Assembly (NCBI GenBank): GCA_023151115.1
Contig: JAKLJP010000010.1
Location: 1-64,000, forward strand
DNA: 64,000 bases
Source: Anaerolineae bacterium
GTDB taxonomy: Bacteria > Chloroflexota > Anaerolineae > 4572-78 > J111
Direction: 5' to 3'
Shown here: positions 1-64,000 of the stretch, in pieces
How positions within the stretch are numbered: position 1 is the first letter of the stretch
How the letters are laid out: each line of letters starts with the position of its first letter
The notes under the pieces: model-generated
What the model saw: only the letters and a program-made list of their open reading frames with translations
Told to the model about the DNA's origin: nothing
Databases searched by the model: none
Position numbers and translations under genes: made by a program

Positions 1-22
1 TCGCTGGCGCTCGAAATGACAT
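1..22. repeat. right-end fragment of a dispersed palindromic repeat
   Basis: The stretch CGCTCGAAATGACAT at the window edge is identical to the right arm of the inverted-repeat element at 41304-41433. Its left part lies outside the window, so membership of the same family is an inference from this short match. Confidence 0.4.
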
Positions 23-95
23 CTCAGGAAACGGATACATTAAATCGTGACGAATTTATGCAATCCTGTACTAAGAATAGTAGCGCGAGGACCCA

Positions 96-1301
96 ATGAA
101 GATAATCTTGCAGCCATTCAGTGAGCAGCGTCTTGGCGCTATGCTTAAAACAGCTTTGAGTGAACAGGGTCAGATTTGGAATTCTTTTCAAGCAGCCGTA
201 GCTTTTGCCAAGAGATCAGGAGTAGCGCACCTGCAAAATGAGTTGCAAGGGTTTGTGGACCGGGGTGGGTACGTCCGAATGGTTATTGGGATAGACCAAT
301 ACGGCACATCAATTGAAGCCTTATCGGATTTGTTGAATACCGTAGGTGATACAGGTGAAATCTGGATTAACCACGACTCGAACAACTATATCACCTTTCA
401 TCCGAAGGTATACTTGTTTGAAGCAGAGTCTTCAGCCCTGTTAATTGTCGGATCGGGAAACCTGACTGAGGGCGGGTTATATACTAACGATGAGGCTTCG
501 TTAGTTTATGAACTTGACTTATCAAAAGCCGATAATCAGGCGCTTCTGGGTGAGGTAAAAGAAGCGATTAATCAATGGTGTAATGATGATATGGATAGTG
601 TGAGAAAGCTCGATGAGGTTTTATTGCAGGAATTGATCGAGTTGGATTACATTCGATCAGAAACAAAAACGCAAACTGAAGACGAAGCTGAGATAGAGAG
701 AGATAGAGCATCAAAAGATAGAACTTCACCAGTTGGTCGAAAACTCCTTTTTGGTCGAGGCGTTAGCCGCCGCCGTCCTACCAGGCATAGAACAAGGGTT
801 AGCCGAAAAGAGCAGGCTGTAGAAATTGAATTTGCTGAAAGTGAGCAGGCACAAGGATTTGTAATGACGTTAATGCATACCGATGTTGGCACAGGACAAA
901 CAACGCCGGGAACCAGCCGGCGGTCGCCCGAAATTTTTGTTCCATTAGCTGCACGAAAGATGTATCCAGATTTTTGGGGCTGGCCAAATTCTTTTATCGA
1001 GGACCCAGTCAAGCCCGGCAAATTTGATCGCTCCGGAGTGTCTATGAGGATTGGGGGCGAGGTTATTCGGGTAAATATGATGACTTGGCCGGATAAACAC
1101 GATTTTCGGCTACGCAGTGAAGCCCTTCGCAGCGCCGGCCATGAAGGGGATATTTTACGAATTGAGAAGACTAGCGGTAGTCAAGATTTCGCTTATTATG
1201 TTGAAATCATTCCCGCTGGAACAAGCGCCTATGAGTACTTTTCCGATCTCTGTGTAAATCGGACGCCGAACTCACAGCGACGATGGGGCTATTACGGCTG
1301 A
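96..1301 (+). CDS. Type II restriction endonuclease, phospholipase-D fold (BfiI/NgoFVII-like)
   Basis: Predicted metal-independent restriction endonuclease. The N-terminal half carries one HKD-type motif, HPKVYLF at residues 102-108 followed by GSGNLTEGGL at 119-128. One motif per chain implies a dimeric active site, as in BfiI. The C-terminal part (about 280-400) has the size expected of a B3-like DNA-recognition domain of BfiI/NgoFVII-type enzymes. ATG at 96 follows an AGG ribosome-binding site. The 3' end overlaps the end of the convergent methyltransferase gene by 10 bp, which fits an R-M cassette. The nuclease fold is well supported; the B3 assignment comes from family knowledge and position. 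A HKD-family helicase-associated nuclease is the alternative. Confidence 0.75.
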   Translation: MKIILQPFSEQRLGAMLKTALSEQGQIWNSFQAAVAFAKRSGVAHLQNELQGFVDRGGYVRMVIGIDQYGTSIEALSDLLNTVGDTGEIWINHDSNNYITFHPKVYLFEAESSALLIVGSGNLTEGGLYTNDEASLVYELDLSKADNQALLGEVKEAINQWCNDDMDSVRKLDEVLLQELIELDYIRSETKTQTEDEAEIERDRASKDRTSPVGRKLLFGRGVSRRRPTRHRTRVSRKEQAVEIEFAESEQAQGFVMTLMHTDVGTGQTTPGTSRRSPEIFVPLAARKMYPDFWGWPNSFIEDPVKPGKFDRSGVSMRIGGEVIRVNMMTWPDKHDFRLRSEALRSAGHEGDILRIEKTSGSQDFAYYVEIIPAGTSAYEYFSDLCVNRTPNSQRRWGYYG

Positions 1302-2914
1302 TTCTTGAAGAATAGAATTGTTTCAGAACTGCTGGCATTTTCCTTAAATATATCCCGCGACACCAACATCTCCATTGAAAGCCGCTCCTCCAGCCTTAAC
1401 CCCGCCGCTTCCCCTAAATAAGCTAATAACTTATCGGTCTCAATTTCCACTCTTTGCCCTCCGGCAAGGGTATGATTATTGCCGACGACAACATAGGCCG
1501 GTGCGCCGGGTTTGAGCAGCCGCAAAAAAGTTTGAAATACCTGCTGCATGTCCAAAAAATAGCGAGCCAGTAGCGCCGGCAAGTTGCGCCGCCGGAATCC
1601 CACTTCGGCCTGGCGATTCAGGGTGTCAATGAGGTCTATCACCCTGGTAATCTCAACGGGCAGTTCGGTGCGGCGTTGTTGATACTCTTGCCAATTGAGT
1701 TGGCGTTGGCGTTCGGTAATTTCTCGGTTGCCAATCATTTGATAGTCACGCTGGCGGTGTTGAGGCCGGGAGAGTAACCCTAAATAACATAAACTCAGCC
1801 GGTCGGTATCGAGATAGGGCAGGGCTGTAGCGTAAGGCGGTGAGGTAATAATCGCATCTATTCGCCCTCGTTGGTCCGCCAAGAACTGGTCAGCCTGGCG
1901 AGCGTTACCTTCAATAATGGTCGCCTGTCCAACGGGAAAATCCTGATTTTCGTACAGAAGCGCCAGAATCGTTCTGACCGAGCGATTGAGTTCAGCCAAA
2001 AATTCGGCTATCACATCAATCTCTCTATCTAGCCGAATCTCTTTGCGCACCCGCAGATCATCATCCTTTTGCCAGGAAACTCGTCGCAAAATGTTACTTA
2101 ATGTTACCTGAAACAATAAACGACAAGCCGGATGCTTTACATTTTTTATGTGTACGGCAATAGGGTCAAGCGCAGCTAAAACCTGGGGCGCAAACCAATG
2201 GGATAAGTAAGCTCGATCTTGAGGAGACAAACTCTCAAACCAGGGCAAATCGGCTGATGGAGTAGCCGCGTGATGCAGTTCAACTTTGAGGGATTGATAC
2301 TCTTTAATTAATTCGTCAGGGTGAATGGTCAAACTGGCGCATTTAGCCCGACTCATCAAAACCGAGAGAGGATTCAAATCCAGACCAATAGCACGACAGC
2401 CTAACAACACTGCCTCCGTGGGCGTAGTGCCGCTACCGCACATCGGGTCAAGGATCACTGAAGATGGGCCAGCTCTGACAATATTCAGCAAGGAGCGAAC
2501 CAGTTGAGGAAAAAATTTACCTCGATATTCATGAATACCGTGAGGTCCATAACGCAGATTGCGCCTATTCGGGAGGGGGGCCTCCTTTTGAAAAGGTAGA
2601 ACAGTCTGTAACTGTTCGGGAGTTGTGCCATTTCTGCTTAAATAGGTCGTTGCTTCACGCCGTACTTGACGGGTTGAGTGGCTAACAAAAGGATTCCCGT
2701 CAGGATAAAGTTGTTCCCAATAAGTTAAACGATCAGCCAAATAAGTAGCTGATTGAGTTGTAATTACACGATAAACAAGTGGCTCTCCCAAAATATCAGT
2801 TTCTGGCATAGGTGTAGTGCCAGTCAGAGTTTCCAATTCTTTGAGCGCCAAAACCCTTTCGAAGGGTTGAATATAAGGCTTTAATCGGCAGATAATCTCA
2901 TTACCGATTATCAT
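1292..2914 (-). CDS. Site-specific DNA methyltransferase, m4C type (first of two)
   Basis: The SAM-binding motif I is DPMCGSGTT at residues 156-164 and the catalytic motif IV is SPPY at 358-361. SPPY, rather than DPPY or NPPY, is typical of N4-cytosine methyltransferases. Motif I precedes motif IV with about 195 residues between, unlike the beta-class order of the other methyltransferase in the window (26558-27673). The start codon lies inside the end of the upstream methyltransferase gene (14-bp overlap), so the two are probably translationally coupled. Its 3' end overlaps the convergent nuclease gene. It probably protects one strand of the recognition site cut by that nuclease. Confidence 0.8.
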   Translation of the reverse strand: MIIGNEIICRLKPYIQPFERVLALKELETLTGTTPMPETDILGEPLVYRVITTQSATYLADRLTYWEQLYPDGNPFVSHSTRQVRREATTYLSRNGTTPEQLQTVLPFQKEAPLPNRRNLRYGPHGIHEYRGKFFPQLVRSLLNIVRAGPSSVILDPMCGSGTTPTEAVLLGCRAIGLDLNPLSVLMSRAKCASLTIHPDELIKEYQSLKVELHHAATPSADLPWFESLSPQDRAYLSHWFAPQVLAALDPIAVHIKNVKHPACRLLFQVTLSNILRRVSWQKDDDLRVRKEIRLDREIDVIAEFLAELNRSVRTILALLYENQDFPVGQATIIEGNARQADQFLADQRGRIDAIITSPPYATALPYLDTDRLSLCYLGLLSRPQHRQRDYQMIGNREITERQRQLNWQEYQQRRTELPVEITRVIDLIDTLNRQAEVGFRRRNLPALLARYFLDMQQVFQTFLRLLKPGAPAYVVVGNNHTLAGGQRVEIETDKLLAYLGEAAGLRLEERLSMEMLVSRDIFKENASSSETILFFKNQP

Positions 2915-4334
2915 CGTTCACCTCGCTATTCCTCAAAATAACAATGTGCTCATCTTTGATCTTGCCGATTTTGGGGTTGAAATATTTCTTGGTCGCTTGT
3001 AGTTGACGGTTGATATTGGCTTCTACTTGAAAACCAACCTCCGTCGCAACTTCGCTCAATAGCTCATCGTTCTTAATCGTTTCACCCTTAATAATTGAGT
3101 CGCCAATCACAAAACAGGCATGCCGGTTGGAGCGGAGTTGGCATTTTAACCAGGCTAGAATGGTACACAGTTCCGCCCGGAATGTTTCTACAGTGGCGGC
3201 GTTAACACCTTTGCTGCTGTATTTGCGGTGACTGCCTATCTCTTGGCGTTTAAATTTCGGCTGATCCATCTCAAGCCACAACATGCGGGTGCGGTGATAA
3301 AGATGATAACTGTAGGCATTGGGGTAAGGGGGTGAACAAATCACTAAGTCAACCGGGCCAATTTCAGGGCCATCAAGAATATTGGCTTCATATACTTGCG
3401 TCGTCAATTTAGAATCAATTTCACGGCTAAATTCAAGCGCGTATTGGATAGCTTGGGCTAAAGTACGGCTAAATAGTTGCAGTGTATCTCCCGGTTTGAT
3501 ATTTTTCTCACGGCGTACATAGCGTGTATCTGAGTCCTGCCGCGAAACAGTGACAATAATGGCTGAAAATGCTACCAGGGCCAGTTGACGGGCTGTAACC
3601 TCTGTTAAGGCCAGGCATTTTTCTTTTATAAAAGATAGTTCATCAATGACATGCTCATCAAACCATTCCTCAATTCCTTCAAAGGTGTGGCGGCGGCTTG
3701 CGCCTGGAAAAGCAGGCAGATCAGGAAACAGAGGCAGCCGGCCGATAGAGGTTGCCTGCGCTATCCGCTCGACCTCGACCGCCAGTCCTCGCAAAATTTC
3801 AGCGTCCAATTCGCCAATGCCACCGGCTTTTGCTCGACTAATCAAGCAGGCCAGTGGATTGGCATCCAGCCCAACCGCATTTCGACCTAAACGACGCGCC
3901 TCAACCAGTGTGGTACCGCTGCCACAAAAAGGATCAAGCACTGTCTCTCCAAATGATGACAATTCCTGGATAAGCGCGTTGGGAATTTGGGGAATGAATT
4001 TGGCCGGATAGGGATGCAATGAGTGGGTTAAGTAGCCGGTATTGGTGTTTACAAAATCCCACTCTAGCCTTTCAAGCCTGGGTATCGAGTCCGCATACGG
4101 TAAGCTTAGATCATAAAAAATCAGACTTTCATTTATTTTCTTTGGCGGGACCATCAATGAACCATTAGCATACTGTACAACCTGTTCAGCCTCTTCTGGG
4201 GTAAAGACCCGCCAACCATTGCGATCACGATGAGGTTCGGGCAGGCGGCCTTCACGCAGCCAGCGCAACAGGGTATCTCGATGGACGCCTGCCATTTCTG
4301 CCACTTGATGAGTATTATAGACCACGTATCTCAT
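2901..4334 (-). CDS. DNA methyltransferase (m4C type) with N-terminal MerR-like helix-turn-helix
   Basis: Residues 3-55 form a MerR/excisionase-type helix-turn-helix (THQVAEMAGVHRDTLLRWL, then GWRVFTPEEAEQV). The rest is a methyltransferase with motif I DPFCGSGTT at 134-142 and motif IV SPPY at 334-337, in the same order as in the downstream gene, so the two are paralogues. The chosen ATG at 4334 starts directly before the HTH; a TTG at 4385 would add 17 residues with no domain. A methyltransferase carrying a regulatory-type HTH could repress its own promoter or help site recognition; this is inference. Confidence 0.78.
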   Translation of the reverse strand: MRYVVYNTHQVAEMAGVHRDTLLRWLREGRLPEPHRDRNGWRVFTPEEAEQVVQYANGSLMVPPKKINESLIFYDLSLPYADSIPRLERLEWDFVNTNTGYLTHSLHPYPAKFIPQIPNALIQELSSFGETVLDPFCGSGTTLVEARRLGRNAVGLDANPLACLISRAKAGGIGELDAEILRGLAVEVERIAQATSIGRLPLFPDLPAFPGASRRHTFEGIEEWFDEHVIDELSFIKEKCLALTEVTARQLALVAFSAIIVTVSRQDSDTRYVRREKNIKPGDTLQLFSRTLAQAIQYALEFSREIDSKLTTQVYEANILDGPEIGPVDLVICSPPYPNAYSYHLYHRTRMLWLEMDQPKFKRQEIGSHRKYSSKGVNAATVETFRAELCTILAWLKCQLRSNRHACFVIGDSIIKGETIKNDELLSEVATEVGFQVEANINRQLQATKKYFNPKIGKIKDEHIVILRNSEVNDDNR

Positions 4335-4518
4335 TAATCTTAACACTAATTCGTGTATATCAAGTATATGTAAGTATATGCACAAATAAGTATTTTGTCA
4401 AATGGCAAAACAGATGTTCGTAATCCCCAAAAATGAATCCTTTCATTGAAGGAAACCCCCTCCACCCTCGTATAAATCAGTACAAAATCCCCGCAGTATT
4501 GGCCTCGATGGAGTAAAA

Positions 4519-6087
4519 ATGAATACCTCAATTGACCTACAGCTTGAAGCCTATACCCTGGTTGAAGAACTCAGCCAGACTGAAATCATGACCGTTTACC
4601 GCGCCGAGCGCCAGACCGACGGCGCGCCGGTGATCGTGAAAGTCTTGTCCCCCCTGCTGGCAGCGGATGAATTTTTGGCCCGGCGCTTCAAATTGGCCGC
4701 CCAACAGATGAGCAAACTGGAACATCCTAATATCGTCCGCAGCTATGAAGCCGGACAGGAAGGCGAGCGGCTCTACTGGGTGCAGGATTTTATCAGGGCC
4801 ACGCCGCTGGCCCAGGCGCTCCACACCGAAGGCAGCTTTGCCCCGCAGCGGGTGCAGTTCATTGCCCGCCAGCTTGCCTCGGCCCTGGATTACGCCCATC
4901 AAAAATCGTACACGCACGGCAACCTGTCGGCCCACTGCGTTCTTCTCGGCCCGGATGACCGGGTTTGGCTGGCCGATTTCGGCCTGACTCAGGCTTTGTT
5001 CGGCCTCAACGTGCTGAAACAAAACGATACCATGAGCCAGCCCGAAACGATGGCCCCGGAACGGGTGCGCGGCCAGGGGCCGAGCCGCCACTCCGATTTG
5101 TACGCTTTAGGGATTTTGTGTTATCAAATGCTGGCCGGCAAGCCGCCCTTTACCGGCAGCCCATCGGCTGTTTTGCACGCCCAGGCTTACCAACAGCCCC
5201 GCCCGCTGTATCGCCTCAATCCCGGCATCCCGATTGCCGTCAGCGAGGTGGTGGGGCGGATGCTGTCGAAGGGGTTGGAACTGCGCTACAATACCGGCGC
5301 GGAATTTGCGCGGGCCTTGTCGGTGGCGTGCAGCCTGCCCAAAAACTTTCCCACCCACGGCTTTGAGCCGGTGCAGCCAAATCCGGCCCAGGTGCTCAAG
5401 AGGTGGCTGAGCTATGCCTTTAGCGCCGGGTTGGTCATCTTTCTCATCGCCGGCGTGTTGGTTTGGGTGGGGTATCAGTGGGGGCTGAGTCAGCGGGGCA
5501 ACGCTGGCCAGGTAGCCGCAGCGCCGGTGACTGCCCTGCCTTTGGCCAGTCCTACCAGCCCCCGCCAAGTAATCAGCCTGAGCGAGTTAGAGGACAACAG
5601 CGATTCCCTCACCCTGGTAGTCACACCCACGCCGACTGTGCTTCGCGCCCGCCTGGCCGATACCTTACCCACCGCCACCTACACCCCCATCGGCCAGCGC
5701 CCGCCGACCGCTACCCCTGCGCCGGTTATCATCACCCCGACGCCCCCGGCCGCGCCGATTGCTGCGCCGTCTCAGCCGGTGGTGGTTCAACCGGCAGCAA
5801 TGGGTCAAGCGCCGTCGCCAGTCATCCCGGCCGGGATGGGGCTGCTGGTTTTCCACAACCCCACCGGCTACGATTTGATAGTAGACCTGACCGGCCCAAC
5901 CAGCGCCTCGCAGTTGATCCCACCCTACAAACAGCACGAGTTCGCTCTAGCGCCGGGTCGTTATCAGTGCATAGTCCACACTCCCACCGGGCAAGGGCTG
6001 GACTCACGGGTGTTAAATTTTGATATAGTTGAAGGGCAGATGGCCCAAAAAGATTACTACACTGATTATGACCTGGCGCAGCGGTGA
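4519..6087 (+). CDS. Membrane-anchored serine/threonine kinase homologue, probable pseudokinase
   Basis: A eukaryotic-like kinase domain (about 10-270) precedes one transmembrane helix (about 299-321), a Pro/Thr-rich linker (about 330-430) and a small beta-rich extracytoplasmic domain. The VAIK-type lysine (VIVKV, K41), DFG (153-155) and APE (179-181) are present. The catalytic loop reads HGNLSAHC (133-140) instead of HRDLKPEN, so the catalytic Asp, the Lys and the metal-binding Asn are all replaced. There is no clear GxGxxG loop near 18-25. Loss of phosphotransfer is therefore predicted and a scaffold or receptor role is more likely. A strong hairpin follows the gene. Confidence 0.82.
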   Translation: MNTSIDLQLEAYTLVEELSQTEIMTVYRAERQTDGAPVIVKVLSPLLAADEFLARRFKLAAQQMSKLEHPNIVRSYEAGQEGERLYWVQDFIRATPLAQALHTEGSFAPQRVQFIARQLASALDYAHQKSYTHGNLSAHCVLLGPDDRVWLADFGLTQALFGLNVLKQNDTMSQPETMAPERVRGQGPSRHSDLYALGILCYQMLAGKPPFTGSPSAVLHAQAYQQPRPLYRLNPGIPIAVSEVVGRMLSKGLELRYNTGAEFARALSVACSLPKNFPTHGFEPVQPNPAQVLKRWLSYAFSAGLVIFLIAGVLVWVGYQWGLSQRGNAGQVAAAPVTALPLASPTSPRQVISLSELEDNSDSLTLVVTPTPTVLRARLADTLPTATYTPIGQRPPTATPAPVIITPTPPAAPIAAPSQPVVVQPAAMGQAPSPVIPAGMGLLVFHNPTGYDLIVDLTGPTSASQLIPPYKQHEFALAPGRYQCIVHTPTGQGLDSRVLNFDIVEGQMAQKDYYTDYDLAQR

Positions 6088-6136
6088 AATCACACCCTAC
6101 GCAACTTTTCATAATAGGCCGCAGATAACAGAATCA

Positions 6137-6165
6137 AAAACGGCCCGCCTCGAGCGGGCCGTTTT
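6137..6165. terminator. Bidirectional intrinsic terminator
   Basis: A perfect stem CGGCCCGC/GCGGGCCG is flanked by AAAA on the left and TTTT on the right, so it can terminate both the kinase gene (+) and the convergent isocitrate lyase gene (-). Confidence 0.9.
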
Positions 6166-6177
6166 GTTTGAAAGGGA

Positions 6178-7482
6178 TTAATGAGCCAACGCTGGCACGG
6201 CAAACTGCTCGGCTTCGGTGGAGCCGCTCAAGGCGGTGGTTGAGGACATGCCGCCCGCAACAGCCTCGGCCACCAGGTCGAAATACCCCGTGCCCACCTC
6301 ACGCTGGTGTTTGACGGCGGTATAACCGTAGGCTTCGTGGGCAAATTCTTCTTCCTGCAAACGGACGTAGGCGCTCATGCCTTCGTCGCGATAACCACGC
6401 GCCAGTTCAAACATCGAATAGTTTAAGGCGTGGAAACCGGCCAGGGTGATAAATTGGAATTTATAACCCATCGCTCCCAGTTCGCGCTGGAATTTGGCAA
6501 TGGTCATATCGTCCAGGTGACGCTTCCAGTTGAAGGAGGGGGAGCAGTTATAGGCCAGCAATTTGCCGGAATATTGGGCGTGAATGGCTTCGGCAAAGCG
6601 CCGGGCTTCGGCCAGGTCGGGATGGGCTGTTTCGCACCAGACCAGGTCGGCATAAGGGGCATAGGCCAGGCCGCGGGCAATGGCCGCATCCAGCCCGCCG
6701 CGCATGCGAAAGAAGCCTTCGGGGGTGCGCTCGCCGGTCAGGAAAGGCTGGTCGCGTGGGTCAATATCGCTGGTGATCAGATGGGCGCCGTTGGCGTCGG
6801 TGCGGGCAACCAGCAGGGTGGGCACACCCATCACGTCGGCGGCCAGGCGCGCAGCATTGAGGATGCGGATGAAATGACTGGTCGGCACCAGCACTTTACC
6901 GCCCATGTGGCCGCATTTCTTCTCGGAGGCCAATTGATCTTCAAAGTGGACGCCCGCGGCTCCGGCTTCAATCATCGCTTTCATCAACTCAAAGGCGTTC
7001 AACGGGCCACCAAACCCGGCCTCGGCATCGGCCACAATCGGGGCAAACCAATAAATGTCGTTTTTGCCCTCGGAGTGGTAAATCTGGTCGGCTCGCTGCA
7101 AGGTTTGATTGATGCGCTTGACCACCTGCGGCACGCTGTTGGCCGGGTAGAGGCTCTGGTCGGGGTACATTTGCCCGGCCAGGTTGGCGTCGGCGGCCAC
7201 CTGCCACCCACTCAAATAAATGGCTTTCAACCCGGCTTTAACCATCTGCATAGCCTGATTGCCGGTCAGTGCGCCCAGCGCATGGACGTAATCCTCAGTG
7301 TGTAACAGCTCCCACAGTCGCTCTGCCCCCAGTCTGGCCAGGGTCTGTTCGATAATTACCGATCCTTGCAGCTTGACCACATCAGCCGCCTGGTAGAGCC
7401 GTTCGATCCCTTGCCAGCGCGCCTCGGTTGCCCAGCTTTGGGAGATTTTTTCTGCCGAGGGGAAGTTCCCATTTAATCCCAT
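6178..7482 (-). CDS. aceA: Isocitrate lyase
   Basis: Cleaves isocitrate to glyoxylate and succinate, the first step of the glyoxylate bypass, needed for growth on acetate and fatty acids. The family signature KKCGHMGGK is at residues 188-196 with the catalytic Cys at 190, and the length of 434 residues is normal. A GGAGG ribosome-binding site precedes ATG 7482. No malate synthase lies in this window. The promoter and an operator-like palindrome lie directly upstream, and a short-chain fatty acid type regulator is encoded divergently. Confidence 0.96.
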
Positions 7483-7529
7483 TTTAGTTTGCCTCCTAGC
7501 GAATAAATCAATTTTAGTGTATATTATCT

Positions 7530-7549
7530 ATTAGCGAAATTTCGCTAAT
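7530..7549. promoter_or_regulatory. 20-bp palindromic operator for isocitrate lyase
   Basis: A perfect palindrome built on the half-site TTAGCGAAAT overlaps the -10 box and predicted start point of the aceA promoter. This is the position expected for a repressor site. The divergent ScfR-type gene is the obvious candidate binder. Confidence 0.7.
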
Positions 7550-7576
7550 TCTAACATAGATTGTTTTACCTGTCAA
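7548..7576 (-). promoter_or_regulatory. Sigma-70 promoter of aceA
   Basis: On the minus strand TTGACA (7571-7576), a 17-bp spacer and TAGAAT (7548-7553) form a near-consensus promoter. The 20-bp palindrome overlaps its -10 end. Confidence 0.75.
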
Positions 7577-7642
7577 CCCCCCTGCGGGGGATAAAAATTG
7601 ATTGTTATCGGTCCCTGAAGAACGTAGTTTTATCCAAACTAT

Positions 7643-7671
7643 TTGACTTTGCCCCAGGGGTATGCTAATTT
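7643..7671 (+). promoter_or_regulatory. Probable promoter of the ScfR-type regulator
   Basis: TTGACT (7643-7648), a 17-bp spacer and TAATTT (7666-7671). Transcription would start near 7678, just before the GTG at 7694. This argues against any start codon further upstream. Confidence 0.5.
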
Positions 7672-7693
7672 CCCGGCACAAAGTGAGGTTGAT

Positions 7694-9190
7694 GTGAGCG
7701 CTAATTTGGTGAATATGATTTTTGGGATGAAGGTGAGGCAGGCTCGTCTGGAAGCTGGCTTGAATTTGTCGGAATTTGCCGGCCGCTGCGAGCTATCACC
7801 CTCGTATGTGACCGAAATTGAAAAGGGCCGCAAATACCCCAAAACCGACAAAATCATGAAAATGGCCCAGGTATTGGGCAAAGGTTACGACGACCTGGTT
7901 TCGATCAAGCTGGCTTCATCGCTGACTTACCTGGAAACCATTCTGTCTTCGCCCTTGTTAAGCCAGTTTCCGTTTGAAGAGTTTGATCTGGAGATGGCCG
8001 ACCTGGTTAACCTGTTTACCCGTGCCCCGGATAAAGCCAGCGCCCTGCTGCACGCAGTGCTGGAAATCGGCCGCCAGTACGATATGAAAGAGGAACATTT
8101 TTTGCGGGCGGCCCTGCGCTCGTATCAAGAAATTCACGAAAATTATTTTGCGGATTTAGAAGACGCCGCCAGCGATTTTGCGACTCGGTATCAGCTCAAT
8201 GGGGAACTGCCGCTGAGTCTGGCCTCACTCCAGGACATTATTGCGCATACCTTTGGCTATCAACTCGATCACGGCCAACTGGCCGGCCAGCCCGCCCTGT
8301 CGAGCTACCGCTCCGTTTTTATCAAGGGCGCCCGGCCCAAACTGCTGCTCAACCCGGCCTTGCAGCCCATGCAAATCAAATTTATTCTGGCGCGTGAGTT
8401 GGGCTACCAATACCTGGACCTCAAAGAACGGGCCAACACTTCGGCCCCGGATAAGGTCGAGTCCTTCCAGCAGGTTCTCAACGACTTCAAAGCCTCCTAT
8501 TTTGCCGGGGCGCTGCTGATGCCGCGCGTAAATACCCTGGCCGATTTACAGGAATTTTTTCAACTCCAAACCTGGAGTCCTTACCGTCTGTTGAACATGC
8601 TGGACAAGTACGATGTAACCCCGGAGATGTTGTTTTATCGTTTTTGTGAGTTGATCCCTCAATTTTTTGGCATCAAACTACACTTTCTGCGCTTTCACAA
8701 GGCCAATGGCGATTTCAAGCTGGTCAAGCAGTTGAATATGAATAACTTGCATTTGCCCAGTGGGATTGGCTTGCACGAGCATTACTGCCGGCGCTGGCTG
8801 GCGCTGCGTTTATTGAAGGAACTGAGTGTTTCCCAGGCTTCGGGCGAGGCCAGTTCCGCCCCCCTGGTGGGTGTTCAAATTTCCGAGTTTTTGGAGTCGC
8901 ACGAGCGTTTTTTTAACTTTGGCTTTGCCCGGCCGCTGGCCTTGTCGGCCAGGGGCAGCAGCAGCGTGATTGTCGGCTTTCGCATTGACGCCGAGTTGAA
9001 GCAAATCATCCGTTTTGTGGAAGACCCGGCCATTCCGGTCGTCATCATCAACGAAACGTGCGAGCGCTGCCCGCTGGTGGGCGATCAATGCACTGTGCGC
9101 AGCGCCGAGCCGACGATTTTAGCCGCCGAAAGGGTTAAGACGGAGCGCGAAAAGGCGTTGAACCAACTGATGGCGCAACTGCAAAATTAA
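7694..9190 (+). CDS. XRE-family regulator, short-chain fatty acid type (RamB/ScfR-like)
   Basis: Predicted regulator of acetate and fatty acid metabolism. An N-terminal XRE helix-turn-helix (about 10-62, with LSPSYVTEIEKGRKYP) is followed by a degenerate ImmA/IrrE-like region: the HExxH zinc site is replaced by ARELGYQY while the following LLMPR is kept. The C-terminal domain has Cys at about 456, 459 and 466 (CERCPLVGDQC), as in RamB-like proteins, where it is thought to sense the effector. GTG at 7694 has a GAGG ribosome-binding site 5 bp upstream; a TTG at 7643 lies in the predicted -35 box and is rejected. Divergence from aceA and the intervening palindrome support control of aceA. Confidence 0.85.
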   Translation: MSANLVNMIFGMKVRQARLEAGLNLSEFAGRCELSPSYVTEIEKGRKYPKTDKIMKMAQVLGKGYDDLVSIKLASSLTYLETILSSPLLSQFPFEEFDLEMADLVNLFTRAPDKASALLHAVLEIGRQYDMKEEHFLRAALRSYQEIHENYFADLEDAASDFATRYQLNGELPLSLASLQDIIAHTFGYQLDHGQLAGQPALSSYRSVFIKGARPKLLLNPALQPMQIKFILARELGYQYLDLKERANTSAPDKVESFQQVLNDFKASYFAGALLMPRVNTLADLQEFFQLQTWSPYRLLNMLDKYDVTPEMLFYRFCELIPQFFGIKLHFLRFHKANGDFKLVKQLNMNNLHLPSGIGLHEHYCRRWLALRLLKELSVSQASGEASSAPLVGVQISEFLESHERFFNFGFARPLALSARGSSSVIVGFRIDAELKQIIRFVEDPAIPVVIINETCERCPLVGDQCTVRSAEPTILAAERVKTEREKALNQLMAQLQN

Positions 9191-9314
9191 TAAAATTGGA
9201 AGAAAGTTGTCAAAAAAACAGTAGAATTTGTTAAAAAATAGTGATATAATGAGTTATTCGGGTTTATAAAATGTACGTTTGCTTGGATAGCTTGATTTGG
9301 CCGGGAGATGTCCT

Positions 9315-10874
9315 ATGGCTGCCACCTACAACTGGCCCAATATCCGGGCCTTGCTAATTGCCGGGTTCAGCGAAGATGAACTGCGCCAATTTTGCTTCGA
9401 CACGCCCGAATTCAAGCCCCTTTATCCCCAACTGGCTCGCTCGAGCAGCGCGGCTGATATTGCCGATCAACTCATTGAATATGCCGACCAGAAGTTAAAA
9501 ACTGAACTTCTCCTGGTCTGGGCCGCAGAAAAAAATTTGGCCCGGTTTGAAGAACATCAGCCGTATCAATCCAATGTTAACCCTGCCCTACTCCCTTCAG
9601 GCATAGGCGGCGGGGAAATCCAGCAATTTGTGGCTGAACTGGCACAAGTCAGGGTGACGGAGCGAATGGGTGGAGCTGCGGCGGTAGCCTTGCCTTCCCT
9701 TGAGCCTATTCCCTCTCCTTTTGACTGGCTCCACTCAATCCAGATCCGTATCTTGTTGTCAGTCGTAGGGGTGGGGTTGGTGATGGGGGTAATCTGGCGT
9801 GGTCTCGACCTGCCATCCCCCCTTAACTTCCTCCCCGGAGTGAAACCCGCCCAGAGTCAAATTGTCTCAGCGGTTGACTGTGCTGAGTTGCCGGCTCTGA
9901 CGACTGATTACAAGAATAAGGTTAGTGACCTGCTGGCAGAGGCAGAAATAACCGCGACAGTGCAACTGGAAAATAACTCTGGCAATGATACGGTGATGGT
10001 TAGAGAAGATGATACAGGTGTGCTGATCCAGATTAAATGTCAGGATATGGGTATAACCTATTATCTGACCTTGCCTGAGCGGGAAATTACTGTTGAGGGA
10101 GGGCTGGCCGAACTGGAAACTCTCAGTCTGACCTGGTTTCAAAATAATGTGGATACGCCGGCGAAATTAACGGCGGCGGCAATAGCCTATTATTCTAACA
10201 ATGTAGAACAGGCTGCCGCCTGGCTTTTTGAAACTTCATCCAGGTGGGGAGAGAGCAGCCCCTTAGACCAGGCCGGCTGGGAATTTTTGCTGGGCAATGC
10301 CTGGCTACAACACCCAGAGCCTTCCGCGGCTGAACGCGCCCCGGAACCGTACCAGAAGGCCCTGAGCCAGGTCACGAGGGCCGGTGGTAGTCAATCCGAT
10401 TTAACGGCTAAATCACATTACAATTTGGGGCAGGCTTACCTGAGCATTAAAAAGTATGAGACAGCCGTGACGGAATTTACGTCGGCTCTCGAAGCCGACC
10501 CCGGTTATATTTGGGCCAGGGTGAGTCGCAGTCGGGCCTACGCCTCGATCAATCGCCTGGACGAAGCGCATCAAGACTGTGATGAGATAATTTTAGCCCA
10601 AAGCAAATCCGCGCCCGGTTATGCCTGTCGGGCCCGGGTTTATATTGCCGAAGAGTCCTGGTCCAAAGCCCTGGAGGCAATTGGTCAGGCTATTGCCCAG
10701 GACTTGAATTATGCGCCGGCCTACTTTTACGCCGGTTACAGCTATTGCAGCCAACACGATACTGAGGCGGCGATTCGCTCGTTTGAGCAAGCGGTGGTTT
10801 CAGCCACAGAAGCGAGGTTCTTGTATCTGGCTGAAAATTGGCTTAAGCTTAGTAAAAGCGGAAATTGTGAATAA
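9315..10874 (+). CDS. TPR protein with a possible N-terminal effector-associated domain and one membrane helix
   Basis: Residues about 5-80 (NWPNIRALLIAGFSEDEL and following) are a small helical domain resembling effector-associated (death-like adaptor) domains of bacterial conflict systems. A single transmembrane helix lies at about 150-172. The C-terminal 180 residues are TPR repeats (SHYNLGQAYLSIKKYETAVT and later units). The middle region has no recognised domain. ATG 9315 has GGGAG 7 bp upstream and is preferred over the TTG at 9297. The pattern suggests an adaptor that recruits a partner carrying a matching domain; I do not see that partner in the window. The TPR part is firm, the EAD call tentative. 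Confidence 0.6.
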   Translation: MAATYNWPNIRALLIAGFSEDELRQFCFDTPEFKPLYPQLARSSSAADIADQLIEYADQKLKTELLLVWAAEKNLARFEEHQPYQSNVNPALLPSGIGGGEIQQFVAELAQVRVTERMGGAAAVALPSLEPIPSPFDWLHSIQIRILLSVVGVGLVMGVIWRGLDLPSPLNFLPGVKPAQSQIVSAVDCAELPALTTDYKNKVSDLLAEAEITATVQLENNSGNDTVMVREDDTGVLIQIKCQDMGITYYLTLPEREITVEGGLAELETLSLTWFQNNVDTPAKLTAAAIAYYSNNVEQAAAWLFETSSRWGESSPLDQAGWEFLLGNAWLQHPEPSAAERAPEPYQKALSQVTRAGGSQSDLTAKSHYNLGQAYLSIKKYETAVTEFTSALEADPGYIWARVSRSRAYASINRLDEAHQDCDEIILAQSKSAPGYACRARVYIAEESWSKALEAIGQAIAQDLNYAPAYFYAGYSYCSQHDTEAAIRSFEQAVVSATEARFLYLAENWLKLSKSGNCE

Positions 10875-10907
10875 AAATCTCCTGGGCCGTAGAAACAACT
10901 TATATCC

Positions 10908-12503
10908 TTAAAAGTCACAATACCTGCACCACCAATCCTCACGCGCTGAAAATTCGCTTTCACGCAGGCGTTTGGCAATGGCCTTTTCATTTTTCATTCC
11001 GCCTTCTCTAAGGTTGGTGACTCGCTGCCTGAGCAGTTCATTAAGCCCCCCTTGAGGCCAGGCTGTATCTTCACAATAAAGATTGGCCGCTGCATCATTA
11101 TCTATTTTTTGCCCCCACACAAACTCCCTGATTTTATCTAACCGCTGCTTGCGCCCTTTCCCTTTTAACCTGGAATTAGTGGTAACTTGTTCCCAGGCAT
11201 ACCAGGCCACCGCAATAGATAATGCCCCGGAAGACAATTTCTCTCTGTTCGCAGGTTCGTTGCTGCTTAAGGTCTCTACAAGCTGCATTACTTGAGTGTG
11301 GAGATCCGGGGTGTAATATTGTACGGTCCCACTGCTTAGAAAAATTTCAACCACTGCTTTAACCACACCAGGGATTAAAGATAGATAATCTCTAATCAAT
11401 GTCTCGCTTATAACCTGGTCAAGCCAGTAATCCAGGTCGTTATCGGGCGTCAACCGGGTTAAAAAATCAAGCCATTGCTGGAGAATTTCTGTGGCGTTAA
11501 AGATATCCGGCCCTTCCGGTAAAGACGAAGCAAGGCCAAAAATCTCTTGCCATCCCGATAGACCCGTTTCAGAGTAGCCTTCTGGTGGGGCAGCGGAAGC
11601 ATTAGAGGATAGGGAGAAATTCTCTAATTCTCTCAAGGCCCAGAGCTGAATTAAGGGGCGTAATAAAGGCAGGGCATGATCATGGTCATTTTCAAGTAAG
11701 TTTTCTTGAGAAATATTTGAACTCAGCCAGGCTACAAACGAGCGCACAAAGGCCGGGCCGAGGATCAACACCCCAAAAATATCAGCAAATACCTCTTCTA
11801 ACCATTCATTCCACCGGGATAATTGATCATGTCCCAGAGCCTTATCCTGGTTCAGTATTTCCAGGGCCTGGTGAGCCAGACTGCCCGGTAATAGAGTTTT
11901 TAAATCCGAATGATCCCATACATAATGCCCAACCTCATGCCCAATCCCTATCCACAACCAGGGATCTCGACGGTTAGCCAGCGGTATCATTACGGTAGGC
12001 ACACGCGGATAAATAGCCTCATATACCTTACTGGCGTACCGGATAGACAGATCGAATGTCATCCCGAAAGTTGTCAAACAACTAACCGGTGAGCCGGCTC
12101 GATTAAGGCAATCATTCGCCATTGCATCGGCAACTTTGAGCTGGAGGGCGAGGTGAGTGGGGGACTCGGGGCAACGTTGCTCCACCAGAGGATATAGATT
12201 CATCCATTCCCGTCGAATTTTTTGAAGCGTCTCTTGCTGATCGCTCTGGCGAGAATTAAAATCGCCATGTTGGACTTTGCCCCGCGTCGCTTGCTGCTCG
12301 CTCTGGTGAGCGTTAAAATTGTCGCGACTGAGTTGAGCAAACCTGATCAGGGTCTCAGCCAATGGCTCCAGGTCTGCACGACTTTCTTCCTTTACTAACT
12401 TTTCTATCCGGCTGTGGACAATACAGAACTCCTCTAACAAAGCTTCGAATTGAGCCTCCAATCTCGCTTTGCTAATCTCTTCAACTTGAAGTAGACTTGT
12501 CAT
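10908..12503 (-). CDS. Putative zinc metallopeptidase (HExxH), family not recognised
   Basis: The motif HEVGH at residues 189-193, followed by EEVFAD at about 236-241, gives two His and a downstream Glu as expected for a gluzincin-type site. No signal peptide or membrane helix is evident, so it is probably cytoplasmic. The first 100 residues are helical and contain two near-repeats, NAHQSEQQATRGKVQHG and NSRQSDQQETLQKI. The gene is convergent with the EAD/TPR gene with 33 bp between them. The zinc site is seen directly; substrate and role are unknown. Confidence 0.6.
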   Translation of the reverse strand: MTSLLQVEEISKARLEAQFEALLEEFCIVHSRIEKLVKEESRADLEPLAETLIRFAQLSRDNFNAHQSEQQATRGKVQHGDFNSRQSDQQETLQKIRREWMNLYPLVEQRCPESPTHLALQLKVADAMANDCLNRAGSPVSCLTTFGMTFDLSIRYASKVYEAIYPRVPTVMIPLANRRDPWLWIGIGHEVGHYVWDHSDLKTLLPGSLAHQALEILNQDKALGHDQLSRWNEWLEEVFADIFGVLILGPAFVRSFVAWLSSNISQENLLENDHDHALPLLRPLIQLWALRELENFSLSSNASAAPPEGYSETGLSGWQEIFGLASSLPEGPDIFNATEILQQWLDFLTRLTPDNDLDYWLDQVISETLIRDYLSLIPGVVKAVVEIFLSSGTVQYYTPDLHTQVMQLVETLSSNEPANREKLSSGALSIAVAWYAWEQVTTNSRLKGKGRKQRLDKIREFVWGQKIDNDAAANLYCEDTAWPQGGLNELLRQRVTNLREGGMKNEKAIAKRLRESEFSAREDWWCRYCDF

Positions 12504-12651
12504 AGTAACCTCCTTATTACAGATGACCTATTATTAACTTGCCAAATCTGGGGGTGAGACGGTGGTGCAGCTCTATCATGTCCAGTATACCACAAAAAAA
12601 CATTCGAAACATTGCAATTTTCATTCGTTAACTTGCAAATCAAGCCGTGAG

Positions 12652-12900
12652 TCACTCAACCCCATAATCCGCCACGATGACGCGTACCGGCAGGCCGTCA
12701 ATTTCTGAGGGCAAGGCCAGTTTTTGTTTGGCGCTGGGCCGCCGGACGTGAACCCGCAAGACGATTTGCTGCGGCGTTGCTTTATTTTCCAGATCGTAGC
12801 CAATATCAATCAGGCTGACGTCGGGATGATCCGGAAATTGAGCGATTAACTTATCGCGGGCCTGATAGGCCCTGGGCCAGAATGGATCGGGGGCAGTCAT
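12652..12900 (-). CDS. 82-residue stand-alone copy of the adjacent protease N-domain
   Basis: The sequence (HPDVSLIDIGYDL ... LRVHVRR ... GLPVRVIVADY) matches the first 95 residues of the neighbouring trypsin-like protein (DPNVSLIDLGWRI ... VRVHVRQ ... GFPVDVPQANY). It therefore corresponds to the protease N-domain without the protease. ATG 12900 has an AGAGG ribosome-binding site, and an upstream extension to 12996 runs into a hairpin repeat. Similar free propeptide-like proteins can act as inhibitors or chaperones; that role is inferred here. Confidence 0.7.
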   Translation of the reverse strand: MTAPDPFWPRAYQARDKLIAQFPDHPDVSLIDIGYDLENKATPQQIVLRVHVRRPSAKQKLALPSEIDGLPVRVIVADYGVE

Positions 12901-12945
12901 AAGACCTCTCTTCATAGACAGTTCAAGTTTAAATAAACCAAAACA

Positions 12946-12988
12946 TGTTGCGTCTTGCGTAATACAACGGAATACGCAAGACGCAACA
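12946..12988. repeat. Heptamer inverted repeat (TTGCGTM family)
   Basis: Two TTGCGTM heptamers are followed after 11 bp by their reverse complement, giving a 16-bp perfect stem between the protease gene and its small paralogue. A relative lies at 14050-14086. Confidence 0.8.
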
Positions 12989-13028
12989 CGCAGCACGAGT
13001 ATTGAAGCATTATTTTTTTGGAACTCCC

Positions 13029-14018
13029 TTAAGTTACTAAATCAACCTTCAGCGCGTCCAAAACGGGTTGCATTTCCAGGGCCAGGGCGTATTCGGGGAC
13101 ATCGCTGCCGATAAAGTGCAGTCCTACGGCCTGGCGAGTGTTGGCTTCAAGCCACAGCGAGCCGGAGTCGCCGGGGCTGCTCACCGGCCCTCCTTCGGCT
13201 GTTTGGGCAATGTGGACGATGTGCCGGATGACCTGTTGCATCCCATCGTAATAGCGCACCCGGTAGCCCCCCACCCCGGTAATCACCCCGCTGGTGACTT
13301 CGCTGCCTCGGCCCGACTTGCTGACCCGCAGTCCCAGTTCAGGGGTTTTGGCCCCGGTGACCGGGCCTAGCCCTAGTTGCTCGTTGCTCAAGGGCCGCAG
13401 GCCGGTGGTGGCCGCCACCGCCGCGTCGAGATGCCGGTCAACCGCGTGGCGCGTCAGCCGGGCGATAGGCTCTTGCAGCCGCCGGCCGTTGATTTGATGC
13501 GGTTGATAGATGGGCAGGTCAGGCGGAGCAGACCAGGCTGCGGCCAAGACATGCCAGTTGCTTAAAATCATCTCCCGGCCGGTTTGCCGGTCGGCCACCT
13601 TTCCCCCCAATGTGCCGTAGAGCGACCTCAAGGGGTTAAAGATGGTAATTCCGCCGACTAACGGATTAAAAACCTGATCACGGGGGTTAGCGGGCGGGAC
13701 GGTCGCCGGGGCGGGCCAGGTAATGGGCCACAACTGCATTTTGTAATTGGCTTGCGGGACATCTACCGGAAAACCAATCCGCCGGGCATCAAAGACCCGC
13801 TCCGGGTGGCGGCTGGCAAAAGCCTTAAAATCCGGCCCGCGCAGCTTTTGGCGCACATGGACTCGCACACACAGTTCAGGCTCAATGGTTTGCCCCTGCC
13901 GGTCGAGAATGCGCCAGCCCAGGTCAATCAGTGACACATTGGGGTCAAACAGATGCCACAAAACGGCCCGCTGCAAACTGCGTTGGGCTGCTTGTAAAAG
14001 GTTGGGATCTATGTTCAT
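13029..14018 (-). CDS. Trypsin-like serine protease (S1 fold) with N-terminal domain
   Basis: Residues 1-100 form a domain also present as the separate 82-residue protein downstream. The protease part (about 120-329) has His in SNWHVL (H156), a candidate Asp in RHLDAA (D198) and Ser in PGDSGS (S285), so the triad looks complete. There is no signal peptide, unusual for a protease, which points to cytoplasmic action or a proenzyme. A GGAGG ribosome-binding site precedes ATG 14018. Trypsin-like proteases of this kind recur in Chloroflexota and conflict-type loci; the substrate is unknown. Confidence 0.8.
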   Translation of the reverse strand: MNIDPNLLQAAQRSLQRAVLWHLFDPNVSLIDLGWRILDRQGQTIEPELCVRVHVRQKLRGPDFKAFASRHPERVFDARRIGFPVDVPQANYKMQLWPITWPAPATVPPANPRDQVFNPLVGGITIFNPLRSLYGTLGGKVADRQTGREMILSNWHVLAAAWSAPPDLPIYQPHQINGRRLQEPIARLTRHAVDRHLDAAVAATTGLRPLSNEQLGLGPVTGAKTPELGLRVSKSGRGSEVTSGVITGVGGYRVRYYDGMQQVIRHIVHIAQTAEGGPVSSPGDSGSLWLEANTRQAVGLHFIGSDVPEYALALEMQPVLDALKVDLVT

Positions 14019-14049
14019 TGGTTGATCCTCCGATCTAAATCAGTCAAAA

Positions 14050-14086
14050 CGTGTTGCGTCTTCCGTTTATGTTACGCAAGACGCAA
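14050..14086. repeat. Heptamer inverted repeat related to 12946-12988
   Basis: GTTGCGTCTTCCGT is followed by ACGCAAGACGCAA. It is an imperfect copy of the hairpin on the other side of the protease gene, so the protease gene is bracketed by the two. Confidence 0.7.
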
Positions 14087-14151
14087 GACGGGTTGAATAT
14101 CAATTTTCTTGGAAGTACCCTAACCTGGACGAGCCACCTATGGCCAAAAAG

Positions 14152-14250
14152 GAACACAGACGCGAAGCGCGCAGAGACTCCACAGAGGCACACAGAGAGT
14201 TCTAAAAATTCCTCTGAGAAACTCTGTGACTTCTCCGTGCCTCTCTGTGT
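14152..14250. repeat. CACAGAG-type inverted repeat
   Basis: The left arm has several CACAGAG/GCAGAG units and the right arm CTCTGTGACTTCTCCGTGCC then CTCTCTGTGT. The arms can pair imperfectly over about 30 bp. A similar element is at 45354-45402. Confidence 0.6.
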
Positions 14251-14305
14251 AACAACTTCTTGCTGATTGTACAAGAATCTGACTCGTAAGGTATTAATGA
14301 GCACC

Positions 14306-14342
14306 AACCCTGACGGTGGTGTGAGGGGATACCGTCAGGGTT
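14306..14342 (-). terminator. Terminator-like hairpin downstream of the 264-residue hypothetical gene
   Basis: A 12-bp perfect stem AACCCTGACGGT/ACCGTCAGGGTT with a 13-nt loop lies 47 bp beyond the stop codon. A T-run is weak, so a role in RNA stability is also possible. Confidence 0.6.
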
Positions 14343-14388
14343 AGTGTTTAGGTTAGATCAACGTAGCGGCAGCAGGCTTTAGTTGCGG

Positions 14389-15183
14389 TTAGACATACAC
14401 CGCAAACCGGGCCGGAATGTCGTGCTGGAACTGCGGCCCCACTCCGGGCAAGCCCAGGAAAGGCGGCTCGAAGTCGGGGTCGAAAACCCAGGTTGAATAT
14501 CCGGCAAACGGAGGCAAGCCAACCCCAGGACCCAGGATGTCCACCACCATGTTCATCTCGTACAGGGTGGGCCGGCCATCTACCGGGGCCGGGAAGCTGA
14601 TCGGGATGAAGAACGAGTTAATGTTCCCCGGCCCAAAGACGCCGGCCAGGCCGCCTGGCGGAAAATCGGGGCCATTGACCACATGGGTCAGGTTGATGGT
14701 TTCCAGCCAGATGCTGAAGTTGAAGGGGGCCATGATCTGAGCCGCCGAGGGGTTTGGCCCGCCGGGCAGAGGGGCGGGGTTGCGCCACAGGACAGCGATC
14801 ATGAAGGCCGGCTCACCGGCGCGGATGATCTTGCTGGGCAGGAAGGGGCCAAGCGGGGCCACCGGCTGGAACGGCCCGGCCAGGAGCAGGTTCCACCATT
14901 GGTAGGGCGCGGGGTGGAAGGTGATCGGCCCGGCCGCTTCCAACTGCTCACCCTGGCTGGCCGCCATGAGCCGCTGCGCATACTGCTTGCTCTGTTCCTG
15001 GAGTTTGGCTTCCCAGGCGGTGATGATGGTCTGAGCCTGCTGCTGCACCTCATCCGAGGTGTAGAGGACGGCAGCGGTGTTGGCCGCCGCCGCTATCTGG
15101 GCCACAGCAGTGCTCTTCACCTTCGGGGCGACCTTGACGGCCTGCTCTTCATAGCCATTTTTGACTTCGACGGGAGTAGACAT
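14389..15183 (-). CDS. Hypothetical protein, 264 residues
   Basis: I do not recognise the family. The first 30 residues are Lys/Glu-rich, residues 30-80 are Ala/Gln-rich and helical with coiled-coil character, and the rest is rich in Pro, Gly and aromatic residues, suggesting a beta-sandwich (LWRNPAPLPGGPN, FFIPISFPAPVDGRP). There is no signal peptide or membrane helix. An AAGGA ribosome-binding site precedes ATG 15183. It is flanked by a protease gene and a SARP regulator gene transcribed the same way, each separated by more than 100 bp. Confidence 0.7.
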   Translation of the reverse strand: MSTPVEVKNGYEEQAVKVAPKVKSTAVAQIAAAANTAAVLYTSDEVQQQAQTIITAWEAKLQEQSKQYAQRLMAASQGEQLEAAGPITFHPAPYQWWNLLLAGPFQPVAPLGPFLPSKIIRAGEPAFMIAVLWRNPAPLPGGPNPSAAQIMAPFNFSIWLETINLTHVVNGPDFPPGGLAGVFGPGNINSFFIPISFPAPVDGRPTLYEMNMVVDILGPGVGLPPFAGYSTWVFDPDFEPPFLGLPGVGPQFQHDIPARFAVYV

Positions 15184-15306
15184 GTTACGTTTTCCTTTCT
15201 CTCTAAAAATTGATTTTATGGACCAGCCACACTATCGGCGCGCTCAACGGTGTGGGAGGTTGACCTGAATATACGGGACATCGCTCAATTGAAACTCAAG
15301 TTTCAC

Positions 15307-16383
15307 TCAATTGGTGTCCAAATTCAAAACTTCCTGCCCAATGATTTTTTGATAGAGGACCTGGGTGGCCGGGGAGGGCAGCATATCCAATTCCGCTTTG
15401 AGGGTTTGCGCGCAGAGTTGGTATTGGCGCACAGCCAGGCTGCGTAACCCTTGCAGCGAATAACAACGCATCAGGCGGCAGTGAGCCTGTTCGTGGCAAT
15501 TATCTCGCGCCAGAATCCGCTGGGAAAGACTGATGGCTGCCTCGATCTCGCCATAGCGCAGGCAATGTTCGCTCAAGCGGTCGGCCAGGTTTAAATAAGT
15601 GACCCGCGCATGCTCACGGGGCAAACTGGCCCAATCTTCATACAAGTCATCTTCCAGAAAATCACCCCGGTATAAAGCTTCAGCATGGCGGAAGGCGGCC
15701 ATGGCCTCGGCCAGGCGCCCTTGCGCTTCAAGGCGCTGGCCGGCCTGAGCGTACTTTTCAAATTCTACCCAATCTATCCAGACCTTGAGCGCCGGATTGA
15801 GCAAATAGCTATCCTGCTCAAATTGGATCGGCTGGAGGCAGGGCTGGCTCTGCTTTAAGGTTTGCCGCAGACTGTAGACAGCCTGGTGAAGATTGCGCCG
15901 GGCAGCGTCGGCGTCGGCCTCGGGCCACAACGTATCCATCAAGATGTCTCTAACAACCGGCCCTCCGCGCTGGGCGCTGAGGTATTTGAGGATGGATTGG
16001 GCCTTTAAACTGGGCCAATTGGTCACTAATTGGCCGTTTTGATAGACTCGAAACGTCCCCAGGCAGTAGATAACCAACTCGGCTGAGTTTGGCCCAACCA
16101 CAACCGGCTCAGGCGGGAAGATGAAGGGAGTAACCCCGGCATTGATCCAGGGTAGTTCGACTCTGTTAGCCTGGGGCTGGCTGTAGACCAGGCACATGGA
16201 ACGGGTCATCGCCAGCATTTGGGCCAGGGGCGTGTTGCCAAGCTGCTCGCTGGTAAGCTGAGCCTGGCCCAACAGTTCGGCCATTTGCTGATACTGAAGC
16301 GTATGACATAACTCAGCCGCTACAACCCACTTTTCTGGGGCTTGGGCTGATCCGGTTAAGCTCAAATCTTCGGCAAGCTTCAT
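15307..16383 (-). CDS. SARP/BTAD-type transcriptional activator
   Basis: A winged-helix DNA-binding domain (about 115-200, CLGTFRVYQNGQLVTNW and DILMDTLWPEADADAARRNL) is followed by a bacterial transcriptional activation domain of TPR-like helices (about 205-350, WVDWVEFE-like segment, AHCRLMRCYSLQG, RQYQLCAQTLKAEL). This is the AfsR/SARP architecture, common as a pathway regulator in Actinobacteria and Chloroflexota. The first 110 residues resemble no sensor I recognise. GGAG lies 8 bp before ATG 16383. Its target may be the divergent ATPase gene or the protein genes downstream; neither is shown. Confidence 0.85.
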   Translation of the reverse strand: MKLAEDLSLTGSAQAPEKWVVAAELCHTLQYQQMAELLGQAQLTSEQLGNTPLAQMLAMTRSMCLVYSQPQANRVELPWINAGVTPFIFPPEPVVVGPNSAELVIYCLGTFRVYQNGQLVTNWPSLKAQSILKYLSAQRGGPVVRDILMDTLWPEADADAARRNLHQAVYSLRQTLKQSQPCLQPIQFEQDSYLLNPALKVWIDWVEFEKYAQAGQRLEAQGRLAEAMAAFRHAEALYRGDFLEDDLYEDWASLPREHARVTYLNLADRLSEHCLRYGEIEAAISLSQRILARDNCHEQAHCRLMRCYSLQGLRSLAVRQYQLCAQTLKAELDMLPSPATQVLYQKIIGQEVLNLDTN

Positions 16384-16632
16384 TGTCTTATCTCCTTATC
16401 TTCTGACTAATTTTTTTACAAATCAGAAATTGACAAGCGCCTATCAGCTTGAACCCGGAAGTACCCCCTTCACAGAATGGGAGAAGTGAAGTATAATGTT
16501 AAGATGTTGGTTGGGTTTTAGGTGGAATACCCAGGCAAACTTCCTCGACCTGTTGTCAGTACAACTCTTATCACCAATGCCATCTTAGTGGAAAACGACT
16601 CCGAAGTGGGGGTGGGACCGTTCCGAGTAGAC

Positions 16633-16646
16633 TCCGAATTTTCGGA
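16633..16646. promoter_or_regulatory. Palindrome overlapping the leader of the STAND ATPase gene
   Basis: TCCGAA TT TTCGGA sits about 12 bp before the ATG, and a direct repeat of GACTCCGAA occurs 33 bp further upstream. It could be an operator for the divergent SARP or for the ATPase's own N-terminal domain. Confidence 0.4.
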
Positions 16647-16657
16647 TAGGGGTGAGT

Positions 16658-17857
16658 ATGCCCAAGTCTGCCCAAAAATTTGCCCAGTTGCTCACCGAAG
16701 GGGTGCATCGCATCCGCCTGCGTGAAGCTAAAACTATTCAGATTGTGCAGGATGAGTTGGGCTATGCCCTGGGGCGCGAGGGCGAGTCGGCCATTGAGTA
16801 TTGGCGCAAGGGCCATTTGCCGCCCTATCTGGCCGATGTGGAAAAATTAGCGCGGATTATGGTTGAGCGCGGCCGCCTGGAGCGAGAGTGGCTGGAACAG
16901 TTTTTAAGCAGCGCCGGCCACCCCGCACCCGAAGCGCTCTGCGAGGAGTTATTTCCGCTGGGACGGGGGAACCCTCGTCCGGTTCTGACCGACGACAGGC
17001 CGCTGCTGGCCGAGTTCAACCCCTTTGTGGTTGGCCCGCCGATCATGCATCCCCGTCATTTTTTTGGCCGCGATTATGAATTGAAGCGTATCTTTGGCTT
17101 GTGGAGACGCTTTCCATTGCAGAATGTGGCGATTATCGGCTTGAGACGCAGCGGCAAAACCTCGCTGCTGCACTACTTGCAAAAAATTACCACCATACCG
17201 CCGGATCAACTGCGGCCTGGGCAGTTCCGCGACTGGCTGCCGCAGCCGGAGCGTTACCGCTGGATTTTTGTGGATTTTCAGGATGCCCGCATGGGCCGCC
17301 GGGAAAGTTTGCTGCGCTATCTGTTGGCCGGCCTCAATTTACCTGTTCCAGAGCCGTGCAATTTGGAGCGTTTTATGGATGTGGTCAGCCAGCGCCTGCG
17401 CCAACCGGCCATCATCCTGCTGGATGAAATTAGCGCGGCTCTGGCTTCGCCGGAATTAGATGAGCAATTTTGGGGAAGTTTGCGTTCGCTGGGCAGCAAT
17501 TTGACTGGGGGCAATCTGGCCTTTTTGTTGACGGCTCACCAGGCCCCGGCCGAACTGGCCGAAGCCCAGGGTAAGTCGTCTCCCTTTTTCAATATCTTTG
17601 GGCACAGCTTTATTTTGGGGCCGCTCAAAGAAACGGAAGCCCGCGAGTTGATTGCCAGCTCGCCCCAGCCTTTCACTCCGGCGGAGGTCGAGTGGATTTT
17701 GGGGCAAAGTAAAAATTGGCCTTGCCTGCTGCAAGCCCTCTGCCACGCCCGCCTGACCGCTTTGGAATACGGTGAGATGAGTGATGCCTGGCAGCAAGAG
17801 GGCTTGCAGCAAATTGCGGCGTACAGCTATCTGTTAAGGAATGAAATTGGAGATTAG
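16658..17857 (+). CDS. STAND/AAA ATPase with N-terminal HTH-like domain
   Basis: Residues about 1-75 are helical (KFAQLLTEGVHRIRLREAKT, AIEYWRKGHLPPY) and look like an XRE-related or plug domain often found before STAND ATPases. The P-loop is GLRRSGKTSLL (about 161-171) and Walker B is IILLDEIS (about 250-257). HFFGRDYEL before the P-loop is the FGR signature of this ATPase group. ATG 16658 is preferred over GTG 16652 because of the AGGGGT just upstream. The stop codon lies inside a heptamer repeat. Likely a regulatory or conflict-type switch ATPase. Confidence 0.75.
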   Translation: MPKSAQKFAQLLTEGVHRIRLREAKTIQIVQDELGYALGREGESAIEYWRKGHLPPYLADVEKLARIMVERGRLEREWLEQFLSSAGHPAPEALCEELFPLGRGNPRPVLTDDRPLLAEFNPFVVGPPIMHPRHFFGRDYELKRIFGLWRRFPLQNVAIIGLRRSGKTSLLHYLQKITTIPPDQLRPGQFRDWLPQPERYRWIFVDFQDARMGRRESLLRYLLAGLNLPVPEPCNLERFMDVVSQRLRQPAIILLDEISAALASPELDEQFWGSLRSLGSNLTGGNLAFLLTAHQAPAELAEAQGKSSPFFNIFGHSFILGPLKETEARELIASSPQPFTPAEVEWILGQSKNWPCLLQALCHARLTALEYGEMSDAWQQEGLQQIAAYSYLLRNEIGD

Positions 17858-17887
17858 AGATTGGAGATTGAATCTCCAATCTCCAAC
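17845..17887. repeat. Heptamer inverted repeat (ATTRGAG family) containing a stop codon
   Basis: ATTGGAG-ATTAGAG-ATTGGAG is followed by AATCTCCAATCTCCAAC. The TAG stop codon of the ATPase gene is formed by the second heptamer, so the repeat has replaced or created the end of the gene. Confidence 0.85.
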
Positions 17888-17924
17888 TCCCCGGTGAATT
17901 GGGGAAGTTATTTAACCTGCGATC

Positions 17925-18905
17925 CTAAGCAGCTAAGGCCGGACGTTCCTCCGGGGGAGTTTGGGGCTGTTCTTTCTGATGACTGGTAGTTATAGGCCAT
18001 TTAAGCATCATAAACAACCTCAGGGCCAGGTGGTCCAGCCAAAAAGCGAGGCGCAGCCACCAGATAGAAGGGGCACGATAAAAGGCTATATAAACCAGAG
18101 TGCGCCTTATAATCGACTCTCTGATGCGCTCATATTTTTCCTGATCATTATTATAGCGTGCATGGAGTAGACGGGTGGCGTCACGCCAGGCGTTACTTCT
18201 TTCCTGCCTTATCGTCTGGAAAATAATATGTTCATCAAAGAATAGGGCCGCACCGTCTAACAGGATTAAGAGCCAATTATATCTCAGGCTAATTTGTCTT
18301 TGAATCTCATTAAAACGCCCGCCCATCAATTCGTTGATTCTGTCAAAATCGTCAGCATTGGCCTGAGAAGGTTCATTCATCAACGTATCGGCAATAGCCA
18401 GCGGCAAATCATGGACAATATGGGCAATCATCGGCAAGATGAGGGCCTGTAATACAGAAACCCTGGGCGGAGACGCAGTTTCACCGGCCCCGATTGCATC
18501 GAAAACAGCTTTCCAAACCTGGGGCACATCCTTCCAAATCACTGCCGGGTCATTATTCGCCTGATCACCAGACGCAGCACTCATCTTAGCGTTATCATAA
18601 GCCTGACAAGCATCAAGGTAACACTTGGCAAATTTCTTGTCCAAATCAGTTAACGCGATAGGATCCTTGAAATCGCCCTGCCCCAGGTCTTTGGCAACGA
18701 TTACGGTCATTCTTTCATACTTGTAAGTAAAGACAGCGCGCATGTCTTTGGCCCGTTCATATTTTTCTCGTTCAATCTGTAGATTATGCGCTACTTCATT
18801 AACCTTACGCTCTTTAGCCATCAATCGGCTCTCTGACACATCATTGCCAAAATAGTTTCTGGCTTTTGAGACGGCGCCCTTAACCATTTCCTGCATGGTG
18901 GACAT
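17925..18905 (-). CDS. DUF5995-like hypothetical protein
   Basis: The central part (LQALILPMIAHIVHDLPLAI, DDFDRINELMGGRFNEIQRQ) resembles the DUF5995 family, whose conserved core includes an H..DLPLA stretch. The first 100 residues are charged and helical. A hydrophobic segment near 205-225 and another near 270-300 may touch the membrane. An AAGGAGG ribosome-binding site precedes ATG 18905. Function is unknown. It lies between two ATPase genes on the other strand. Confidence 0.6.
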   Translation of the reverse strand: MSTMQEMVKGAVSKARNYFGNDVSESRLMAKERKVNEVAHNLQIEREKYERAKDMRAVFTYKYERMTVIVAKDLGQGDFKDPIALTDLDKKFAKCYLDACQAYDNAKMSAASGDQANNDPAVIWKDVPQVWKAVFDAIGAGETASPPRVSVLQALILPMIAHIVHDLPLAIADTLMNEPSQANADDFDRINELMGGRFNEIQRQISLRYNWLLILLDGAALFFDEHIIFQTIRQERSNAWRDATRLLHARYNNDQEKYERIRESIIRRTLVYIAFYRAPSIWWLRLAFWLDHLALRLFMMLKWPITTSHQKEQPQTPPEERPALAA

Positions 18906-19005
18906 ACGGCATCCCTCCTTATCTGTATGTCAAGCGGCCATTCTAACAAAATTCTAACTTTATTAAAAGAGTATCTCATAACTGATTTCTTTTTTCAATA
19001 GGAAA

Positions 19006-21741
19006 ATGATAGGGTTAAAACCTGGTTGGAGCAACAGCTATACCCATTCGCCCGAACTGCATGCTAACCCCATTTTGGGTAGTTTGCAGTTGTTCTGCTG
19101 GCTCTTTTTTCACCCGACGGCCTGGCGAAATTATCTGGCTCGAATTGACCCGGCCTTATCCCCCAACTTTGCTGTAACCGATTTGCGCCGGAGCCACTGG
19201 CGCAATACCCAAATGCGCTGGCTGCTGGTCATCGGCTATGGGATTTTGCCCGGCCTCGCCGGTTTATTTTCCGCTTTCGTGTTGTGGCTCATGGGGCTGC
19301 CGGGTCAAAGTCTGGTTTTAGGGGGATGCGCCGCTTTAGCGTTGGGGATGGGGGTGAGTGTAACCGGCAGTATTATTATCGGTACGGCGGCCAGCATCAC
19401 CCTGGGGCCGGTGGCTGGTTTATTCAGCGGCCTGATGATTGGGCTTGGCCCGGCCAGCGGTTGGGTGATTATCAACAGTTCCGAACTTGAGGTCACAGTC
19501 CGGGCGCTGGCTTCCGGGGGCGTATTTGGCCTGGGCGGCGGCACGGTGGGCTATATCGCCAGCGGCGCGGCGGGTAAAGACTCGACCCATTCTTTGGGTA
19601 GGCAGTTTGCCGGCGCTGTCATTTCTGTTTTATTTGGCGGGGTTATTCTTTTTACCGCCCGATACAACCTGCCGCTTATCGAAAGGAATACTACGGCGGC
19701 TGGCCTGATGATAGGGACGACGGTGGGACTGGTTGTTTCCTGGCGACGAGGACCCCTCGCCGGGTTAGTGGTTATCCTGTTGGTGTTTCTGGGTTTTGCC
19801 TCAGCCATCGCCGCCGGTGGTGGTACCGCTTTGGAAATAGTTTTGTTTGTAACATTGATCGTTTTGCCCTACCTCTTGGGCGAGCAAATCGCCGGTCCCT
19901 GGGTGGGCGCTGTCGCCAGCGCCCTCGGCGGCGGGGGGGGCTGGATTGCTGCTATTATCGCGGTTGGTCACATCCCCCGCTGGTCAACATTGGCTTTGAG
20001 TGTACTGACTATTCTGCTGGGGTTAACCCTACCCTGGTGGCGGTTTTTCTTGCTCTATCCCTTCCTGACCGTTTGGAACGCCTGGCTCGGCCATCTCGAT
20101 AAAAATCGGCCAAATCGCCGGCCCAGCCTGCTGCGCTGGCATTCAGCCTTCTGGGACGAACACCAACCGCTCCGGCTGCTGGGGCTAGACAAACATTTGC
20201 TGCGGGTCATCGAACATAACCCCGTTGAAGGCCAGCTTGCCAGCGAATTTCTTAGCGCCAGCCGCCAGCGTTGGGCGGCGCAAGCGGCTCAAATTGAATT
20301 GGAAGCGCGTTGGCTAGAAAGCTGCACCGAGGTTCCCGTGATTGGCAGCGTGCATCGCAGCTTGAGCGCCGGCGAGTTGGCCGGCCCGGCCAGCGCCCTT
20401 TTGCGCAGTTTTAGCCGCCTGAGCCAGGATGTGTTGGCGGCGCTGCGCCAGGAGAGCAGCTACAACCAGCGGCTGGCCCTCAGCACCGTCGAGGACCGCC
20501 TGGATGCCTTGCTGCGCGAACTGACCCGCAGCAGCGAACCTTACGCCCTCCGTTTTCGGCCCATTGCCACCCAATGGCGGCAAATCATTGCCGTCTATAT
20601 CCGCCAGTTGGAGGAAGTGGTTGAAACCCGTCAGGAGATTGATAACCCTTATGTGATTGGGTTGCCCCTGACCGAACAGCAGGAAATCTTTGTGGGCCGC
20701 ACCGGCATCAGCACCCGCATCGAGCAACTGCTGCTGGGCCGGCGCAGCCCGCCCCTGCTGCTCTACGGTCAGCGGCGCATGGGCAAAACCTCGCTGCTCA
20801 ACAACCTGGGGCGGCTGTTGCCAACCACCATTATTCCCCTTTTTGTTGACCTGCAAGGGCCGGCCTCACAAGCCACAGACCATGCCGGCTTTTTGTATAA
20901 TCTCGCGCGCGGCATGATTACGTCAGCCCAGCGGCAGCGCAACCTGACCTTGCCGCCGCTCAACCGTGAGGCTTTGAGCGCCGACCCTTTTACCGGCTTC
21001 GACGAATGGCTGGATCAAGTAGAAGCCGAGTTAGGTCAAAATACGGCCCTCTTGGCCCTCGATGAGTTTGAAGCGTTGGAGATTCCCCTGGTTGAAGGCC
21101 GCTTCAGCGAGGCGGCCGTGCTGGGCATGTTCCGTCACCTCATCCAGCATCGCCCCCGCTTCAAAGTGCTCCTAACCGGCTCACATGCCCTGGACGAATT
21201 TGAGCGTTGGGCCAGTTATCTGATCAATGTTCAGATGATCCACATTAGCTACCTGACCGAAGCCGAAGCCCGCCAGTTAATCGAGCGGCCGGTTAAGAAC
21301 TTCCCTTTGCGGTATGAACCGGAAGCCAGCCGGCGCGTCTTTGCCCTCACCCGCGGTCATCCGGCCTTGACCCAACTGCTCTGCGCCGAGATTGTCGCCC
21401 TCAAAAATGAGCAGGAACCCTCGGCGCGCCGCCACGCCTGCCTGGCCGAGGTAGAAGCGGCGCTGCCTCGCGCTTTAAGCCACGGTAACTTTTTCTTTGC
21501 CGACATCGAGCGCAACCAGGTAACGCCGGAGGGCGCCGCCTTGCTGCGTTTCATTGCCAACCACGGCGAAGGCGCGGTGGTGAGCCGGGAAAGCCTGGCC
21601 CGCCAGCTTCCTTCTCCGGCCGACTTGAGTCAAACCCTGGCCCTGCTGACCCAACGTGAACTGCTTGAAGCCATAGAAGGGGGGTATCGCTTTCAAGTCG
21701 AGATGATCCGCCGCTGGTTCAGTTGGGGTTTTGAATTTTAG
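19006..21741 (+). CDS. Polytopic membrane protein with C-terminal STAND/AAA ATPase
   Basis: The first 370 residues hold about ten hydrophobic, Gly-rich helices. A helical linker follows (about 380-550), then an ATPase with FVGRTGIS, P-loop GQRRMGKTSLL (about 588-598) and Walker B LLALDEFE (about 682-689), and a winged-helix-like end (about 830-911). The order membrane domain, linker, ATPase is typical of Chloroflexota STAND-like proteins of unknown function. It shares the FGR-x-GKTSLL layout with the ATPase at 16658-17857, so the two are distant paralogues. AGGA precedes ATG 19006. Confidence 0.75.
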   Translation: MIGLKPGWSNSYTHSPELHANPILGSLQLFCWLFFHPTAWRNYLARIDPALSPNFAVTDLRRSHWRNTQMRWLLVIGYGILPGLAGLFSAFVLWLMGLPGQSLVLGGCAALALGMGVSVTGSIIIGTAASITLGPVAGLFSGLMIGLGPASGWVIINSSELEVTVRALASGGVFGLGGGTVGYIASGAAGKDSTHSLGRQFAGAVISVLFGGVILFTARYNLPLIERNTTAAGLMIGTTVGLVVSWRRGPLAGLVVILLVFLGFASAIAAGGGTALEIVLFVTLIVLPYLLGEQIAGPWVGAVASALGGGGGWIAAIIAVGHIPRWSTLALSVLTILLGLTLPWWRFFLLYPFLTVWNAWLGHLDKNRPNRRPSLLRWHSAFWDEHQPLRLLGLDKHLLRVIEHNPVEGQLASEFLSASRQRWAAQAAQIELEARWLESCTEVPVIGSVHRSLSAGELAGPASALLRSFSRLSQDVLAALRQESSYNQRLALSTVEDRLDALLRELTRSSEPYALRFRPIATQWRQIIAVYIRQLEEVVETRQEIDNPYVIGLPLTEQQEIFVGRTGISTRIEQLLLGRRSPPLLLYGQRRMGKTSLLNNLGRLLPTTIIPLFVDLQGPASQATDHAGFLYNLARGMITSAQRQRNLTLPPLNREALSADPFTGFDEWLDQVEAELGQNTALLALDEFEALEIPLVEGRFSEAAVLGMFRHLIQHRPRFKVLLTGSHALDEFERWASYLINVQMIHISYLTEAEARQLIERPVKNFPLRYEPEASRRVFALTRGHPALTQLLCAEIVALKNEQEPSARRHACLAEVEAALPRALSHGNFFFADIERNQVTPEGAALLRFIANHGEGAVVSRESLARQLPSPADLSQTLALLTQRELLEAIEGGYRFQVEMIRRWFSWGFEF

Positions 21742-21766
21742 TTGCCGGTCAAACTTTAATTTATGA

Positions 21767-21801
21767 TAAAAAAACAGGTCACGTTTACAACGTGACCTGT
21801 T
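21767..21801 (-). terminator. Intrinsic terminator of higBA
   Basis: A perfect 13-bp stem AACAGGTCACGTT/AACGTGACCTGTT with a 3-nt loop. On the minus strand it is followed by a run of T, so it terminates transcripts coming from higA; on the plus strand it can also trim the ATPase mRNA. Confidence 0.85.
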
Positions 21802-21804
21802 GAA

Positions 21805-21856
21805 GTAGGACGGCATCCCTATGCCGTCCGCTGACGCATGGGGATGCGTCAGCTAC
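21805..21856. repeat. Three-way-junction repeat element
   Basis: Two adjacent hairpins, GACGGCAT-ccct-ATGCCGTC and CTGACGCAT-gggg-ATGCGTCAG, are closed by an outer GTAG/CTAC stem. The same layout with different sequence occurs at 43699-43756. Confidence 0.6.
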
Positions 21857-21899
21857 GGAAATTTTGAAATGCGTTGGGTATACTGCAGTGTATTAAAAA

Positions 21900-22217
21900 T
21901 TAAATCATCAGCGCCTCTTCATCCGGCTGGTAAAGAGGCTCGATTTTCTGCCAATCTACCGATTTTTGGGCGCTCTGCCACAAATCGTAGTTGCGCTGGA
22001 GGTTAAGCCATAGCCCCGGTGTAGTGCTGAACGCCTGACTCAGCCGTAAGGCCATATCCGGCGTCACCGACTTACGCTCGTTGACGATAGCCGAAATGGC
22101 CTTACGCGATACACCTAACCTCTCAGCCAGTTGAGTGATAGATAAATCAAGTGGCTCCAGGTAGAGGTTTTTTAATATTTCTCCCGGATGAGTTGGCGGT
22201 CTATTAACAATATACAT
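21900..22217 (-). CDS. higA: HigA-type antitoxin
   Basis: A 105-residue XRE protein with the HigA opening PPTHPGEILKNLYLEPL and the HTH ITQLAERLGVSRKAISAIVNE (about 28-50), followed by MALRLSQAF and PGLWLNLQRNYDLW typical of the family. It neutralises HigB and should repress the operon. The gene follows higB by 57 bp, the toxin-first order characteristic of higBA. Confidence 0.93.
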   Translation of the reverse strand: MYIVNRPPTHPGEILKNLYLEPLDLSITQLAERLGVSRKAISAIVNERKSVTPDMALRLSQAFSTTPGLWLNLQRNYDLWQSAQKSVDWQKIEPLYQPDEEALMI

Positions 22218-22274
22218 AATTATATTCCAGTGTCCTCAAATGGCTGGTAGGGATAGCTCCCTACCAGCATTCGA

Positions 22275-22553
22275 TCAATGATAATCTACATAGTTAACCT
22301 GGCGAGCCTCGCCGTTCTCAAAGATAAAAGTTAAGCGCCAGTTCTTCTTTACTTTCACAGCCCATACGCCATCCTGCTTTGGTTCGAGTAGATGTAAATC
22401 AGAACCGGGAAAGTTCATATCTTTAATATGTTCAGCCGCATTTAGTAAGTCCAGAATGTGTCTTAATCGCTGGGCATGATCGGGCAGGATGCCTTTCTTA
22501 GTACCAGTTTCGAAGAAGTCCCTCAGTCCCTTGTGGCTGAAGGAGGTAATCAT
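22275..22553 (-). CDS. higB: HigB/RelE-family toxin
   Basis: A 92-residue RelE-superfamily mRNA interferase. MITSFSHKGLRDFFETG at the start, then AQRLRHILDLLNAAEHIKDM and the closing WRLTFIFENGEARQVNYVDYH match HigB proteins, including the basic KVKKNWRLTF segment near the active site. It cleaves translated mRNA on the ribosome. An AGGAGTG ribosome-binding site precedes ATG 22553. It is the first gene of the operon. Confidence 0.92.
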   Translation of the reverse strand: MITSFSHKGLRDFFETGTKKGILPDHAQRLRHILDLLNAAEHIKDMNFPGSDLHLLEPKQDGVWAVKVKKNWRLTFIFENGEARQVNYVDYH

Positions 22554-22647
22554 ACAGTCACTCCTACCGAAGAAGGTCTACGAGGGTTCATATCCACCTC
22601 CTGGTGTTATAAAAATTTGTAAAGATCGAATTGATCAACTCGCATAT

Positions 22648-22676
22648 ATTGTAACCCCGAAGGTTACATTTGTCAA
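22648..22676 (-). promoter_or_regulatory. higBA promoter with operator in the spacer
   Basis: On the minus strand TTGACA (22671-22676), a 17-bp spacer and TACAAT (22648-22653). The spacer holds most of a dyad, GTAACC with GGTTAC (22651-22667), so bound HigA would block RNA polymerase. Confidence 0.85.
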
Positions 22677-22691
22677 GAGGTAAAAAGCTCC

Positions 22692-22708
22692 GTAACCCTT
22701 AGGGTTAC
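22692..22708. promoter_or_regulatory. Second HigA operator copy
   Basis: GTAACCCTTAGGGTTAC repeats the dyad found in the promoter spacer, with 41 bp (about four helical turns) between the starts of the two sites. This supports cooperative binding. Confidence 0.7.
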
Positions 22709-22729
22709 GTGCTGGCAAAAGTAGGGGGG

Positions 22730-24298
22730 CTAACTGCCGCCCAACAAGTACCGGAAAATTAGACCATGGATGACCTGCTCTACCGGTGCTTTGTCGTCGG
22801 TGAAGACCAGGTCTTGCGGAGGGAGTTCCCAGAGGCGGGTGTTGAGCGAACGGTCGGCGACCACGCGCAGCAGCGGGTGTTGAAGTTGGGCCACATTCTG
22901 GGCAAAGTTGTCAATTTTGGTCGGCTGCTTGGTGGCGATGACCAGGCTGTTGCCCAGCGAACTGCCGTAATCGGGCATGTCCATCACATAAACGTTGGGA
23001 AAGACAGCCCGCATCGTCCCGCCTAAGGCCTCAACCAGGCTGTAATCGGTGCTGGTGCGCCCGGCGTTGATGGCGACTACCCCATCCTCGTTGAGATGGT
23101 CGTAAATCTCCTGAAAAAATTCGCGGGTGGTCAGGTGGAAGGGGATGTAGGGCGGGCGGTAGGCGTCTACGGCGATGACATCGTAAGTGTGGGCGGTGTT
23201 GGCTAAAAAGTAGCGCCCATCCTGAGCGTGGACAGTCAGGTTCGGCTCGGTCATGTCGAACCAGTCACGCCCGACCTCGATGATGCCGGGGTCAATTTCC
23301 ACGCCTTCAATCGGAATCGGCCCATAGATGCCGCTGTAGGCTTTGGAAATGGTTCCGGCCGCAGAGCCGATAACCAAAACCCGCTCCACCTGGCGCTCGG
23401 TGTAGGGCGGATTGTTGAAATAGGGGATAATCAAAAAGTAATCCCAGACCCCATCCACCAGCGGATAATCAAAATAAGTGGGATTGTAGACCGAGTGAAT
23501 CCCCTGGCCCTCGTTGAGCTGCAAGCCGCGCCACCAGCCGCCCTGACCGTCGCTTTGCTGCACCACTTGGATGTAGTTGTAGCTCGACTCGGTTTCGTAG
23601 ACCAGGCCGGGGCTGGCTTTGATCGGGCCGGCGGGCCACCAGAGGTTCAGGCCGACCAACCCGACCAACATCGGCGCGTAGACCCAGGCTCGGCGGGGGT
23701 GGGTCAGGAAGAGTCCGCCCAGGCTGACCGCCAGCAGAATCACAGCAAAAGTAAAAAAGGTCAATCGTGTGCCGATAGTTGGAATCAGCAGCAGCACCGG
23801 CAGAAACGTCCCCACCAGGCTGCCCAGAGTGCTCAGGGCGTAAATCGAGCCGGCCGTGTTGCCGCCGTGCTGCACATCTCGCAGGGCCAGGCGAATGGCA
23901 AAGGGAGAGACGGTACCCAGCAAGGTGATCGGCAGACTGAAGAGAATCAGCACGCCCGTCAATGATCCCAATAGAACGCCGACATTGTAATCGGCAAAAC
24001 CCTCTACCGAGAAGCGCAGCACCGGCCCGGCGATGAACGGGACCAGCCCGACCAAAAAAGCGCCCCAGGCCGTAATTTGAAACAAGGTGCTCTCGCGCGG
24101 GTCTCGATCCGCCCAACGCCCGCCGATCATATAACCCGCCGTCAAATAGAGCAGCATCAGGCCGATAATCGCCGCCCAAATGACCAGCGAATTGCCAAAA
24201 AAGGGGTCAATCAAGCGGCTGGCCGATAACTCCACGCCCAGCGTGGTCATGCCGGAGACAAAGACGGTCAGGAGGAGATAGCCTCTGTGTTTTTGCAA
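22730..24298 (-). CDS. Spermidine-synthase-like protein with N-terminal membrane domain
   Basis: The first 215 residues form about six to seven transmembrane helices (GMTTLGVELSASRLIDPFFG at the start is typical of this group). The C-terminal 270 residues are a Rossmann methyltransferase-like domain with RVLVIGSAAGTISKAY, EGVEIDPGIIEVGR and YDVIAVDAY. Members are annotated as fused MFS/spermidine synthase, but few have a proven aminopropyl transfer activity. The RNA ligase gene stops 12 bp beyond its ATG side, so the two are probably one transcript. Confidence 0.82.
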   Translation of the reverse strand: MQKHRGYLLLTVFVSGMTTLGVELSASRLIDPFFGNSLVIWAAIIGLMLLYLTAGYMIGGRWADRDPRESTLFQITAWGAFLVGLVPFIAGPVLRFSVEGFADYNVGVLLGSLTGVLILFSLPITLLGTVSPFAIRLALRDVQHGGNTAGSIYALSTLGSLVGTFLPVLLLIPTIGTRLTFFTFAVILLAVSLGGLFLTHPRRAWVYAPMLVGLVGLNLWWPAGPIKASPGLVYETESSYNYIQVVQQSDGQGGWWRGLQLNEGQGIHSVYNPTYFDYPLVDGVWDYFLIIPYFNNPPYTERQVERVLVIGSAAGTISKAYSGIYGPIPIEGVEIDPGIIEVGRDWFDMTEPNLTVHAQDGRYFLANTAHTYDVIAVDAYRPPYIPFHLTTREFFQEIYDHLNEDGVVAINAGRTSTDYSLVEALGGTMRAVFPNVYVMDMPDYGSSLGNSLVIATKQPTKIDNFAQNVAQLQHPLLRVVADRSLNTRLWELPPQDLVFTDDKAPVEQVIHGLIFRYLLGGS

Positions 24299-24309
24299 AA
24301 GTTTACTCC

Positions 24310-25059
24310 TTAGGCGGGCAAGGCAGGTTCAGGATACCAGTTCCAGACAGGTTCTTGGCCGGAAATTTCAGGTAAATAAAGCCCATCTACCTTGTCAGGA
24401 CGGACATATTTTACCAAAAAATCAACAGTTCGTTTTCGGTCGCCTTTTTTGCCGGTAGGGACATCCCGTTCAACCCGCCAGATAGCCCCCTCGGCCGGGT
24501 CTACAGCGCCGTGAAAGCCGTAAACGTTAAGGCGCTTCATGGCTTCTTCAACGCTGAGCGCGCTCCCTCGGTGCAATAAGGCAGGCGTCACAAAACCGGC
24601 CACGGCCACACGTTGGATAAATTCATCATAGGGGGTGCGTTCATCTGCCATCATCAAATCAAAGGCCACAAATGGCTCATGCTGAAGCCGGTAACGTGTC
24701 CCGTGCGCCTGCATTAACCATTCGCCAACCAGACGTTCTCCTTCACGCAGTACAGCCAGAAAACGCTCGTAATTGGCGTAGACCCAGTTGCTAAAATGAC
24801 GATGCTGCTCATAAGAAGATGACGCAGCTAAATAACCGGCCCGGCCCAGGGGATAAAGGGTCTCACCTATTCTGGCTACCCCCACGTTTGAACCATCGAG
24901 TTTCTCTTGAACAAAGACTTCATCATTTTTATCACGTGTCTTTATGGTGGCTATGCGCGCCTGTCCTTCCTGGCACTTGTGGTCGCCCGGCCCGCGCCTG
25001 CTTCCGGGTAGATGCGGAATATGCCCATAATTTTTTCTTCCCAGCGGTTTATCTATCAT
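24310..25059 (-). CDS. ATP-dependent RNA ligase family protein
   Basis: Nucleotidyltransferase motifs are in order: motif I EKLDGSNVG with the adenylated Lys at 53, motif III FVAFDLMM (about 128-135), motif IV EGAIWRVE (about 194-201) and motif V VKYVRP (about 220-225). At 249 residues it is a small core ligase without an added C-terminal domain. Such proteins seal nicks in RNA, for example in damaged tRNA. It probably heads the transcript with the spermidine-synthase-like gene. The ribosome-binding site is weak. Confidence 0.8.
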   Translation of the reverse strand: MIDKPLGRKNYGHIPHLPGSRRGPGDHKCQEGQARIATIKTRDKNDEVFVQEKLDGSNVGVARIGETLYPLGRAGYLAASSSYEQHRHFSNWVYANYERFLAVLREGERLVGEWLMQAHGTRYRLQHEPFVAFDLMMADERTPYDEFIQRVAVAGFVTPALLHRGSALSVEEAMKRLNVYGFHGAVDPAEGAIWRVERDVPTGKKGDRKRTVDFLVKYVRPDKVDGLYLPEISGQEPVWNWYPEPALPA

Positions 25060-25329
25060 AATGTCTCGCCGGTGTTTTCATTTCGGCTTCAGATTGTTTT
25101 GTATCATCCTGGAGTGTCTTGATTTCCATAATCGTCAGTATTATAACGATGGAAAGAACGCTTGGCAATCATCCCCCAAAATAAAAAGAGATTGCCTTGA
25201 CTCTCTACCGGAGGCTTGCTTAAATTGCCGGTTTCCCTTATCATTGACATAAAGAGAAGCGCCAGGCGCACTGGCCAGGTTTGATAAGGCCGGCTTGGCC
25301 TGACCCTGGCCGGCAGGGGCATCGTTTGG

Positions 25330-25581
25330 TTATTGGCCGGGAGATCTGGGTGGAGAATTTTCCATTCCGGCCATAAGCCGGTCAAATTTTGCTTGCAGGC
25401 TGTTGAGCCTGTTTTCCAGCGTATCCACCCTGCCACGCAGTTCATAACGGTTCAGGTTGGCCACCGTTTGCAGTTCGTAGAGTTTGTCAAGGTGCTGCAA
25501 GGCGTGGCCCATGGCCATTTCAACCGTGATGTTGCCGTTGGCGTAGTCTGAGAGGATTTGTTTGGGGTCGTATGTACCCAT
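25330..25581 (-). CDS. Small hypothetical protein with coiled coil
   Basis: An 83-residue protein. Residues 5-30 look like a small helical bundle (PKQILSDYANGNITVEMAMG) and residues 30-70 a coiled coil (LDKLYELQTVANLNRYELRG, VDTLENRLNSLQAKFDRLM). It has no membrane segment. It is divergent from a small HTH gene, with an inverted repeat between them, so it may be regulated by that protein. No family recognised. Confidence 0.65.
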   Translation of the reverse strand: MGTYDPKQILSDYANGNITVEMAMGHALQHLDKLYELQTVANLNRYELRGRVDTLENRLNSLQAKFDRLMAGMENSPPRSPGQ

Positions 25582-25601
25582 TAGTTTATCTCGCTTTCCA
25601 A

Positions 25602-25631
25602 AATATTGTGAAGCAATAGCTTCACAATATT
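25602..25631. promoter_or_regulatory. Perfect 13-bp inverted repeat, probable operator of the HTH gene
   Basis: AATATTGTGAAGC-aata-GCTTCACAATATT lies between the two divergent small genes, 38 bp before the HTH start codon. This is the place and symmetry expected for a controller-protein binding site. Confidence 0.7.
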
Positions 25632-25669
25632 ACCATATTATTTGATGGGCGTCAAATTTAAAGGCGTAT

Positions 25670-25885
25670 ATGGAAAGATTTGGGGAAAAGCTACGTACTC
25701 TGCGTAATCGCCAGGGTTTAACGATGCGGCAGTTAGCAAATATGCTTGATACTAGCCATAGTTATGTTGGACAAATGGAGAGAGGGAAAAAAATCCCTAA
25801 CGTGGAAATGGTGCTAAAAATAGCCCGGCTTTTTGATGTTTCTACCGATGTCTTGATAAAAGATGAGTTGGAGTTGGAGGATTAA
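25670..25885 (+). CDS. Small XRE-family HTH protein, possible R-M controller
   Basis: A 71-residue protein consisting only of an XRE helix-turn-helix (LTMRQLANMLDTSHSYVGQM), the size of restriction-modification controller (C) proteins. It is preceded by a perfect inverted repeat and ends 4 bp inside the convergent restriction endonuclease gene. In known systems C proteins delay endonuclease expression. Here the gene is not upstream of the endonuclease but opposed to it, so control may use the divergent operator, transcriptional collision or both. A generic XRE regulator is the alternative. Confidence 0.75.
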   Translation: MERFGEKLRTLRNRQGLTMRQLANMLDTSHSYVGQMERGKKIPNVEMVLKIARLFDVSTDVLIKDELELED

Positions 25886-26610
25886 TCGCTCCACACAAAA
25901 TCATGAGGAGGCAGAGGTATTTCTTGTACTCGCCAATTGGCTTTGGCTTTCAACCGGCCAAAGGAGAGGCGTACTCGAAAGGCTTCCCCTAATGTGGGCG
26001 CATCTCGACCTGCTAACCATATTGTATCTTCAGGAGAAGGATTGTATCGGGTCTGGAGTAAGCCGTTTGGCACAGCCGCCAGGGTAATTGATTTAAGTTC
26101 CTTAGCCTTATCCACTTCGAGGTAATTGTATTTTACAAAAATAGTGGTGGTAATGTAGCTGACATCTCGGACTGTCAAAATTTTAGGGAGAGTACCTTCA
26201 ACTTCAACACTTTGAGTGGCCCTAACTTGGCGGATGGTCATTGAGAACTGAGAAGTTTGTAGGGTGGCCGTTCTCTGGCCTTCTATTTTTTCAGCTTTAG
26301 AGTCTACAAATAGTGCCTGCCTGATGGCGTAGTCGGGATGAAATAAGTAAGTGGCGCGTTTATAGTCAATTTTCCCGAATAGCCGCTGGTCAATTCTGGC
26401 CATACCCATTCGGTCCAGCGCCTCTCGGGTGATATCTTCGCCTATATCGGCCACCAAATCACTTTCGGCCCGAAATATTTCAACAGCGACACCTCTATAA
26501 TCATAAATGGCTTGCGCCACCAGCCGGAGCGAAATTTTTTCAATCTCTTCTAGCCGATCAAGATCGTCCGTGAGTTGACTCGGATCCAGTAGCATATTTC
26601 CCATTTCCAT
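25882..26610 (-). CDS. SfiI-family type II restriction endonuclease
   Basis: The sequence has the SfiI-family core: EIFRAESDLVADIGEDIT, ALFVDSKAEK, SYITTTIFVKYNY, PNGLLQTRYNPSPEDTIW and AGRDAPTLGEAFRVRLSF. D-S-K in VDSKAE, plus an Asp 21 residues earlier (KIDYK), reproduces the spacing I recall for the SfiI active site (D79, D100, K102). SfiI cuts GGCCNNNNNGGCC as a tetramer; this enzyme probably recognises the same or a related interrupted palindrome. The start overlaps the end of the methyltransferase gene by about 53 bp. Several in-frame ATGs (26610, 26604, 26595) are possible. Confidence 0.83.
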   Translation of the reverse strand: MEMGNMLLDPSQLTDDLDRLEEIEKISLRLVAQAIYDYRGVAVEIFRAESDLVADIGEDITREALDRMGMARIDQRLFGKIDYKRATYLFHPDYAIRQALFVDSKAEKIEGQRTATLQTSQFSMTIRQVRATQSVEVEGTLPKILTVRDVSYITTTIFVKYNYLEVDKAKELKSITLAAVPNGLLQTRYNPSPEDTIWLAGRDAPTLGEAFRVRLSFGRLKAKANWRVQEIPLPPHDFVWSD

Positions 26611-27673
26611 TGAGATCAAGAGGCAGTTCTAATTGTTGTTGCGCCATGCTTGTTTTTTGAATATTGATCTGAGCCAATTTAACATATTCTTCAAGTAGCT
26701 CTATTCCAATAAATTGTCTCCGTTGCTGAATAGCGGCCACCGCTGTTGTGCCGCTGCCCATAAAACAATCCAGCACAATTTCACCCGGTTCGGTCAAGAG
26801 TTGAATGAACCGGCGCGGCAGTTCCGGCGGAAATTTGGCTTCGTGGTCATCATTGGCCCGCACCGATGGAATGTACCACACCCCCCGCGATCCCCACTCG
26901 CGCCACTCGTCGGGGGTCAGCCGGGTTCGGTCAATTTTGGTCACACCCGGCTTCCAGAAAACGTACAAATATTCAAACTCGTCCACGGATTTGTAGGATA
27001 GGCTGTGCCAGCGTGAATTTTCCCAGGCGGCATCTTTAACCCAGGCCCGCCGATCATACATATAAAAACCGGCTTTAAGTCCCCATTCTTCAATCAGCCC
27101 GCCGACAATTTTAATCCGGGTTTGGGCTTCGTATTTGCCGCCGCGAATGTTGTTCCCATTAAGGCGGCGGTCAATGGTTTGCTCGCTGCAACCCAACAGC
27201 TTGGCAATTTGGTAACGATTATAGCTGGGATGTTCGGCCATTGCTTTCAGCACATCCTCTCGCGTCACCGGCGAGCGTTTGCTGCTGGTCACTTCTGCCT
27301 GGATTTTGGGCATGGTGGCATCTTTGAAAACTAAAATGTCAGCGATATTGATAACCAGAAAGCCACCCGGTTTAATGATGGGAAAATGAAGGGCGATGAC
27401 GGTCGAAAGGAGATTCTGCCAATCCTCAAAGGACAAGTCGGACTCATACTCTTTGCCGACAAAATAAGGCGGCGACCAGATACTTAGGGCAATGCTGTTG
27501 GGTTGAATTTTGGATAGAAGTTCCCGCGCATTTCCATGATGAATACGGTTGACTTCCAATGCGTCATCAATTTGTCTTTCGTGATAAACATCCGCCAACT
27601 GACGCTGTAATTCGGGTGGTAGCCGGTTCATATTAAAACTCGTCTTATCAGCTTTGTTGGTCTCAGTCCGCAT
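26558..27673 (-). CDS. Beta-class DNA methyltransferase (m4C type) of the SfiI-type system
   Basis: Motif IV SPPYFVGKEYE comes first (about residue 67 from this start) and motif I DCFMGSGTT near the end (about 302-310), which is the beta-class order. SPPY indicates N4-cytosine modification. The region between carries a clear helix-turn-helix, YQIAKLLGCSEQTIDRRLNG, preceded by VTREDVLKAMAEHPSYNR, probably part of target recognition. ATG 27673 has GGAGT upstream; an ATG at 27727 would add 18 residues but has no ribosome-binding site. It is upstream of and coupled to the endonuclease gene, so protection is made first. Confidence 0.85.
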   Translation of the reverse strand: MRTETNKADKTSFNMNRLPPELQRQLADVYHERQIDDALEVNRIHHGNARELLSKIQPNSIALSIWSPPYFVGKEYESDLSFEDWQNLLSTVIALHFPIIKPGGFLVINIADILVFKDATMPKIQAEVTSSKRSPVTREDVLKAMAEHPSYNRYQIAKLLGCSEQTIDRRLNGNNIRGGKYEAQTRIKIVGGLIEEWGLKAGFYMYDRRAWVKDAAWENSRWHSLSYKSVDEFEYLYVFWKPGVTKIDRTRLTPDEWREWGSRGVWYIPSVRANDDHEAKFPPELPRRFIQLLTEPGEIVLDCFMGSGTTAVAAIQQRRQFIGIELLEEYVKLAQINIQKTSMAQQQLELPLDLNGNGKYATGSESTHGRS

Positions 27674-27745
27674 TGAAAAAACTCCGACACTTTTCGTTAG
27701 TATATCACGAATTGGCATAGAACGCATGTTTACATGAAAACAAAA

Positions 27746-27771
27746 AGAGGCTACCTGTTTAGGTAGCCTCT
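27746..27771 (-). terminator. Intrinsic terminator of rpoD
   Basis: AGAGGCTACC-tgttta-GGTAGCCTCT; on the minus strand a TTTTTGTTTT tract follows, 20 bp after the sigma factor stop codon. Confidence 0.88.
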
Positions 27772-27790
27772 CGAATTTTCGTGAGAAATG

Positions 27791-29008
27791 TCAACTCAAA
27801 TAATCACGCAGTTGCCGGCTGCGGCGGGGATGGCGTAGCTTGCGCAGGGCTTGGCCCTCAATCTGGCGGATGCGCTCGCGGGTGAGGCCAAACTTTTTGC
27901 CCACTTCTTCCAGGGTGTAGCTGCGGCCGTTTTGCAGGCCAAAACGTAGGCGCAAAATGCGAGCCTCGCGGGGGGTCAGGGTGCTGAGCACATCTTCCAA
28001 TTTTTCTTGCAATAAATGGTGATAAGCGGCGTCGGGCGGGGTGGGGGCGTCTTCATCTTCGATAAAGTTGCCCAGCTCGCTGTCTTCTTCTTCGCCCACC
28101 GGGCGTTCCAGGGAAACGGGGTGGCGGCTGACGCGGAGCATCCAGCGCACTTTGGAGGGTTCCAAATCCATCTGCTCGGCCAGTTCTTCGGGGGTGGGTT
28201 TGCGGCCCCAGACCTGCTCAAGCTGGCGAGAAACCTGGTGCAGCTTGCGGATGCGGTCGCTCATGTGGACCGGCACACGGATGGTCCGGCCCTGATCGGC
28301 TAGAGCGCGGGTAATGGCCTGACGAATCCACCAGGTAGCGTAGGTGCTAAATTTGTAGCCGCGCCGGTAATCAAACTTTTCGACGGCTTTCATCAGGCCC
28401 AGGTTGCCTTCTTGAATCAAATCAGAAAAGGGCACACCCTGGCCCATGTATTTTTTGGCAATACTCACTACCAGGCGGGTATTGGCTTTAATCAGGTGGT
28501 CGCGCGCCTTGTTACCGTCGCGGACATAGCGGCGCAGTTTGAGTTTTTCTTCTTCGGTGTGGCTGTTTTTCTCTAGTTTGCGTTGCGCTTTGCGGCCTTT
28601 TTCCAAACTTTTGGCCAGCATGATTTCTTCGGCGGGGGCCAGGAGCGGCACACGGGCCATCTCTTTGAGGTATAGGCTGATGGTGTCGTCGGCGGCGATG
28701 CCGCTTAAATCAAAGGGGTCTACAGAAGGAACAGGAATTTCGTTAGGCGATTGTTCTTTGAGCCGTTTTTCTTCTTCGGCTTCTTCCACATCGGCGTAAA
28801 CTTCAATGCCCTGGTTAATGAGTTGAATAAAAATCTCCTCTAACTGGGCCATGTTGTCTTCGGCTTCGGGGAAGGCCGCCAGCAGGTCATCGGTGACAAG
28901 ATAGCCGCAAGTGGTGGCTTTGTGCATCAGATTATCCAACATACTTGCTGTTCTGGCTTCGGGGAGTTCGACGGGTTCGGGGTCTTTGGTTATTTTTTCT
29001 GAAATCAT
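27791..29008 (-). CDS. rpoD: Primary RNA polymerase sigma factor (SigA/RpoD)
   Basis: A 405-residue group 1 sigma factor. Region 1.2 ([16 protein letters not shown]), region 2 ([56 protein letters not shown]), region 3 and region 4 ([34 protein letters not shown]) are all intact. Region 1.1 is short and acidic. ATG 29008 is used with GAGGT upstream; a GTG at 29014 is possible. The gene has its own promoter 280 bp upstream and its own terminator, so it is monocistronic. Confidence 0.96.
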
Positions 29009-29294
29009 ATTCACCTCATGTCCCGCCTAGCCAGGTTCAGGCATAGGCGTTCGGATTTTTACGGCTAGATAATGAGAGTCAGATATACTGGTTCAAGTAG
29101 AGTTATGGGTTGAAGTAAGGAGATATTTCTATTCAGAACAGATAAAATCTAAGGCCGAGTGAAAATTTATTAAAGTTGGAGAAAATAGTTCGTTTTATAC
29201 AAATAGCGAGCCAGGCATAAATAGTAACACTACCTGGCTTATAACTTATTCTTGGGGCTTTTTGGCAAAAGCATTTAATTGGGATAGCGACGGT

Positions 29295-29323
29295 ATTATA
29301 TCACAGGCTGGGGGTCATGTCAA
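29295..29323 (-). promoter_or_regulatory. Consensus sigma-70 promoter of rpoD
   Basis: On the minus strand TTGACA (29318-29323), 17-bp spacer, TATAAT (29295-29300): both boxes are perfect. It gives a 5' leader of about 280 nt before the sigma factor. Confidence 0.88.
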
Positions 29324-29403
29324 CCCTCTTTTTATTATGTAAATCTATAGGACCGGAGAAAAAGGGTTTTTGGCTCACTGAGCCTCCCCGACTTTTGTTC
29401 TAC

Positions 29404-29432
29404 TTGCCATAATGTTTGAATAATGGTATAAT
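29404..29432 (+). promoter_or_regulatory. Sigma-70 promoter for the structured leader and membrane-protein pair
   Basis: TTGCCA (29404-29409), 17-bp spacer, TATAAT (29427-29432). Transcription would start near 29439, about 250 nt before the first gene. Confidence 0.75.
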
Positions 29433-29438
29433 GAATAT

Positions 29439-29691
29439 GTCAAGTTGTCTACCGAACCCTATATATTGTGGTTCGAATATTGACAAACCTCTATAGATAG
29501 TGGTATTCTTGGTCATAATTGAATTTATTACCACGTCTGGTCGAGGTAGTGAGGTTGTTTAACGGCAGACCTCCTCAAACTGCCGCGTAAACATAAACTA
29601 TGGCGGGGGTGGGGTCCACTCATAATGACTTATCATTAGTCAGACGAAAAAGGACGCTAGCAACCCACCCCCGCTATCAGTTAAACAGGGG
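29439..29691 (+). ncRNA. Structured 5' leader or small RNA, unknown class
   Basis: It contains a small hairpin GGCAG/CTGCC (about 29563-29585) and a 14-bp stem, 29600-29613 with 29664-29677 (core GCGGGGGTGGG/CCCACCCCCGC). The enclosed loop can form TAATGA/TCATTA or, alternatively, TGACT/AGTCA. It does not match a riboswitch class I know. Confidence 0.4.
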
Positions 29692-30447
29692 ATGAGCCAA
29701 AACCCGACCATGACCGGACTCAAAAAAGAACTCGCCACCATTAGCAGCCAACAATGGACGGTGCTTATCTCGCTGCTGGCCCTGGTCAATATGGTTGTTT
29801 TGGGCGGGTTGGTTTGGCTGCTGACTATTCAATCTCCCGGCGCTTTTCGACGGGTCTTAGCTCAGGCTCCGGCTACCCGCACCCCCTTTCCTACTTTCAC
29901 CACCACCCCCACCGGGCTGCCCCCACCCACAGCCATTGGCACGTTTGTCCCCACCTGGACGCCGACGATTACGCCTACGCCTCTCCCTACCGACACCCCC
30001 ACCGCCACGCCTATCCCCTCCCGGACACCCATCCGGGCGACCGCCGTGCCTGTGCCTACCGAAACGCCCACACCCGCTTATGATTATATTGGAACCGTCC
30101 GCCAATTGACGGCTTGTGAGAACGCCGGGAAACACCACATTTTTGCTTATGTGCGTGACCCGGCCGGCAACGGTCTGCCAGGAGTCAAAATGCGCGTCTT
30201 CTGGGAAGGGGGCGCTGGCGGCGAGGCTATTCTGACAACCGGCACCAAGATACAAGACCCCGGTCTGGCCGATTTTGCCATGTTCAAAGGCAGCTACTTT
30301 GTTGAGGTTCTGGATGGTTCAAGCCAGGTGATGGGGCCGATTAGCCCGGATATTCCGGTCAATGAACTGTGCGCTGAAACCGATAACGGCGTAGCTAACT
30401 CATTATACCACTACTCCTTTGAAGTGATTTTTACCAAGGTTCGATAG
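29692..30447 (+). CDS. Membrane-anchored protein with Thr/Pro linker and beta-sandwich domain
   Basis: A single N-terminal transmembrane helix (about 20-45, VLISLLALVNMVVLGGLVWL) precedes a Thr/Pro-rich linker (about 55-130) and an extracytoplasmic domain of about 115 residues with HIFAYVRDPAGNGLPGVKMR, a CNA-B/Ig-like beta-sandwich signature. Two Cys (about 140 and 229) could form a disulfide. The start codon lies directly after AGGGG; ATG 29710 is an alternative. It is the first gene of a two-gene unit; the second has the same layout. Probably a cell-surface structural or adhesion protein. Confidence 0.72.
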   Translation: MSQNPTMTGLKKELATISSQQWTVLISLLALVNMVVLGGLVWLLTIQSPGAFRRVLAQAPATRTPFPTFTTTPTGLPPPTAIGTFVPTWTPTITPTPLPTDTPTATPIPSRTPIRATAVPVPTETPTPAYDYIGTVRQLTACENAGKHHIFAYVRDPAGNGLPGVKMRVFWEGGAGGEAILTTGTKIQDPGLADFAMFKGSYFVEVLDGSSQVMGPISPDIPVNELCAETDNGVANSLYHYSFEVIFTKVR

Positions 30448-32283
30448 ATGTCTAAATGGAAACCCTGGCAGCAAATGGTCTTTCTGGGCTATTTGTTCCT
30501 GCTGAACCTCATCATTTTTGGCACGCTGGCTTATTTGATGTTTAATACCGCCCGGCGTAACCAACGCCCGGTCGAACTGGCCGCCGTGCCCGCCTCGGAA
30601 GCAGTGGTGACTTATTCAACCCTGACTCTTCCGCTAGCAACGGCGACGCCGCTCAATGTTTCACCTATACCAGCAATCCAACCTACTCCAGCTATCACTG
30701 CGACAGCATCCCTGGCGATTGCCCTGGTCGAAGGCAGTCGCAGCCAGACCTGGACAGCTACTCCGACTTCATCGCCTACCTCCACGCTAACGCGTCGGCC
30801 ATCTGCGACACCGACCGCTACCAATACGGCCCAACCGACCGCCACACCCACCCTGACGCCGCTGCCAACGGCTACCGCAACATCCACCCCCTCGCCGACC
30901 GCTTCACCTACACCCACCTTCACCTCGACTCCTTTACCGACCGTTACCCCCAGCCCCACCTTGACTCCAACCCAATCAGCCAAAGTTTTGGCTACTCCAA
31001 CCCTCCCATCTTCCAACCTTCCAACCTCTACCCTAACCCGCAAGCCAACGCAAACACCCACCCTGGCAGCCCAAGCCCAGGTCAAGCCAACCCGAACCCC
31101 TACCCAATCAACCAAACCTTCAGCTACTCCAACCCTTAAACCCTCCAACCCTCCAACCTTCCAACCTTCCAACCCTCCAACCTTCCAACCCTCCAACCTT
31201 CCAACCTTCCAACTCCCCACTCCCACCAGCCGCCCGACTCGACCCTCGGCCACCCGTCCAACCCCAGCGCCGACTCCCCTGGTCGTGGCGGCAGCTTTAA
31301 AGAGCAACGTCGTTAATCCTGAGGTCGAAGCTCCCGCGCCCCGGCTAGCTCAGCCTGAACCGGCCCTGGCCAATACCGCCGGCCTGGTTGATGCAATTCC
31401 TTTGACCAACGCCAGCATCGCCTTAAGCTGGATGCCGACCGGCAAAACCGATCATTACCGTATTTACAGTGATATGGGCAGCGGTTATGGAGTTTATATC
31501 CACAAAGCCGATGTCAGCGAACCGGCTTTTGTGGACAAAATGCTCCGCCCAGGGCTGGCCTACCGTTACCGCGTCACTCGCCTGGAAAGCCACCGGGAAG
31601 TGGTTTTAGCCCAAACTGCTGCGGCTACTTTGGGCGGCCCGGCTCCGCCGGATAACTTGCTTAACCAGCAGCCGGTTGTGACCGCTACCGTCGCTCCCGC
31701 GCCCACCGCCCTCCCCGCCGATGCAGTATTGCTCGGCTTGTTGAGCGACAACAGTTATACCGACGAGTTTAATACCTTGCACGTAGTTGGCGAAGTGCGT
31801 AATGACTCCAACCTGGATGTCGGCCAGACCAATATTGCCATCACTTTTTATGACGGCGCCGGCGCTGTGATTGGCACAGCCAACGGGCAGACCATTCTGG
31901 AGGTCATCCCGCCCGGCGAAATTTCGCCTTTTCTGATTACCCTGTCCCGCCCGGAAGGGATGGAATCCTACAGCGTGAGAGCGGTAGCTCGACCGGTAAA
32001 GCCGGAATTGACTCCCCAGTTATCGGTCATTCAAGTAAAACGTTTTGAAGATGAGGCCGGTTTCTTTCACGTCAAAGGGGTGATTGAAAACAGCGGCAGT
32101 ATTACAGCCAGGCGAGCCAAAGTGGTTGCTGTGATTTATGGACGTGGCGGGGCGGTCATTAATGTCGGCTTCACCTACCTTAATCCACCCGTCCTGGCCC
32201 CCGGCGAGCGGGCCAGCTATGAAGTTATCTTCACCTATTTCCCCAAGTATGTGGATCAAAAGGTAATTCCTTTTGAGGAATAA
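30448..32283 (+). CDS. Membrane-anchored protein with long Thr/Pro linker, FN3-like and FxLYD-like domains
   Basis: One transmembrane helix (about 8-32) is followed by a Thr/Pro/Ser linker to about residue 275, then a fibronectin-III-like domain (ASIALSWMPTGKTDHYRIYS, YRYRVTRLES) and two FxLYD-like beta domains (LHVVGEVRNDSNLDVGQTNI; FHVKGVIENSGSITARRAKV). Within the linker 72 bp are nine perfect CCYTCCAA octamers, encoding repeats of PSNPPTFQ, so part of the linker grew by DNA repeat expansion. It starts directly after the stop codon of the upstream gene and ends before a strong terminator. Confidence 0.75.
   Translation: MSKWKPWQQMVFLGYLFLLNLIIFGTLAYLMFNTARRNQRPVELAAVPASEAVVTYSTLTLPLATATPLNVSPIPAIQPTPAITATASLAIALVEGSRSQTWTATPTSSPTSTLTRRPSATPTATNTAQPTATPTLTPLPTATATSTPSPTASPTPTFTSTPLPTVTPSPTLTPTQSAKVLATPTLPSSNLPTSTLTRKPTQTPTLAAQAQVKPTRTPTQSTKPSATPTLKPSNPPTFQPSNPPTFQPSNLPTFQLPTPTSRPTRPSATRPTPAPTPLVVAAALKSNVVNPEVEAPAPRLAQPEPALANTAGLVDAIPLTNASIALSWMPTGKTDHYRIYSDMGSGYGVYIHKADVSEPAFVDKMLRPGLAYRYRVTRLESHREVVLAQTAAATLGGPAPPDNLLNQQPVVTATVAPAPTALPADAVLLGLLSDNSYTDEFNTLHVVGEVRNDSNLDVGQTNIAITFYDGAGAVIGTANGQTILEVIPPGEISPFLITLSRPEGMESYSVRAVARPVKPELTPQLSVIQVKRFEDEAGFFHVKGVIENSGSITARRAKVVAVIYGRGGAVINVGFTYLNPPVLAPGERASYEVIFTYFPKYVDQKVIPFEE
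31141..31212 (+). repeat. Nine tandem CCYTCCAA octamers inside a coding region
   Basis: Nine consecutive 8-bp units that differ only at the Y position. Because 24 bp equal eight codons, the protein repeat is PSNPPTFQ or its variant PSNLPTFQ. Smaller relatives precede it near 31001-31028. Confidence 0.9.
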
Positions 32284-32304
32284 AGTGGCAATAAAAACAA
32301 AAGA

Positions 32305-32333
32305 AAAGCCCCGCCGATTGGCGGGGCTTTTTT
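32305..32333 (+). terminator. Intrinsic terminator of the membrane-protein pair
   Basis: AAAGCCCCGCC-gatt-GGCGGGGC followed by a run of seven T, 22 bp after the stop codon. Confidence 0.93.
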
Positions 32334-32374
32334 GGATCTATAAATTGAACAGAATAACAAAGGAATAAAAAGAA

Positions 32375-32521
32375 TTAGAGGTTGCCAACGATATTGCTGA
32401 ATACGTTGCCAACAACCGGGCCAAGCAAAAGCAGAATGGCGATCACGACGATGGCGACCAGCACCAGGATCAAAGCATATTCTACCAGGCCCTGGCCTTC
32501 TTCACGCGGGAGAAACAGCAT
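32375..32521 (-). CDS. Flp/Fap-type (class IVb) pilin, 48 residues
   Basis: A short gene that ORF finders with a 60-residue cut-off miss. The protein opens MLFLPREEGQGLVEYALILV: the G|xxxxEY pattern of the Flp prepilin peptidase site lies between G9 and Q10, followed by about 20 hydrophobic residues (LVLVAIVVIAILLLLG) and NVFSNIVGNL. AAAGGAGG lies 10 bp before ATG 32521. Flp pilins polymerise into Tad-type adhesive pili. No tad or cpa gene lies in the window, so this is an orphan pilin whose assembly machinery must be elsewhere. Confidence 0.85.
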   Translation of the reverse strand: MLFLPREEGQGLVEYALILVLVAIVVIAILLLLGPVVGNVFSNIVGNL

Positions 32522-32697
32522 GTCTTATAAGCCTCCTTTCCACAAATTTGTTACTAACTGTAACTAGCTCCACCATAACGGATAAACGCCGTTAGCTCAA
32601 TAGTCTATGAGTACCAAATCCCTGCCCCAAACGCTTTTGGCAGCTTTTGCCGGGGCATGATATACTACCCCTCTCATTTATGGCAAAGGAGGCACTC

Positions 32698-33966
32698 ATG
32701 CTATCTGATTTATCTCATATTTCACCCGTGTGGAGCCGCATCACCCATCTGATGGTTGAGCGGGGCGAGGGCTGCCACGTCTACACCACCGAAGGGGAGC
32801 AGTACCTTGATTTTACCAGCGGTATCGGTGTGACCAACACCGGGCACAGCCACCCGGCGGTGGTCAAAGCGATCCAGGAGCAGGCGGCTAAAATGCTCCA
32901 CGCCCAGGTTAATATTTATCTGCACCCGCCCCTGGTCCGCCTGGGTCACGCCTTAAATGAGATTACTCCGCCCCACCTCGACACCTTTTTCTTCTCCAAC
33001 TCCGGCGCGGAAGCCATCGAAGGGGCGGTCAAACTGGCCCGGCACTATACCAGGCGAACCAACATCATCGTTTTTCAGGGTGGTTTCCACGGGCGCACCG
33101 CCCAGACCATGGCCATGACCACGGCCAAAACCCTCTACCGGGTTGACTACCAGCCCTTGCCCGGCGGCATCTTTGTCGCACCTTTTCCCTACGCCTACCG
33201 CTACCGCATGACCGACGAACAGGTGAGCGAGTTTGCCCTGCGCGAATTGGACATGATTTTGCATACTCAATCTGCGCCCCAGGAAACGGCGGCGATGGTC
33301 ATCGAGCCGGTGTTGGGTGAGGGCGGCTACGTGCCCGCGCCGCCCCAGTTTATGCAAGGGCTGCGCCGGGTGTGCGATGAGCACGGCATCCTGCTGATTG
33401 TTGACGAAGTCCAGACCGGCTTTGGCCGCACCGGCAAAATGTTTGCCCACGAGCACGCCGGTATCAAAGCCGATATTATGGTCATGGCCAAAGGACTGGG
33501 CAGCGGCTTCCCCATTTCCGGCATCGCCTCCAGCCGTGAAATTATGAGCAAATGGCAGGTCGGCACGCACGGCGGGACCTATGGCGGCAATGTCATGGGC
33601 TGCGCCGCCGCCGAAGCCACGATCAAGGTCATCAAAGAAGAGGGGCTAGTCGAGAATGCAGCAGCACGTGGTCAGCAACTTATGGACGGCCTGGCCGAAA
33701 TCCAGAGCCGTTTCCCCGCCCTGGGCGACGTGCGCGGATTGGGCCTGATGGTCGGCTGCGAGTTTGTCAACCCTCAAACCGGCCAGCCCGACGACGCCCT
33801 GACCAAAAAGATAGCCGCCAACTCCCTGAATAATCACCTGCTGCTGTTGACCTGCGGCATGTATGGCAACGTCATCCGCTGGATTCCCCCCCTGGTCGCC
33901 ACCGAAAGCCAGATCAACGAGGGACTGGAGAAGTTTGAAAAAGCGGTGGTAGCGGCGCTGTCGTAA
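32698..33966 (+). CDS. Class III (omega) aminotransferase, GABA/acetylornithine type
   Basis: A PLP-dependent enzyme of fold type I. FFFSNSGAEAIEGAVKLARH binds the cofactor phosphate, IVDEVQTGFGRTG contains the PLP-pyridine Asp, and MVMAKGLGSGFP contains the Schiff-base Lys. Closest in feel to 4-aminobutyrate aminotransferases, but substrate cannot be settled by eye; acetylornithine or beta-alanine transamination are alternatives. ATG 32698 is set by AAAGGAGG 6 bp upstream; an earlier in-frame start at 32647 is rejected. It stands alone before gatC. Confidence 0.88.
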   Translation: MLSDLSHISPVWSRITHLMVERGEGCHVYTTEGEQYLDFTSGIGVTNTGHSHPAVVKAIQEQAAKMLHAQVNIYLHPPLVRLGHALNEITPPHLDTFFFSNSGAEAIEGAVKLARHYTRRTNIIVFQGGFHGRTAQTMAMTTAKTLYRVDYQPLPGGIFVAPFPYAYRYRMTDEQVSEFALRELDMILHTQSAPQETAAMVIEPVLGEGGYVPAPPQFMQGLRRVCDEHGILLIVDEVQTGFGRTGKMFAHEHAGIKADIMVMAKGLGSGFPISGIASSREIMSKWQVGTHGGTYGGNVMGCAAAEATIKVIKEEGLVENAAARGQQLMDGLAEIQSRFPALGDVRGLGLMVGCEFVNPQTGQPDDALTKKIAANSLNNHLLLLTCGMYGNVIRWIPPLVATESQINEGLEKFEKAVVAALS

Positions 33967-33988
33967 AACCCAACACAAAATTTATTGG

Positions 33989-34058
33989 CTCACGGATAAA
34001 CACAGATTTTTTTTCTTTCTTTACACCTTTATCTGTGCCATCTGTATCCATCTGTGGA
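33989..34058. repeat. ATCTGTRYC-type tandem repeat
   Basis: ATCTGTGCC-ATCTGTATCC-ATCTGTGG on the right, with CACGGATAAACACAGAT as complementary left arm. It lies between the aminotransferase and gatC and belongs to the same architecture as the heptamer hairpins. Confidence 0.6.
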
Positions 34059-34079
34059 CCCCAAAATTTGGAGATTATT

Positions 34080-34370
34080 ATGGCAAAACTGAGCCTGACC
34101 GAAGTTGAAACCATTGCCGAACTGGCCAAACTGCCCTTGACCGACGCCGAAAAAGCGACTTTTCAGGAACAGCTTTCGGCTATTCTGGATTACGCCGAAA
34201 TGCTACAGCAGGTGGATACCACCGGCATCCCACCCACTGCCAGCGCCCTGCCTCTGAACAACGTCATGCGGGCCGACGAAGTCAGCCTCAGCCTGTCGAA
34301 TGAAGAAGCCCTCCTCAACGCCCCCGCCGCCGAAGACGGTTATTTTAAGGTACAGGCAGTGTTAGAATAG
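34080..34370 (+). CDS. gatC: Asp-tRNA(Asn)/Glu-tRNA(Gln) amidotransferase subunit C
   Basis: A 96-residue GatC. The typical opening LSLTEVETIAELAKLPLTDAE and the Pro-rich end (MRADEVSLSLSNEEALLNAP, AAEDGYFKVQAVLE) are present. GatC holds the GatA-GatB complex together during transamidation of mischarged tRNA. ATG 34080 has a GGAG ribosome-binding site. gatA follows after a 74-bp spacer filled with a heptamer hairpin; gatB is not in the window. Confidence 0.93.
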   Translation: MAKLSLTEVETIAELAKLPLTDAEKATFQEQLSAILDYAEMLQQVDTTGIPPTASALPLNNVMRADEVSLSLSNEEALLNAPAAEDGYFKVQAVLE

Positions 34371-34427
34371 TGCGTGGTGCGTGGTACGTGGTATGTTAAA
34401 TTTACGCACTACGCACCACGCACCACG
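34370..34427. repeat. Heptamer inverted repeat (GTGCGTG family) between gatC and gatA
   Basis: GTGCGTG-GTGCGTG-GTACGTG-GTATG followed by ACGCACT-ACGCACC-ACGCACC-ACG. The first base is the last base of the gatC stop codon. The hairpin sits just before the gatA ribosome-binding site. Confidence 0.88.
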
Positions 34428-34444
34428 TTTCATGGAGATTACCT

Positions 34445-35911
34445 TTGGAACTCTACACCCTCACCATCCACGAAGCTCAAGACAAACTGCGCCAGGGCGA
34501 GATTACTTCGGTGGAACTGACCGAAAGCGTGCTGGAGCGGATAAAAGCGGTTGACGCTAAAGTTCAAGCCTACCTCAGCGTGCAGGCCGATTTGGCCTTG
34601 GATATGGCCCGCCTGGCCGACGAGCGCCGCGCTACCGGCGAGGATAACCCCCTGTTAGGCATTCCCCTCGGCCTTAAAGATGTCTTGATTACTCACGGCG
34701 TGCCGACCACCGCCGGCTCGAAAATCCTGGAAGGGTTTATCCCTCCGTTTGATGGAACGGCCACCACCAAGTTGCGTACCGCCGGAGCAGTCTTTGTGGG
34801 CAAAACCAACATGGACGAGTTTGCCATGGGTTCATCCACCGAGTACTCGGCCTATCAAGTCACCAAAAATCCCTGGGATTTGCGCCGGGTTCCCGGTGGC
34901 AGCAGCGGGGGTAGCGCCGCCGCCGTAGCCGCCGATGAGGCCCTGGCCGCGCTGGGCACGGACACGGGGGGCAGCGTTCGCCTGCCCGCTGCTTACTGCG
35001 GCGTGGTGGGGCTGAAACCGACCTACGGGCGGGTCAGCCGCTACGGCCTGATTGCCTTTGGCTCCTCGCTGGACCAGATTGGTCCGCTGACCAAAGATGT
35101 CGAGGATGCGGCTATTTTGCTCAACGCTATTGCCGGCCACGACCCCCACGATTCGACCAGCCTCAACGCCCCCGTGCCCGATTATGTGGCCGAGATGAAG
35201 CAGGGCGATGATTTGAAGGGCTTGCGGGTCGGTGTGCCCAAAGAGTATTTCATCGAAGGGCTGGACGCCGGGGTAGAGTCAACCGTGCGCGCGGCCATCA
35301 ATCAACTGGCCCAATTGGGTGCGGAAATCGTGGAGGTATCGCTGCCCAATACCCGCTACGGCATCCCGGTCTATTATCTCATTGCTCCGGCGGAAGCATC
35401 GGCCAACCTGGCCCGCTATGATGGGGTGAGATTTGGGCTGCGCCAGGAAGGCAGCGATATGTGGGACACGCTGCGCCAAACCAGGGAAGCTGGCTTTGGG
35501 TGGGAGGTCAAGCGCCGGATTATGCTGGGCACCTATGCCCTCTCGGCGGGTTATTATGATGCCTATTATCTGAAGGCGCAGCAGGTCCGCACCCTGCTCC
35601 GGCGGGATTTTGAGCAGGCTTTTGAACAGGTGGACGTGATGGTGGCCCCGGTCGCGCCGACGGTAGCCTTTGAAATTGGGGCCAAAACCGACGACCCGCT
35701 GCAAATGTACCTGATTGACGTGTTTACCGTTTCGCTCAATCTGACCGGCGTCTGCGGTATCTCCGTGCCGTGCGGCTTTTCTGGCGGGATGCCGGTCGGC
35801 CTACAACTCATCGGCCCGGCTCTAGGGGAGAGCGCCATCTTGCGGGCGGCTTACCGGTATGAGCAGGCGACGAAGTGGCATAAACATAAACCGGGGTTGG
35901 GCGGCCGTTAA
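34445..35911 (+). CDS. gatA: Asp-tRNA(Asn)/Glu-tRNA(Gln) amidotransferase subunit A
   Basis: An amidase-signature enzyme that releases ammonia from glutamine for tRNA-dependent amidation. The Lys-Ser-Ser triad is readable: K78 in LGLKDV, the cis-Ser in GGSSGGS (S153) and the nucleophile in GTDTGGSVR (about S177). Length 488 is normal. The start is TTG at 34445 with GGAG 7 bp upstream; no ATG fits the family start. It ends 3 bp before the convergent prmA stop codon. Confidence 0.95.
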
Positions 35912-35914
35912 ATT

Positions 35915-36838
35915 TTACCCGGTTCTAAAAACCAGGGCTACCCAATCTTCCTCTACCCGGCGCTCACTGAAGCGTAGCCCGTGAGCGGTGGCGGCTGCGG
36001 TCACGCTGGCTTCCTGTTCGGCGATGATGCCGGAGAGGATGAGACTGCCGCTGCGAGCCAGGGCCGCTTTGAGATCAGGCAGCAGTTCAATGATGGTATT
36101 CGCCAGGATGTTGGCGACGACAATATCCCACTGCCGGCCCCCCGCCTCCCCCGCCGAGCCAACTTCTACTTCCACTGGTGTTTCCAGACCTGTCAGGTTT
36201 TCGCGGAGCGTACCTGACAGGTCTTTTTGGGGCAGGGGGTAACCGTTCCGTTCAAAATTTTCCTCAGTTACCCGCACCGCAATATCGTCAATATCCACTG
36301 CCCGCACTTTGGCGGCCCCCAGTTTGAGGGCCGCCAGGGCCAAAATCCCCGATCCGGTCCCGACATCAAACAAGGTCTGTCCGGCCAGGGGCATCTCTTC
36401 CAGGATTTTGAGACACAATTGGGTGGTCGGATGCAGACCGCTGCCAAAAGCCAGACCAGGGTCAATTTCAATCACAATATCGTCGGGGGTTGCGGTGTAA
36501 TCACGCCAACTGGGTTTGATGACAAACCGCCGGCCCACCCGCACCGGGTGAAAATGAGCTTTCCAGGATTCGGCCCAATCGCTTTTGCCGACAAATTGCA
36601 GCCGGGGTTCCGGCAGACCGCCCGGCAAAGCCTGGCCGATGAGAGCCAGCATCAGCTCGATTTCGCGCAGGCGGTGATCATCTTCGCTGGGGATGACGGT
36701 GCGGACGGTCACTTTGTCAAAATCGGGCGGATAGCTCTCCATCACCGCGCCGCCGTAGCCATAACGGTTGAACAGCTCGCTGACGGTTTCGGCGGCTTCG
36801 CCGTTGAGGTCTATTAAGGCAATTTCTATAAAGTCCAT
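35915..36838 (-). CDS. prmA: Ribosomal protein L11 methyltransferase
   Basis: A SAM-dependent methyltransferase with motif I LFDVGTGSGILALAALKLGA and a PrmA N-terminal substrate domain (SDWAESWKAHFHPVRVGRRF, IEIDPGLAFGSGLHPTTQLC). PrmA trimethylates L11. At 307 residues it is the usual length. It is head-to-head with nothing and convergent with gatA; a heptamer hairpin separates it from the phosphatase gene transcribed the same way. Confidence 0.93.
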   Translation of the reverse strand: MDFIEIALIDLNGEAAETVSELFNRYGYGGAVMESYPPDFDKVTVRTVIPSEDDHRLREIELMLALIGQALPGGLPEPRLQFVGKSDWAESWKAHFHPVRVGRRFVIKPSWRDYTATPDDIVIEIDPGLAFGSGLHPTTQLCLKILEEMPLAGQTLFDVGTGSGILALAALKLGAAKVRAVDIDDIAVRVTEENFERNGYPLPQKDLSGTLRENLTGLETPVEVEVGSAGEAGGRQWDIVVANILANTIIELLPDLKAALARSGSLILSGIIAEQEASVTAAATAHGLRFSERRVEEDWVALVFRTG

Positions 36839-36859
36839 AAAAATAATTCACCTATAAGT

Positions 36860-36896
36860 GATGCGTGATGCGTGACTTTCACGCATCACGCATCAT
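36860..36896. repeat. Heptamer inverted repeat (TGATGCG family)
   Basis: TGATGCGTGATGCGTGA and its exact reverse complement, separated by three bases, between the prmA start codon and the stop codon of the phosphatase gene. A 17-bp perfect stem. Confidence 0.9.
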
Positions 36897-36910
36897 TCCG
36901 TTAGAACTGC

Positions 36911-38452
36911 CTAAAGCATGGCTGACCCCACAAACCGGCCCACAATCAGAGTCAAATCATCGTGCAGTTCCACCGGGCCGGTAAAAGTTTTGACGGCGTT
37001 GATAAGCCGGTTGAGGGCCACCTGGGCCTCGGTATTGGCCGGCACTTTGGCTAATTCGGCCTGGAAGCGTTCAAAGCCAAAGAGTTCATTTTGACCATTT
37101 TTGGCCTCAACCAGGCCATCACTGCTGAGAAAAAGCAGGTCGCCGGGGCACAGCGATAAGGTTTTGGCGGTGTAAACAAAATTAGGCCAGGCCCCCAGGG
37201 GCATCCCCGATGCCTGAATTTCAATCAGTTTGTCCCCCCGCCGCAGGTACGGGTAGATCAGACCGGCATTCGCCACCACCAGATTGGTTGAACTTTCATC
37301 CACAATCAGGTAACAGCAGGCCACATTCATCCGCTGTGAGTGAAAGCGCACATACAGGTCTTCATTAAGCTTGTTCAGCAGGGCTTCGGGGTGCAGGTGG
37401 GCCGGCGCATTGGCTTCCAGCAGTCCCACCGACAACGCCCCGGCCATAGCCGCCGATGCGCCCTTGCCGTTCACATCGCCGATAGCCAGTCCATACCGGC
37501 CCTGCTCCAGATGAATGTGCGTGTAAAAATCACCGCCCAACTCGCGGGCCGGCTGCCAATAAATAGCCCACTCCCAGCCGTGCAGCGACGGCAAAACGCT
37601 GGGCAAAAAACTTACCTGCATCTGGCTGGCCAGGCTTAACTCTTTTTCCAGGCGGTCGCGGTGCTGCTGCAAGACCTGCTCTGAGATGAGCAGTTGGGCG
37701 GCCATTTCATTAATAGCTTCACCCAGGAAAGCGACTTCCTGGGGTCCCGAAGTTTGAACTCGCGTGGTCAGATCAGAGCCAAGCGTGGCAACCGTTTTTA
37801 CCAAACCGGCCAGGGGGGCGGCAATGGTCCGGGTGATGAAGACACTGGCGGCCAGCCCGACAATCAGCGCCAGAATGACAAAGAGGATGGCTGTGGTGAG
37901 GGCTAGATTCTCAATGGCGCGAGCGCGTTCAATAATTTGAGTGCTGCTATTACCCTGGGTATGGCGCAGTCTTTCAATGGCCTGGACTAAACTATCCTGG
38001 ACGCGGCCGCCTTCATTGGCCCACAACAGGCGGGCCGCTGCCGGAAAGCCGCTGTCGTAAAGCAAAAGGGTCTCCTGGGCTTTTTTATCTACGCCGGTTT
38101 CAGCACTTGCCACGGCTTGCAGGGCTTGCTGCTCCTCACCGGCGACCAGTAAGAGGGCAATCTTATCAAAGATTGACTCAAAGGCAATCTCGTAGCTGTA
38201 ATAATTTTCTAAATGGGAGTCGCCCTCATTGTTCAGGTAGCGGCGCAAATAGTCGCTGCGTCGGGCCGAGAGAATTTCTAGCTCTTGGGTTAAACTTTCC
38301 ACCTCGCCCCGGGTTTGAATGACCACACTTTGCTGCTTGGTGATAGCGTAGGCGCTAATCAGCCCCAAGGCAATCAACAAAGCCAGCAGCAAAATCAAGC
38401 CAAAGCCCAGGCCGATGAGCTGCCCAATGTGGAGCGAGTGGAGACGTTTCAT
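36911..38452 (-). CDS. Membrane sensor serine phosphatase (HAMP, PP2C/SpoIIE type)
   Basis: Two transmembrane helices (about 12-35 and 180-205) flank an extracytoplasmic helical sensor domain. A HAMP segment (about 205-260), a short coiled coil and a PP2C/SpoIIE domain (about 285-510) follow, with metal-binding GGDFYTHI, GDVNGKGASAAM and SSDGLVEAKN. Such RsbU-like phosphatases dephosphorylate anti-anti-sigma proteins to start partner switching; no such partner is in the window. The downstream solute-binding lipoprotein gene ends 11 bp before its start, so the sensor may receive a sugar signal. Confidence 0.87.
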   Translation of the reverse strand: MKRLHSLHIGQLIGLGFGLILLLALLIALGLISAYAITKQQSVVIQTRGEVESLTQELEILSARRSDYLRRYLNNEGDSHLENYYSYEIAFESIFDKIALLLVAGEEQQALQAVASAETGVDKKAQETLLLYDSGFPAAARLLWANEGGRVQDSLVQAIERLRHTQGNSSTQIIERARAIENLALTTAILFVILALIVGLAASVFITRTIAAPLAGLVKTVATLGSDLTTRVQTSGPQEVAFLGEAINEMAAQLLISEQVLQQHRDRLEKELSLASQMQVSFLPSVLPSLHGWEWAIYWQPARELGGDFYTHIHLEQGRYGLAIGDVNGKGASAAMAGALSVGLLEANAPAHLHPEALLNKLNEDLYVRFHSQRMNVACCYLIVDESSTNLVVANAGLIYPYLRRGDKLIEIQASGMPLGAWPNFVYTAKTLSLCPGDLLFLSSDGLVEAKNGQNELFGFERFQAELAKVPANTEAQVALNRLINAVKTFTGPVELHDDLTLIVGRFVGSAML

Positions 38453-38463
38453 GGAGTTGAGAA

Positions 38464-39768
38464 TCAGCGTTTAACCTGCACTTTAGCCAGAATGTCCTTA
38501 ACCTGGGGCAAAACCTGGCTGATGGCGCTGGCAGCGTCTTGCTGGCCCTGCCAGACAGGCGTTAGCGCTCCGTTGACCAGTTCGATAATGTCACTGGAGC
38601 CGGGGAAAGCCGGGGTTGGCTCACCGATTTCGGCTTCGTCCAGAAAGACCTGGGCATTGTGACGCGGCTGCTGCTCCATAAAAACTTCAGACTGGGCCAC
38701 CGAGCGTAGAGCCGGCACCGCCACGCCCGCTTCGGCAAAAATAGCCTGAACTTTGAAACTGGAGAGAAACTTGAGAAAAGTCCAGGCTGCTTCCGGGTTG
38801 TCGGTGTTGGCCGCAATGACATAGCCCGCGCCGGCAGCCACGTTGGCCCGGCGCACGTTTTGCGGCAGCCCAACCACATCCCATTCCAGATCTTTAACCT
38901 CGGCAAAAGCAGGGATCAGGGCGTGGTTGCCAAAGGCCATAGCTAATTGACCCTCTTTAAACAGCGAAGCAATATTCTCGGAGCCAAGCAGCATGTTATA
39001 GGGAGGCGTCACCTGGTCCACATTGATCAAATCGGCAAAAAATTGTACGGCTTCGGCGGCGGCGGGCTTATCCAGATCGGTTTGCGTGGGGAATAGAGTA
39101 TCATCAAAAATTTGGATTCCATTTTGCCACATCCACAGCATCCACCAACTGTTGACCTCAAAGGCAAAACTGTAGGGCGCAACGTTGGCCTCTTTCAGCT
39201 TTAACGAGGTTTGGCGCAGGTCTTGCCAGGTCCAGTCGTTTTGCGGGTAGGGCAGACCGGCCTGATTGAACAGCCGTTTATTGTAGTAGATCACTTTAGT
39301 ATCGCTGTCGCGCGGCAGGCCGTAGACGCCCTGGTTAACCTCATAATGGGTTAACAAACCTGGAAAAAAATCATCGAGGGTATAATTTTCAGCCTGCATC
39401 AGCGGGCCGAGGTCCATAAAGTAACCTTTGGGCACATCTACCGGAACTTCTGACCAAAAGAGAACATCAGGAACCGGCTCACCTGTGGCAAATTTGACTC
39501 GCATTTCCTTAAAATACACATCGTAGGGGCGATGAAAAGTTTCGATGTGGATATTGGGATAATCCGCTTCAAAGACCTTGATAATTCGCTCGTTGATGGC
39601 TACTTCCCAGGGATCGCCCCAAAAGCCCCAGGTGATGGTTACCTTTTCCGGTTCCGGGGTAGGGAGAGGCGTCGGTGGGAGAGTGGGTTGGGGGGACGCG
39701 CCAAAAGAGCAAGCCGGGGCAGCGATGAGCAGTAATAATAAAACAAACCGATAAATTTTGGCGCGCAT
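38464..39768 (-). CDS. Extracellular solute-binding lipoprotein (ABC sugar type)
   Basis: A lipoprotein signal peptide (MRAKIYRFVLLLLLIAAPAC) is followed by a family 1 solute-binding protein fold (TWGFWGDPWEVAINERIIKV, FETFHRPYD-like stretch, TKVIYYNKRLFNQAGLPYP, EAAWTFLKFLSS). GGAG 8 bp upstream sets ATG 39768; an extension to 39825 is rejected. No permease or ATPase gene is adjacent. It is followed 11 bp later by the membrane phosphatase gene, so it may serve as a periplasmic sensor for that protein rather than a transporter subunit; this is inference. Confidence 0.85.
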   Translation of the reverse strand: MRAKIYRFVLLLLLIAAPACSFGASPQPTLPPTPLPTPEPEKVTITWGFWGDPWEVAINERIIKVFEADYPNIHIETFHRPYDVYFKEMRVKFATGEPVPDVLFWSEVPVDVPKGYFMDLGPLMQAENYTLDDFFPGLLTHYEVNQGVYGLPRDSDTKVIYYNKRLFNQAGLPYPQNDWTWQDLRQTSLKLKEANVAPYSFAFEVNSWWMLWMWQNGIQIFDDTLFPTQTDLDKPAAAEAVQFFADLINVDQVTPPYNMLLGSENIASLFKEGQLAMAFGNHALIPAFAEVKDLEWDVVGLPQNVRRANVAAGAGYVIAANTDNPEAAWTFLKFLSSFKVQAIFAEAGVAVPALRSVAQSEVFMEQQPRHNAQVFLDEAEIGEPTPAFPGSSDIIELVNGALTPVWQGQQDAASAISQVLPQVKDILAKVQVKR

Positions 39769-39929
39769 GGGGTTTCTCCAGCCTGGTTGGGCAGACAAAA
39801 TTGAGTGGCCCTTATTATACTTCATTCGCTAATTTATTCAACCGCCCGTGATGACTACGAGTTTTGATTTTTAAAATCAGTAATCTTCAATGATCTGGGA
39901 AGATTGCCCATAGGGGGCCTTTGGCTCGA

Positions 39930-39969
39930 AGGCTGGAAAGTTGGTCAATATTTACCAACCTTCCAGGCT
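39930..39969. repeat. Octamer-type hairpin (GGCTGGAA family)
   Basis: AGGCTGGAAAGTTGGT pairs with ACCAACCTTCCAGGCT with two mismatches. The unit resembles the repeats at 49881-49946 and 31141-31212. Confidence 0.7.
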
Positions 39970-40032
39970 TTATTACCGAATTTACTTGCAGTCAAAACTC
40001 ATTAGGCGGCAGGGCGGGAAATTGATCTCTAT

Positions 40033-40061
40033 TTGTCAGCTTAAAACAATTCATCTATAAT
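40033..40061 (+). promoter_or_regulatory. Sigma-70 promoter of a candidate small RNA
   Basis: TTGTCA (40033-40038), 17-bp spacer, TATAAT (40056-40061). Start point near 40068. Confidence 0.75.
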
Positions 40062-40067
40062 TACGCT

Positions 40068-40289
40068 CATTCACTTTACGGAAAATTGGTCAGAAAGTTA
40101 GCATGATTGTCTCATCATTCAACCGGGAGATAAAGACCTTCAATCCACCCCGCCAAATTTGCGGTGAGGTTTGCTTGTGTTGCGCCGGCGAGTTGTGGAC
40201 TCGATGGGACAATTGCGCTTGCCCGTAAGTTAGTTTTTATTTAGAAGCGTCTAAGGCCCATCAGTAATTGATGGGCCTTTTTATTTTTT
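40068..40289 (+). ncRNA. Candidate stand-alone small RNA, about 220 nt
   Basis: Bounded by a near-consensus promoter and a strong terminator. Internal hairpins are CCGC-caaattt-GCGG (about 40150-40164), CGAGT-tgtgg-ACTCG (about 40189-40203) and an enclosing CGGG/CCCG pairing. No ORF with a ribosome-binding site. I recognise no known RNA class; its length is near that of 6S RNA but I cannot draw the 6S bubble. Confidence 0.45.
40253..40289 (+). terminator. Intrinsic terminator of the candidate small RNA
   Basis: AAGGCCCATCA-gtaat-TGATGGGCCTT followed by TTTATTTTTT. Confidence 0.93.
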
Positions 40290-40317
40290 GGCTTTAGCAG
40301 GTTCGACGGGATTTTCT

Positions 40318-40364
40318 CACGCCAAGACGCCAAGTTTTTACAAATTTCTTTGCGACTTTGCGTG
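40318..40364. repeat. ACGCCAAG octamer inverted repeat
   Basis: ACGCCAAGACGCCAAG is followed by CTTTGCGACTTTGCGTG, which can pair with it imperfectly. Confidence 0.65.
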
Positions 40365-40417
40365 CCCTATTGCTAAAGTCAAGAGAGCCTATTTTTTAAT
40401 CAAAAAAGGGGGATGTG

Positions 40418-40870
40418 ATGGCGAAAAAAGTAGATACGACGGCAATTAAGTTCAATCAGGCCTGTATTATTGTTTTTTCTCTGCTCGGCTTTTTGTTCGA
40501 TCAGCCTTACGGGGTTCTGTTTGTGGGGCTGGTGCTGGCCATCGGAACAATTTTTCCCCAGGCCGGTCTGTTTAAACAGGTTTACCAAAAAATTCTCAAA
40601 CCCAACGGCCTGCTCAAAGCCAATATCATTGACGACGACCCCACGCCCCACCAATTCTCCCAGGGCGTCGGGGCGCTTTTCCTGTTGACCAGCAGCGCGG
40701 CTTTGCTGGCTTTCAACAAGGCCGGGTTGGGCTGGACGCTGGCCTGGATTGTGATTATCCTGGCCGGGGTCAATCTCTTTCTTAATTTTTGCGCCGGCTG
40801 CTTTGTCTACTATCAATTGGATAAATTGGGGCTGGTGCCTCACCCCAGCTCAGAAGGGAAATCGTCATGA
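40418..40870 (+). CDS. DUF4395 integral membrane protein
   Basis: A 150-residue protein with four transmembrane helices. The start KVDTTAIKFNQACIIVFSLL and LNFCAGCFVYYQLDKLG near the end are typical of DUF4395, which often pairs with thioredoxin-like proteins. The conserved CAGC pair near the C-terminus may exchange electrons with that partner. GGGGG 7 bp upstream sets ATG 40418. The next gene overlaps by 4 bp (ATGA), so the two are made together. Confidence 0.82.
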   Translation: MAKKVDTTAIKFNQACIIVFSLLGFLFDQPYGVLFVGLVLAIGTIFPQAGLFKQVYQKILKPNGLLKANIIDDDPTPHQFSQGVGALFLLTSSAALLAFNKAGLGWTLAWIVIILAGVNLFLNFCAGCFVYYQLDKLGLVPHPSSEGKSS

Positions 40871-41307
40871 TCGAGCGGTTAGTCATTACTCTGCTGATTT
40901 TGGCCGGCCTGAGCTTGTTGTGGTTTGGCTGGCGCACTTACAAATCAAAAATAGTCCAAAGTATCCAACCGGCTGATAACGCTGCCGGCATCCCCACCCT
41001 GCTCTACTTCAGCGCCGATTACTGCGCCCCCTGCAAATTGCAGCAAACGCCGATTGTAGACAGCCTGAGCGCCAAATTCGGCGAGCGGCTTGTCATCAAA
41101 AAGTATGATGCGACCGAGCATCCCGACTTGGCCGGCCGCTACAAGGTGTTAACCTTACCCGCCACCATCGTTTTGGATGGTCGGGGGCAGGTAACGCACA
41201 TGAACTATGGGGTGGCTTCGCAGGCAAAACTAGAATCTCAACTCGCCCTGCCCCCGCTTGAAACGACCCGCAGCCGCCCGCCGGTTGCCGTTGAATTTCA
41301 AACGTAA
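40867..41307 (+). CDS. Membrane-anchored thioredoxin-like protein
   Basis: An N-terminal membrane helix (about 5-24) anchors a thioredoxin fold with the active site CAPC (C53, C56; FSADYCAPCKLQQTP) and the cis-Pro in TLPATIV. It probably acts outside the membrane as a thiol reductase or oxidase. It overlaps the DUF4395 gene by 4 bp, and the pair likely forms a transmembrane redox relay. Its stop codon lies at the left tip of an inverted-repeat element. Confidence 0.88.
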   Translation: MIERLVITLLILAGLSLLWFGWRTYKSKIVQSIQPADNAAGIPTLLYFSADYCAPCKLQQTPIVDSLSAKFGERLVIKKYDATEHPDLAGRYKVLTLPATIVLDGRGQVTHMNYGVASQAKLESQLALPPLETTRSRPPVAVEFQT

Positions 41308-41433
41308 CTGCTACTCCTCATGTCATTTCGAGGCTGAAAGCCGAGAAATCTCCTGAGATGGTTGTCTGCAAACTGCGGATTACGAGATTTCTCGCTCCTA
41401 ACGTCGCTCGAAATGACATGACTGAGTAGTTAC
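41304..41433. repeat. 130-bp inverted-repeat (MITE-like) element
   Basis: The ends read GTAACT and AGTTAC; inside, CATGTCATTTCGAG and CGAGAAATCTC are mirrored by GAGATTTCTCG and CTCGAAATGACATG. The arms pair over most of their length. A matching fragment is at 1-22, so it is a dispersed family. No transposase inside. Confidence 0.75.
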
Positions 41434-41459
41434 TTTCAAACTTGATCCTTTTGGCCTAC

Positions 41460-41488
41460 TTGACCCCAATTCGGCTTCGGCGTACAAT
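41460..41488 (+). promoter_or_regulatory. Sigma-70 promoter of a short RNA upstream of the SPFH genes
   Basis: TTGACC (41460-41465), 17-bp spacer, TACAAT (41483-41488). Confidence 0.78.
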
Positions 41489-41494
41489 GGAGTC

Positions 41495-41566
41495 ATGCAA
41501 GGGCGAGGGTCCAAACCAAGCAAACCTACCCAATCACCGGCAGCCAGCCGGTGGGGTAGGTTTTTT
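41495..41566 (+). ncRNA. Candidate attenuator leader or 70-nt small RNA
   Basis: Begins just after the promoter and ends at the terminator. GGGT at about 41510 can pair with the ACCC of the terminator's left arm, a possible antiterminator. Coding frame for a leader peptide is not evident. Confidence 0.4.
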
Positions 41567-41570
41567 GTTT
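41523..41570 (+). terminator. Two-part stem terminator before the SPFH genes
   Basis: Outer stem AACCTACCC/GGGTAGGTT encloses inner stem CACCGGC/GCCGGTG; TTTTTTGTTTTT follows. Confidence 0.9.
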
Positions 41571-41636
41571 TTAAGAACGTTCCCCGATAAAAATTTTTCT
41601 GACAACTGATTACTACCATCACAAGGAGGTCATGCT

Positions 41637-42620
41637 ATGTCGGTGCTTTTTGGTTGTTTTTTTGGCTTTATTGCCTGGTTCATTGTCCGCTACATTCTGG
41701 CCGGGCTTTATACGGTCAATCAGAATGAACGGGCGGTCAAAACCATTTTTGGGCGGGCGGAGCGGATCAAGGGCGCGACCACCCTGGAAGACCCCATTGC
41801 CGAGTACTTGCGGCCCGAGGAGAGGGAACGCTATCGCTATCCTCAGGTGCGGGTTATTCAACCGGGCGGACCCTATTTCAAATGGCCCTGGGAGAAAATC
41901 TACAAGGTTTCGGTGGCCACGCAGACCGTCAATATGGCCTTCGACCCGCTTGACCCGAACGCTAACAAACAGGGCACAGTCCTGGAAGCGGTCACCAAAG
42001 ACCAGCTTAACACCGGCTTACAGGGCCAGATTCGCTATCGCGTGTCGGAGCGAAACTTGTACGCCTACCTGTTTGGAGTCAAGCAGCCCATCGTGCATAT
42101 TATGGGCTACTTTGTCTCGATTTTGCGCGAGCGGATTGCCAATTATGAAGCGCCCAATAGCAGCCTCGATAACATCAACGCCGACCCCGGCATCATGGCC
42201 GGCGTCTCCATCAACGACCTGCGCAAAAATCTGCGCGACCTGAACGAGCACATGGACCAGGAGTCGCTCTCCTCGGCGGCCCGTTACGGCATTGTGTTGG
42301 ATGCCTCGCTGATTACCGAGATTGACCCGCCCCAGGAGGTCGAATCGGCCCTGGCGGCCATCAACACGGCTCACAACCACGTTTCGTCGGAAATCAGCCT
42401 GGCCCAGGCCAGCGCCGACCAGAAAATTGTGCAGTCGAAGCGGGCGGTCGAGATTGAAACCCTCAAGGCCCAGGCCGAAGTTGAACCGCTCAAGGCCCTG
42501 GCCGACCAACTGGCCGAACTAAAAAAGAGCGGCCCCGGTGTATTAGAAACCTATTTACGGAATGTTCGCCTGCGGCTTTACAGCCAGGCGCAGCAAATCA
42601 TTCTGGAGGAGCGACAATAA
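41637..42620 (+). CDS. SPFH/band-7 domain membrane protein (first of pair)
   Basis: One N-terminal membrane helix (about 5-25), an SPFH domain starting YTVNQNERAVKTIFGRAERI, and a helical C-terminal part (about 200-327) with coiled-coil character (LAQASADQKIVQSKRAVEIE). Flotillin/prohibitin relatives form oligomeric rings in the membrane. A loop of about 40 residues between the first strands (GATTLEDPIAEYLRPEERER) is unusually long. AAGGAGG sets ATG 41637. Its stop overlaps the start of the second SPFH gene by 1 bp. Confidence 0.85.
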   Translation: MSVLFGCFFGFIAWFIVRYILAGLYTVNQNERAVKTIFGRAERIKGATTLEDPIAEYLRPEERERYRYPQVRVIQPGGPYFKWPWEKIYKVSVATQTVNMAFDPLDPNANKQGTVLEAVTKDQLNTGLQGQIRYRVSERNLYAYLFGVKQPIVHIMGYFVSILRERIANYEAPNSSLDNINADPGIMAGVSINDLRKNLRDLNEHMDQESLSSAARYGIVLDASLITEIDPPQEVESALAAINTAHNHVSSEISLAQASADQKIVQSKRAVEIETLKAQAEVEPLKALADQLAELKKSGPGVLETYLRNVRLRLYSQAQQIILEERQ

Positions 42621-43555
42621 TGCAAGGGTTAGCCACGTTTGTCGGTGTGTTTTTCTTTACCTTTATTGGTTTGTTTATTGCCTACCCTATTTTGATGCTG
42701 TTTGCCCGCCTGTTGGGGCTGTATGCCATTGTCGAGGAGGGCCGCTGCCATGTGTATGTGCTCTTTGGTAAAGTGATTGCGGTTTTGCGGGAGCCGGGGC
42801 TGAATTTTCTGTGGCTCAAGCTTGGCCCGCAGGCGTTGATTGTCAATTGGCTGGGCCGCTGCCACGTGCTGGATATGCGGCTTGACCAGCAGTATCTACG
42901 CAGCCAGCCGGTCAACTCCGAGGAGGGCGCGCCGATGGGCATTGGCATCTGGTACGAGATGGTCATCAGCGACCCGGTGGCCTACCTGTTCAAAAATGCC
43001 GACCCGCAAGGTTCGCTGGCGGCTAACGTGAGCAATGCCACGGTTCGCACCCTGAGCAATATGCCCCTGGCCGAGATGCTACAAAACCGCCATCCGATGA
43101 GCCAAGCGGTGCGAGCCGAGGTGTCACCCAAATCCGAGGAGTGGGGCTACCGTTTAGGCTCGGTCTACATTCGCAAGGTTCATTTCCGCGATGCGGGTAT
43201 GATCCGGCAAATCGAGGAGAAGGTGGTCAACCGGCTGCGCCAGGTGACGTCGGCCATCCGGCAGGATGGGGCCAACCAGGTCAGCATCATCACCAGCACC
43301 GCCGAGCGGCAGGCCGCCATCGAGTTTGCCCGCGCCAATGCTATGCGTCCCAAAATTGTTGGCGCAGCGCTGCAAGAAATCTGCGCCGATACCGAAGTAG
43401 CCCAGGCCATGTTTGAAATTTTGGAGACGGAGAAAATTTTGGAAGGCAAAGGCAAGCTGACGTTGCTGCCCCCAAGCGGCAATCTACTGGCCCAACTGAT
43501 GGCAGCAGATGGGGCGGAATCCGGGCCGCTGGTCATGCCTTCAAAGAACAAATAG
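42620..43555 (+). CDS. SPFH/band-7 domain membrane protein (second of pair)
   Basis: A longer hydrophobic N-terminus (about 5-30) precedes an SPFH domain (YAIVEEGRCHVYVLFGKVIA, then IGIWYEMVISDPVAYLFKNA) and a C-terminal helix. It is divergent from the first SPFH protein, so the two probably build a hetero-oligomeric ring, as HflK/HflC and prohibitins do. GGAG lies 9 bp upstream of ATG 42620. Confidence 0.85.
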   Translation: MQGLATFVGVFFFTFIGLFIAYPILMLFARLLGLYAIVEEGRCHVYVLFGKVIAVLREPGLNFLWLKLGPQALIVNWLGRCHVLDMRLDQQYLRSQPVNSEEGAPMGIGIWYEMVISDPVAYLFKNADPQGSLAANVSNATVRTLSNMPLAEMLQNRHPMSQAVRAEVSPKSEEWGYRLGSVYIRKVHFRDAGMIRQIEEKVVNRLRQVTSAIRQDGANQVSIITSTAERQAAIEFARANAMRPKIVGAALQEICADTEVAQAMFEILETEKILEGKGKLTLLPPSGNLLAQLMAADGAESGPLVMPSKNK

Positions 43556-43578
43556 CGTTTACCCTACTCAAAATTTTT

Positions 43579-43641
43579 GCCACGAATTTCACGAATTTCG
43601 CTAATATTTTTTTCGTGCCGAAGGTTCGTGAAATTCGTGGC
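43579..43641. repeat. CACGAATTT inverted repeat
   Basis: GCCACGAATTTCACGAA and its exact reverse complement TTCGTGAAATTCGTGGC, 29 bp apart. The arms contain two CACGAATTT units. Confidence 0.85.
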
Positions 43642-43698
43642 TGATTTTTTATCTGTTTTCGATGTATCTGTTTATGGGGGAATACCTGGTCTACTTGA

Positions 43699-43756
43699 GA
43701 GGAGTGAGGCACGCCTACGTGCCGAACGAAGCCGCACCTGGGGGTGCTGGCTCCTC
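43699..43756. repeat. Three-way-junction repeat element
   Basis: Outer stem GAGGAG/CTCCTC encloses hairpins GGCACG-ccta-CGTGCC and GCACC-tggg-GGTGC. Same architecture as 21805-21856. Confidence 0.6.
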
Positions 43757-43775
43757 AATTCGTGATTTGCTGAAT

Positions 43776-45131
43776 TTACCTAAGCAACAGCAGACCCTGC
43801 GGCTTGCGTTGAAAACCAAACAGACGAGTCAGCCGGGCCAGGGTGCTGGGCGGCGTTTCTTGCAGTTCTAAATCCTCAATCACCTGCTCGTCGGGGATTT
43901 GTCCCAGGGTGTCCATCTCGGCTTCAAGGGCAGCCCGGCGCAGAATGAGCCACAGATAAACATCGCTCTCAGTGCGGCCCGGAAAATATTGGAGGATGTC
44001 GCGCTCGCGGATCAATTCGATCAGGGGCATATAGACGGTGTCGTACCAACTCCTCACTGCTTCCTCGTAGGAAATTTCGCAGCCACACTCGCTTTCCTGC
44101 AAAAATTTATGAAAGGCAATATGTTCTTTAGCCAGTTCATAGCCTTCCGGCTCGGTGAAGACGACATTTTGCTCCGGCCGGATTCTGTCCAACTCGGTTT
44201 CCCGCATAAACTGGGCGTGCTTGGCTTTGAGCGACATCCGGTCGAGATCGAGCGAGTTGTGGAAAAAGCCCAGCAGTTGGGTCAGAGGGTTGGTCCGTTC
44301 CCGTTCCAAATCGGCCAAAACTTGTTCGTTAGACACCTGGCCCAGGGCGTCCATCTCGGCTTCCAGGGCGGCCCGGTGCAAAATAAGCCAGGCATACAGA
44401 TCGGCTTCGGTTCGGCCCGGAAAATAATTCAAAATGTTCCGCTCGCGGATCATCTGCACCAGCGGCAGGTAGACCCGGTCGTACCAACTGGTCACAGCCT
44501 CGTCCGCCGAAAGCTCACAGCCACACTCGATTTCGCGCAAATATTTGTGGATGATGATGTGTTCTTTGACCAGGCGATAGCGGCCCGGCTCGGTAAAGAC
44601 CACGTTTTGGTCGGGCCGAAGCTGGTCCAAACGAGTCTCTTTTAAGAAATCGGCCTGTTCCACTTTGAGCAAAACATCGTCCAAATCATCGTCAGGGCCA
44701 AACGGAACTGGAGTTTTGTATTCAATCACCTCCGCTTCGATGGTTTTGGCCCCATGCGCTCGCGCCACCGAAACCCGGTGATTGCCGTCGCGCACAAAGT
44801 AAACGTCACCCACCTGATAGACTTCAATCGGTGGGAAACCCTGCTCGGAATGGGCGACGGCATCAACCCGCCGCCAGCGATCCTGGGTGGTATTATTTTT
44901 GGGTAAAAAAGTGCGGGTAAAATCCCGGTAGCGGCCGGTGCTGCCGATAATTTTAGCCAATTCGATTTCTTGCAGCCCTTTGTAGGCGGCATCTTGCAAC
45001 TGCAAACTCTGCTTGACTGCTTCAAACGGGAGCAGATGGTTAGGCCGTCCCGTAAAAAAGCTGAGCCATTCCTCGATGAAGGCGCGTTGTCGGACTTTGG
45101 AGAATTCTTCGTTTGATTCTGGGGTTAGCAT
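43776..45131 (-). CDS. ParB-like N-domain protein with a duplicated DUF4032-like module
   Basis: Residues about 40-140 look like a ParB/sulfiredoxin-type domain (VYQVGDVYFVRDGNHRVSVA). Two homologous modules of about 110 residues follow, each with RPxQNVVFTEP, KEHI.xHK, ECGCE, EAV.SWYD.VY.PL, FPGRTE.D.Y.WLIL and RRAALEAEMD-like ends. The unit resembles DUF4032 of Actinobacteria. The duplication is visible directly. AGGAGG sets ATG 45131. Function is unknown; the ParB-like part suggests nucleotide or DNA contact. Confidence 0.7.
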   Translation of the reverse strand: MLTPESNEEFSKVRQRAFIEEWLSFFTGRPNHLLPFEAVKQSLQLQDAAYKGLQEIELAKIIGSTGRYRDFTRTFLPKNNTTQDRWRRVDAVAHSEQGFPPIEVYQVGDVYFVRDGNHRVSVARAHGAKTIEAEVIEYKTPVPFGPDDDLDDVLLKVEQADFLKETRLDQLRPDQNVVFTEPGRYRLVKEHIIIHKYLREIECGCELSADEAVTSWYDRVYLPLVQMIRERNILNYFPGRTEADLYAWLILHRAALEAEMDALGQVSNEQVLADLERERTNPLTQLLGFFHNSLDLDRMSLKAKHAQFMRETELDRIRPEQNVVFTEPEGYELAKEHIAFHKFLQESECGCEISYEEAVRSWYDTVYMPLIELIRERDILQYFPGRTESDVYLWLILRRAALEAEMDTLGQIPDEQVIEDLELQETPPSTLARLTRLFGFQRKPQGLLLLR

Positions 45132-45185
45132 ATTGACCTCCTGTTCGAGTTTCGTCATCCCAATAGATCGCGCCATAAAATAGAG

Positions 45186-45214
45186 AAGGCGCTTTTCGGA
45201 GTGAAAAGCGCCTT
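45186..45214 (-). promoter_or_regulatory. Hairpin in the leader of the DUF4032-like gene
   Basis: AAGGCGCTTTTC-ggagt-GAAAAGCGCCTT, a 12-bp perfect stem 55 bp upstream of the start codon. On the minus strand the tail CTCTATTTTAT is weakly U-rich, so attenuation is possible. Confidence 0.45.
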
Positions 45215-45302
45215 TGCTAATACGGCTGGAGCGTTATTCGGTTGACTTCCAAGAGGAATTATACCGCTTTTTGTGATTAAAGCAAAAAGTCAAAATTTTC
45301 CG

Positions 45303-45402
45303 ACCTCGTTCCCACGCTTCGCGTCAGTTTGGGAACGAGTTGGGAACACTTTTTACCACAGAGGCGCAGAGTTTTTTCTCCGTGTCTCCGTGTCTCTGTG
45401 GT
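45303..45402. repeat. Two adjacent inverted repeats (CTCGTTCCCA and CACAGAG types)
   Basis: CTCGTTCCCA pairs with TGGGAACGAG (about 45305-45338). ACCACAGAGGCGCAGAG pairs with CTCCGTGTCTCTGTGGT (about 45355-45402). The second is related to 14152-14250. Confidence 0.65.
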
Positions 45403-45425
45403 GAATTTCCGACGTGAATTTACGA

Positions 45426-45962
45426 TTAAATTGCCGGCAGCGGCCCGGTGCCGGGTTTGCCCACGCCCCGCGGCAGCACCGACATTTCCCAGGGATAGAC
45501 AATGTAGCGGTCGGTGATGGCCCCGTAATAATCCGGGCCGGTATCAGGGAAAAGGTTAGAGCGGATGCGGTAATGCAGCACCGCCGTTTCCGCTTCGCAG
45601 CCGACGGCGGCCAGGCGGCCCTGGACCATCATAATCGCCCGGCCATTGGCCCAGATGTCGTCCACAATCAAGATGCGCCGGTCGGTCAGCAGGGTATCGG
45701 GCGGAAACTGGGTAAAGGTGGGCCAGGCCAGCTTTTGATTGACCTCGTCGGGAAAATAAACCGAGGCGGTCAGGACATCTTTGATGCCCAGGGCTTCGCT
45801 TAAAATCCCACCCGGCACCAGCCCGCCTTTGGTAATCATCAACAGGCCGTCAAACTCGCCCCGGAATTGGGGGATGAGGTGATCTATGAGTTTGTCAACA
45901 TCATTCCAGCTCAAAATTTCGCGCCGGAACTCTTCTTCGGGCGGGCCTTCGAATGAGAACAT
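45426..45962 (-). CDS. Purine-type phosphoribosyltransferase
   Basis: A 178-residue type I PRTase. The PRPP-binding loop is RILIVDDIWANGRA (about 96-109) and LLMITKGGLVPGGILSEALG forms the PPi loop. This matches the hypoxanthine/xanthine-guanine phosphoribosyltransferase group used in purine salvage; gpt-like proteins have the same length. Base specificity cannot be told by eye. It lies downstream of the thiamine genes, 80 bp after thiP, and may be on the same transcript. Confidence 0.85.
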   Translation of the reverse strand: MFSFEGPPEEEFRREILSWNDVDKLIDHLIPQFRGEFDGLLMITKGGLVPGGILSEALGIKDVLTASVYFPDEVNQKLAWPTFTQFPPDTLLTDRRILIVDDIWANGRAIMMVQGRLAAVGCEAETAVLHYRIRSNLFPDTGPDYYGAITDRYIVYPWEMSVLPRGVGKPGTGPLPAI

Positions 45963-46042
45963 GGCTTTGCTCTAATGAATCAAATAACATTTGAACAACT
46001 ATTTTACGCCTATTTCCCAGGGATGTCAACGATAACGAGACT

Positions 46043-47899
46043 TTAAAACTCTCCCCCTACCCTAAATCGCTCGATCACCACAAACCCCATCGCGCAGACC
46101 AGCATCAGCAGCGTACTCATGGCCAACGCCTGGCCGTAATTCAACATTCCCGGCTGATCGAGAAATCTAAAAATGGCGATGGGCATGGTCGGTGTGTCGG
46201 GCCGGGCAATAAAAACCGTAGCTCCAAACTCGCCCATGCTGATGGTAAAGGCAAAGACCGCCCCGACCAGCAGGGCCCGGCTGGCAATGGGCAAATCAAT
46301 CTCCCGCCAGACCCGCAGCGGCGACGCGCCCAGCACGGCGGCGGCTTCGCGCAAGGCCGGTTGGATGCTCCGCAGCGCCGGTAGTAAACTGCGAATCACA
46401 AAGGGCAAGGCTACCAGGGTGTGGGCGATAACAATCAACAGCGGCGAGGTGCGCAGATTGAGCGGCGGGGTATCGAAGGTGATGATGTAACCAAAACCCA
46501 GGGTTACGGCGGAGGTGGCGAGAGGGAGCATGAAGAAAGCGTCAAGGAAGGATGAAGGATGAAGGATGAAGGATGAAGGGGTTTTGGGTTTTGGGGTTTG
46601 GGTGAGGGCGATGGCGGCCAGGAGACCGAGGAGGAGGGCGAGGATGACGGTGGCCAGGGCAAAGGTGAGGGAGTTAGCGATGGCTTCGCCGGGGGGGACA
46701 AAAAAGAGGCTTTGGTTTTGCGGCGCGCCGGCGATGAGCAGGCGGTAGTAATTCAAGGAGAGGTGACCGGCGGCGGTTAGTGAGCGCCAGACCAGCGCTG
46801 CCAGGGGAGTCCCCAGCAGCAGAATCATCAGACTGATATTGCTACCTACCCACAGGCGTTCCCGCCAACTTTGCGGCGTCCGCTGGGTGGCCCGCTGCGA
46901 CTGCAAATTGAGAGGATAGGTAGCGCGAGCTTGCAAACGGGTGTAAATCAGCATCAAGGCGAAGATAAAAACAATTTGCAGCAGCGACAGGGCGGCAGCA
47001 ACCCGTAGGTTGAACAAATTAACCGCCTGGCGATAGATTTCGACCTCCAGGGTGGCGAAACGCGGCCCGCCTAGAATCAGAATTACGCCAAAACTGGTAA
47101 AGCAGAAAATAAAGACCAGCAGCGCAGCCGCCAGAATCGCCGGCAGCAGCAGCGGCAGAGTAATCTGGCGGAGGACCTGGCGCGGGCTGATCCCCAACAT
47201 CTGGCCGGCCTCCATCAGCCGGGGGTCGAGGTTAGCCCAAAAGCTGCTGACCAGCCGCAGGACAATAGTGTAGTTGTAAAAAATGTGGGCCAGCAAAATC
47301 ATACCCAGGCTATGTTGCAGTTGCAAGGGCGGGCTATCCAACGGCAAATCATAAATCGTAAATCGTAAATCGTAAATCGTAAATCGAAACAGAGCCAACA
47401 GCGCCTCATTGATAACCCCTCGCGGCCCCAGCAGCGCCGTAAAAGCGTTGGCCACTACAATCGTCGGCAGTACAAAAGGGATGGTGGTCAACGCCTGGAG
47501 CAGGCTTTTGCCCGGAAAGCGATACCGGGCAAAAATATGGGCCGCCGGCAGGGCCAGGCCCAACGTTAACAACGTCGAGAGGAGCGCCTGCCACAAGGTG
47601 AACCACAGCGTTTTAGCGTAATAAGTGGTCGAAATCAGCTTTTGCAGCGCCGTCCAATCCCACTGCCCTTCAGGCGCAAAGCTGAGGCTGAGGATGGAGA
47701 AGAGGGGGTAGAAGTAGAAGAGGAGGAGAAAGGAAGTAGGGAGTAGGGAGTAGGGAGTAGGGAGTAAGGGGGAGATAGAAGATAGAAGATGGCGTGAAAT
47801 ATTACATTTATTTCTCAAGCCGGAAGCAATCAATCGAAAATCCAAAATCTTGCCTATGATATGCCGCCCTCCAAAGGTAGCACAGTGAGCGGAATCCAA
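46043..47899 (-). CDS. thiP: Thiamine ABC transporter permease (fused two-domain, ThiP-like)
   Basis: A duplicated binding-protein-dependent permease with about 12 membrane helices; EAA-type loops are at about 240 (MEAGQMLGISPRQVLRQITL) and 540 (REAAAVLGASPLRVWREIDL). At 618 residues it is longer than E. coli ThiP (536). The excess maps to three heptamer-repeat insertions: GGGAGTA (N-terminus), AAATCGT (cytoplasmic or periplasmic loop) and GGATGAA (loop between the halves). The start is uncertain: TTG 47899 lies inside a repeat. No ThiQ-type ATPase gene is adjacent. Confidence 0.85.
   Translation of the reverse strand: MDSAHCATFGGRHIIGKILDFRLIASGLRNKCNISRHLLSSISPLLPTPYSLLPTSFLLLFYFYPLFSILSLSFAPEGQWDWTALQKLISTTYYAKTLWFTLWQALLSTLLTLGLALPAAHIFARYRFPGKSLLQALTTIPFVLPTIVVANAFTALLGPRGVINEALLALFRFTIYDLRFTIYDLPLDSPPLQLQHSLGMILLAHIFYNYTIVLRLVSSFWANLDPRLMEAGQMLGISPRQVLRQITLPLLLPAILAAALLVFIFCFTSFGVILILGGPRFATLEVEIYRQAVNLFNLRVAAALSLLQIVFIFALMLIYTRLQARATYPLNLQSQRATQRTPQSWRERLWVGSNISLMILLLGTPLAALVWRSLTAAGHLSLNYYRLLIAGAPQNQSLFFVPPGEAIANSLTFALATVILALLLGLLAAIALTQTPKPKTPSSFILHPSSFLDAFFMLPLATSAVTLGFGYIITFDTPPLNLRTSPLLIVIAHTLVALPFVIRSLLPALRSIQPALREAAAVLGASPLRVWREIDLPIASRALLVGAVFAFTISMGEFGATVFIARPDTPTMPIAIFRFLDQPGMLNYGQALAMSTLLMLVCAMGFVVIERFRVGGEF
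46551..46580. repeat. GGATGAA heptamer tandem repeat inside thiP
   Basis: Four perfect GGATGAA units plus GG. In frame they encode SFILHPSSF-type residues, unrelated to the permease family. Confidence 0.9.
47346..47387. repeat. AAATCGT heptamer tandem repeat inside thiP
   Basis: Six units, four of them AAATCGT, one AAATCAT and one AAATCGA. They encode FRFTIYDLRFTIYDLP on the minus strand. Confidence 0.92.
47732..47790. repeat. GGGAGTA and GATAGAA heptamers at the thiP N-terminus
   Basis: GGAAGTA then four GGGAGTA units, followed by two GATAGAA units and GAT. They encode SPLLPTPYSLLPTS-like residues just before the first membrane helix. Confidence 0.9.
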
Positions 47900-47919
47900 A
47901 ATCCAAAATCTTGCCTATG
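47839..47919. repeat. Direct 20-bp repeat with ATCCAAA heptamers at the thiB-thiP junction
   Basis: AATCCAAAATCTTGCCTATG occurs at 47839-47858 and again at 47900-47919. The second copy lies on the predicted thiP start codon. Confidence 0.9.
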
Positions 47920-47944
47920 GCACGCGATGCGAAACCCAAAATCG

Positions 47945-49108
47945 TTAGCGGAGGACGGTTTCATTCCAGGCATTAATCCATTTTTCCCGGTTGGCGGCGA
48001 TGTCGGCGGGGGGGAGGGTGGCGGGTTTGGGTGAGAGTTGGGCGTATTTTTGAAAAACATCGGGCAGGGCGGCTTTTGGATTGGCCGGAAAGACAAACAT
48101 TTTGAGGGGGATGTCCTCCTGAAATTGCTGGCCGAGCAGAAAATCTACCAATTTCTCGGCCAGAGCCCGTTTCTGGGTGCCGGCCAAAATGCCGATAAAT
48201 TCTATCTGGCGGAAACAAGCCCCCTCGCCAATTACCGCAGCCGTCGGCGCATCGGTCACCGGCGGGTCGGCAAAGTAAACCTCCACCGGGGGGCTGCTGG
48301 CATAGCTGACCACAATGGGCCGGGTTCCTTCGTAGCGAGTGAACTGTCCGTAGTAGGCGTCTTCCCAACCATCTACCACCAGCACCTCCTGCTCAACCAT
48401 CTGCTGCCACCACTCCAGGTAGCCTGGGTCGCCAAAGTGAGCCACCGTCGCCAGCAAAAAAGCCAGGCCCGGTGAGGAGGTGGCCGGGTTTTCCACCACC
48501 GTCAACTCTTTGTATTCAGCTTTGACCAACTCTTCCAAACTGCCGGGCGGAGTTAAGCCCTTTTCGGCAAACCAGCCCTTATCATAGTTGAGGCATACAT
48601 CACCGTAGTCCACCGGCAAAAGGCGATTTTCGGGGTCGAGTTTCAGTTCGGCGGGAATATCGGCCAACATGGGCGAGGCATAAGGCTCAAAAATGCCGCC
48701 GTCAATGGCCCGGCTGAAAAAGGTGTTGTCCACCCCCCAAAAAACATCCGCCAGCGGATTCTCTTTGGACAGAATAGCCTGGTTTAGGGCGGCCCCGGCG
48801 TCGCCCGAACGGAGAAATTCAATTTTGACATTATTCGCCTGCTCAAAGGCCGCGATCACTTCTGGGCTGGCATCAAAGCTGTCGTGACTCATCAAGGTGA
48901 TGGTGTTGGCCGCGCCCGCTGCTTCGGCTTGAGCCGGTTGGCCTGTCGGGGATGGGGCGGCGGTTGCTTCGGCTTGAGTGGGTGGCGAAGCCGCGGCGCA
49001 GGCGGAAGTGATCAGGATTAGAAACAGCAGAACTAATAAATTGTCCCAAAGGGATACCCTTGCGGTATGAATTGTGAATTGTGAATTGTAAATTGTGAAT
49101 GATTTCAT
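47945..49108 (-). CDS. thiB: Thiamine-binding lipoprotein of an ABC transporter
   Basis: A lipoprotein (lipobox LITSAC near residue 35) followed by a ThiB/TbpA-type binding fold: ADVFWGVDNTFFSRAIDGGI, LLPVDYGDVCLNYDKGWF, PATSSPGLAFLLATVAHFGD and YYGQFTRYEGTRPIVVSYAS. The n-region of the signal peptide, FTIYNSQFTIH, is coded by a heptamer repeat. ATG 49108 lies 5 bp from that repeat. It is the middle gene of the TPP-riboswitch operon; thiP starts 46 bp downstream. Confidence 0.9.
   Translation of the reverse strand: MKSFTIYNSQFTIHTARVSLWDNLLVLLFLILITSACAAASPPTQAEATAAPSPTGQPAQAEAAGAANTITLMSHDSFDASPEVIAAFEQANNVKIEFLRSGDAGAALNQAILSKENPLADVFWGVDNTFFSRAIDGGIFEPYASPMLADIPAELKLDPENRLLPVDYGDVCLNYDKGWFAEKGLTPPGSLEELVKAEYKELTVVENPATSSPGLAFLLATVAHFGDPGYLEWWQQMVEQEVLVVDGWEDAYYGQFTRYEGTRPIVVSYASSPPVEVYFADPPVTDAPTAAVIGEGACFRQIEFIGILAGTQKRALAEKLVDFLLGQQFQEDIPLKMFVFPANPKAALPDVFQKYAQLSPKPATLPPADIAANREKWINAWNETVLR
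49069..49103. repeat. GAATTGT heptamers coding the thiB signal peptide start
   Basis: Three GAATTGT, one AAATTGT and one GAATGAT in direct succession (35 bp). They supply codons 2-13 of thiB. Confidence 0.92.
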
Positions 49109-49198
49109 TATTTAAATCCTCCTCTGAAAATAGACCGACTAACTGGAGTGCAAAGCTTGCTTTGCCAAATCGCAAGGCAAGCCTTGCACTCCTGATTT

Positions 49199-49876
49199 TC
49201 ATGATCGGTGGTGTGCCCCAGGTTCGTGAACACTCCTTTCAATATGGACAACCAACACTATCCCTTCGCCAATTTGAACGGTAGCCTGGGGGGTAGTCAA
49301 GGCATTGCTGATGCTCCAGGTGCTGCCAAAGGTGAGTGTAGCCTCGACCAGCGGCCATTCGACGCCGCTCAGGTTGACCTGCCGGACGGTTGGGGTAAGC
49401 GGCACCAGGGAGAGCGTATCGCCCGGCTGGCCGGCGAGTGTGAGAGTCTGGTGTGAACGCAGCACCGTCGCCGATTGGGGGCCATCCGCCAGGGTCAGCC
49501 GTACCGAGGCATACTCCGGCCGGACCAGCAAAAAGATGTTGGCCAGCATCTGGTCGAGCCGGCCGCCCAGGGCGGTGACCAATAAAATTTCGTCAACTCC
49601 TTCAGCGACAGCCGTTTGAAAAGCCAGCTCCAAATCTGTTTGATCTTTGCGAGCCGGATGGCGCTGAAAGCTAACTCCTGCTGCTTTCATCTCGGCAATC
49701 AGGTTGGGCGGTAATGAGTCGAAATCGCCAATGATGACCTCCGGGGTTAAGCCCAGGGACAAGGCGTTAACGGTACCACCGTCAGCGCAAAAAATACGGT
49801 CATTATGACGGAGTCGGCGGCGGAGTTTATCTGGTTCGGTTAAGTTGCCGTTAGCAAAAATAACAATACGAGACAT
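49199..49876 (-). CDS. thiN: Thiamine pyrophosphokinase
   Basis: Converts thiamine and ATP to TPP and AMP. The catalytic-domain motifs are FCADGGTVNAL (29-39), VIIGDFDSL (47-55), HPARKDQTDLELA (73-85) and TALGGRLDQMLAN (about 101-113). The C-terminal thiamine-binding beta domain covers about 140-225. It is the first gene after the TPP riboswitch, so its own product feeds back on it. It is followed by the transporter genes. Confidence 0.94.
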   Translation of the reverse strand: MSRIVIFANGNLTEPDKLRRRLRHNDRIFCADGGTVNALSLGLTPEVIIGDFDSLPPNLIAEMKAAGVSFQRHPARKDQTDLELAFQTAVAEGVDEILLVTALGGRLDQMLANIFLLVRPEYASVRLTLADGPQSATVLRSHQTLTLAGQPGDTLSLVPLTPTVRQVNLSGVEWPLVEATLTFGSTWSISNALTTPQATVQIGEGIVLVVHIERSVHEPGAHHRS

Positions 49877-49880
49877 AGAC

Positions 49881-49946
49881 TGGAAAATTGGAGGATTGGA
49901 AGGCTGGAAGGTTGGTAAATTCCAATCCTCCAGTCCTCCACCCCTC
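49881..49946. repeat. GGAAGGYT octamer inverted repeat in the thiamine leader
   Basis: GGATTGGAAGGCTGGAAGGT and following bases pair with CCAATCCTCCAGTCCTCC. It lies between the riboswitch terminator and thiN. Confidence 0.75.
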
Positions 49947-49961
49947 CAAATAGCGCAAAAT

Positions 49962-49986
49962 AAAAAACCACCCGTTGGAGGGTGGT
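49962..49986 (-). terminator. Riboswitch-controlled terminator
   Basis: On the minus strand ACCACCC-tccaac-GGGTGGT followed by six U, 22 nt after the riboswitch aptamer. Confidence 0.9.
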
Positions 49987-50007
49987 CTATTACATAAAAC
50001 GCACTTT

Positions 50008-50104
50008 TTCTCCCTCCGCCGGCATTACCCGGATCAGGTTCATCGGTCCCTCCTACAGCGCCCGGCGCAAAGGAGCATCTCAGCCTGGTTTATCCAAGCC
50101 CCCG
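50008..50104 (-). promoter_or_regulatory. TPP (THI-box) riboswitch
   Basis: Read on the minus strand the conserved parts appear in order: GGCTGAGATGCTCC, then GGGACCGATGAACCTGATC, CGGGTAATGCCGGCGGAGGG. This matches the TPP aptamer including the CUGAGA and ACCUGAUC cores. With the terminator at 49962-49986 it should stop transcription of thiN-thiB-thiP when TPP is high. Confidence 0.96.
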
Positions 50105-50159
50105 AAAACAACGATATAGTTTTTAAGGTAAAAAAATTATACTCCTCAAGCGTTGAAAC

Positions 50160-50378
50160 TCAAAAAGAGGCAGGGCTATTTTTTTCAACGGGCTGGCAGA
50201 TGGCGTGCAGGTAAACAAAATTTCCTCGCGGCGGCATCAATTCGACAATGTCTACAATTTTATACTCTTCTCGCCCCAGCAAAATTACATCGCCTGATTT
50301 TGGCTCTTTTTCCAGGTTGAGAATACCGCCGATATCCCGGCGGCCGGGCACCACAATACTCAATTTATAAACAGCCAT
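50160..50378 (-). CDS. Small hypothetical protein, 72 residues
   Basis: Probable start MAVYKLSIVVPGRRDIGGIL with GGGAGGGG upstream. The sequence predicts a small beta-barrel (GDVILLGREEYKIVDIVELM, GNFVYLHAICQPV). I do not recognise a family. It is 31 bp downstream of the CNBD gene and likely co-transcribed. Confidence 0.7.
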   Translation of the reverse strand: MAVYKLSIVVPGRRDIGGILNLEKEPKSGDVILLGREEYKIVDIVELMPPRGNFVYLHAICQPVEKNSPASF

Positions 50379-50409
50379 TGCCCCTCCCTCTCCATTCAAA
50401 GCCTGTCCC

Positions 50410-50853
50410 TTAAATCAAGTTTCGGTTGCGCAGCTTAAACGATAAATCGGCGGCAATATTCCGCATCACCTGGTAGCCCAGGTCGGTATTGGTTTCACAC
50501 AGACTCCTGAACTGGGCGCAGTCAATCGCCAGGAGCCGGGTCGGGGTAATTGCCTTGACCGTAGCCGAGCGTAGCCCGTTGTCAACCAGACCCATTTCGC
50601 CAAAACTTTGGCCTTTGCCCAGCGTCACTACCACCGGCTCCGCCTGGCTGGATTCACCCGATGAGCTTGTCATAATTCCAACAGTTCCTTCCTGAACCAG
50701 GTAAAGCTGCGCAGGCGGCGAGTTTCGCTCGACGATAATCCGGTCGGCTTCATAATCAACGGCCTGGCAAAGGTGGGCTACCTCATCCAGCATCGCTTCG
50801 GACAAACCAATAAACATTTCCACTTGTCTCAAAAAATCTTTAATTTCTGCCAT
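50410..50853 (-). CDS. Cyclic-nucleotide-binding domain protein without effector domain
   Basis: A 147-residue CNBD. ADRIIVERNSPPAQLYLVQE and VVTLGKGQSFGEMGLVDNGL contain the phosphate-binding cassette region, but the Arg-Ser/Thr-Ala pair is RSATV, so ligand binding is plausible. There is no DNA-binding HTH as in Crp. It may sense a nucleotide and act on a partner protein. GTG 50856 is a possible alternative start. Confidence 0.8.
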   Translation of the reverse strand: MAEIKDFLRQVEMFIGLSEAMLDEVAHLCQAVDYEADRIIVERNSPPAQLYLVQEGTVGIMTSSSGESSQAEPVVVTLGKGQSFGEMGLVDNGLRSATVKAITPTRLLAIDCAQFRSLCETNTDLGYQVMRNIAADLSFKLRNRNLI

Positions 50854-50960
50854 CACTTTCTCCCCAACACTCGGTTGTCATCATAGATGACCCGCTAAAC
50901 ACCTATTATTATAGCACACTTGACCCGGGTGATTAAAGGGTCAATGCGCCCAAACTTTCA

Positions 50961-51028
50961 AGTACCTTTGGGCAAAAAAGATAGTACCTTTTGTAACCTG
51001 CAAATAGTTTTTTTGAGTACTTTTGTGC
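50961..51028 (+). promoter_or_regulatory. Three direct repeats AGTACYTTTKG
   Basis: AGTACCTTTG at 50961, AGTACCTTTTG at 50983 and AGTACTTTTG at 51017, spaced 22 and 34 bp apart (about two and three helical turns). They lie upstream of a TATAAT at 51053 and look like activator or repressor binding sites. Confidence 0.5.
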
Positions 51029-51076
51029 CTATATTTTTTCCCCTTTATCACCTATAATGAAAGCGTCAATTGCCAG

Positions 51077-51119
51077 GGAGGGGCGGTCTGTAGATAGCGG
51101 GCCGCCTCCATTTTTTTTG
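51077..51119 (+). terminator. Attenuator-like terminator before the GNAT/ABC operon
   Basis: GGAGGGGCGG and CCGCCTCC form a stem followed by eight T, about 20 bp after the TATAAT at 51053-51058 and 32 bp before the first start codon. Confidence 0.75.
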
Positions 51120-51150
51120 AGATGAAACTTTGTGCCAATCGAGGGAACAG

Positions 51151-51966
51151 ATGAGGCATATAGCGACATCGAAAGTGGCTGAATTAGAGCGTCTCAATTA
51201 CCAGGCTATGATGGCTATCGCCCAGGTTACGCCCGGTGTAGACCTATACCTGCGAGACGATGTTATCATCACCAGCAACGCCGCATTTCCTTACCCCGAC
51301 GCTACCCACGCCTGCTTGCTGCAAGCTGATTCTACCACCGTAGATGCCCTGATTACTGAAATTATCGCCTATTTTCAGGCCAGAGCGCTGCCGCCAACCA
51401 TCTTTGTTTCTCCGGCCTGCGCACCCGCCAACCTGCCCGAACGCTTGCAGCAGCGTGGCTTTGTGGCCCAGCCGGAAACCGAAACCTGGCTGGCTTTTGA
51501 GAACTTGCTTGATGCTGCCGTGCCTGCCCTTGACCCCAAAATTACCGTTGAAGCCGTTACTCCGCCCACCCTCCCCGCCTTCATTGAGGCGATGTTGGCG
51601 GCCTTTGCTATGCCCGACGAATGGGCTCCTTTCATGACCCAATTGACCGCGCCTTCCGTGAGCCTGCCTGGAGTGTTCTACTTTGTAGCCTGGTCGGCCG
51701 GGCAGCCGGTTGGCACAGCGTCACTCATCTGTTATCAGAACACCGGTATTCTTGGGGGGGTAGGGGTGATACCGGCCTATCGAGGCAGCAAAGCGGCAGC
51801 CAATCTGTATTTTCAGGCCGGCCGAACCGCTCAAGCCCAGGGCGTGGACACCCTACTGTTGCAAACAACAGCCGGACGCTTGCTGGAACGATTGCTGCGT
51901 ATTGGCGGCTTCAAACCTATGTTTACCCGGACAGCTTATACCTTAACCGATGGACAGCTTGGTTAA
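51151..51966 (+). CDS. GNAT-family N-acetyltransferase
   Basis: The C-terminal half has the GNAT core: VAWSAGQPVGTASLICYQNT, then GILGGVGVIPAYRGSKAAAN with the acetyl-CoA loop (Q/RxxGxG-like YRGSKA), and a final RLLERLLRIGGFKPM. The N-terminal 130 residues form a second, degenerate GNAT-like or unrelated domain. AGGGA lies 4 bp before ATG 51151. Its end overlaps the ABC ATPase start by 17 bp, so they are coupled. Substrate unknown; resistance or peptide modification linked to the exporter is possible. Confidence 0.82.
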   Translation: MRHIATSKVAELERLNYQAMMAIAQVTPGVDLYLRDDVIITSNAAFPYPDATHACLLQADSTTVDALITEIIAYFQARALPPTIFVSPACAPANLPERLQQRGFVAQPETETWLAFENLLDAAVPALDPKITVEAVTPPTLPAFIEAMLAAFAMPDEWAPFMTQLTAPSVSLPGVFYFVAWSAGQPVGTASLICYQNTGILGGVGVIPAYRGSKAAANLYFQAGRTAQAQGVDTLLLQTTAGRLLERLLRIGGFKPMFTRTAYTLTDGQLG

Positions 51967-52678
51967 AATCAGCCAGTTAAAAAAAGTCTACCAGACCGGC
52001 CAGGTGACATTTGAGGCGCTCAAAGGCGTGTCGCTGGAGATTGCCGCCGGAGATTTTACAGCCATTATGGGCCACTCCGGCAGCGGCAAATCCACCTTAT
52101 TGCATCTAGTCGGTGGGCTGGACCGGCCCTGCGCTGGCTCGGTTCACGTTAATGGGCACGGCCTGCACACGCTGAACGAAACCGAGCTGGCCAAATTCCG
52201 TCGCCGACACATTGGCTTTATCTTTCAGTTTTTTAATTTGATTGAGAATTTAACCGTGCAAACCAATGTCGAACTGCCGGCCTTATTGCTGGAAAAAAAG
52301 GATAAAAAGGCCATTCGCACCCACGCTCTGGCCTTGCTAGAGCGGCTGGGTATTGGCGACCAGGCGACCAAACATCCCTGGGAACTATCGGGCGGCCAGC
52401 AGCAGCGCGTTGCCATTGCCAGAGCCTTGATTAATCAGCCCACCCTGCTGCTGGCCGACGAGCCAACCGGCAACCTGGACAGCGTGAGCGGCGAGGAGGT
52501 GCTGAATATTCTCCAGGAGTTCAACACTCAGGGCCAGACTATTTTAATGGTCACGCACGATGCCTTGGCGGCGGCCAGGGCTAAATGTGTCTTGTTTATC
52601 CACGACGGCTGTCTGGTGGACAGTCTGCCCGGCGGCGATGCCCGGCAGATTGCCCAACGACTGGCGGAGCTGCGCTGA
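51950..52678 (+). CDS. ABC transporter ATPase, MacB/LolD type
   Basis: Walker A GHSGSGKST at 41-49, signature LSGGQQQ at 146-152 and Walker B LLLADEPTGNLD at about 167-178. The sequence after Walker A (LLHLVGGLDRPCAGSV) and the ELAKFRRRHIGFIFQFFNLI stretch are typical of the MacB/LolD/FtsE group. It powers the permease encoded next, whose start overlaps its stop by 1 bp. Confidence 0.93.
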   Translation: MDSLVKISQLKKVYQTGQVTFEALKGVSLEIAAGDFTAIMGHSGSGKSTLLHLVGGLDRPCAGSVHVNGHGLHTLNETELAKFRRRHIGFIFQFFNLIENLTVQTNVELPALLLEKKDKKAIRTHALALLERLGIGDQATKHPWELSGGQQQRVAIARALINQPTLLLADEPTGNLDSVSGEEVLNILQEFNTQGQTILMVTHDALAAARAKCVLFIHDGCLVDSLPGGDARQIAQRLAELR

Positions 52679-55005
52679 TGGAAGCCATCCTTTCAAAAAT
52701 GAAAGCCGACCTAACCAGCCGGCCGCTTATCTCCCTATTGATTATCTTGACCATTATTGCGGCTTCAACCCTGTTGACCCTGGCTCTGGCGACGCTGCTG
52801 CACCTCAACGCGCCTTACGACAAAACCTTTGCCGATTTGAACGGGGCGCACCTGTGGCTTTATTTCAAGCGCGAACGTATCCGTGCCCGCGACATCGAGC
52901 GGATTGAATCGCTGCCGGAGGTGACGGCCAGCACCGGGGTACAGTACAGCGTCCAGAGCCGGGTGCGGATTGGCGACACGCGGGTGCTGAGCAGTCTGCG
53001 GGTGCTGCCGGTTGAGACGCAGCCGGTGGTCAATCAGTTGTTAATCCAGCAGGGCCGCTATCTGAGCGACCGCCAGGCCGAAATCGTCGCCAATGAGGAT
53101 TTTGGCTATTTTTACCATCTCGCTGTGGGCGACACGGTTGGCATCACCGGCGCGGATGGCAAAGAGGTCAATTTGCCGGTGGCCGGACTGGCTTACAACC
53201 CTATGTGGGATACCTATCGCAGCGTCCAACCGCCCTACCTCTACCTGAGCGAAGAAACCCTGCGCGAGTTGTTCCCCGACGAAGCCGATTGGGAGTGGTC
53301 CATCGGCCTGCGCCTGGCTAACCCGGAGGCTGCGGCTGAAACTCTGGCCCAGGTTAAAGCGCTGCTGCGCCCCAACACGCTGGACAAGCATACCGATTGG
53401 CGTGATGTACGAACCTCGGCTATTTTTGAGATGCAGCTCAACTTTGTTTTTTTGGCCGCCTTTAGCCTTTTTGCGATTGGGGCGACTGTGCTGGTAGTTG
53501 CCAGCAGCATCAGTTCGGTGGTGCTGGCTCAGTTCAAACAAATTGGCCTGCTCAAAGCCATCGGCTTTACCCAGAACCAGATTTTATGCCTTTATTTGGG
53601 CCAATATGTGGTGTTGAGTTTGTTGGGCAGCACCATCGGCTTGGTTCTGGGCATCCTCCTGTCGCCGCTGGCGGTGGATAACATTGCCGCTTCGCTCAAC
53701 ACCCGCCAAAGTTCGTCCGATGCGCTGGTGGCGGCTTTAGTTTTGCTGATTGTGCCGGGGGTGGTTACTTTGACCACCCTCAACGCCGCCCGGCGGGGAG
53801 CCAACGCCAATATTATCAAAGCCATTGCTGTTGGGGCCGAAGCGCCGCGCCGTAGGAGTTTTTGGGGAGTCAACCTGGCTGCGCGTCTGAATTTGCCGCT
53901 CATTTTTATCCTGGGGTTGGATGAGATTTTTGCCAAACCCTGGCGTTCCGGCCTGACCGGTCTAAATTTGACTCTGGGGGTGGTCGGCATTGTGTTTGGC
54001 CTGACCCTCAACGAAACCCTGACCGCCTATCAAGCCAATCCGGCCTTGTTGGGCATTATCTACGATGCCGTCGTAACCCGCGACGAAACCAGCCACAGCC
54101 AGACCCAACATCTGCTCGAAACTGCGCCCGGCGTCGAAGCTTTTTACGGCCAGCATCTCGTTGACGCCAAAACCCTGAGCGGCCAGACCTTCCAAATCCG
54201 GGCCGTCGAAGGAGAGTTGGCGGCCTTTCCTTTCAAAGTTACCGGAGGGCGTTTCTTTCAGCCCGACACCCATGAAGCGATTGCCGGTCAAGGGCTGCTC
54301 GATTGGCTGGGGCTGCAAGTAGGCGACGAGCTAACCGTTGTTCTGGACAAAGCCGACAGCCGGCCCGTCACCTGGCAGATTGTCGGCCAGTACGCCGAAA
54401 CTAGCAACGCCGGGCAGATGATGATGGTCAGCCTGCCGATTGCCGCCCGCTCTCTCAAACCTTTGAAGCCAACCGAGTATTATCTAAAATTGAGCGCCGG
54501 GGCCGATATCGGCCAATTAAAACAGATGTTGCAGCCGGGCCGCCAGCCCGATTTAACCTTGACCCTGGTCGAGCAGGCCATTCCCTGGACTATTTTTTAT
54601 CTGCAACTGGCTATCTTTGCGCTGGCGGCAGTTCTGATTGGCATGGCCATGGTCAACGTGTTTAACACCGCCCTGCTGGCCGTGCAGGAAAAACTGCGGA
54701 CCGTCGGCGTGCTGAAAACAGTCGGTATGACCCCCGGCCAGGTAGTGGCGATGGTCAATACCACCGCCGGGATTTTGGGCCTGGCCGCCGTAATCTTAGG
54801 TATCCCGTTAGGCTGGGTTTTTACCCAGGGTATGCTGAATGTCGTAGCCGGTAATTTTGGCTTCGGGCAGGTTGAAGTGACCTTGAACCTCTTTTATATT
54901 TTGCTCTTGATTCCGCTCATGGTTGGCGTGAGCATCGCTGGCAGTTTTATCCCGGCCCGGCAGGCCGCGGCCGCGCCGATTGTCAAGGTGCTGCGGCGAG
55001 AATAA
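52678..55005 (+). CDS. FtsX/MacB-type ABC permease, duplicated
   Basis: About 775 residues with an N-terminal helix, an extracytoplasmic domain (about 45-255), three helices with the FtsX core (about 265-385), then a second extracytoplasmic domain and three more helices ending GSFIPARQAAAAPIVKVLRR. This LolC/E- or DevC-like architecture belongs to exporters of lipids, lipoproteins or peptides and does not import. ATG 52678 is set by the TGATG overlap with the ATPase gene. Confidence 0.88.
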   Translation: MEAILSKMKADLTSRPLISLLIILTIIAASTLLTLALATLLHLNAPYDKTFADLNGAHLWLYFKRERIRARDIERIESLPEVTASTGVQYSVQSRVRIGDTRVLSSLRVLPVETQPVVNQLLIQQGRYLSDRQAEIVANEDFGYFYHLAVGDTVGITGADGKEVNLPVAGLAYNPMWDTYRSVQPPYLYLSEETLRELFPDEADWEWSIGLRLANPEAAAETLAQVKALLRPNTLDKHTDWRDVRTSAIFEMQLNFVFLAAFSLFAIGATVLVVASSISSVVLAQFKQIGLLKAIGFTQNQILCLYLGQYVVLSLLGSTIGLVLGILLSPLAVDNIAASLNTRQSSSDALVAALVLLIVPGVVTLTTLNAARRGANANIIKAIAVGAEAPRRRSFWGVNLAARLNLPLIFILGLDEIFAKPWRSGLTGLNLTLGVVGIVFGLTLNETLTAYQANPALLGIIYDAVVTRDETSHSQTQHLLETAPGVEAFYGQHLVDAKTLSGQTFQIRAVEGELAAFPFKVTGGRFFQPDTHEAIAGQGLLDWLGLQVGDELTVVLDKADSRPVTWQIVGQYAETSNAGQMMMVSLPIAARSLKPLKPTEYYLKLSAGADIGQLKQMLQPGRQPDLTLTLVEQAIPWTIFYLQLAIFALAAVLIGMAMVNVFNTALLAVQEKLRTVGVLKTVGMTPGQVVAMVNTTAGILGLAAVILGIPLGWVFTQGMLNVVAGNFGFGQVEVTLNLFYILLLIPLMVGVSIAGSFIPARQAAAAPIVKVLRRE

Positions 55006-55041
55006 AAAGTCTCTCTTTACCAACCAAATCGGCGTTTCCGT

Positions 55042-55100
55042 CTGAGGCTAAGGCTGAGGCTAAGAACGAAGGTTATGCTTAGCCTTAGCCTCAGCCTCAG
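55042..55100. repeat. Hexamer inverted repeat (TRAGGC family)
   Basis: CTGAGGCTAAGGCTGAGGCT and three more bases (55042-55064) pair perfectly with the sequence at 55078-55100. It separates the ABC exporter from the P450 gene. Confidence 0.88.
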
Positions 55101-55167
55101 CCTTAAGAGGGTATGAGTCAAATGTTGAGTAATTACAATAAAACCGTCCACCGATGGAAGGAGGAAC

Positions 55168-56499
55168 ATGATGATTTCTGAAGCTATCAGTCCAAAAATC
55201 GCTCCCGGCCCGCAGGAATTTCCCGACCTGTGGCAAAATCCGCTGCAAACCCTGGTGGATGCTGCCCGCGACTACGGCGATGTTGTCTGCCTGGACCCAC
55301 ACGAGCGCCGCATCTATCTGGTCACCCACCCTGACCATATCAAGCACGTTTTGCAGGACAATTACCGCAACTATCGCCGCGACGCCGACAGCTTCAAGCT
55401 GCTGGCCGGCAACGGTTTGATTGTCAGCGAGGGTGATTTCTGGCTGCGCCAGCGCCGCCTGATTCAGCCGGCTTTCCACCGCCAGCAAATTGCCGCCCTA
55501 ACGGCCACTATGACGGAAGTGACGGCGGCCATGTTGGAGCGTTGGCAGGCGGCGGCTGAACATGGTGAGCCGCTCGACCTGCTGGCCGAGATGATGAAGC
55601 TAACCTTGACCATCATTGTCAAAACTATGTTCGGCGGCGATGTGACCGAGGAGGTTGAAGCCGCGGCCCATGCTCTGGATGTGGGGCAGGCATATCTCTA
55701 TCAGCAGGGTTGGGATTACGCCGGTGAGCTTGGCGACTCCGGCGAAGTTGAGTTTCGGCAGGCCATGGACACCCTCGACCGGATGGTTTACCGGCTCATT
55801 GACCAGCGCCGCCGCAGCGGGGAAGCGCGCCCGGATTTGCTGTCTATGCTGCTGCAAGCCCGTGATGAAGAGACAGGCGAGGGTATGAGCGAGCAGCAGC
55901 TCCGTGATGAGATTGTGACCATCTTTGGCGCAGGCCGCGACACCACTGCCTTGGGTCTGGCGTGGACCTGGTATCTGCTCGACCAGCACCCGGAGGTGGA
56001 GCGCCACCTGCGGGCTGAGGTGAGCCAGGTTTTGGCGGGACGAGTCCCTACCTTTGCCGACCTACCCCATCTGGCCTATACCCGGCAGGTGTTCGAGGAG
56101 GCATTGCGGCTCTATCCGCCCGGCTGGATGACGGCCCGGCTGTCGTTGGGCGAGGACGAAATCGGCGGCTACCTTATCCCGGCCAACGCCGAAATCTTCC
56201 TCTGCCCTTACGTAACCCACCGTCGCCCCGATTTGTGGGAGCAGCCCGACCGCTTTGACCCGGAGCGTTTTGCCCCGGAACGCTCCGCCGGCCGGCCTCG
56301 TTTTGCCTACTTTCCCTTCGGTGGTGGGCCACGGGTCTGTATCGGCAATACATTTGCGCTGGTCGAGGCGCAGTTGGTGCTAGCCATGGTCACACAGGCT
56401 TACCAGTTGCGGCTGTTCCCCGGCTGTCAGGTCGAGCCGGAAGCATTGATTACCCTGCGGCCAAAGAATCTGTGGATGACGGTGACTCGTGAAGCGTGA
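55168..56499 (+). CDS. Cytochrome P450
   Basis: A full-length soluble P450 of 443 residues. The I-helix oxygen-binding motif is AGRDTT (255-260), the K-helix ExxR is EEALRLYP (about 311-318), and the heme-binding loop is FPFGGGPRVCIG with Cys at 391. The length and the PAFHRQQ segment recall CYP102A/CYP110-like fatty acid or terpene hydroxylases. AAGGAGG precedes ATG 55168. No ferredoxin gene is adjacent. Its nearness to the diterpene genes, 5.4 kb away, is noted but not proof of a link. Its last codons form part of a GTGANNC heptamer repeat. Confidence 0.93.
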   Translation: MMISEAISPKIAPGPQEFPDLWQNPLQTLVDAARDYGDVVCLDPHERRIYLVTHPDHIKHVLQDNYRNYRRDADSFKLLAGNGLIVSEGDFWLRQRRLIQPAFHRQQIAALTATMTEVTAAMLERWQAAAEHGEPLDLLAEMMKLTLTIIVKTMFGGDVTEEVEAAAHALDVGQAYLYQQGWDYAGELGDSGEVEFRQAMDTLDRMVYRLIDQRRRSGEARPDLLSMLLQARDEETGEGMSEQQLRDEIVTIFGAGRDTTALGLAWTWYLLDQHPEVERHLRAEVSQVLAGRVPTFADLPHLAYTRQVFEEALRLYPPGWMTARLSLGEDEIGGYLIPANAEIFLCPYVTHRRPDLWEQPDRFDPERFAPERSAGRPRFAYFPFGGGPRVCIGNTFALVEAQLVLAMVTQAYQLRLFPGCQVEPEALITLRPKNLWMTVTREA

Positions 56500-56516
56500 T
56501 ACGTGAGGTGTAAGAA
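56482..56516. repeat. GTGANNC heptamers at the P450 stop codon
   Basis: GTGACTC-GTGAAGC-GTGATAC-GTGAGGT-GTAAGAA, five units in register. The TGA stop codon of the P450 gene lies within the third. Confidence 0.8.
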
Positions 56517-56673
56517 GAGTTCACATTATAGTTCTCCAGAAAAGTTTTCGCCACCGAAACAGGTAGCAGGTAACAAATTGCTACTTTGTTACTCCCGCCC
56601 CTTCGGGTGCGCCGAAGGGCGTGCTACCTTGATTGTTGGGAAAGAATTTTTCTGGACACCCATATTACAAAAA

Positions 56674-56701
56674 GCGTAAAATGTAATGCGTAATGACTGA
56701 T
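56674..56701. repeat. GCGTAAT heptamers at the GT87 start codon
   Basis: GCGTAAA-ATGTAAT-GCGTAAT-GACTGAT; the ATG at 56693 of the next gene is formed inside. Confidence 0.7.
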
Positions 56702-58168
56702 TATCGAGAAATCATTACGTTTTATGAACATCAAGCATTTGTCTGGTTTATGAATCTGGTCAATTTAATCAACATAACTCATATTCGTCGCCTGTGGCTT
56801 GAATCTAAGGTTTACCGGCGGATTCTGCTGGCGACTTTGATTTACCTGATGGTGCGGCTGGCTTTGCAGGGTGTGGTGCTGGCCCAGGTCTGGTCGGCGG
56901 GGCCGGTGGCTTCGGAAACCACGCTGATTTCGAATGATCTGCAAATCTACATGGCCGCGGCCAATCGGTTGACTAACGGACAGGACCTCTATTTGCAGGA
57001 GGCGCTGGACAAAATTGCCGTTTTTCAATATGCCCCTGCCTTTGCCCTGGTGTTGACGCCGCTCCTGCCGGTTCCATTTGGCCTGCTGGCGGCGCTGTAT
57101 ACTCTGCTCATTATCGGCTGTTATGGGCTGCTCTACCTGTGGTGGGGGCGAATTTTTCGCCGTCTGGGCCTTGACCGGGCCGAGGCGATGCTGGCCTGGA
57201 CTTTGCCGGTCTGGATTGTCTTTGCCGCCTTTTGGGGCGACTTGGCCTATCTCAATGTCTATGTCATCACTGCCTTGTGCTGCACCCTGCTGATCGAAGC
57301 CGTGTTGGATGAGCGGCTGGGCTGGGCGCTGCTGTGGGTGTCGCTGTTATTACCCAGCAAACCCTATCTGGCTTTTCCGTTAGCTCTCCCGCTTATTTTG
57401 GGCCGCTTCCGCTTTTTCTGGAAATTATTGGCCGGAACCGTAGCCATCTACGGCGCGGTAATGGGTCTGACCATCCTGCTGATGGGACCGGCTTACGGCT
57501 GGGCGCAGCACCTGGCCTATCTGCGCTTTCTGGCCGAAATGACCGCCAACTTCCCCTGGCGCACGCCTGAAAGCGGTTTTTTGGGCTACAACCATTCCAT
57601 CCTGCAAATTACCTTCTTCTTGCTGGGGGTGACTCCGGCAGCGCAAGCTCTGGCGACCGGCCTGAAAGTGCTGCTGCTTCTACCCCTGGCCGGGGTGAGC
57701 CTGCGCCATCTGCTCCATTCTACCCATCGCCCCGGCCGAGAGACGCCCCTGCTGAGTCTGGACCTGGCTTTTGCCCTCTGCACCGGCGCTTTTATCTGGC
57801 TGGATATTGTTTGGGAACTGACCCTGGGGGCGGTAATTTTTGCTTATCTGTTGGCCACGCTGACCAGCCGCAGCGCCAAAATTTGGGCCTGGGCCGTTTT
57901 TCTGCCCTATGCCCTGTTAGATGTGTGGCAGGTTATCAGCTTTGTGGCCCTCGGTCCGGCTATTTTGGCCGATGGTTTCTATGTCTGGACCGACCCCAGC
58001 ATCTACCTGCCACTGGTGATGCTGGTCATACTGGTTTTTCATGCGCTGTTGGTCAAGCGGCTGTGGTCTGCCTCTTATGCCAACATCGTGGAACTGACAG
58101 AGAAAATTCCAGACTTTTCCATCTATGCTCCAGTTCAAGCAAGCCAAGACAAACAGGTTGCCTCATGA
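56693..58168 (+). CDS. GT87-like polyprenyl-phosphate-dependent glycosyltransferase (DUF2029)
   Basis: About eleven membrane helices. The first periplasmic loop has SNDLQIYMAAANRLTNGQDL and FQYAPAFALVLTPLLPVPFG, as in DUF2029/GT87 mannosyltransferases, where an Asp in this loop is catalytic. SKPYLAFPLALPLIL is also typical. The sugar and acceptor are unknown. The N-terminus starts in a repeat, so the first 30 residues are uncertain. The next gene overlaps by 4 bp (ATGA), so the two act together. Confidence 0.78.
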   Translation: MTDYREIITFYEHQAFVWFMNLVNLINITHIRRLWLESKVYRRILLATLIYLMVRLALQGVVLAQVWSAGPVASETTLISNDLQIYMAAANRLTNGQDLYLQEALDKIAVFQYAPAFALVLTPLLPVPFGLLAALYTLLIIGCYGLLYLWWGRIFRRLGLDRAEAMLAWTLPVWIVFAAFWGDLAYLNVYVITALCCTLLIEAVLDERLGWALLWVSLLLPSKPYLAFPLALPLILGRFRFFWKLLAGTVAIYGAVMGLTILLMGPAYGWAQHLAYLRFLAEMTANFPWRTPESGFLGYNHSILQITFFLLGVTPAAQALATGLKVLLLLPLAGVSLRHLLHSTHRPGRETPLLSLDLAFALCTGAFIWLDIVWELTLGAVIFAYLLATLTSRSAKIWAWAVFLPYALLDVWQVISFVALGPAILADGFYVWTDPSIYLPLVMLVILVFHALLVKRLWSASYANIVELTEKIPDFSIYAPVQASQDKQVAS

Positions 58169-59736
58169 ATCTCAATCCGATACCCTTTAAAGGTCTGGCT
58201 GTTACCAACTCTCAAGCCGGGGTGAGCCTTTCCCGGTTTGAGTTTCTACTGGGCCTGTGGGTCATCTGGCGGCTGCCGCTGTTGCTGGCGCTGCTTTATT
58301 TTTTTGCGCCGGATGAATTTATCTGGCTGGCGACGATTATCGCGATTCACCTGGTTGGGACGCTGCCGGAAAGATTGGTCTTTTTTCTGGTGATTGCCCT
58401 GGCATTGGGTGGATGCTTTGTTTTAGCGCAGCGGCTGCCAGCCCGGCGATGGCGTTTCCTGCTGCCCTTTGTGTTTGCTTTTGGTTTATTTTGGGGTCTG
58501 TTTCAACTTGTGCCGGGTCTGCCGCCCCTTATCGCCGCCCTCTTGCTGACAGGTGTTTTGGCTATTAATACTATTTCAACGCCTGAGCTGGTCAACTTCA
58601 TGTCTAATAAACCGGGCCGGCTGATAGCCAATTTTATCTTTGGATTTGCCGTTGGCCTGTCCGAACTGCTGCTGCTGAAACCTTTGGTTCTGTGGCTGTT
58701 CCGGCTTCAACAGACCTCAAAAGTCTTTAAGACCTTTGAGGTCTTCACAGGTTATGTCCTTGTGCCCGGATTAGCTGCCTTACTATTAGACCCCTACAGT
58801 TTGAGCGATTTCCACCGGACGCTCTGGCCCGACCCGGCCGTTCAGCTTTTGGCCCGCGAGAATTATAGTTGGACCGAGCTGGATGTGGAGCGCCGGGTGT
58901 TGTACGCCAGCGGTTATGGGACAAATTATCTACATGCGTTTGACCTTGATAAGCCAGACCAACCGCCCCGCCTCTCGCCGGTAGAAAATGGATATGCTCA
59001 AGGGTTTGCTTACAACCCCGTCGAGCAGGAAATCTATCTTTATAATGTCCTGACCTACCACCTGCTGACTCTGGACGCGGCCAGCCTGGAACTAAAAAAG
59101 TCGGAGGCGACCAAATCACTGTCGCCGGGGGATGTCTGGATCGCCTGGGATCCATTCTCCGACAGGCTGGTTATTGCTTCTGAGGCTGATGAGCAGGTGG
59201 GCGTCCCGACCATCATCGTTGACCGGCCAACAGGCCAACTTCGGGCTGAATTGAACCTTGACCCCGGCAACATCGCCCTGCATCCCAGCCGCCCCTGGCT
59301 GTATATGAGCTTTTTGCGGCGGGTCAATGAGTTGATAGTCTACGATCTAGAGCAGCAGCGTATCATCAAACGCACCTCAGTCCCGGAGCGGTTGGACCGT
59401 TTGATTTTTGCGCCGGGGGAACAAGGTATAGAATTGTTTGCGTCGGCCCCGCTGAACTCGACCGTGCTGCGCTTTGACGCGGAGACGTTGGAGCGCAAAG
59501 ACAGCCTCAAAACGCTTTTTGGGGGGCGGGCCATCGCCGTGGATACAAGCCGCAACTGGCTGCTCTGCGGCAGTTTGGTGACACACCAGCTTGAGGTGAT
59601 TGACCTGACCACCGGGCAGCGGGTCGCCGCCTATTATCTTGGTCCGTGGCTGCGGACTATTGTTCTTGACAGCCGGGCCGGGGTGGCTTATGTTTCTTCG
59701 CATGGGGGGCTTTTTGCCGTGCAGTACGCCGAATGA
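58165..59736 (+). CDS. Membrane protein with C-terminal beta-propeller
   Basis: Residues 1-215 hold six to seven membrane helices. The C-terminal 300 residues are a beta-propeller of YVTN/WD-like blades (RVLYASGYGTNYLHAFDLDK, IYLYNVLTYHLLTLDAASLE, LIVYDLEQQRIIKRTSVPER, LEVIDLTTGQRVAAYYLGPW). It is coupled to the GT87-like gene and followed after 18 bp by the histidine kinase gene, so it may be an extracytoplasmic binding module of a glycan or signal pathway. No enzyme motif seen. Confidence 0.72.
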   Translation: MNLNPIPFKGLAVTNSQAGVSLSRFEFLLGLWVIWRLPLLLALLYFFAPDEFIWLATIIAIHLVGTLPERLVFFLVIALALGGCFVLAQRLPARRWRFLLPFVFAFGLFWGLFQLVPGLPPLIAALLLTGVLAINTISTPELVNFMSNKPGRLIANFIFGFAVGLSELLLLKPLVLWLFRLQQTSKVFKTFEVFTGYVLVPGLAALLLDPYSLSDFHRTLWPDPAVQLLARENYSWTELDVERRVLYASGYGTNYLHAFDLDKPDQPPRLSPVENGYAQGFAYNPVEQEIYLYNVLTYHLLTLDAASLELKKSEATKSLSPGDVWIAWDPFSDRLVIASEADEQVGVPTIIVDRPTGQLRAELNLDPGNIALHPSRPWLYMSFLRRVNELIVYDLEQQRIIKRTSVPERLDRLIFAPGEQGIELFASAPLNSTVLRFDAETLERKDSLKTLFGGRAIAVDTSRNWLLCGSLVTHQLEVIDLTTGQRVAAYYLGPWLRTIVLDSRAGVAYVSSHGGLFAVQYAE

Positions 59737-59754
59737 TCGGAGAGGTTGAAATTT

Positions 59755-61491
59755 ATGAAACTTGCTAAAATTTTTAAATCGGAGAGGCCGAACAAAAGGG
59801 TGACACTCACCGAAGATAAACGGAAGGGCGAAATTTTTAGCTATTTTGTCGGGGCTATCTGGGGGGTTACGATTTTTGATTTGCTTTACAACCTCTATGT
59901 TCTGTGGGGCGTTGGCGACCATGATGCGCAAGAGTACGCCGGTTATATTTCCATCGAGATTATCCTGGTAGTGATGTTGGGATTGATTTGGGGCGGGCAT
60001 CGCTGGTATCCGCACCTGGCGCGTCATCTGTTTCTGTTATTGGTGGTAATGGGCGCTACTTTTACTTTCAACGCAACCGATATTGAAATCATTTTTGTGG
60101 GTATGACCGTGCCCATTATTATGGCTGCCTTTTTGATTAAACCCATTTACAGTTATGTATATTGGGGTGCGATTACAGGCGCTTATATCTTAAATCTGTA
60201 CTTGTTGAACGCCCTAAGCCCCGAAAAGGTATTTTTCGCCGGCCTTATTTCACTGCTGGTCATTGCCGGGGTTTCGTGGCTGATTGCTCAATCATTGGAT
60301 AAGGCCCTGGCCGAAGCGCGGGCGCTGAATGAGGAACTTGACCAGCGGGTGAAAGACCGGACCCAAAAATTGGCCGAGGCCCTGGAGCGAGAACGCGCTA
60401 CCGCCGTTCGCAATGAAACCATTTTGGAGGCTATTGCCGACGGGGTATTGGTTTTTGACGCCCACCAGCAGGTAATGGTAACCAACCCGGCGGCCAATCA
60501 GTTAGCCAACCGGAGTCTGCAAGCTTTAAACTTATCCGAAATTTTAGCCAATGTCGAAGACAAGGCGCGGGAAATCATCCATAGCTGGATGGGAGGGCAG
60601 AAACCAACCGATCAGAACAATGTTAAATTCGAGTGGCAGGATCGCACCATTTCGGCTACCATTGCCCCGGTAATCTTGCCGGCAGTTGACGGCAGGCAGG
60701 TTGACGCCGGTAATGTGATGGTTTTAAGAGATTTTACCAAAGAGGCAGAGCTGGAGCGGGCCAAATCTTTCTTTTTGGGCATGGTTAGCCATGAGTTGAG
60801 AACCCCCATGACCGCCATCAAGGGTTATGTAAAAGTTCTGCTGGATTCGGAAAAAGAGAATTTATCGGCCACAGGGTACGAGCATCTACAAACCATTGAT
60901 GTCAGCATCAAGCAGTTGCTCACCCTGGCCAACGAATTGATTGACCTCTCCCGGTTAGAAGCTGGTGAAATCGAACTGTACCCGGAATGGGTGGATTTAA
61001 CGGTTATCATCAAACAGGCCGTCAAAATGGTCCAACAGGAGTTTACCAACCGCCACCTGAGCCTCGAAGTCAGGCTGCCCGATCATTTACCCCGGCTTTA
61101 CCTGGATAAAAATCGAATGTTGCAAGTGCTATTAAATTTGTTGAGCAATGCTTATAAATATACAGCTCAAGGTGGAGCGACAATAGAAGTAACCTATTCG
61201 GGCGATTGGGTCAATATTGCCGTAGCCGATACCGGCGTGGGTATAAAACCGGCAGATCAGGCCCATCTGTTTAGCCGCTTCTTTAGAGCCAATGATCAAC
61301 TGGTCCAAAAGGCAGGAGGCACCGGCCTGGGGTTGAGCATAACCAAAGGCTTAACCGAACTTCACGGTGGGCAGTTAACCTTTACCAGCCAGTATGGCCA
61401 CGGTACCACCTTCCAGGTCGCTTTGCCCGCACACACTTTGCCAGCCGTAGAGGCTGAGCCTCTTGAAACTCAAACTTCTTTGCGCGTATAA
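59755..61491 (+). CDS. Membrane histidine kinase (PAS, HisKA, HATPase)
   Basis: Six membrane helices (about 25-180) are followed by a coiled coil, a PAS-like domain (about 220-330), HisKA with the phospho-acceptor His in MVSHELRTPM (about 346) and HATPase with N-box LLNLLSNAYKYTAQGG, G1 VADTGVGIKP and G2 GGTGLGLSITKGL. It should phosphorylate the response regulator encoded 31 bp downstream. A TTG at 59746 is an alternative start; ATG 59755 is preferred. Confidence 0.92.
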   Translation: MKLAKIFKSERPNKRVTLTEDKRKGEIFSYFVGAIWGVTIFDLLYNLYVLWGVGDHDAQEYAGYISIEIILVVMLGLIWGGHRWYPHLARHLFLLLVVMGATFTFNATDIEIIFVGMTVPIIMAAFLIKPIYSYVYWGAITGAYILNLYLLNALSPEKVFFAGLISLLVIAGVSWLIAQSLDKALAEARALNEELDQRVKDRTQKLAEALERERATAVRNETILEAIADGVLVFDAHQQVMVTNPAANQLANRSLQALNLSEILANVEDKAREIIHSWMGGQKPTDQNNVKFEWQDRTISATIAPVILPAVDGRQVDAGNVMVLRDFTKEAELERAKSFFLGMVSHELRTPMTAIKGYVKVLLDSEKENLSATGYEHLQTIDVSIKQLLTLANELIDLSRLEAGEIELYPEWVDLTVIIKQAVKMVQQEFTNRHLSLEVRLPDHLPRLYLDKNRMLQVLLNLLSNAYKYTAQGGATIEVTYSGDWVNIAVADTGVGIKPADQAHLFSRFFRANDQLVQKAGGTGLGLSITKGLTELHGGQLTFTSQYGHGTTFQVALPAHTLPAVEAEPLETQTSLRV

Positions 61492-61522
61492 AATTTAGCA
61501 ATTACCCAAAGGAAAATTTTCA

Positions 61523-61933
61523 ATGCACATCCTCTTAGTTGAAGACAACCATACGTTAGCTGCCCTCTTTGGGGTACAGTTACGGCAGTTGAAGCATACT
61601 TTGACGATTGCCGCCACCAAAGAAGCAGCCATCACTGCATTTCAAAAGGAAGTTTTTGATTTGATCTTCGTTGATATGGGGTTGGAGGGATACCAGGACC
61701 GCGGGCTGCAAATTTTAGCCGAGATAAAGACGCTGGCCCCGCAACAGCGAATGGGGGTCTTATCTTCAAACGATTTGCGTGATATAGTCCGGCTCAGCCA
61801 GCAGTATGGCGCTGAGTTTTACATGGTCAAACCATTTACCCTTGACGGCCTGGCCCTGATTCTCAGTGGAGATAAAGAAGCAATCCGCAACTATATCCCC
61901 GATGTGGACGAAGGCCGTATTATCGCTTTCTGA
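61523..61933 (+). CDS. Single-domain response regulator
   Basis: A 136-residue receiver domain with acidic pair ED (7-8), phospho-acceptor D51 (LIFVDMGLEG), Thr/Ser replaced near SSNDL and Lys in MVKPF. It has no DNA-binding domain, so it must act by protein contact or as a phosphorelay link. The last 43 bp overlap the 3' end of the convergent diterpene cyclase gene. Confidence 0.9.
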   Translation: MHILLVEDNHTLAALFGVQLRQLKHTLTIAATKEAAITAFQKEVFDLIFVDMGLEGYQDRGLQILAEIKTLAPQQRMGVLSSNDLRDIVRLSQQYGAEFYMVKPFTLDGLALILSGDKEAIRNYIPDVDEGRIIAF

Positions 61934-63471
61934 GCTAGAGGTTCGGCCCGTAACTTTTGCAAGGATAGGTGGGTCAAGTCGGTAATCAAACGCGGCCGCC
62001 GGGTCGGTTTGACCATACTTTTATATTTGTCCAATGCCGACAGCACCACTGACTCGACAATGTGGTATGGGTTGTAAAGGCACTTGTGGATCCACAAGGA
62101 GGGTAGGGCTTCAGCCGTAGTGTAATGTGTTTCCAGGTAACGGATGCCTCGTTCGATGACGCTGAGAGAGATGTCGCCTTTCTTTTCCCGGACGGCCATC
62201 AGGGCTAACAGAGCATAAGCCGTCTCTTCGATTGCCGCGCCGGGCAGGTTGGGGTAGAAGGTCCAGCTACCGTCAGCCCGCTGGGTTTTAAGCAGCCAGG
62301 CGATTTGCTTGGGGATAATTCTATCTGATAACCCGGTTAAACCAATAATCGCATGCGAAGTGCTGTAATAAGGCGATGTATGCCATTTGTCCACAATATA
62401 TTCGGTGGTCAGGTCGCGGCCTAGGATATTCAAAGCCTTTAGCAGCATTTCATCGCGGCGCGGAAAATCGGGGGCAGTTTTCAAGGCGTGGATAATGTGG
62501 ATATGGGCATCCAGCGACAAATTTCGTTCAAACGGCATGCACTCAAAGTGATCTCCCACTTCATACACTTCTAAAACTGCCGGGTCTTTATAAATACCCA
62601 ATTTATTAAAAATCCGCAGTGCTACCGAAGAGTCGTCCGGGTCGGCCACAAAAGTGGTCGAAAAGCCAACCCCGCGTTCAGTCCAGGCTTGACTGAGCGT
62701 GTCAAGCAGAGGATGGATGACCGGCTCCAACGTCGGCAAATCAACCGTCAAACTGAGGTGGTGCAGCGTCCAGATAATCTCAAAGAGTTCAAACGGTGCG
62801 AAACTGGGCGCGTACCCCCCGTACCGCTCGATCAAATCATCCAGGTAAGCCCAGCCTTCCAACGAACCACCCCCGGCAATTTCCACAAAAGCTGTAGCTG
62901 CCGGTGAATTGTGAATGCTGCCGTTGGCTGTCCTCAAAGGGGGAATGGCCGCACGGTCGAGTTCCTCAAAACTCAAAAATTCCAGCGAATGAGCCACAGC
63001 CAGGTGGGGCGAATAAATCATGGCTTTTGGAATCAGGGCCAGCTTTTGATGATACAGCGGCAGTTGCGGTTCAATCAGGGTTTCGACCCGATCAAGTTTT
63101 AAGCCTAAAGCCTGGCCCGTTTTAACCAGGCGGGGCAAGATTAATTCAAAGCCGATGGTCTCAAATACATCTTGGCTTAATAGGGGAATGGCCCTTTCCA
63201 GGTAGCGAATACCTTTTTCGATCTGCTTCAATTCGTGGACATTCCCCGACGTGGCGGCGATGGCATTAATCGCCGCCAAAGTGGAGATGACCCGGTCGTG
63301 GTAATATTCCAATTCAGCGCCCCAACTGCCGTCGGGGTGTTGGGCAGCCAGAAGCCAGCCCCGCGCTTGTGGGTAAAGCCAGGCCAGCCAGGCCGTATCA
63401 TACGCAGAGGGCGATAGATAGTTGGGGTTGTGTTGCATCCGGTGCAACAACTCGATCAATCGTTGGGTCAT
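61891..63471 (-). CDS. Class II diterpene cyclase (Rv3377c/copalyl diphosphate synthase-like)
   Basis: Protonation-initiated cyclase that turns geranylgeranyl diphosphate into a bicyclic diterpenyl diphosphate. The catalytic DxDD is DPDD at residues 277-280 (FVADPDDSSVALR). The N-terminal SPSAYDTAWLAWL and GSWG QW-type motifs, and IEETAYALLALMA and WIHKCLYNPY near the end, are diagnostic of bacterial beta-gamma type II cyclases. At 526 residues it matches Rv3377c and the Herpetosiphon kolavenyl diphosphate synthase in size. Skeleton and stereochemistry cannot be told by eye. It overlaps the upstream diterpene synthase gene by 4 bp. Confidence 0.9.
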   Translation of the reverse strand: MTQRLIELLHRMQHNPNYLSPSAYDTAWLAWLYPQARGWLLAAQHPDGSWGAELEYYHDRVISTLAAINAIAATSGNVHELKQIEKGIRYLERAIPLLSQDVFETIGFELILPRLVKTGQALGLKLDRVETLIEPQLPLYHQKLALIPKAMIYSPHLAVAHSLEFLSFEELDRAAIPPLRTANGSIHNSPAATAFVEIAGGGSLEGWAYLDDLIERYGGYAPSFAPFELFEIIWTLHHLSLTVDLPTLEPVIHPLLDTLSQAWTERGVGFSTTFVADPDDSSVALRIFNKLGIYKDPAVLEVYEVGDHFECMPFERNLSLDAHIHIIHALKTAPDFPRRDEMLLKALNILGRDLTTEYIVDKWHTSPYYSTSHAIIGLTGLSDRIIPKQIAWLLKTQRADGSWTFYPNLPGAAIEETAYALLALMAVREKKGDISLSVIERGIRYLETHYTTAEALPSLWIHKCLYNPYHIVESVVLSALDKYKSMVKPTRRPRLITDLTHLSLQKLRAEPLAQKAIIRPSSTSGI

Positions 63472-64000
63472 AGCGCTATCCAGCCTTTCTCAGTTCGTTG
63501 GCCAATTCCTAAAATTTCAACCTTTCTCCAGGCTTCGGCTGTCAAATCATCGTAAAGTTTATCATCGTTGATGCGTTGATAAAGACAGTCAAACAAAATT
63601 TGGCGCAGCGCCTCCCGGTTTAAGCAAAAGGTGGGCGCTTGCAAGAAATAAAGATTAGCTTTGTTGATATTTAAGAGTGGTAAATCCCAAATGACCGGCT
63701 GGCCAGAGCCAATAATGAGGTCTACGGGCCCAACCGGCTGGCCGTAATAGCCTGCTAACAACGCTTCTCCCTGGTTGACGCGCCGGGCCAGGTTGACAAT
63801 ATTATCCAGTCCCTCATCGGCAAAGACCCCCAATAATAATTTTCGCCGGGTATAACTACTTGTTTCGGCCACCAATTTCGACAACTCGGCCGCCTGACTA
63901 AAGTTAAACTCGGTCAGGATATTGAACCAGTTGCCGTAAAAAGTTACCCGGATTTCTTCCCGATGATACCACTCTCGATAAACCGGTTGGGTCAGTTCGC
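63468..64000 (-). CDS. Diterpene synthase with cis-prenyltransferase fold (Rv3378c/kolavelool synthase-like), cut by window edge
   Basis: About 176 C-terminal residues are visible; the 5' end lies beyond 64000. Reading in frame through a TTG at 63884 shows further coding sequence (REEIRVTFYGNWFN and LLLGVFADEGLDNIV). Recalled Rv3378c landmarks occur in the same order: VxFYG, GVF, GYYG, DLPLL, LYFxxAP, LRxILxDxxYxR, and a final GVG/GIG...GW segment. Rv3378c is a tuberculosinol synthase with the (Z)-prenyl synthase fold that hydrolyses the product of Rv3377c. ATGA overlap with the cyclase gene shows coupling. A plain undecaprenyl diphosphate synthase is less likely because its RxSGxxRLSNF motif is missing. 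Confidence 0.85.
   Translation of the reverse strand, partial: ELTQPVYREWYHREEIRVTFYGNWFNILTEFNFSQAAELSKLVAETSSYTRRKLLLGVFADEGLDNIVNLARRVNQGEALLAGYYGQPVGPVDLIIGSGQPVIWDLPLLNINKANLYFLQAPTFCLNREALRQILFDCLYQRINDDKLYDDLTAEAWRKVEILGIGQRTEKGWIAL

What the first reader, a model, noticed from the sequence alone, without database searches (positions are those of the whole stretch)
61891..64000. Rv3377c/Rv3378c-like diterpene biosynthetic pair in a Chloroflexota genome
A class II diterpene cyclase (DPDD) and a cis-prenyltransferase-fold synthase are encoded with a 4-bp ATGA overlap. This is the two-gene core that makes tuberculosinol in Mycobacterium tuberculosis and kolavelool in Herpetosiphon. The visible part of the second protein follows recalled Rv3378c landmarks over 170 residues. 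The window edge cuts the operon, so more genes (methyltransferase, GGPP synthase) may follow on the right. A P450 at 55.2-56.5 kb might be a tailoring enzyme, but it is separated by unrelated genes. The product could be a new halimadane or clerodane alcohol.
Basis: partly seen in the sequence, partly recalled or inferred. Interest (0 to 1): 0.85.

Follow-up and report, generated by a model that had tools for sequence, protein, structure and literature searches.

The report
Diterpene gene pair with sensor kinase
An uncultured Chloroflexota bacterium carries the two-gene diterpene pathway best known from the tuberculosis bacillus, next to a membrane sensor kinase that often travels with it, and its relatives look like a source of the tuberculosis genes.

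Summary
The pair is real. A class II diterpene cyclase (61891-63471, minus) and an Rv3378c-fold synthase (63468 to beyond 64000, minus, start cut off) overlap by ATGA. A full-length relative of the synthase is nearest Rv3378c, not UPPS.

The cluster does not visibly extend right: in a sister genome (94.9% nt identity) the next gene there is an aldolase. It extends left on the other strand. A histidine kinase with a six-helix membrane sensor and a lone receiver sit beside the pair in most relatives examined, and a GT87-like protein in some. The sensor is rare elsewhere (6 of 386 Chloroflexota genomes without group A/B synthases), though its profile was built partly from copies at these loci.

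Two results go beyond the finding. Rv3378c's Asp34 is Asn in 189 of 189 listed homologues that show the motif. A mycobacterial Rv3377c/Rv3378c-type locus nests inside Chloroflexota in cyclase and combined trees; grouping its cyclase with two rhizobial plasmid cyclases is rejected (p 1.2e-9). This speaks against the published plant-plasmid origin. The synthase alone does not settle it (AU p 0.13-0.19).

Best reading: a diterpenoid made beside a dedicated membrane sensor. The product is unknown; that the kinase senses it is inference.

The parts
61891..63471 (-). class II diterpene cyclase (Rv3377c-like), 526 aa
   Evidence: 6vpt E 2e-63; 1135 homologues among the 8000 candidates scored; DPDD 277-280, Tyr466 at the Rv3377c Tyr479 position
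62632..62643 (-). DPDD (DxDD) proton-donor motif of the cyclase
62086..62088 (-). His462 codon; aligns with Rv3377c Ala475 / Tpn2 Gly485, a position that sets the product in Tpn2
   Evidence: passages of PMC9814783
63468..63471 (-). ATGA stop/start overlap of the two genes
63468..64000 (-). class I synthase of the Rv3378c (cis-prenyltransferase) fold; 5' end beyond the window, 176 of about 272 aa visible
   Evidence: Rv3378c E 1e-16; fold search on the full-length relative P0001
61523..61933 (+). single-domain response regulator (receiver only found), 136 aa
   Evidence: Pfam Response_reg; receiver genes near the pair in many relatives
59746..61491 (+). sensor histidine kinase (six-helix membrane domain, weak PAS, HisKA, HATPase)
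   Evidence: a kinase matching it within 703 bp in 27 of 32 Chloroflexota loci
59746..60297 (+). six-helix membrane sensor domain; no NCBIfam match and no PDB match at E 0.001
56693..58168 (+). GT87-like membrane protein (possible polyprenyl-phosphate-sugar glycosyltransferase)
   Evidence: PF09594 20.0 bits, below the 25 cut-off; 41-44% identical to GT87 proteins inside three other diterpene clusters; 4 of 400 genomes
58165..59736 (+). membrane plus repeat protein, no Pfam match; conserved in L001 and L002
55168..56499 (+). cytochrome P450; possible accessory enzyme, present in L001 and absent in L002
   Evidence: PF00067

Best explanation
This is a Chloroflexota diterpenoid module. The cyclase protonates GGPP and makes a bicyclic diterpenyl diphosphate (inferred). 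The synthase, an Rv3378c-fold enzyme of the Asn type, removes the diphosphate and leaves a diterpene alcohol, or attaches the diterpenyl group to an acceptor (inferred). The GT87-like protein may glycosylate the product (inferred). The convergent histidine kinase and receiver protein form a dedicated two-component system whose six-helix membrane sensor responds to the diterpenoid or to its effect on the membrane. The genomic coupling is shown; the sensing is inferred. Members of this Chloroflexota family, group B, are the best source found here for the locus that mycobacteria of the tuberculosis lineage carry.
For: Family and fold. Gene order synthase then cyclase is shared with most group B loci and with mycobacterial locus L046; Herpetosiphon is reversed.

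Kinase: one matching the window's (over 100 bits) within 703 bp in 27 of 32 Chloroflexota loci. HisKA density is one per 67-105 kb in six genomes, giving a chance of about 0.07-0.11 for any kinase so close. BLAST with the window's membrane domain alone finds it in 21 of those 27 kinases at 6e-12 or better. Genome-wide, a profile of the domain hits 14 of 14 genomes with group A/B synthases and 6 of 386 others; it is the only copy in 11 of the 14 and in 6 of 8 further genomes whose locus carries it.

GT87-like: 4 of 14 against 0 of 386 (p 9.5e-7; without the sister genome G001 3 of 13, p 2.7e-5), and inside the M. shinjukuense cluster L037.

Origin: the L046 cyclase (Rv3377c orthologue) is sister to Chloroflexota G021 (100/98), 51% identical against 28% for two rhizobial plasmid cyclases.
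Against: No chemistry was tested. Asn replaces the Asp held essential in Rv3378c (recalled), so activity could differ or be lost. The sensor profile A4 was built from locus copies, among them those of 11 of the 14 genomes plus the window's own, so the Fisher value (1.6e-21) overstates the link; the two positive genomes outside it, G014 and G400, alone give 3.7e-4. Related genomes are not independent. Three genomes carry strong sensor copies without synthase or cyclase (G049, G235, G395). Herpetosiphon has kinases at the locus but no sensor copy there; its one match is weak and elsewhere (3.3e-7). The mycobacterial genomes lack the sensor (0 of 4). For the synthase alone, AU tests do not reject the mycobacterial protein lying outside group B (p 0.13-0.19). 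GT87 is below Pfam's cut-off in the window. The 400-genome searches scored at most 6 (synthase), 8 (sensor) or 3 (GT87) candidates per genome, so absences are soft.
Confidence: 0.58

Rival explanations
1. An ordinary diterpene alcohol pathway of the tuberculosinol/kolavelool kind. The two-component system only sets when the genes are expressed, or senses something unrelated.
For: Tuberculosinol synthase and kolavelool synthase are described as hydrolysing the allylic diphosphate (passage of PMC8131916). Orphan copies of the sensor exist.
Against: No DNA-binding domain was found in the receiver. The same sensor domain stays with the locus through different gene orders, including between cyclase and synthase in L066 and L067. 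In G014 the sensor near the synthase is on a protein with a STAS domain instead of a kinase.
Confidence: 0.3
2. The synthase couples the diterpenyl group to a nucleoside or other acceptor, as Rv3378c does with adenosine, so the product is a terpene nucleoside or a similar conjugate.
For: Rv3378c is the tuberculosinyl transferase that makes 1-TbAd (passages of PMC11476799). The Rv3378c Tyr51 and Tyr90 positions are conserved (Tyr47 invariant, Tyr86 at least 90% in A1). Automatic names of some group B homologues are 'adenosine tuberculosinyltransferase'.
Against: Asn at the Asp34 position in the listed relatives that show the motif. Herpetosiphon's relative makes an alcohol.
Confidence: 0.2
3. 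The second gene is a cis-prenyltransferase (UPPS) or a catalytically dead homologue.
Confidence: 0.07
4. The Chloroflexota genes came from mycobacteria, or both came from plant-associated plasmids as proposed in print for the tuberculosis locus.
For: PMC11476799 section 12 infers a plasmid source from nucleotide composition.
Against: The L046 cyclase in one clade with two rhizobial plasmid cyclases is rejected (p 1.2e-9). The L046 synthase finds nothing in 72,556 plasmids better than E 3. L046 lies inside group B (cyclase AU p 0.0058; combined p 0.017; groups chosen after the tree was seen).
Confidence: 0.05

Closest known systems
Rv3377c/Rv3378c tuberculosinol / 1-TbAd locus of the M. tuberculosis lineage (here through the orthologous locus L046)
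   Same: Both protein families; same order, synthase then cyclase, overlapping
   Different: Asn for Asp34 in relatives; DPDD instead of DCDT in the cyclase; DXS, LytB and GGPPS not found beside it; a kinase, receiver and GT87-like protein instead
Herpetosiphon aurantiacus O-methylkolavelool cluster (Haur_2145 and the synthase gene beside it; L038, identified by the 6,346,587-bp chromosome)
   Same: Class II cyclase plus Rv3378c-like synthase, with kinases and receivers nearby
   Different: Reverse gene order; a methyltransferase follows; Gly at the Asp34 position; cyclase only 26.9% identical; no copy of the window's sensor at the locus
Group B Chloroflexota loci (for example L040, L043, L051)
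   Same: Synthase-cyclase order, Asn, kinase with the same sensor domain, receiver
   Different: Kinase genes run with the pair; an ICMT-type methyltransferase and a FemAB/GNAT-like protein often upstream
M. shinjukuense locus (L037; G506 contig of 4,504,020 bp as for P0075)
   Same: Group A synthase, 50% identical; a GT87 protein 44% identical to the window's
   Different: Cyclase of another branch, beside a Streptomyces plasmid cyclase; GGPPS, LytB and DXS present; no sensor found

Membership tests
Class II diterpene cyclase (Rv3377c type) | Full-length homology to the solved enzyme | tested here: met
   6vpt E 2e-63, query residues 17-480
Class II diterpene cyclase (Rv3377c type) | DxDD acid motif | tested here: met
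   DPDD at 277-280
Class II diterpene cyclase (Rv3377c type) | Tyr479 and a non-basic residue at 475, as in the halimane-forming enzyme | tested here: inconclusive
   Tyr conserved, but His462 at the 475 position; the Tpn2 result shows that the position matters, not which product follows
Class II diterpene cyclase (Rv3377c type) | Makes halimadienyl diphosphate | not testable with these tools
   needs enzyme and GC-MS/NMR
Rv3378c type synthase | Nearest fold is Rv3378c | tested here: met
Rv3378c type synthase | Asp34 in the DGTRRW motif | tested here: not met
   Asn in L001, L002 and in 189 of 189 listed homologues in which the motif was found, of 200 looked at; the window's own codon lies beyond its right end
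Rv3378c type synthase | Tyr51 and Tyr90 equivalents | tested here: met
   Tyr47 invariant, Tyr86 at least 90% in A1; residues outside the visible part
Rv3378c type synthase | Diterpenyl transfer or hydrolysis | not testable with these tools
   needs assay
UPPS (chain-elongating cis-prenyltransferase) | Sequence match to UPPS | tested here: not met
   no UPPS chain at E 0.1 or better with the A1 profile
Tuberculosis-type terpene operon | DXS, LytB and GGPPS beside the pair | tested here: not met
   no blastp match in L001, L002 or the window; present in mycobacterial L046 and L037
Herpetosiphon O-methylkolavelool cluster | Cyclase first, then synthase, then methyltransferase | tested here: not met
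   reverse order; no match to that methyltransferase in L001 or L002
GT87 glycosyltransferase (56693-58168) | Pfam GT87 above the curated cut-off | tested here: not met
   20.0 bits against 25; its homologues in L037 and L044 pass

The most novel reading that the evidence does not exclude
Chloroflexota use a self-made diterpenoid as a membrane-borne signal. A dedicated six-helix membrane receptor, fused to a histidine kinase or in G014 to a STAS domain, is kept beside the diterpene synthases and reads it. The tuberculosis lineage acquired only the synthetic half of such a signalling system and put the compound to another use.
Probability: 0.33. Interest if true: 0.92.

Novelty: new variant of a known kind. 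Interest (0 to 1): 0.73.

Why it matters
PMC11476799 (section 12, read) reports that initial efforts to find orthologues of Rv3377c and Rv3378c outside mycobacteria failed, and proposes a plant-associated plasmid source. Here the family is large: 1522 homologues of the group B type among 7998 scored; of the 120 listed, the 10 that carry an organism name are all Anaerolineales or Chloroflexi assemblies. The cyclase tree rejects grouping with two rhizobial plasmid cyclases and places a mycobacterial Rv3377c orthologue inside Chloroflexota, which makes the origin question directly testable. The Asp/Asn difference gives a concrete question about how the enzyme changed. A sensor kinase that follows the synthase genes would, if it reads the product, be a diterpenoid signalling system. 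In the library held, no paper has both Rv3378c and Chloroflexi, both tuberculosinol and Chloroflexota, or diterpene, terpene synthase, histidine kinase and Chloroflexota together.

Tried and rejected
Rejected: UPPS for the second gene; an operon running to the right; a GGPP synthase, ICMT-type methyltransferase or FemAB-like gene in the window (blastp of the cluster queries found none at 1e-4); plasmid origin.

Led nowhere: NCBIfam and Pfam for the synthase; the sensor model against PDB (no match at E 0.001); RNA families in the window gave one TPP riboswitch; inverted repeats between the convergent genes; papers PMC9585517, PMC3986019 and PMC8120997 are not held. Nakano 2015, the kolavelool paper, was seen only as cited.

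Not significant: class I alone for the mycobacterial nesting (p 0.148 and 0.166; 0.132 and 0.191); nesting of M. shinjukuense and M. simulans inside group A (p 0.43).

Rows left out: one search dropped the G625 cyclase, and one search also the M. shinjukuense cyclase, as long branches. One search used 11 of the 29 A1 rows, one search used 40 of the 120 listed homologues. Of the synthase places found, those of G105, G362 and G064 (Herpetosiphon-like) were not fetched with flanks and are not among the 32 loci. The 23 matching genomes were split into 14 group A/B and 9 Herpetosiphon-like genomes by score and tree; the Fisher tests use the 14, so the 9 count among the 386.
Full report

NEIGHBOURHOOD. 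The sister genome L001 (Anaerolineales MAG H5_CFX5; 94.9% nt identity over 59738-64000) shows what probably lies beyond the window edge: about 0.6 kb without a long gene, then an aldolase. The synthase and cyclase therefore look like a two-gene unit. To the left, on the plus strand, lie the P450 (55168-56499), a GT87-like membrane protein (56693-58168), a membrane/repeat protein, a histidine kinase (59746-61491) and a receiver-only regulator (61523-61933), which converges on the cyclase. L002 keeps all of these but the P450.

DISTRIBUTION. The synthase profile A1 hits 23 of 400 Chloroflexota genomes. In the tree the sequences fall into group A (window, L001, L002, G604 and many metagenome proteins; 100/100), group B (weakly supported as a whole, 80/47) and a Herpetosiphon-like group. 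Of 198 Mycobacterium genomes, 4 match: two group A copies (M. simulans, and G506, whose 4,504,020-bp contig has the length given for the M. shinjukuense protein P0075), one Rv3378c orthologue (G430), and one copy with a stop inside, left as it is. G113 is H. aurantiacus by its chromosome length of 6,346,587 bp (PMC3368417, passages).

THE SENSOR KINASE. Of 32 Chloroflexota synthase loci examined with flanks, 27 have a kinase matching the window's (over 100 bits) within 703 bp. The five without are L047, L048, L057 (a 2-kb fragment) and the two divergent paralogues L074 and L075; three Herpetosiphon-like places were not examined. HisKA genes number 134 in 9.0 Mb of G001, 43 in 3.8 Mb of G123 and 68 in 6.8 Mb of G113, so a chance neighbour is expected in about 7-11% of cases. 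The N-terminal membrane domain, not only the kinase core, is shared by 21 of the 27 (BLAST with the window's domain, E 6e-12 or better); the other six are the five Herpetosiphon-type kinases and one truncated gene.

A profile of that domain alone (A4, 19 sequences) was run on a 400-genome draw of the phylum: 20 of 400 have it at 1e-10. The 14 genomes with group A/B synthases are all among them, each with its best copy at the diterpene locus; 6 of the other 386 are. Eleven of the 14 have no second copy. Caution: A4 was built from locus copies, among them those of 11 of the 14 and the window's (G001 is its sister), so the Fisher value of 1.6e-21 is inflated. G014 and G400, not used in the profile, are both positive (3.7e-4 against 6 of 386). 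What the profile does not build in is the rarity elsewhere and the lack of second copies.

Of the six others, G049, G235 and G395 match strongly (1.7e-41 or better) and G201, G233 and G291 weakly (5.7e-13 at best). None of the six has a detectable cyclase, and no cyclase or synthase was found in the stretches fetched around those copies. In G014 the sensor near the synthase is on a STAS protein, and another copy on contig C36 lies about 160 bp from a cyclase. Four mycobacterial genomes have no copy; H. aurantiacus has one weak match away from the locus. The six-helix model (pLDDT 86.5) has no PDB match at 0.001, and the domain no NCBIfam match.

THE GT87-LIKE PROTEIN. At E 1e-20 it occurs in 4 of 400 genomes (G001, G075, G335, G400), all four synthase-positive. 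In three it is at the locus; in G335 it is on another contig. In the M. shinjukuense locus it lies between cyclase and synthase, 44% identical to the window's. The window copy is below Pfam's cut-off.

THE ACTIVE SITE. Rv3378c has DGTRRW; the family has NGTRRW. Asn occupies the position in 120 of 120 homologues listed (the best of 1522), and in 69 of the 80 (one of them P0075 of M. shinjukuense, with NATRRW); in the other 11, all 224 aa or shorter, the motif was not found. The query profiles were themselves mostly Asn-type, and no mycobacterial Asp-type protein is among the 120. Among group B loci in genomes, 14 of 15 with data have Asn and G603 has Lys; the Herpetosiphon-like group has Gly, Ser or Ala; Asp occurs in the mycobacterial orthologue and in two divergent paralogues. 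That Asp34 is essential in Rv3378c is recalled, not read here. The window's own codon lies beyond its edge. In the cyclase, His462 sits where Tpn2 has Gly485, whose change to Asp turned a clerodane into a labdane product (PMC9814783, passages). A labdane product is therefore possible, but this is weak.

ORIGIN OF THE MYCOBACTERIAL LOCUS. The G430 genes are orthologues of Rv3378c (1.2e-144 over 295 residues) and Rv3377c (4.5e-259). The G430 cyclase is sister to Chloroflexota G021 (100/97, 100/98), 51.2% identical, against 28.1% for Rhizobium and Mesorhizobium plasmid cyclases, which stand in for the proposed source. A clade with those two is rejected (p 1.2e-9). Holding inner group B together without G430 is rejected by the cyclase (p 0.0058) and by both genes joined (p 0.017; 0.0019 with G773 added); these groups were chosen after trees had been seen. 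The synthase alone supports the nesting by bootstrap (90/92; 99/93 with denser sampling) but not by AU test (p 0.13-0.19). The G430 synthase finds nothing in 72,556 plasmids better than E 3. PMC11476799 (section 12 read; abstract, outline and passages seen) reached a plasmid origin from nucleotide composition after finding no orthologues. The M. shinjukuense locus is a mosaic: group A synthase, but a cyclase beside that of Streptomyces olivoreticuli (100/99).

WHAT IS NEW. The enzyme pair is of a known kind; databases already give some homologues names such as tuberculosinol/isotuberculosinol synthase or diterpene synthase. In the library searched, no paper holds Rv3378c with Chloroflexi, tuberculosinol with Chloroflexota, or the four terms diterpene, terpene synthase, histidine kinase and Chloroflexota. 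Most subscription papers are not held, and the kolavelool paper itself is one of them.

CONFIDENCE BY STEP. Pair present and of this family: about 0.98. It makes a diterpenoid from GGPP: about 0.85. Kinase and receiver functionally coupled to it: about 0.7. Sensor reads the product: about 0.38. Chloroflexota-like source of the mycobacterial pair: about 0.8.

Noticed in passing
L003 (M. simulans) 743-2826: A GGPP synthase gene overlaps a group A synthase gene, yet no cyclase of this family was detected in the genome; an orphan synthase with an unknown substrate.
   Followed up: partly
L037 8188-8790, L003 2876-3463, L049 7957-8529: A membrane protein of 191-201 residues near the synthase in two mycobacteria and one Chloroflexota genome; faintly similar to the sensor domain (hhalign probability 49%).
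   Followed up: partly
G465 (L034): A Mycobacterium genome with a group A synthase copy interrupted by a stop codon.
   Followed up: no
L074 and L075 (G075, G014): Divergent second copies with DGSRR/DGNRR motifs, without a detected cyclase or kinase nearby.
   Followed up: no
L039-L044: Group B loci carry an ICMT-type membrane methyltransferase at the synthase start and often a FemAB/GNAT-like protein upstream.
   Followed up: partly
P0152 (Cystobacter fuscus, 12.2-Mb contig): A myxobacterial cyclase 53% identical to the window's; whether it has a synthase partner was not tested.
   Followed up: no
window 49994-50115 (-): TPP riboswitch, the only Rfam match in the window at the gathering threshold.
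   Followed up: no
G014 contig C36: A cyclase (1049-2443) about 160 bp from another sensor-domain copy (2607-3116), a further cyclase-sensor neighbour pair.
   Followed up: no
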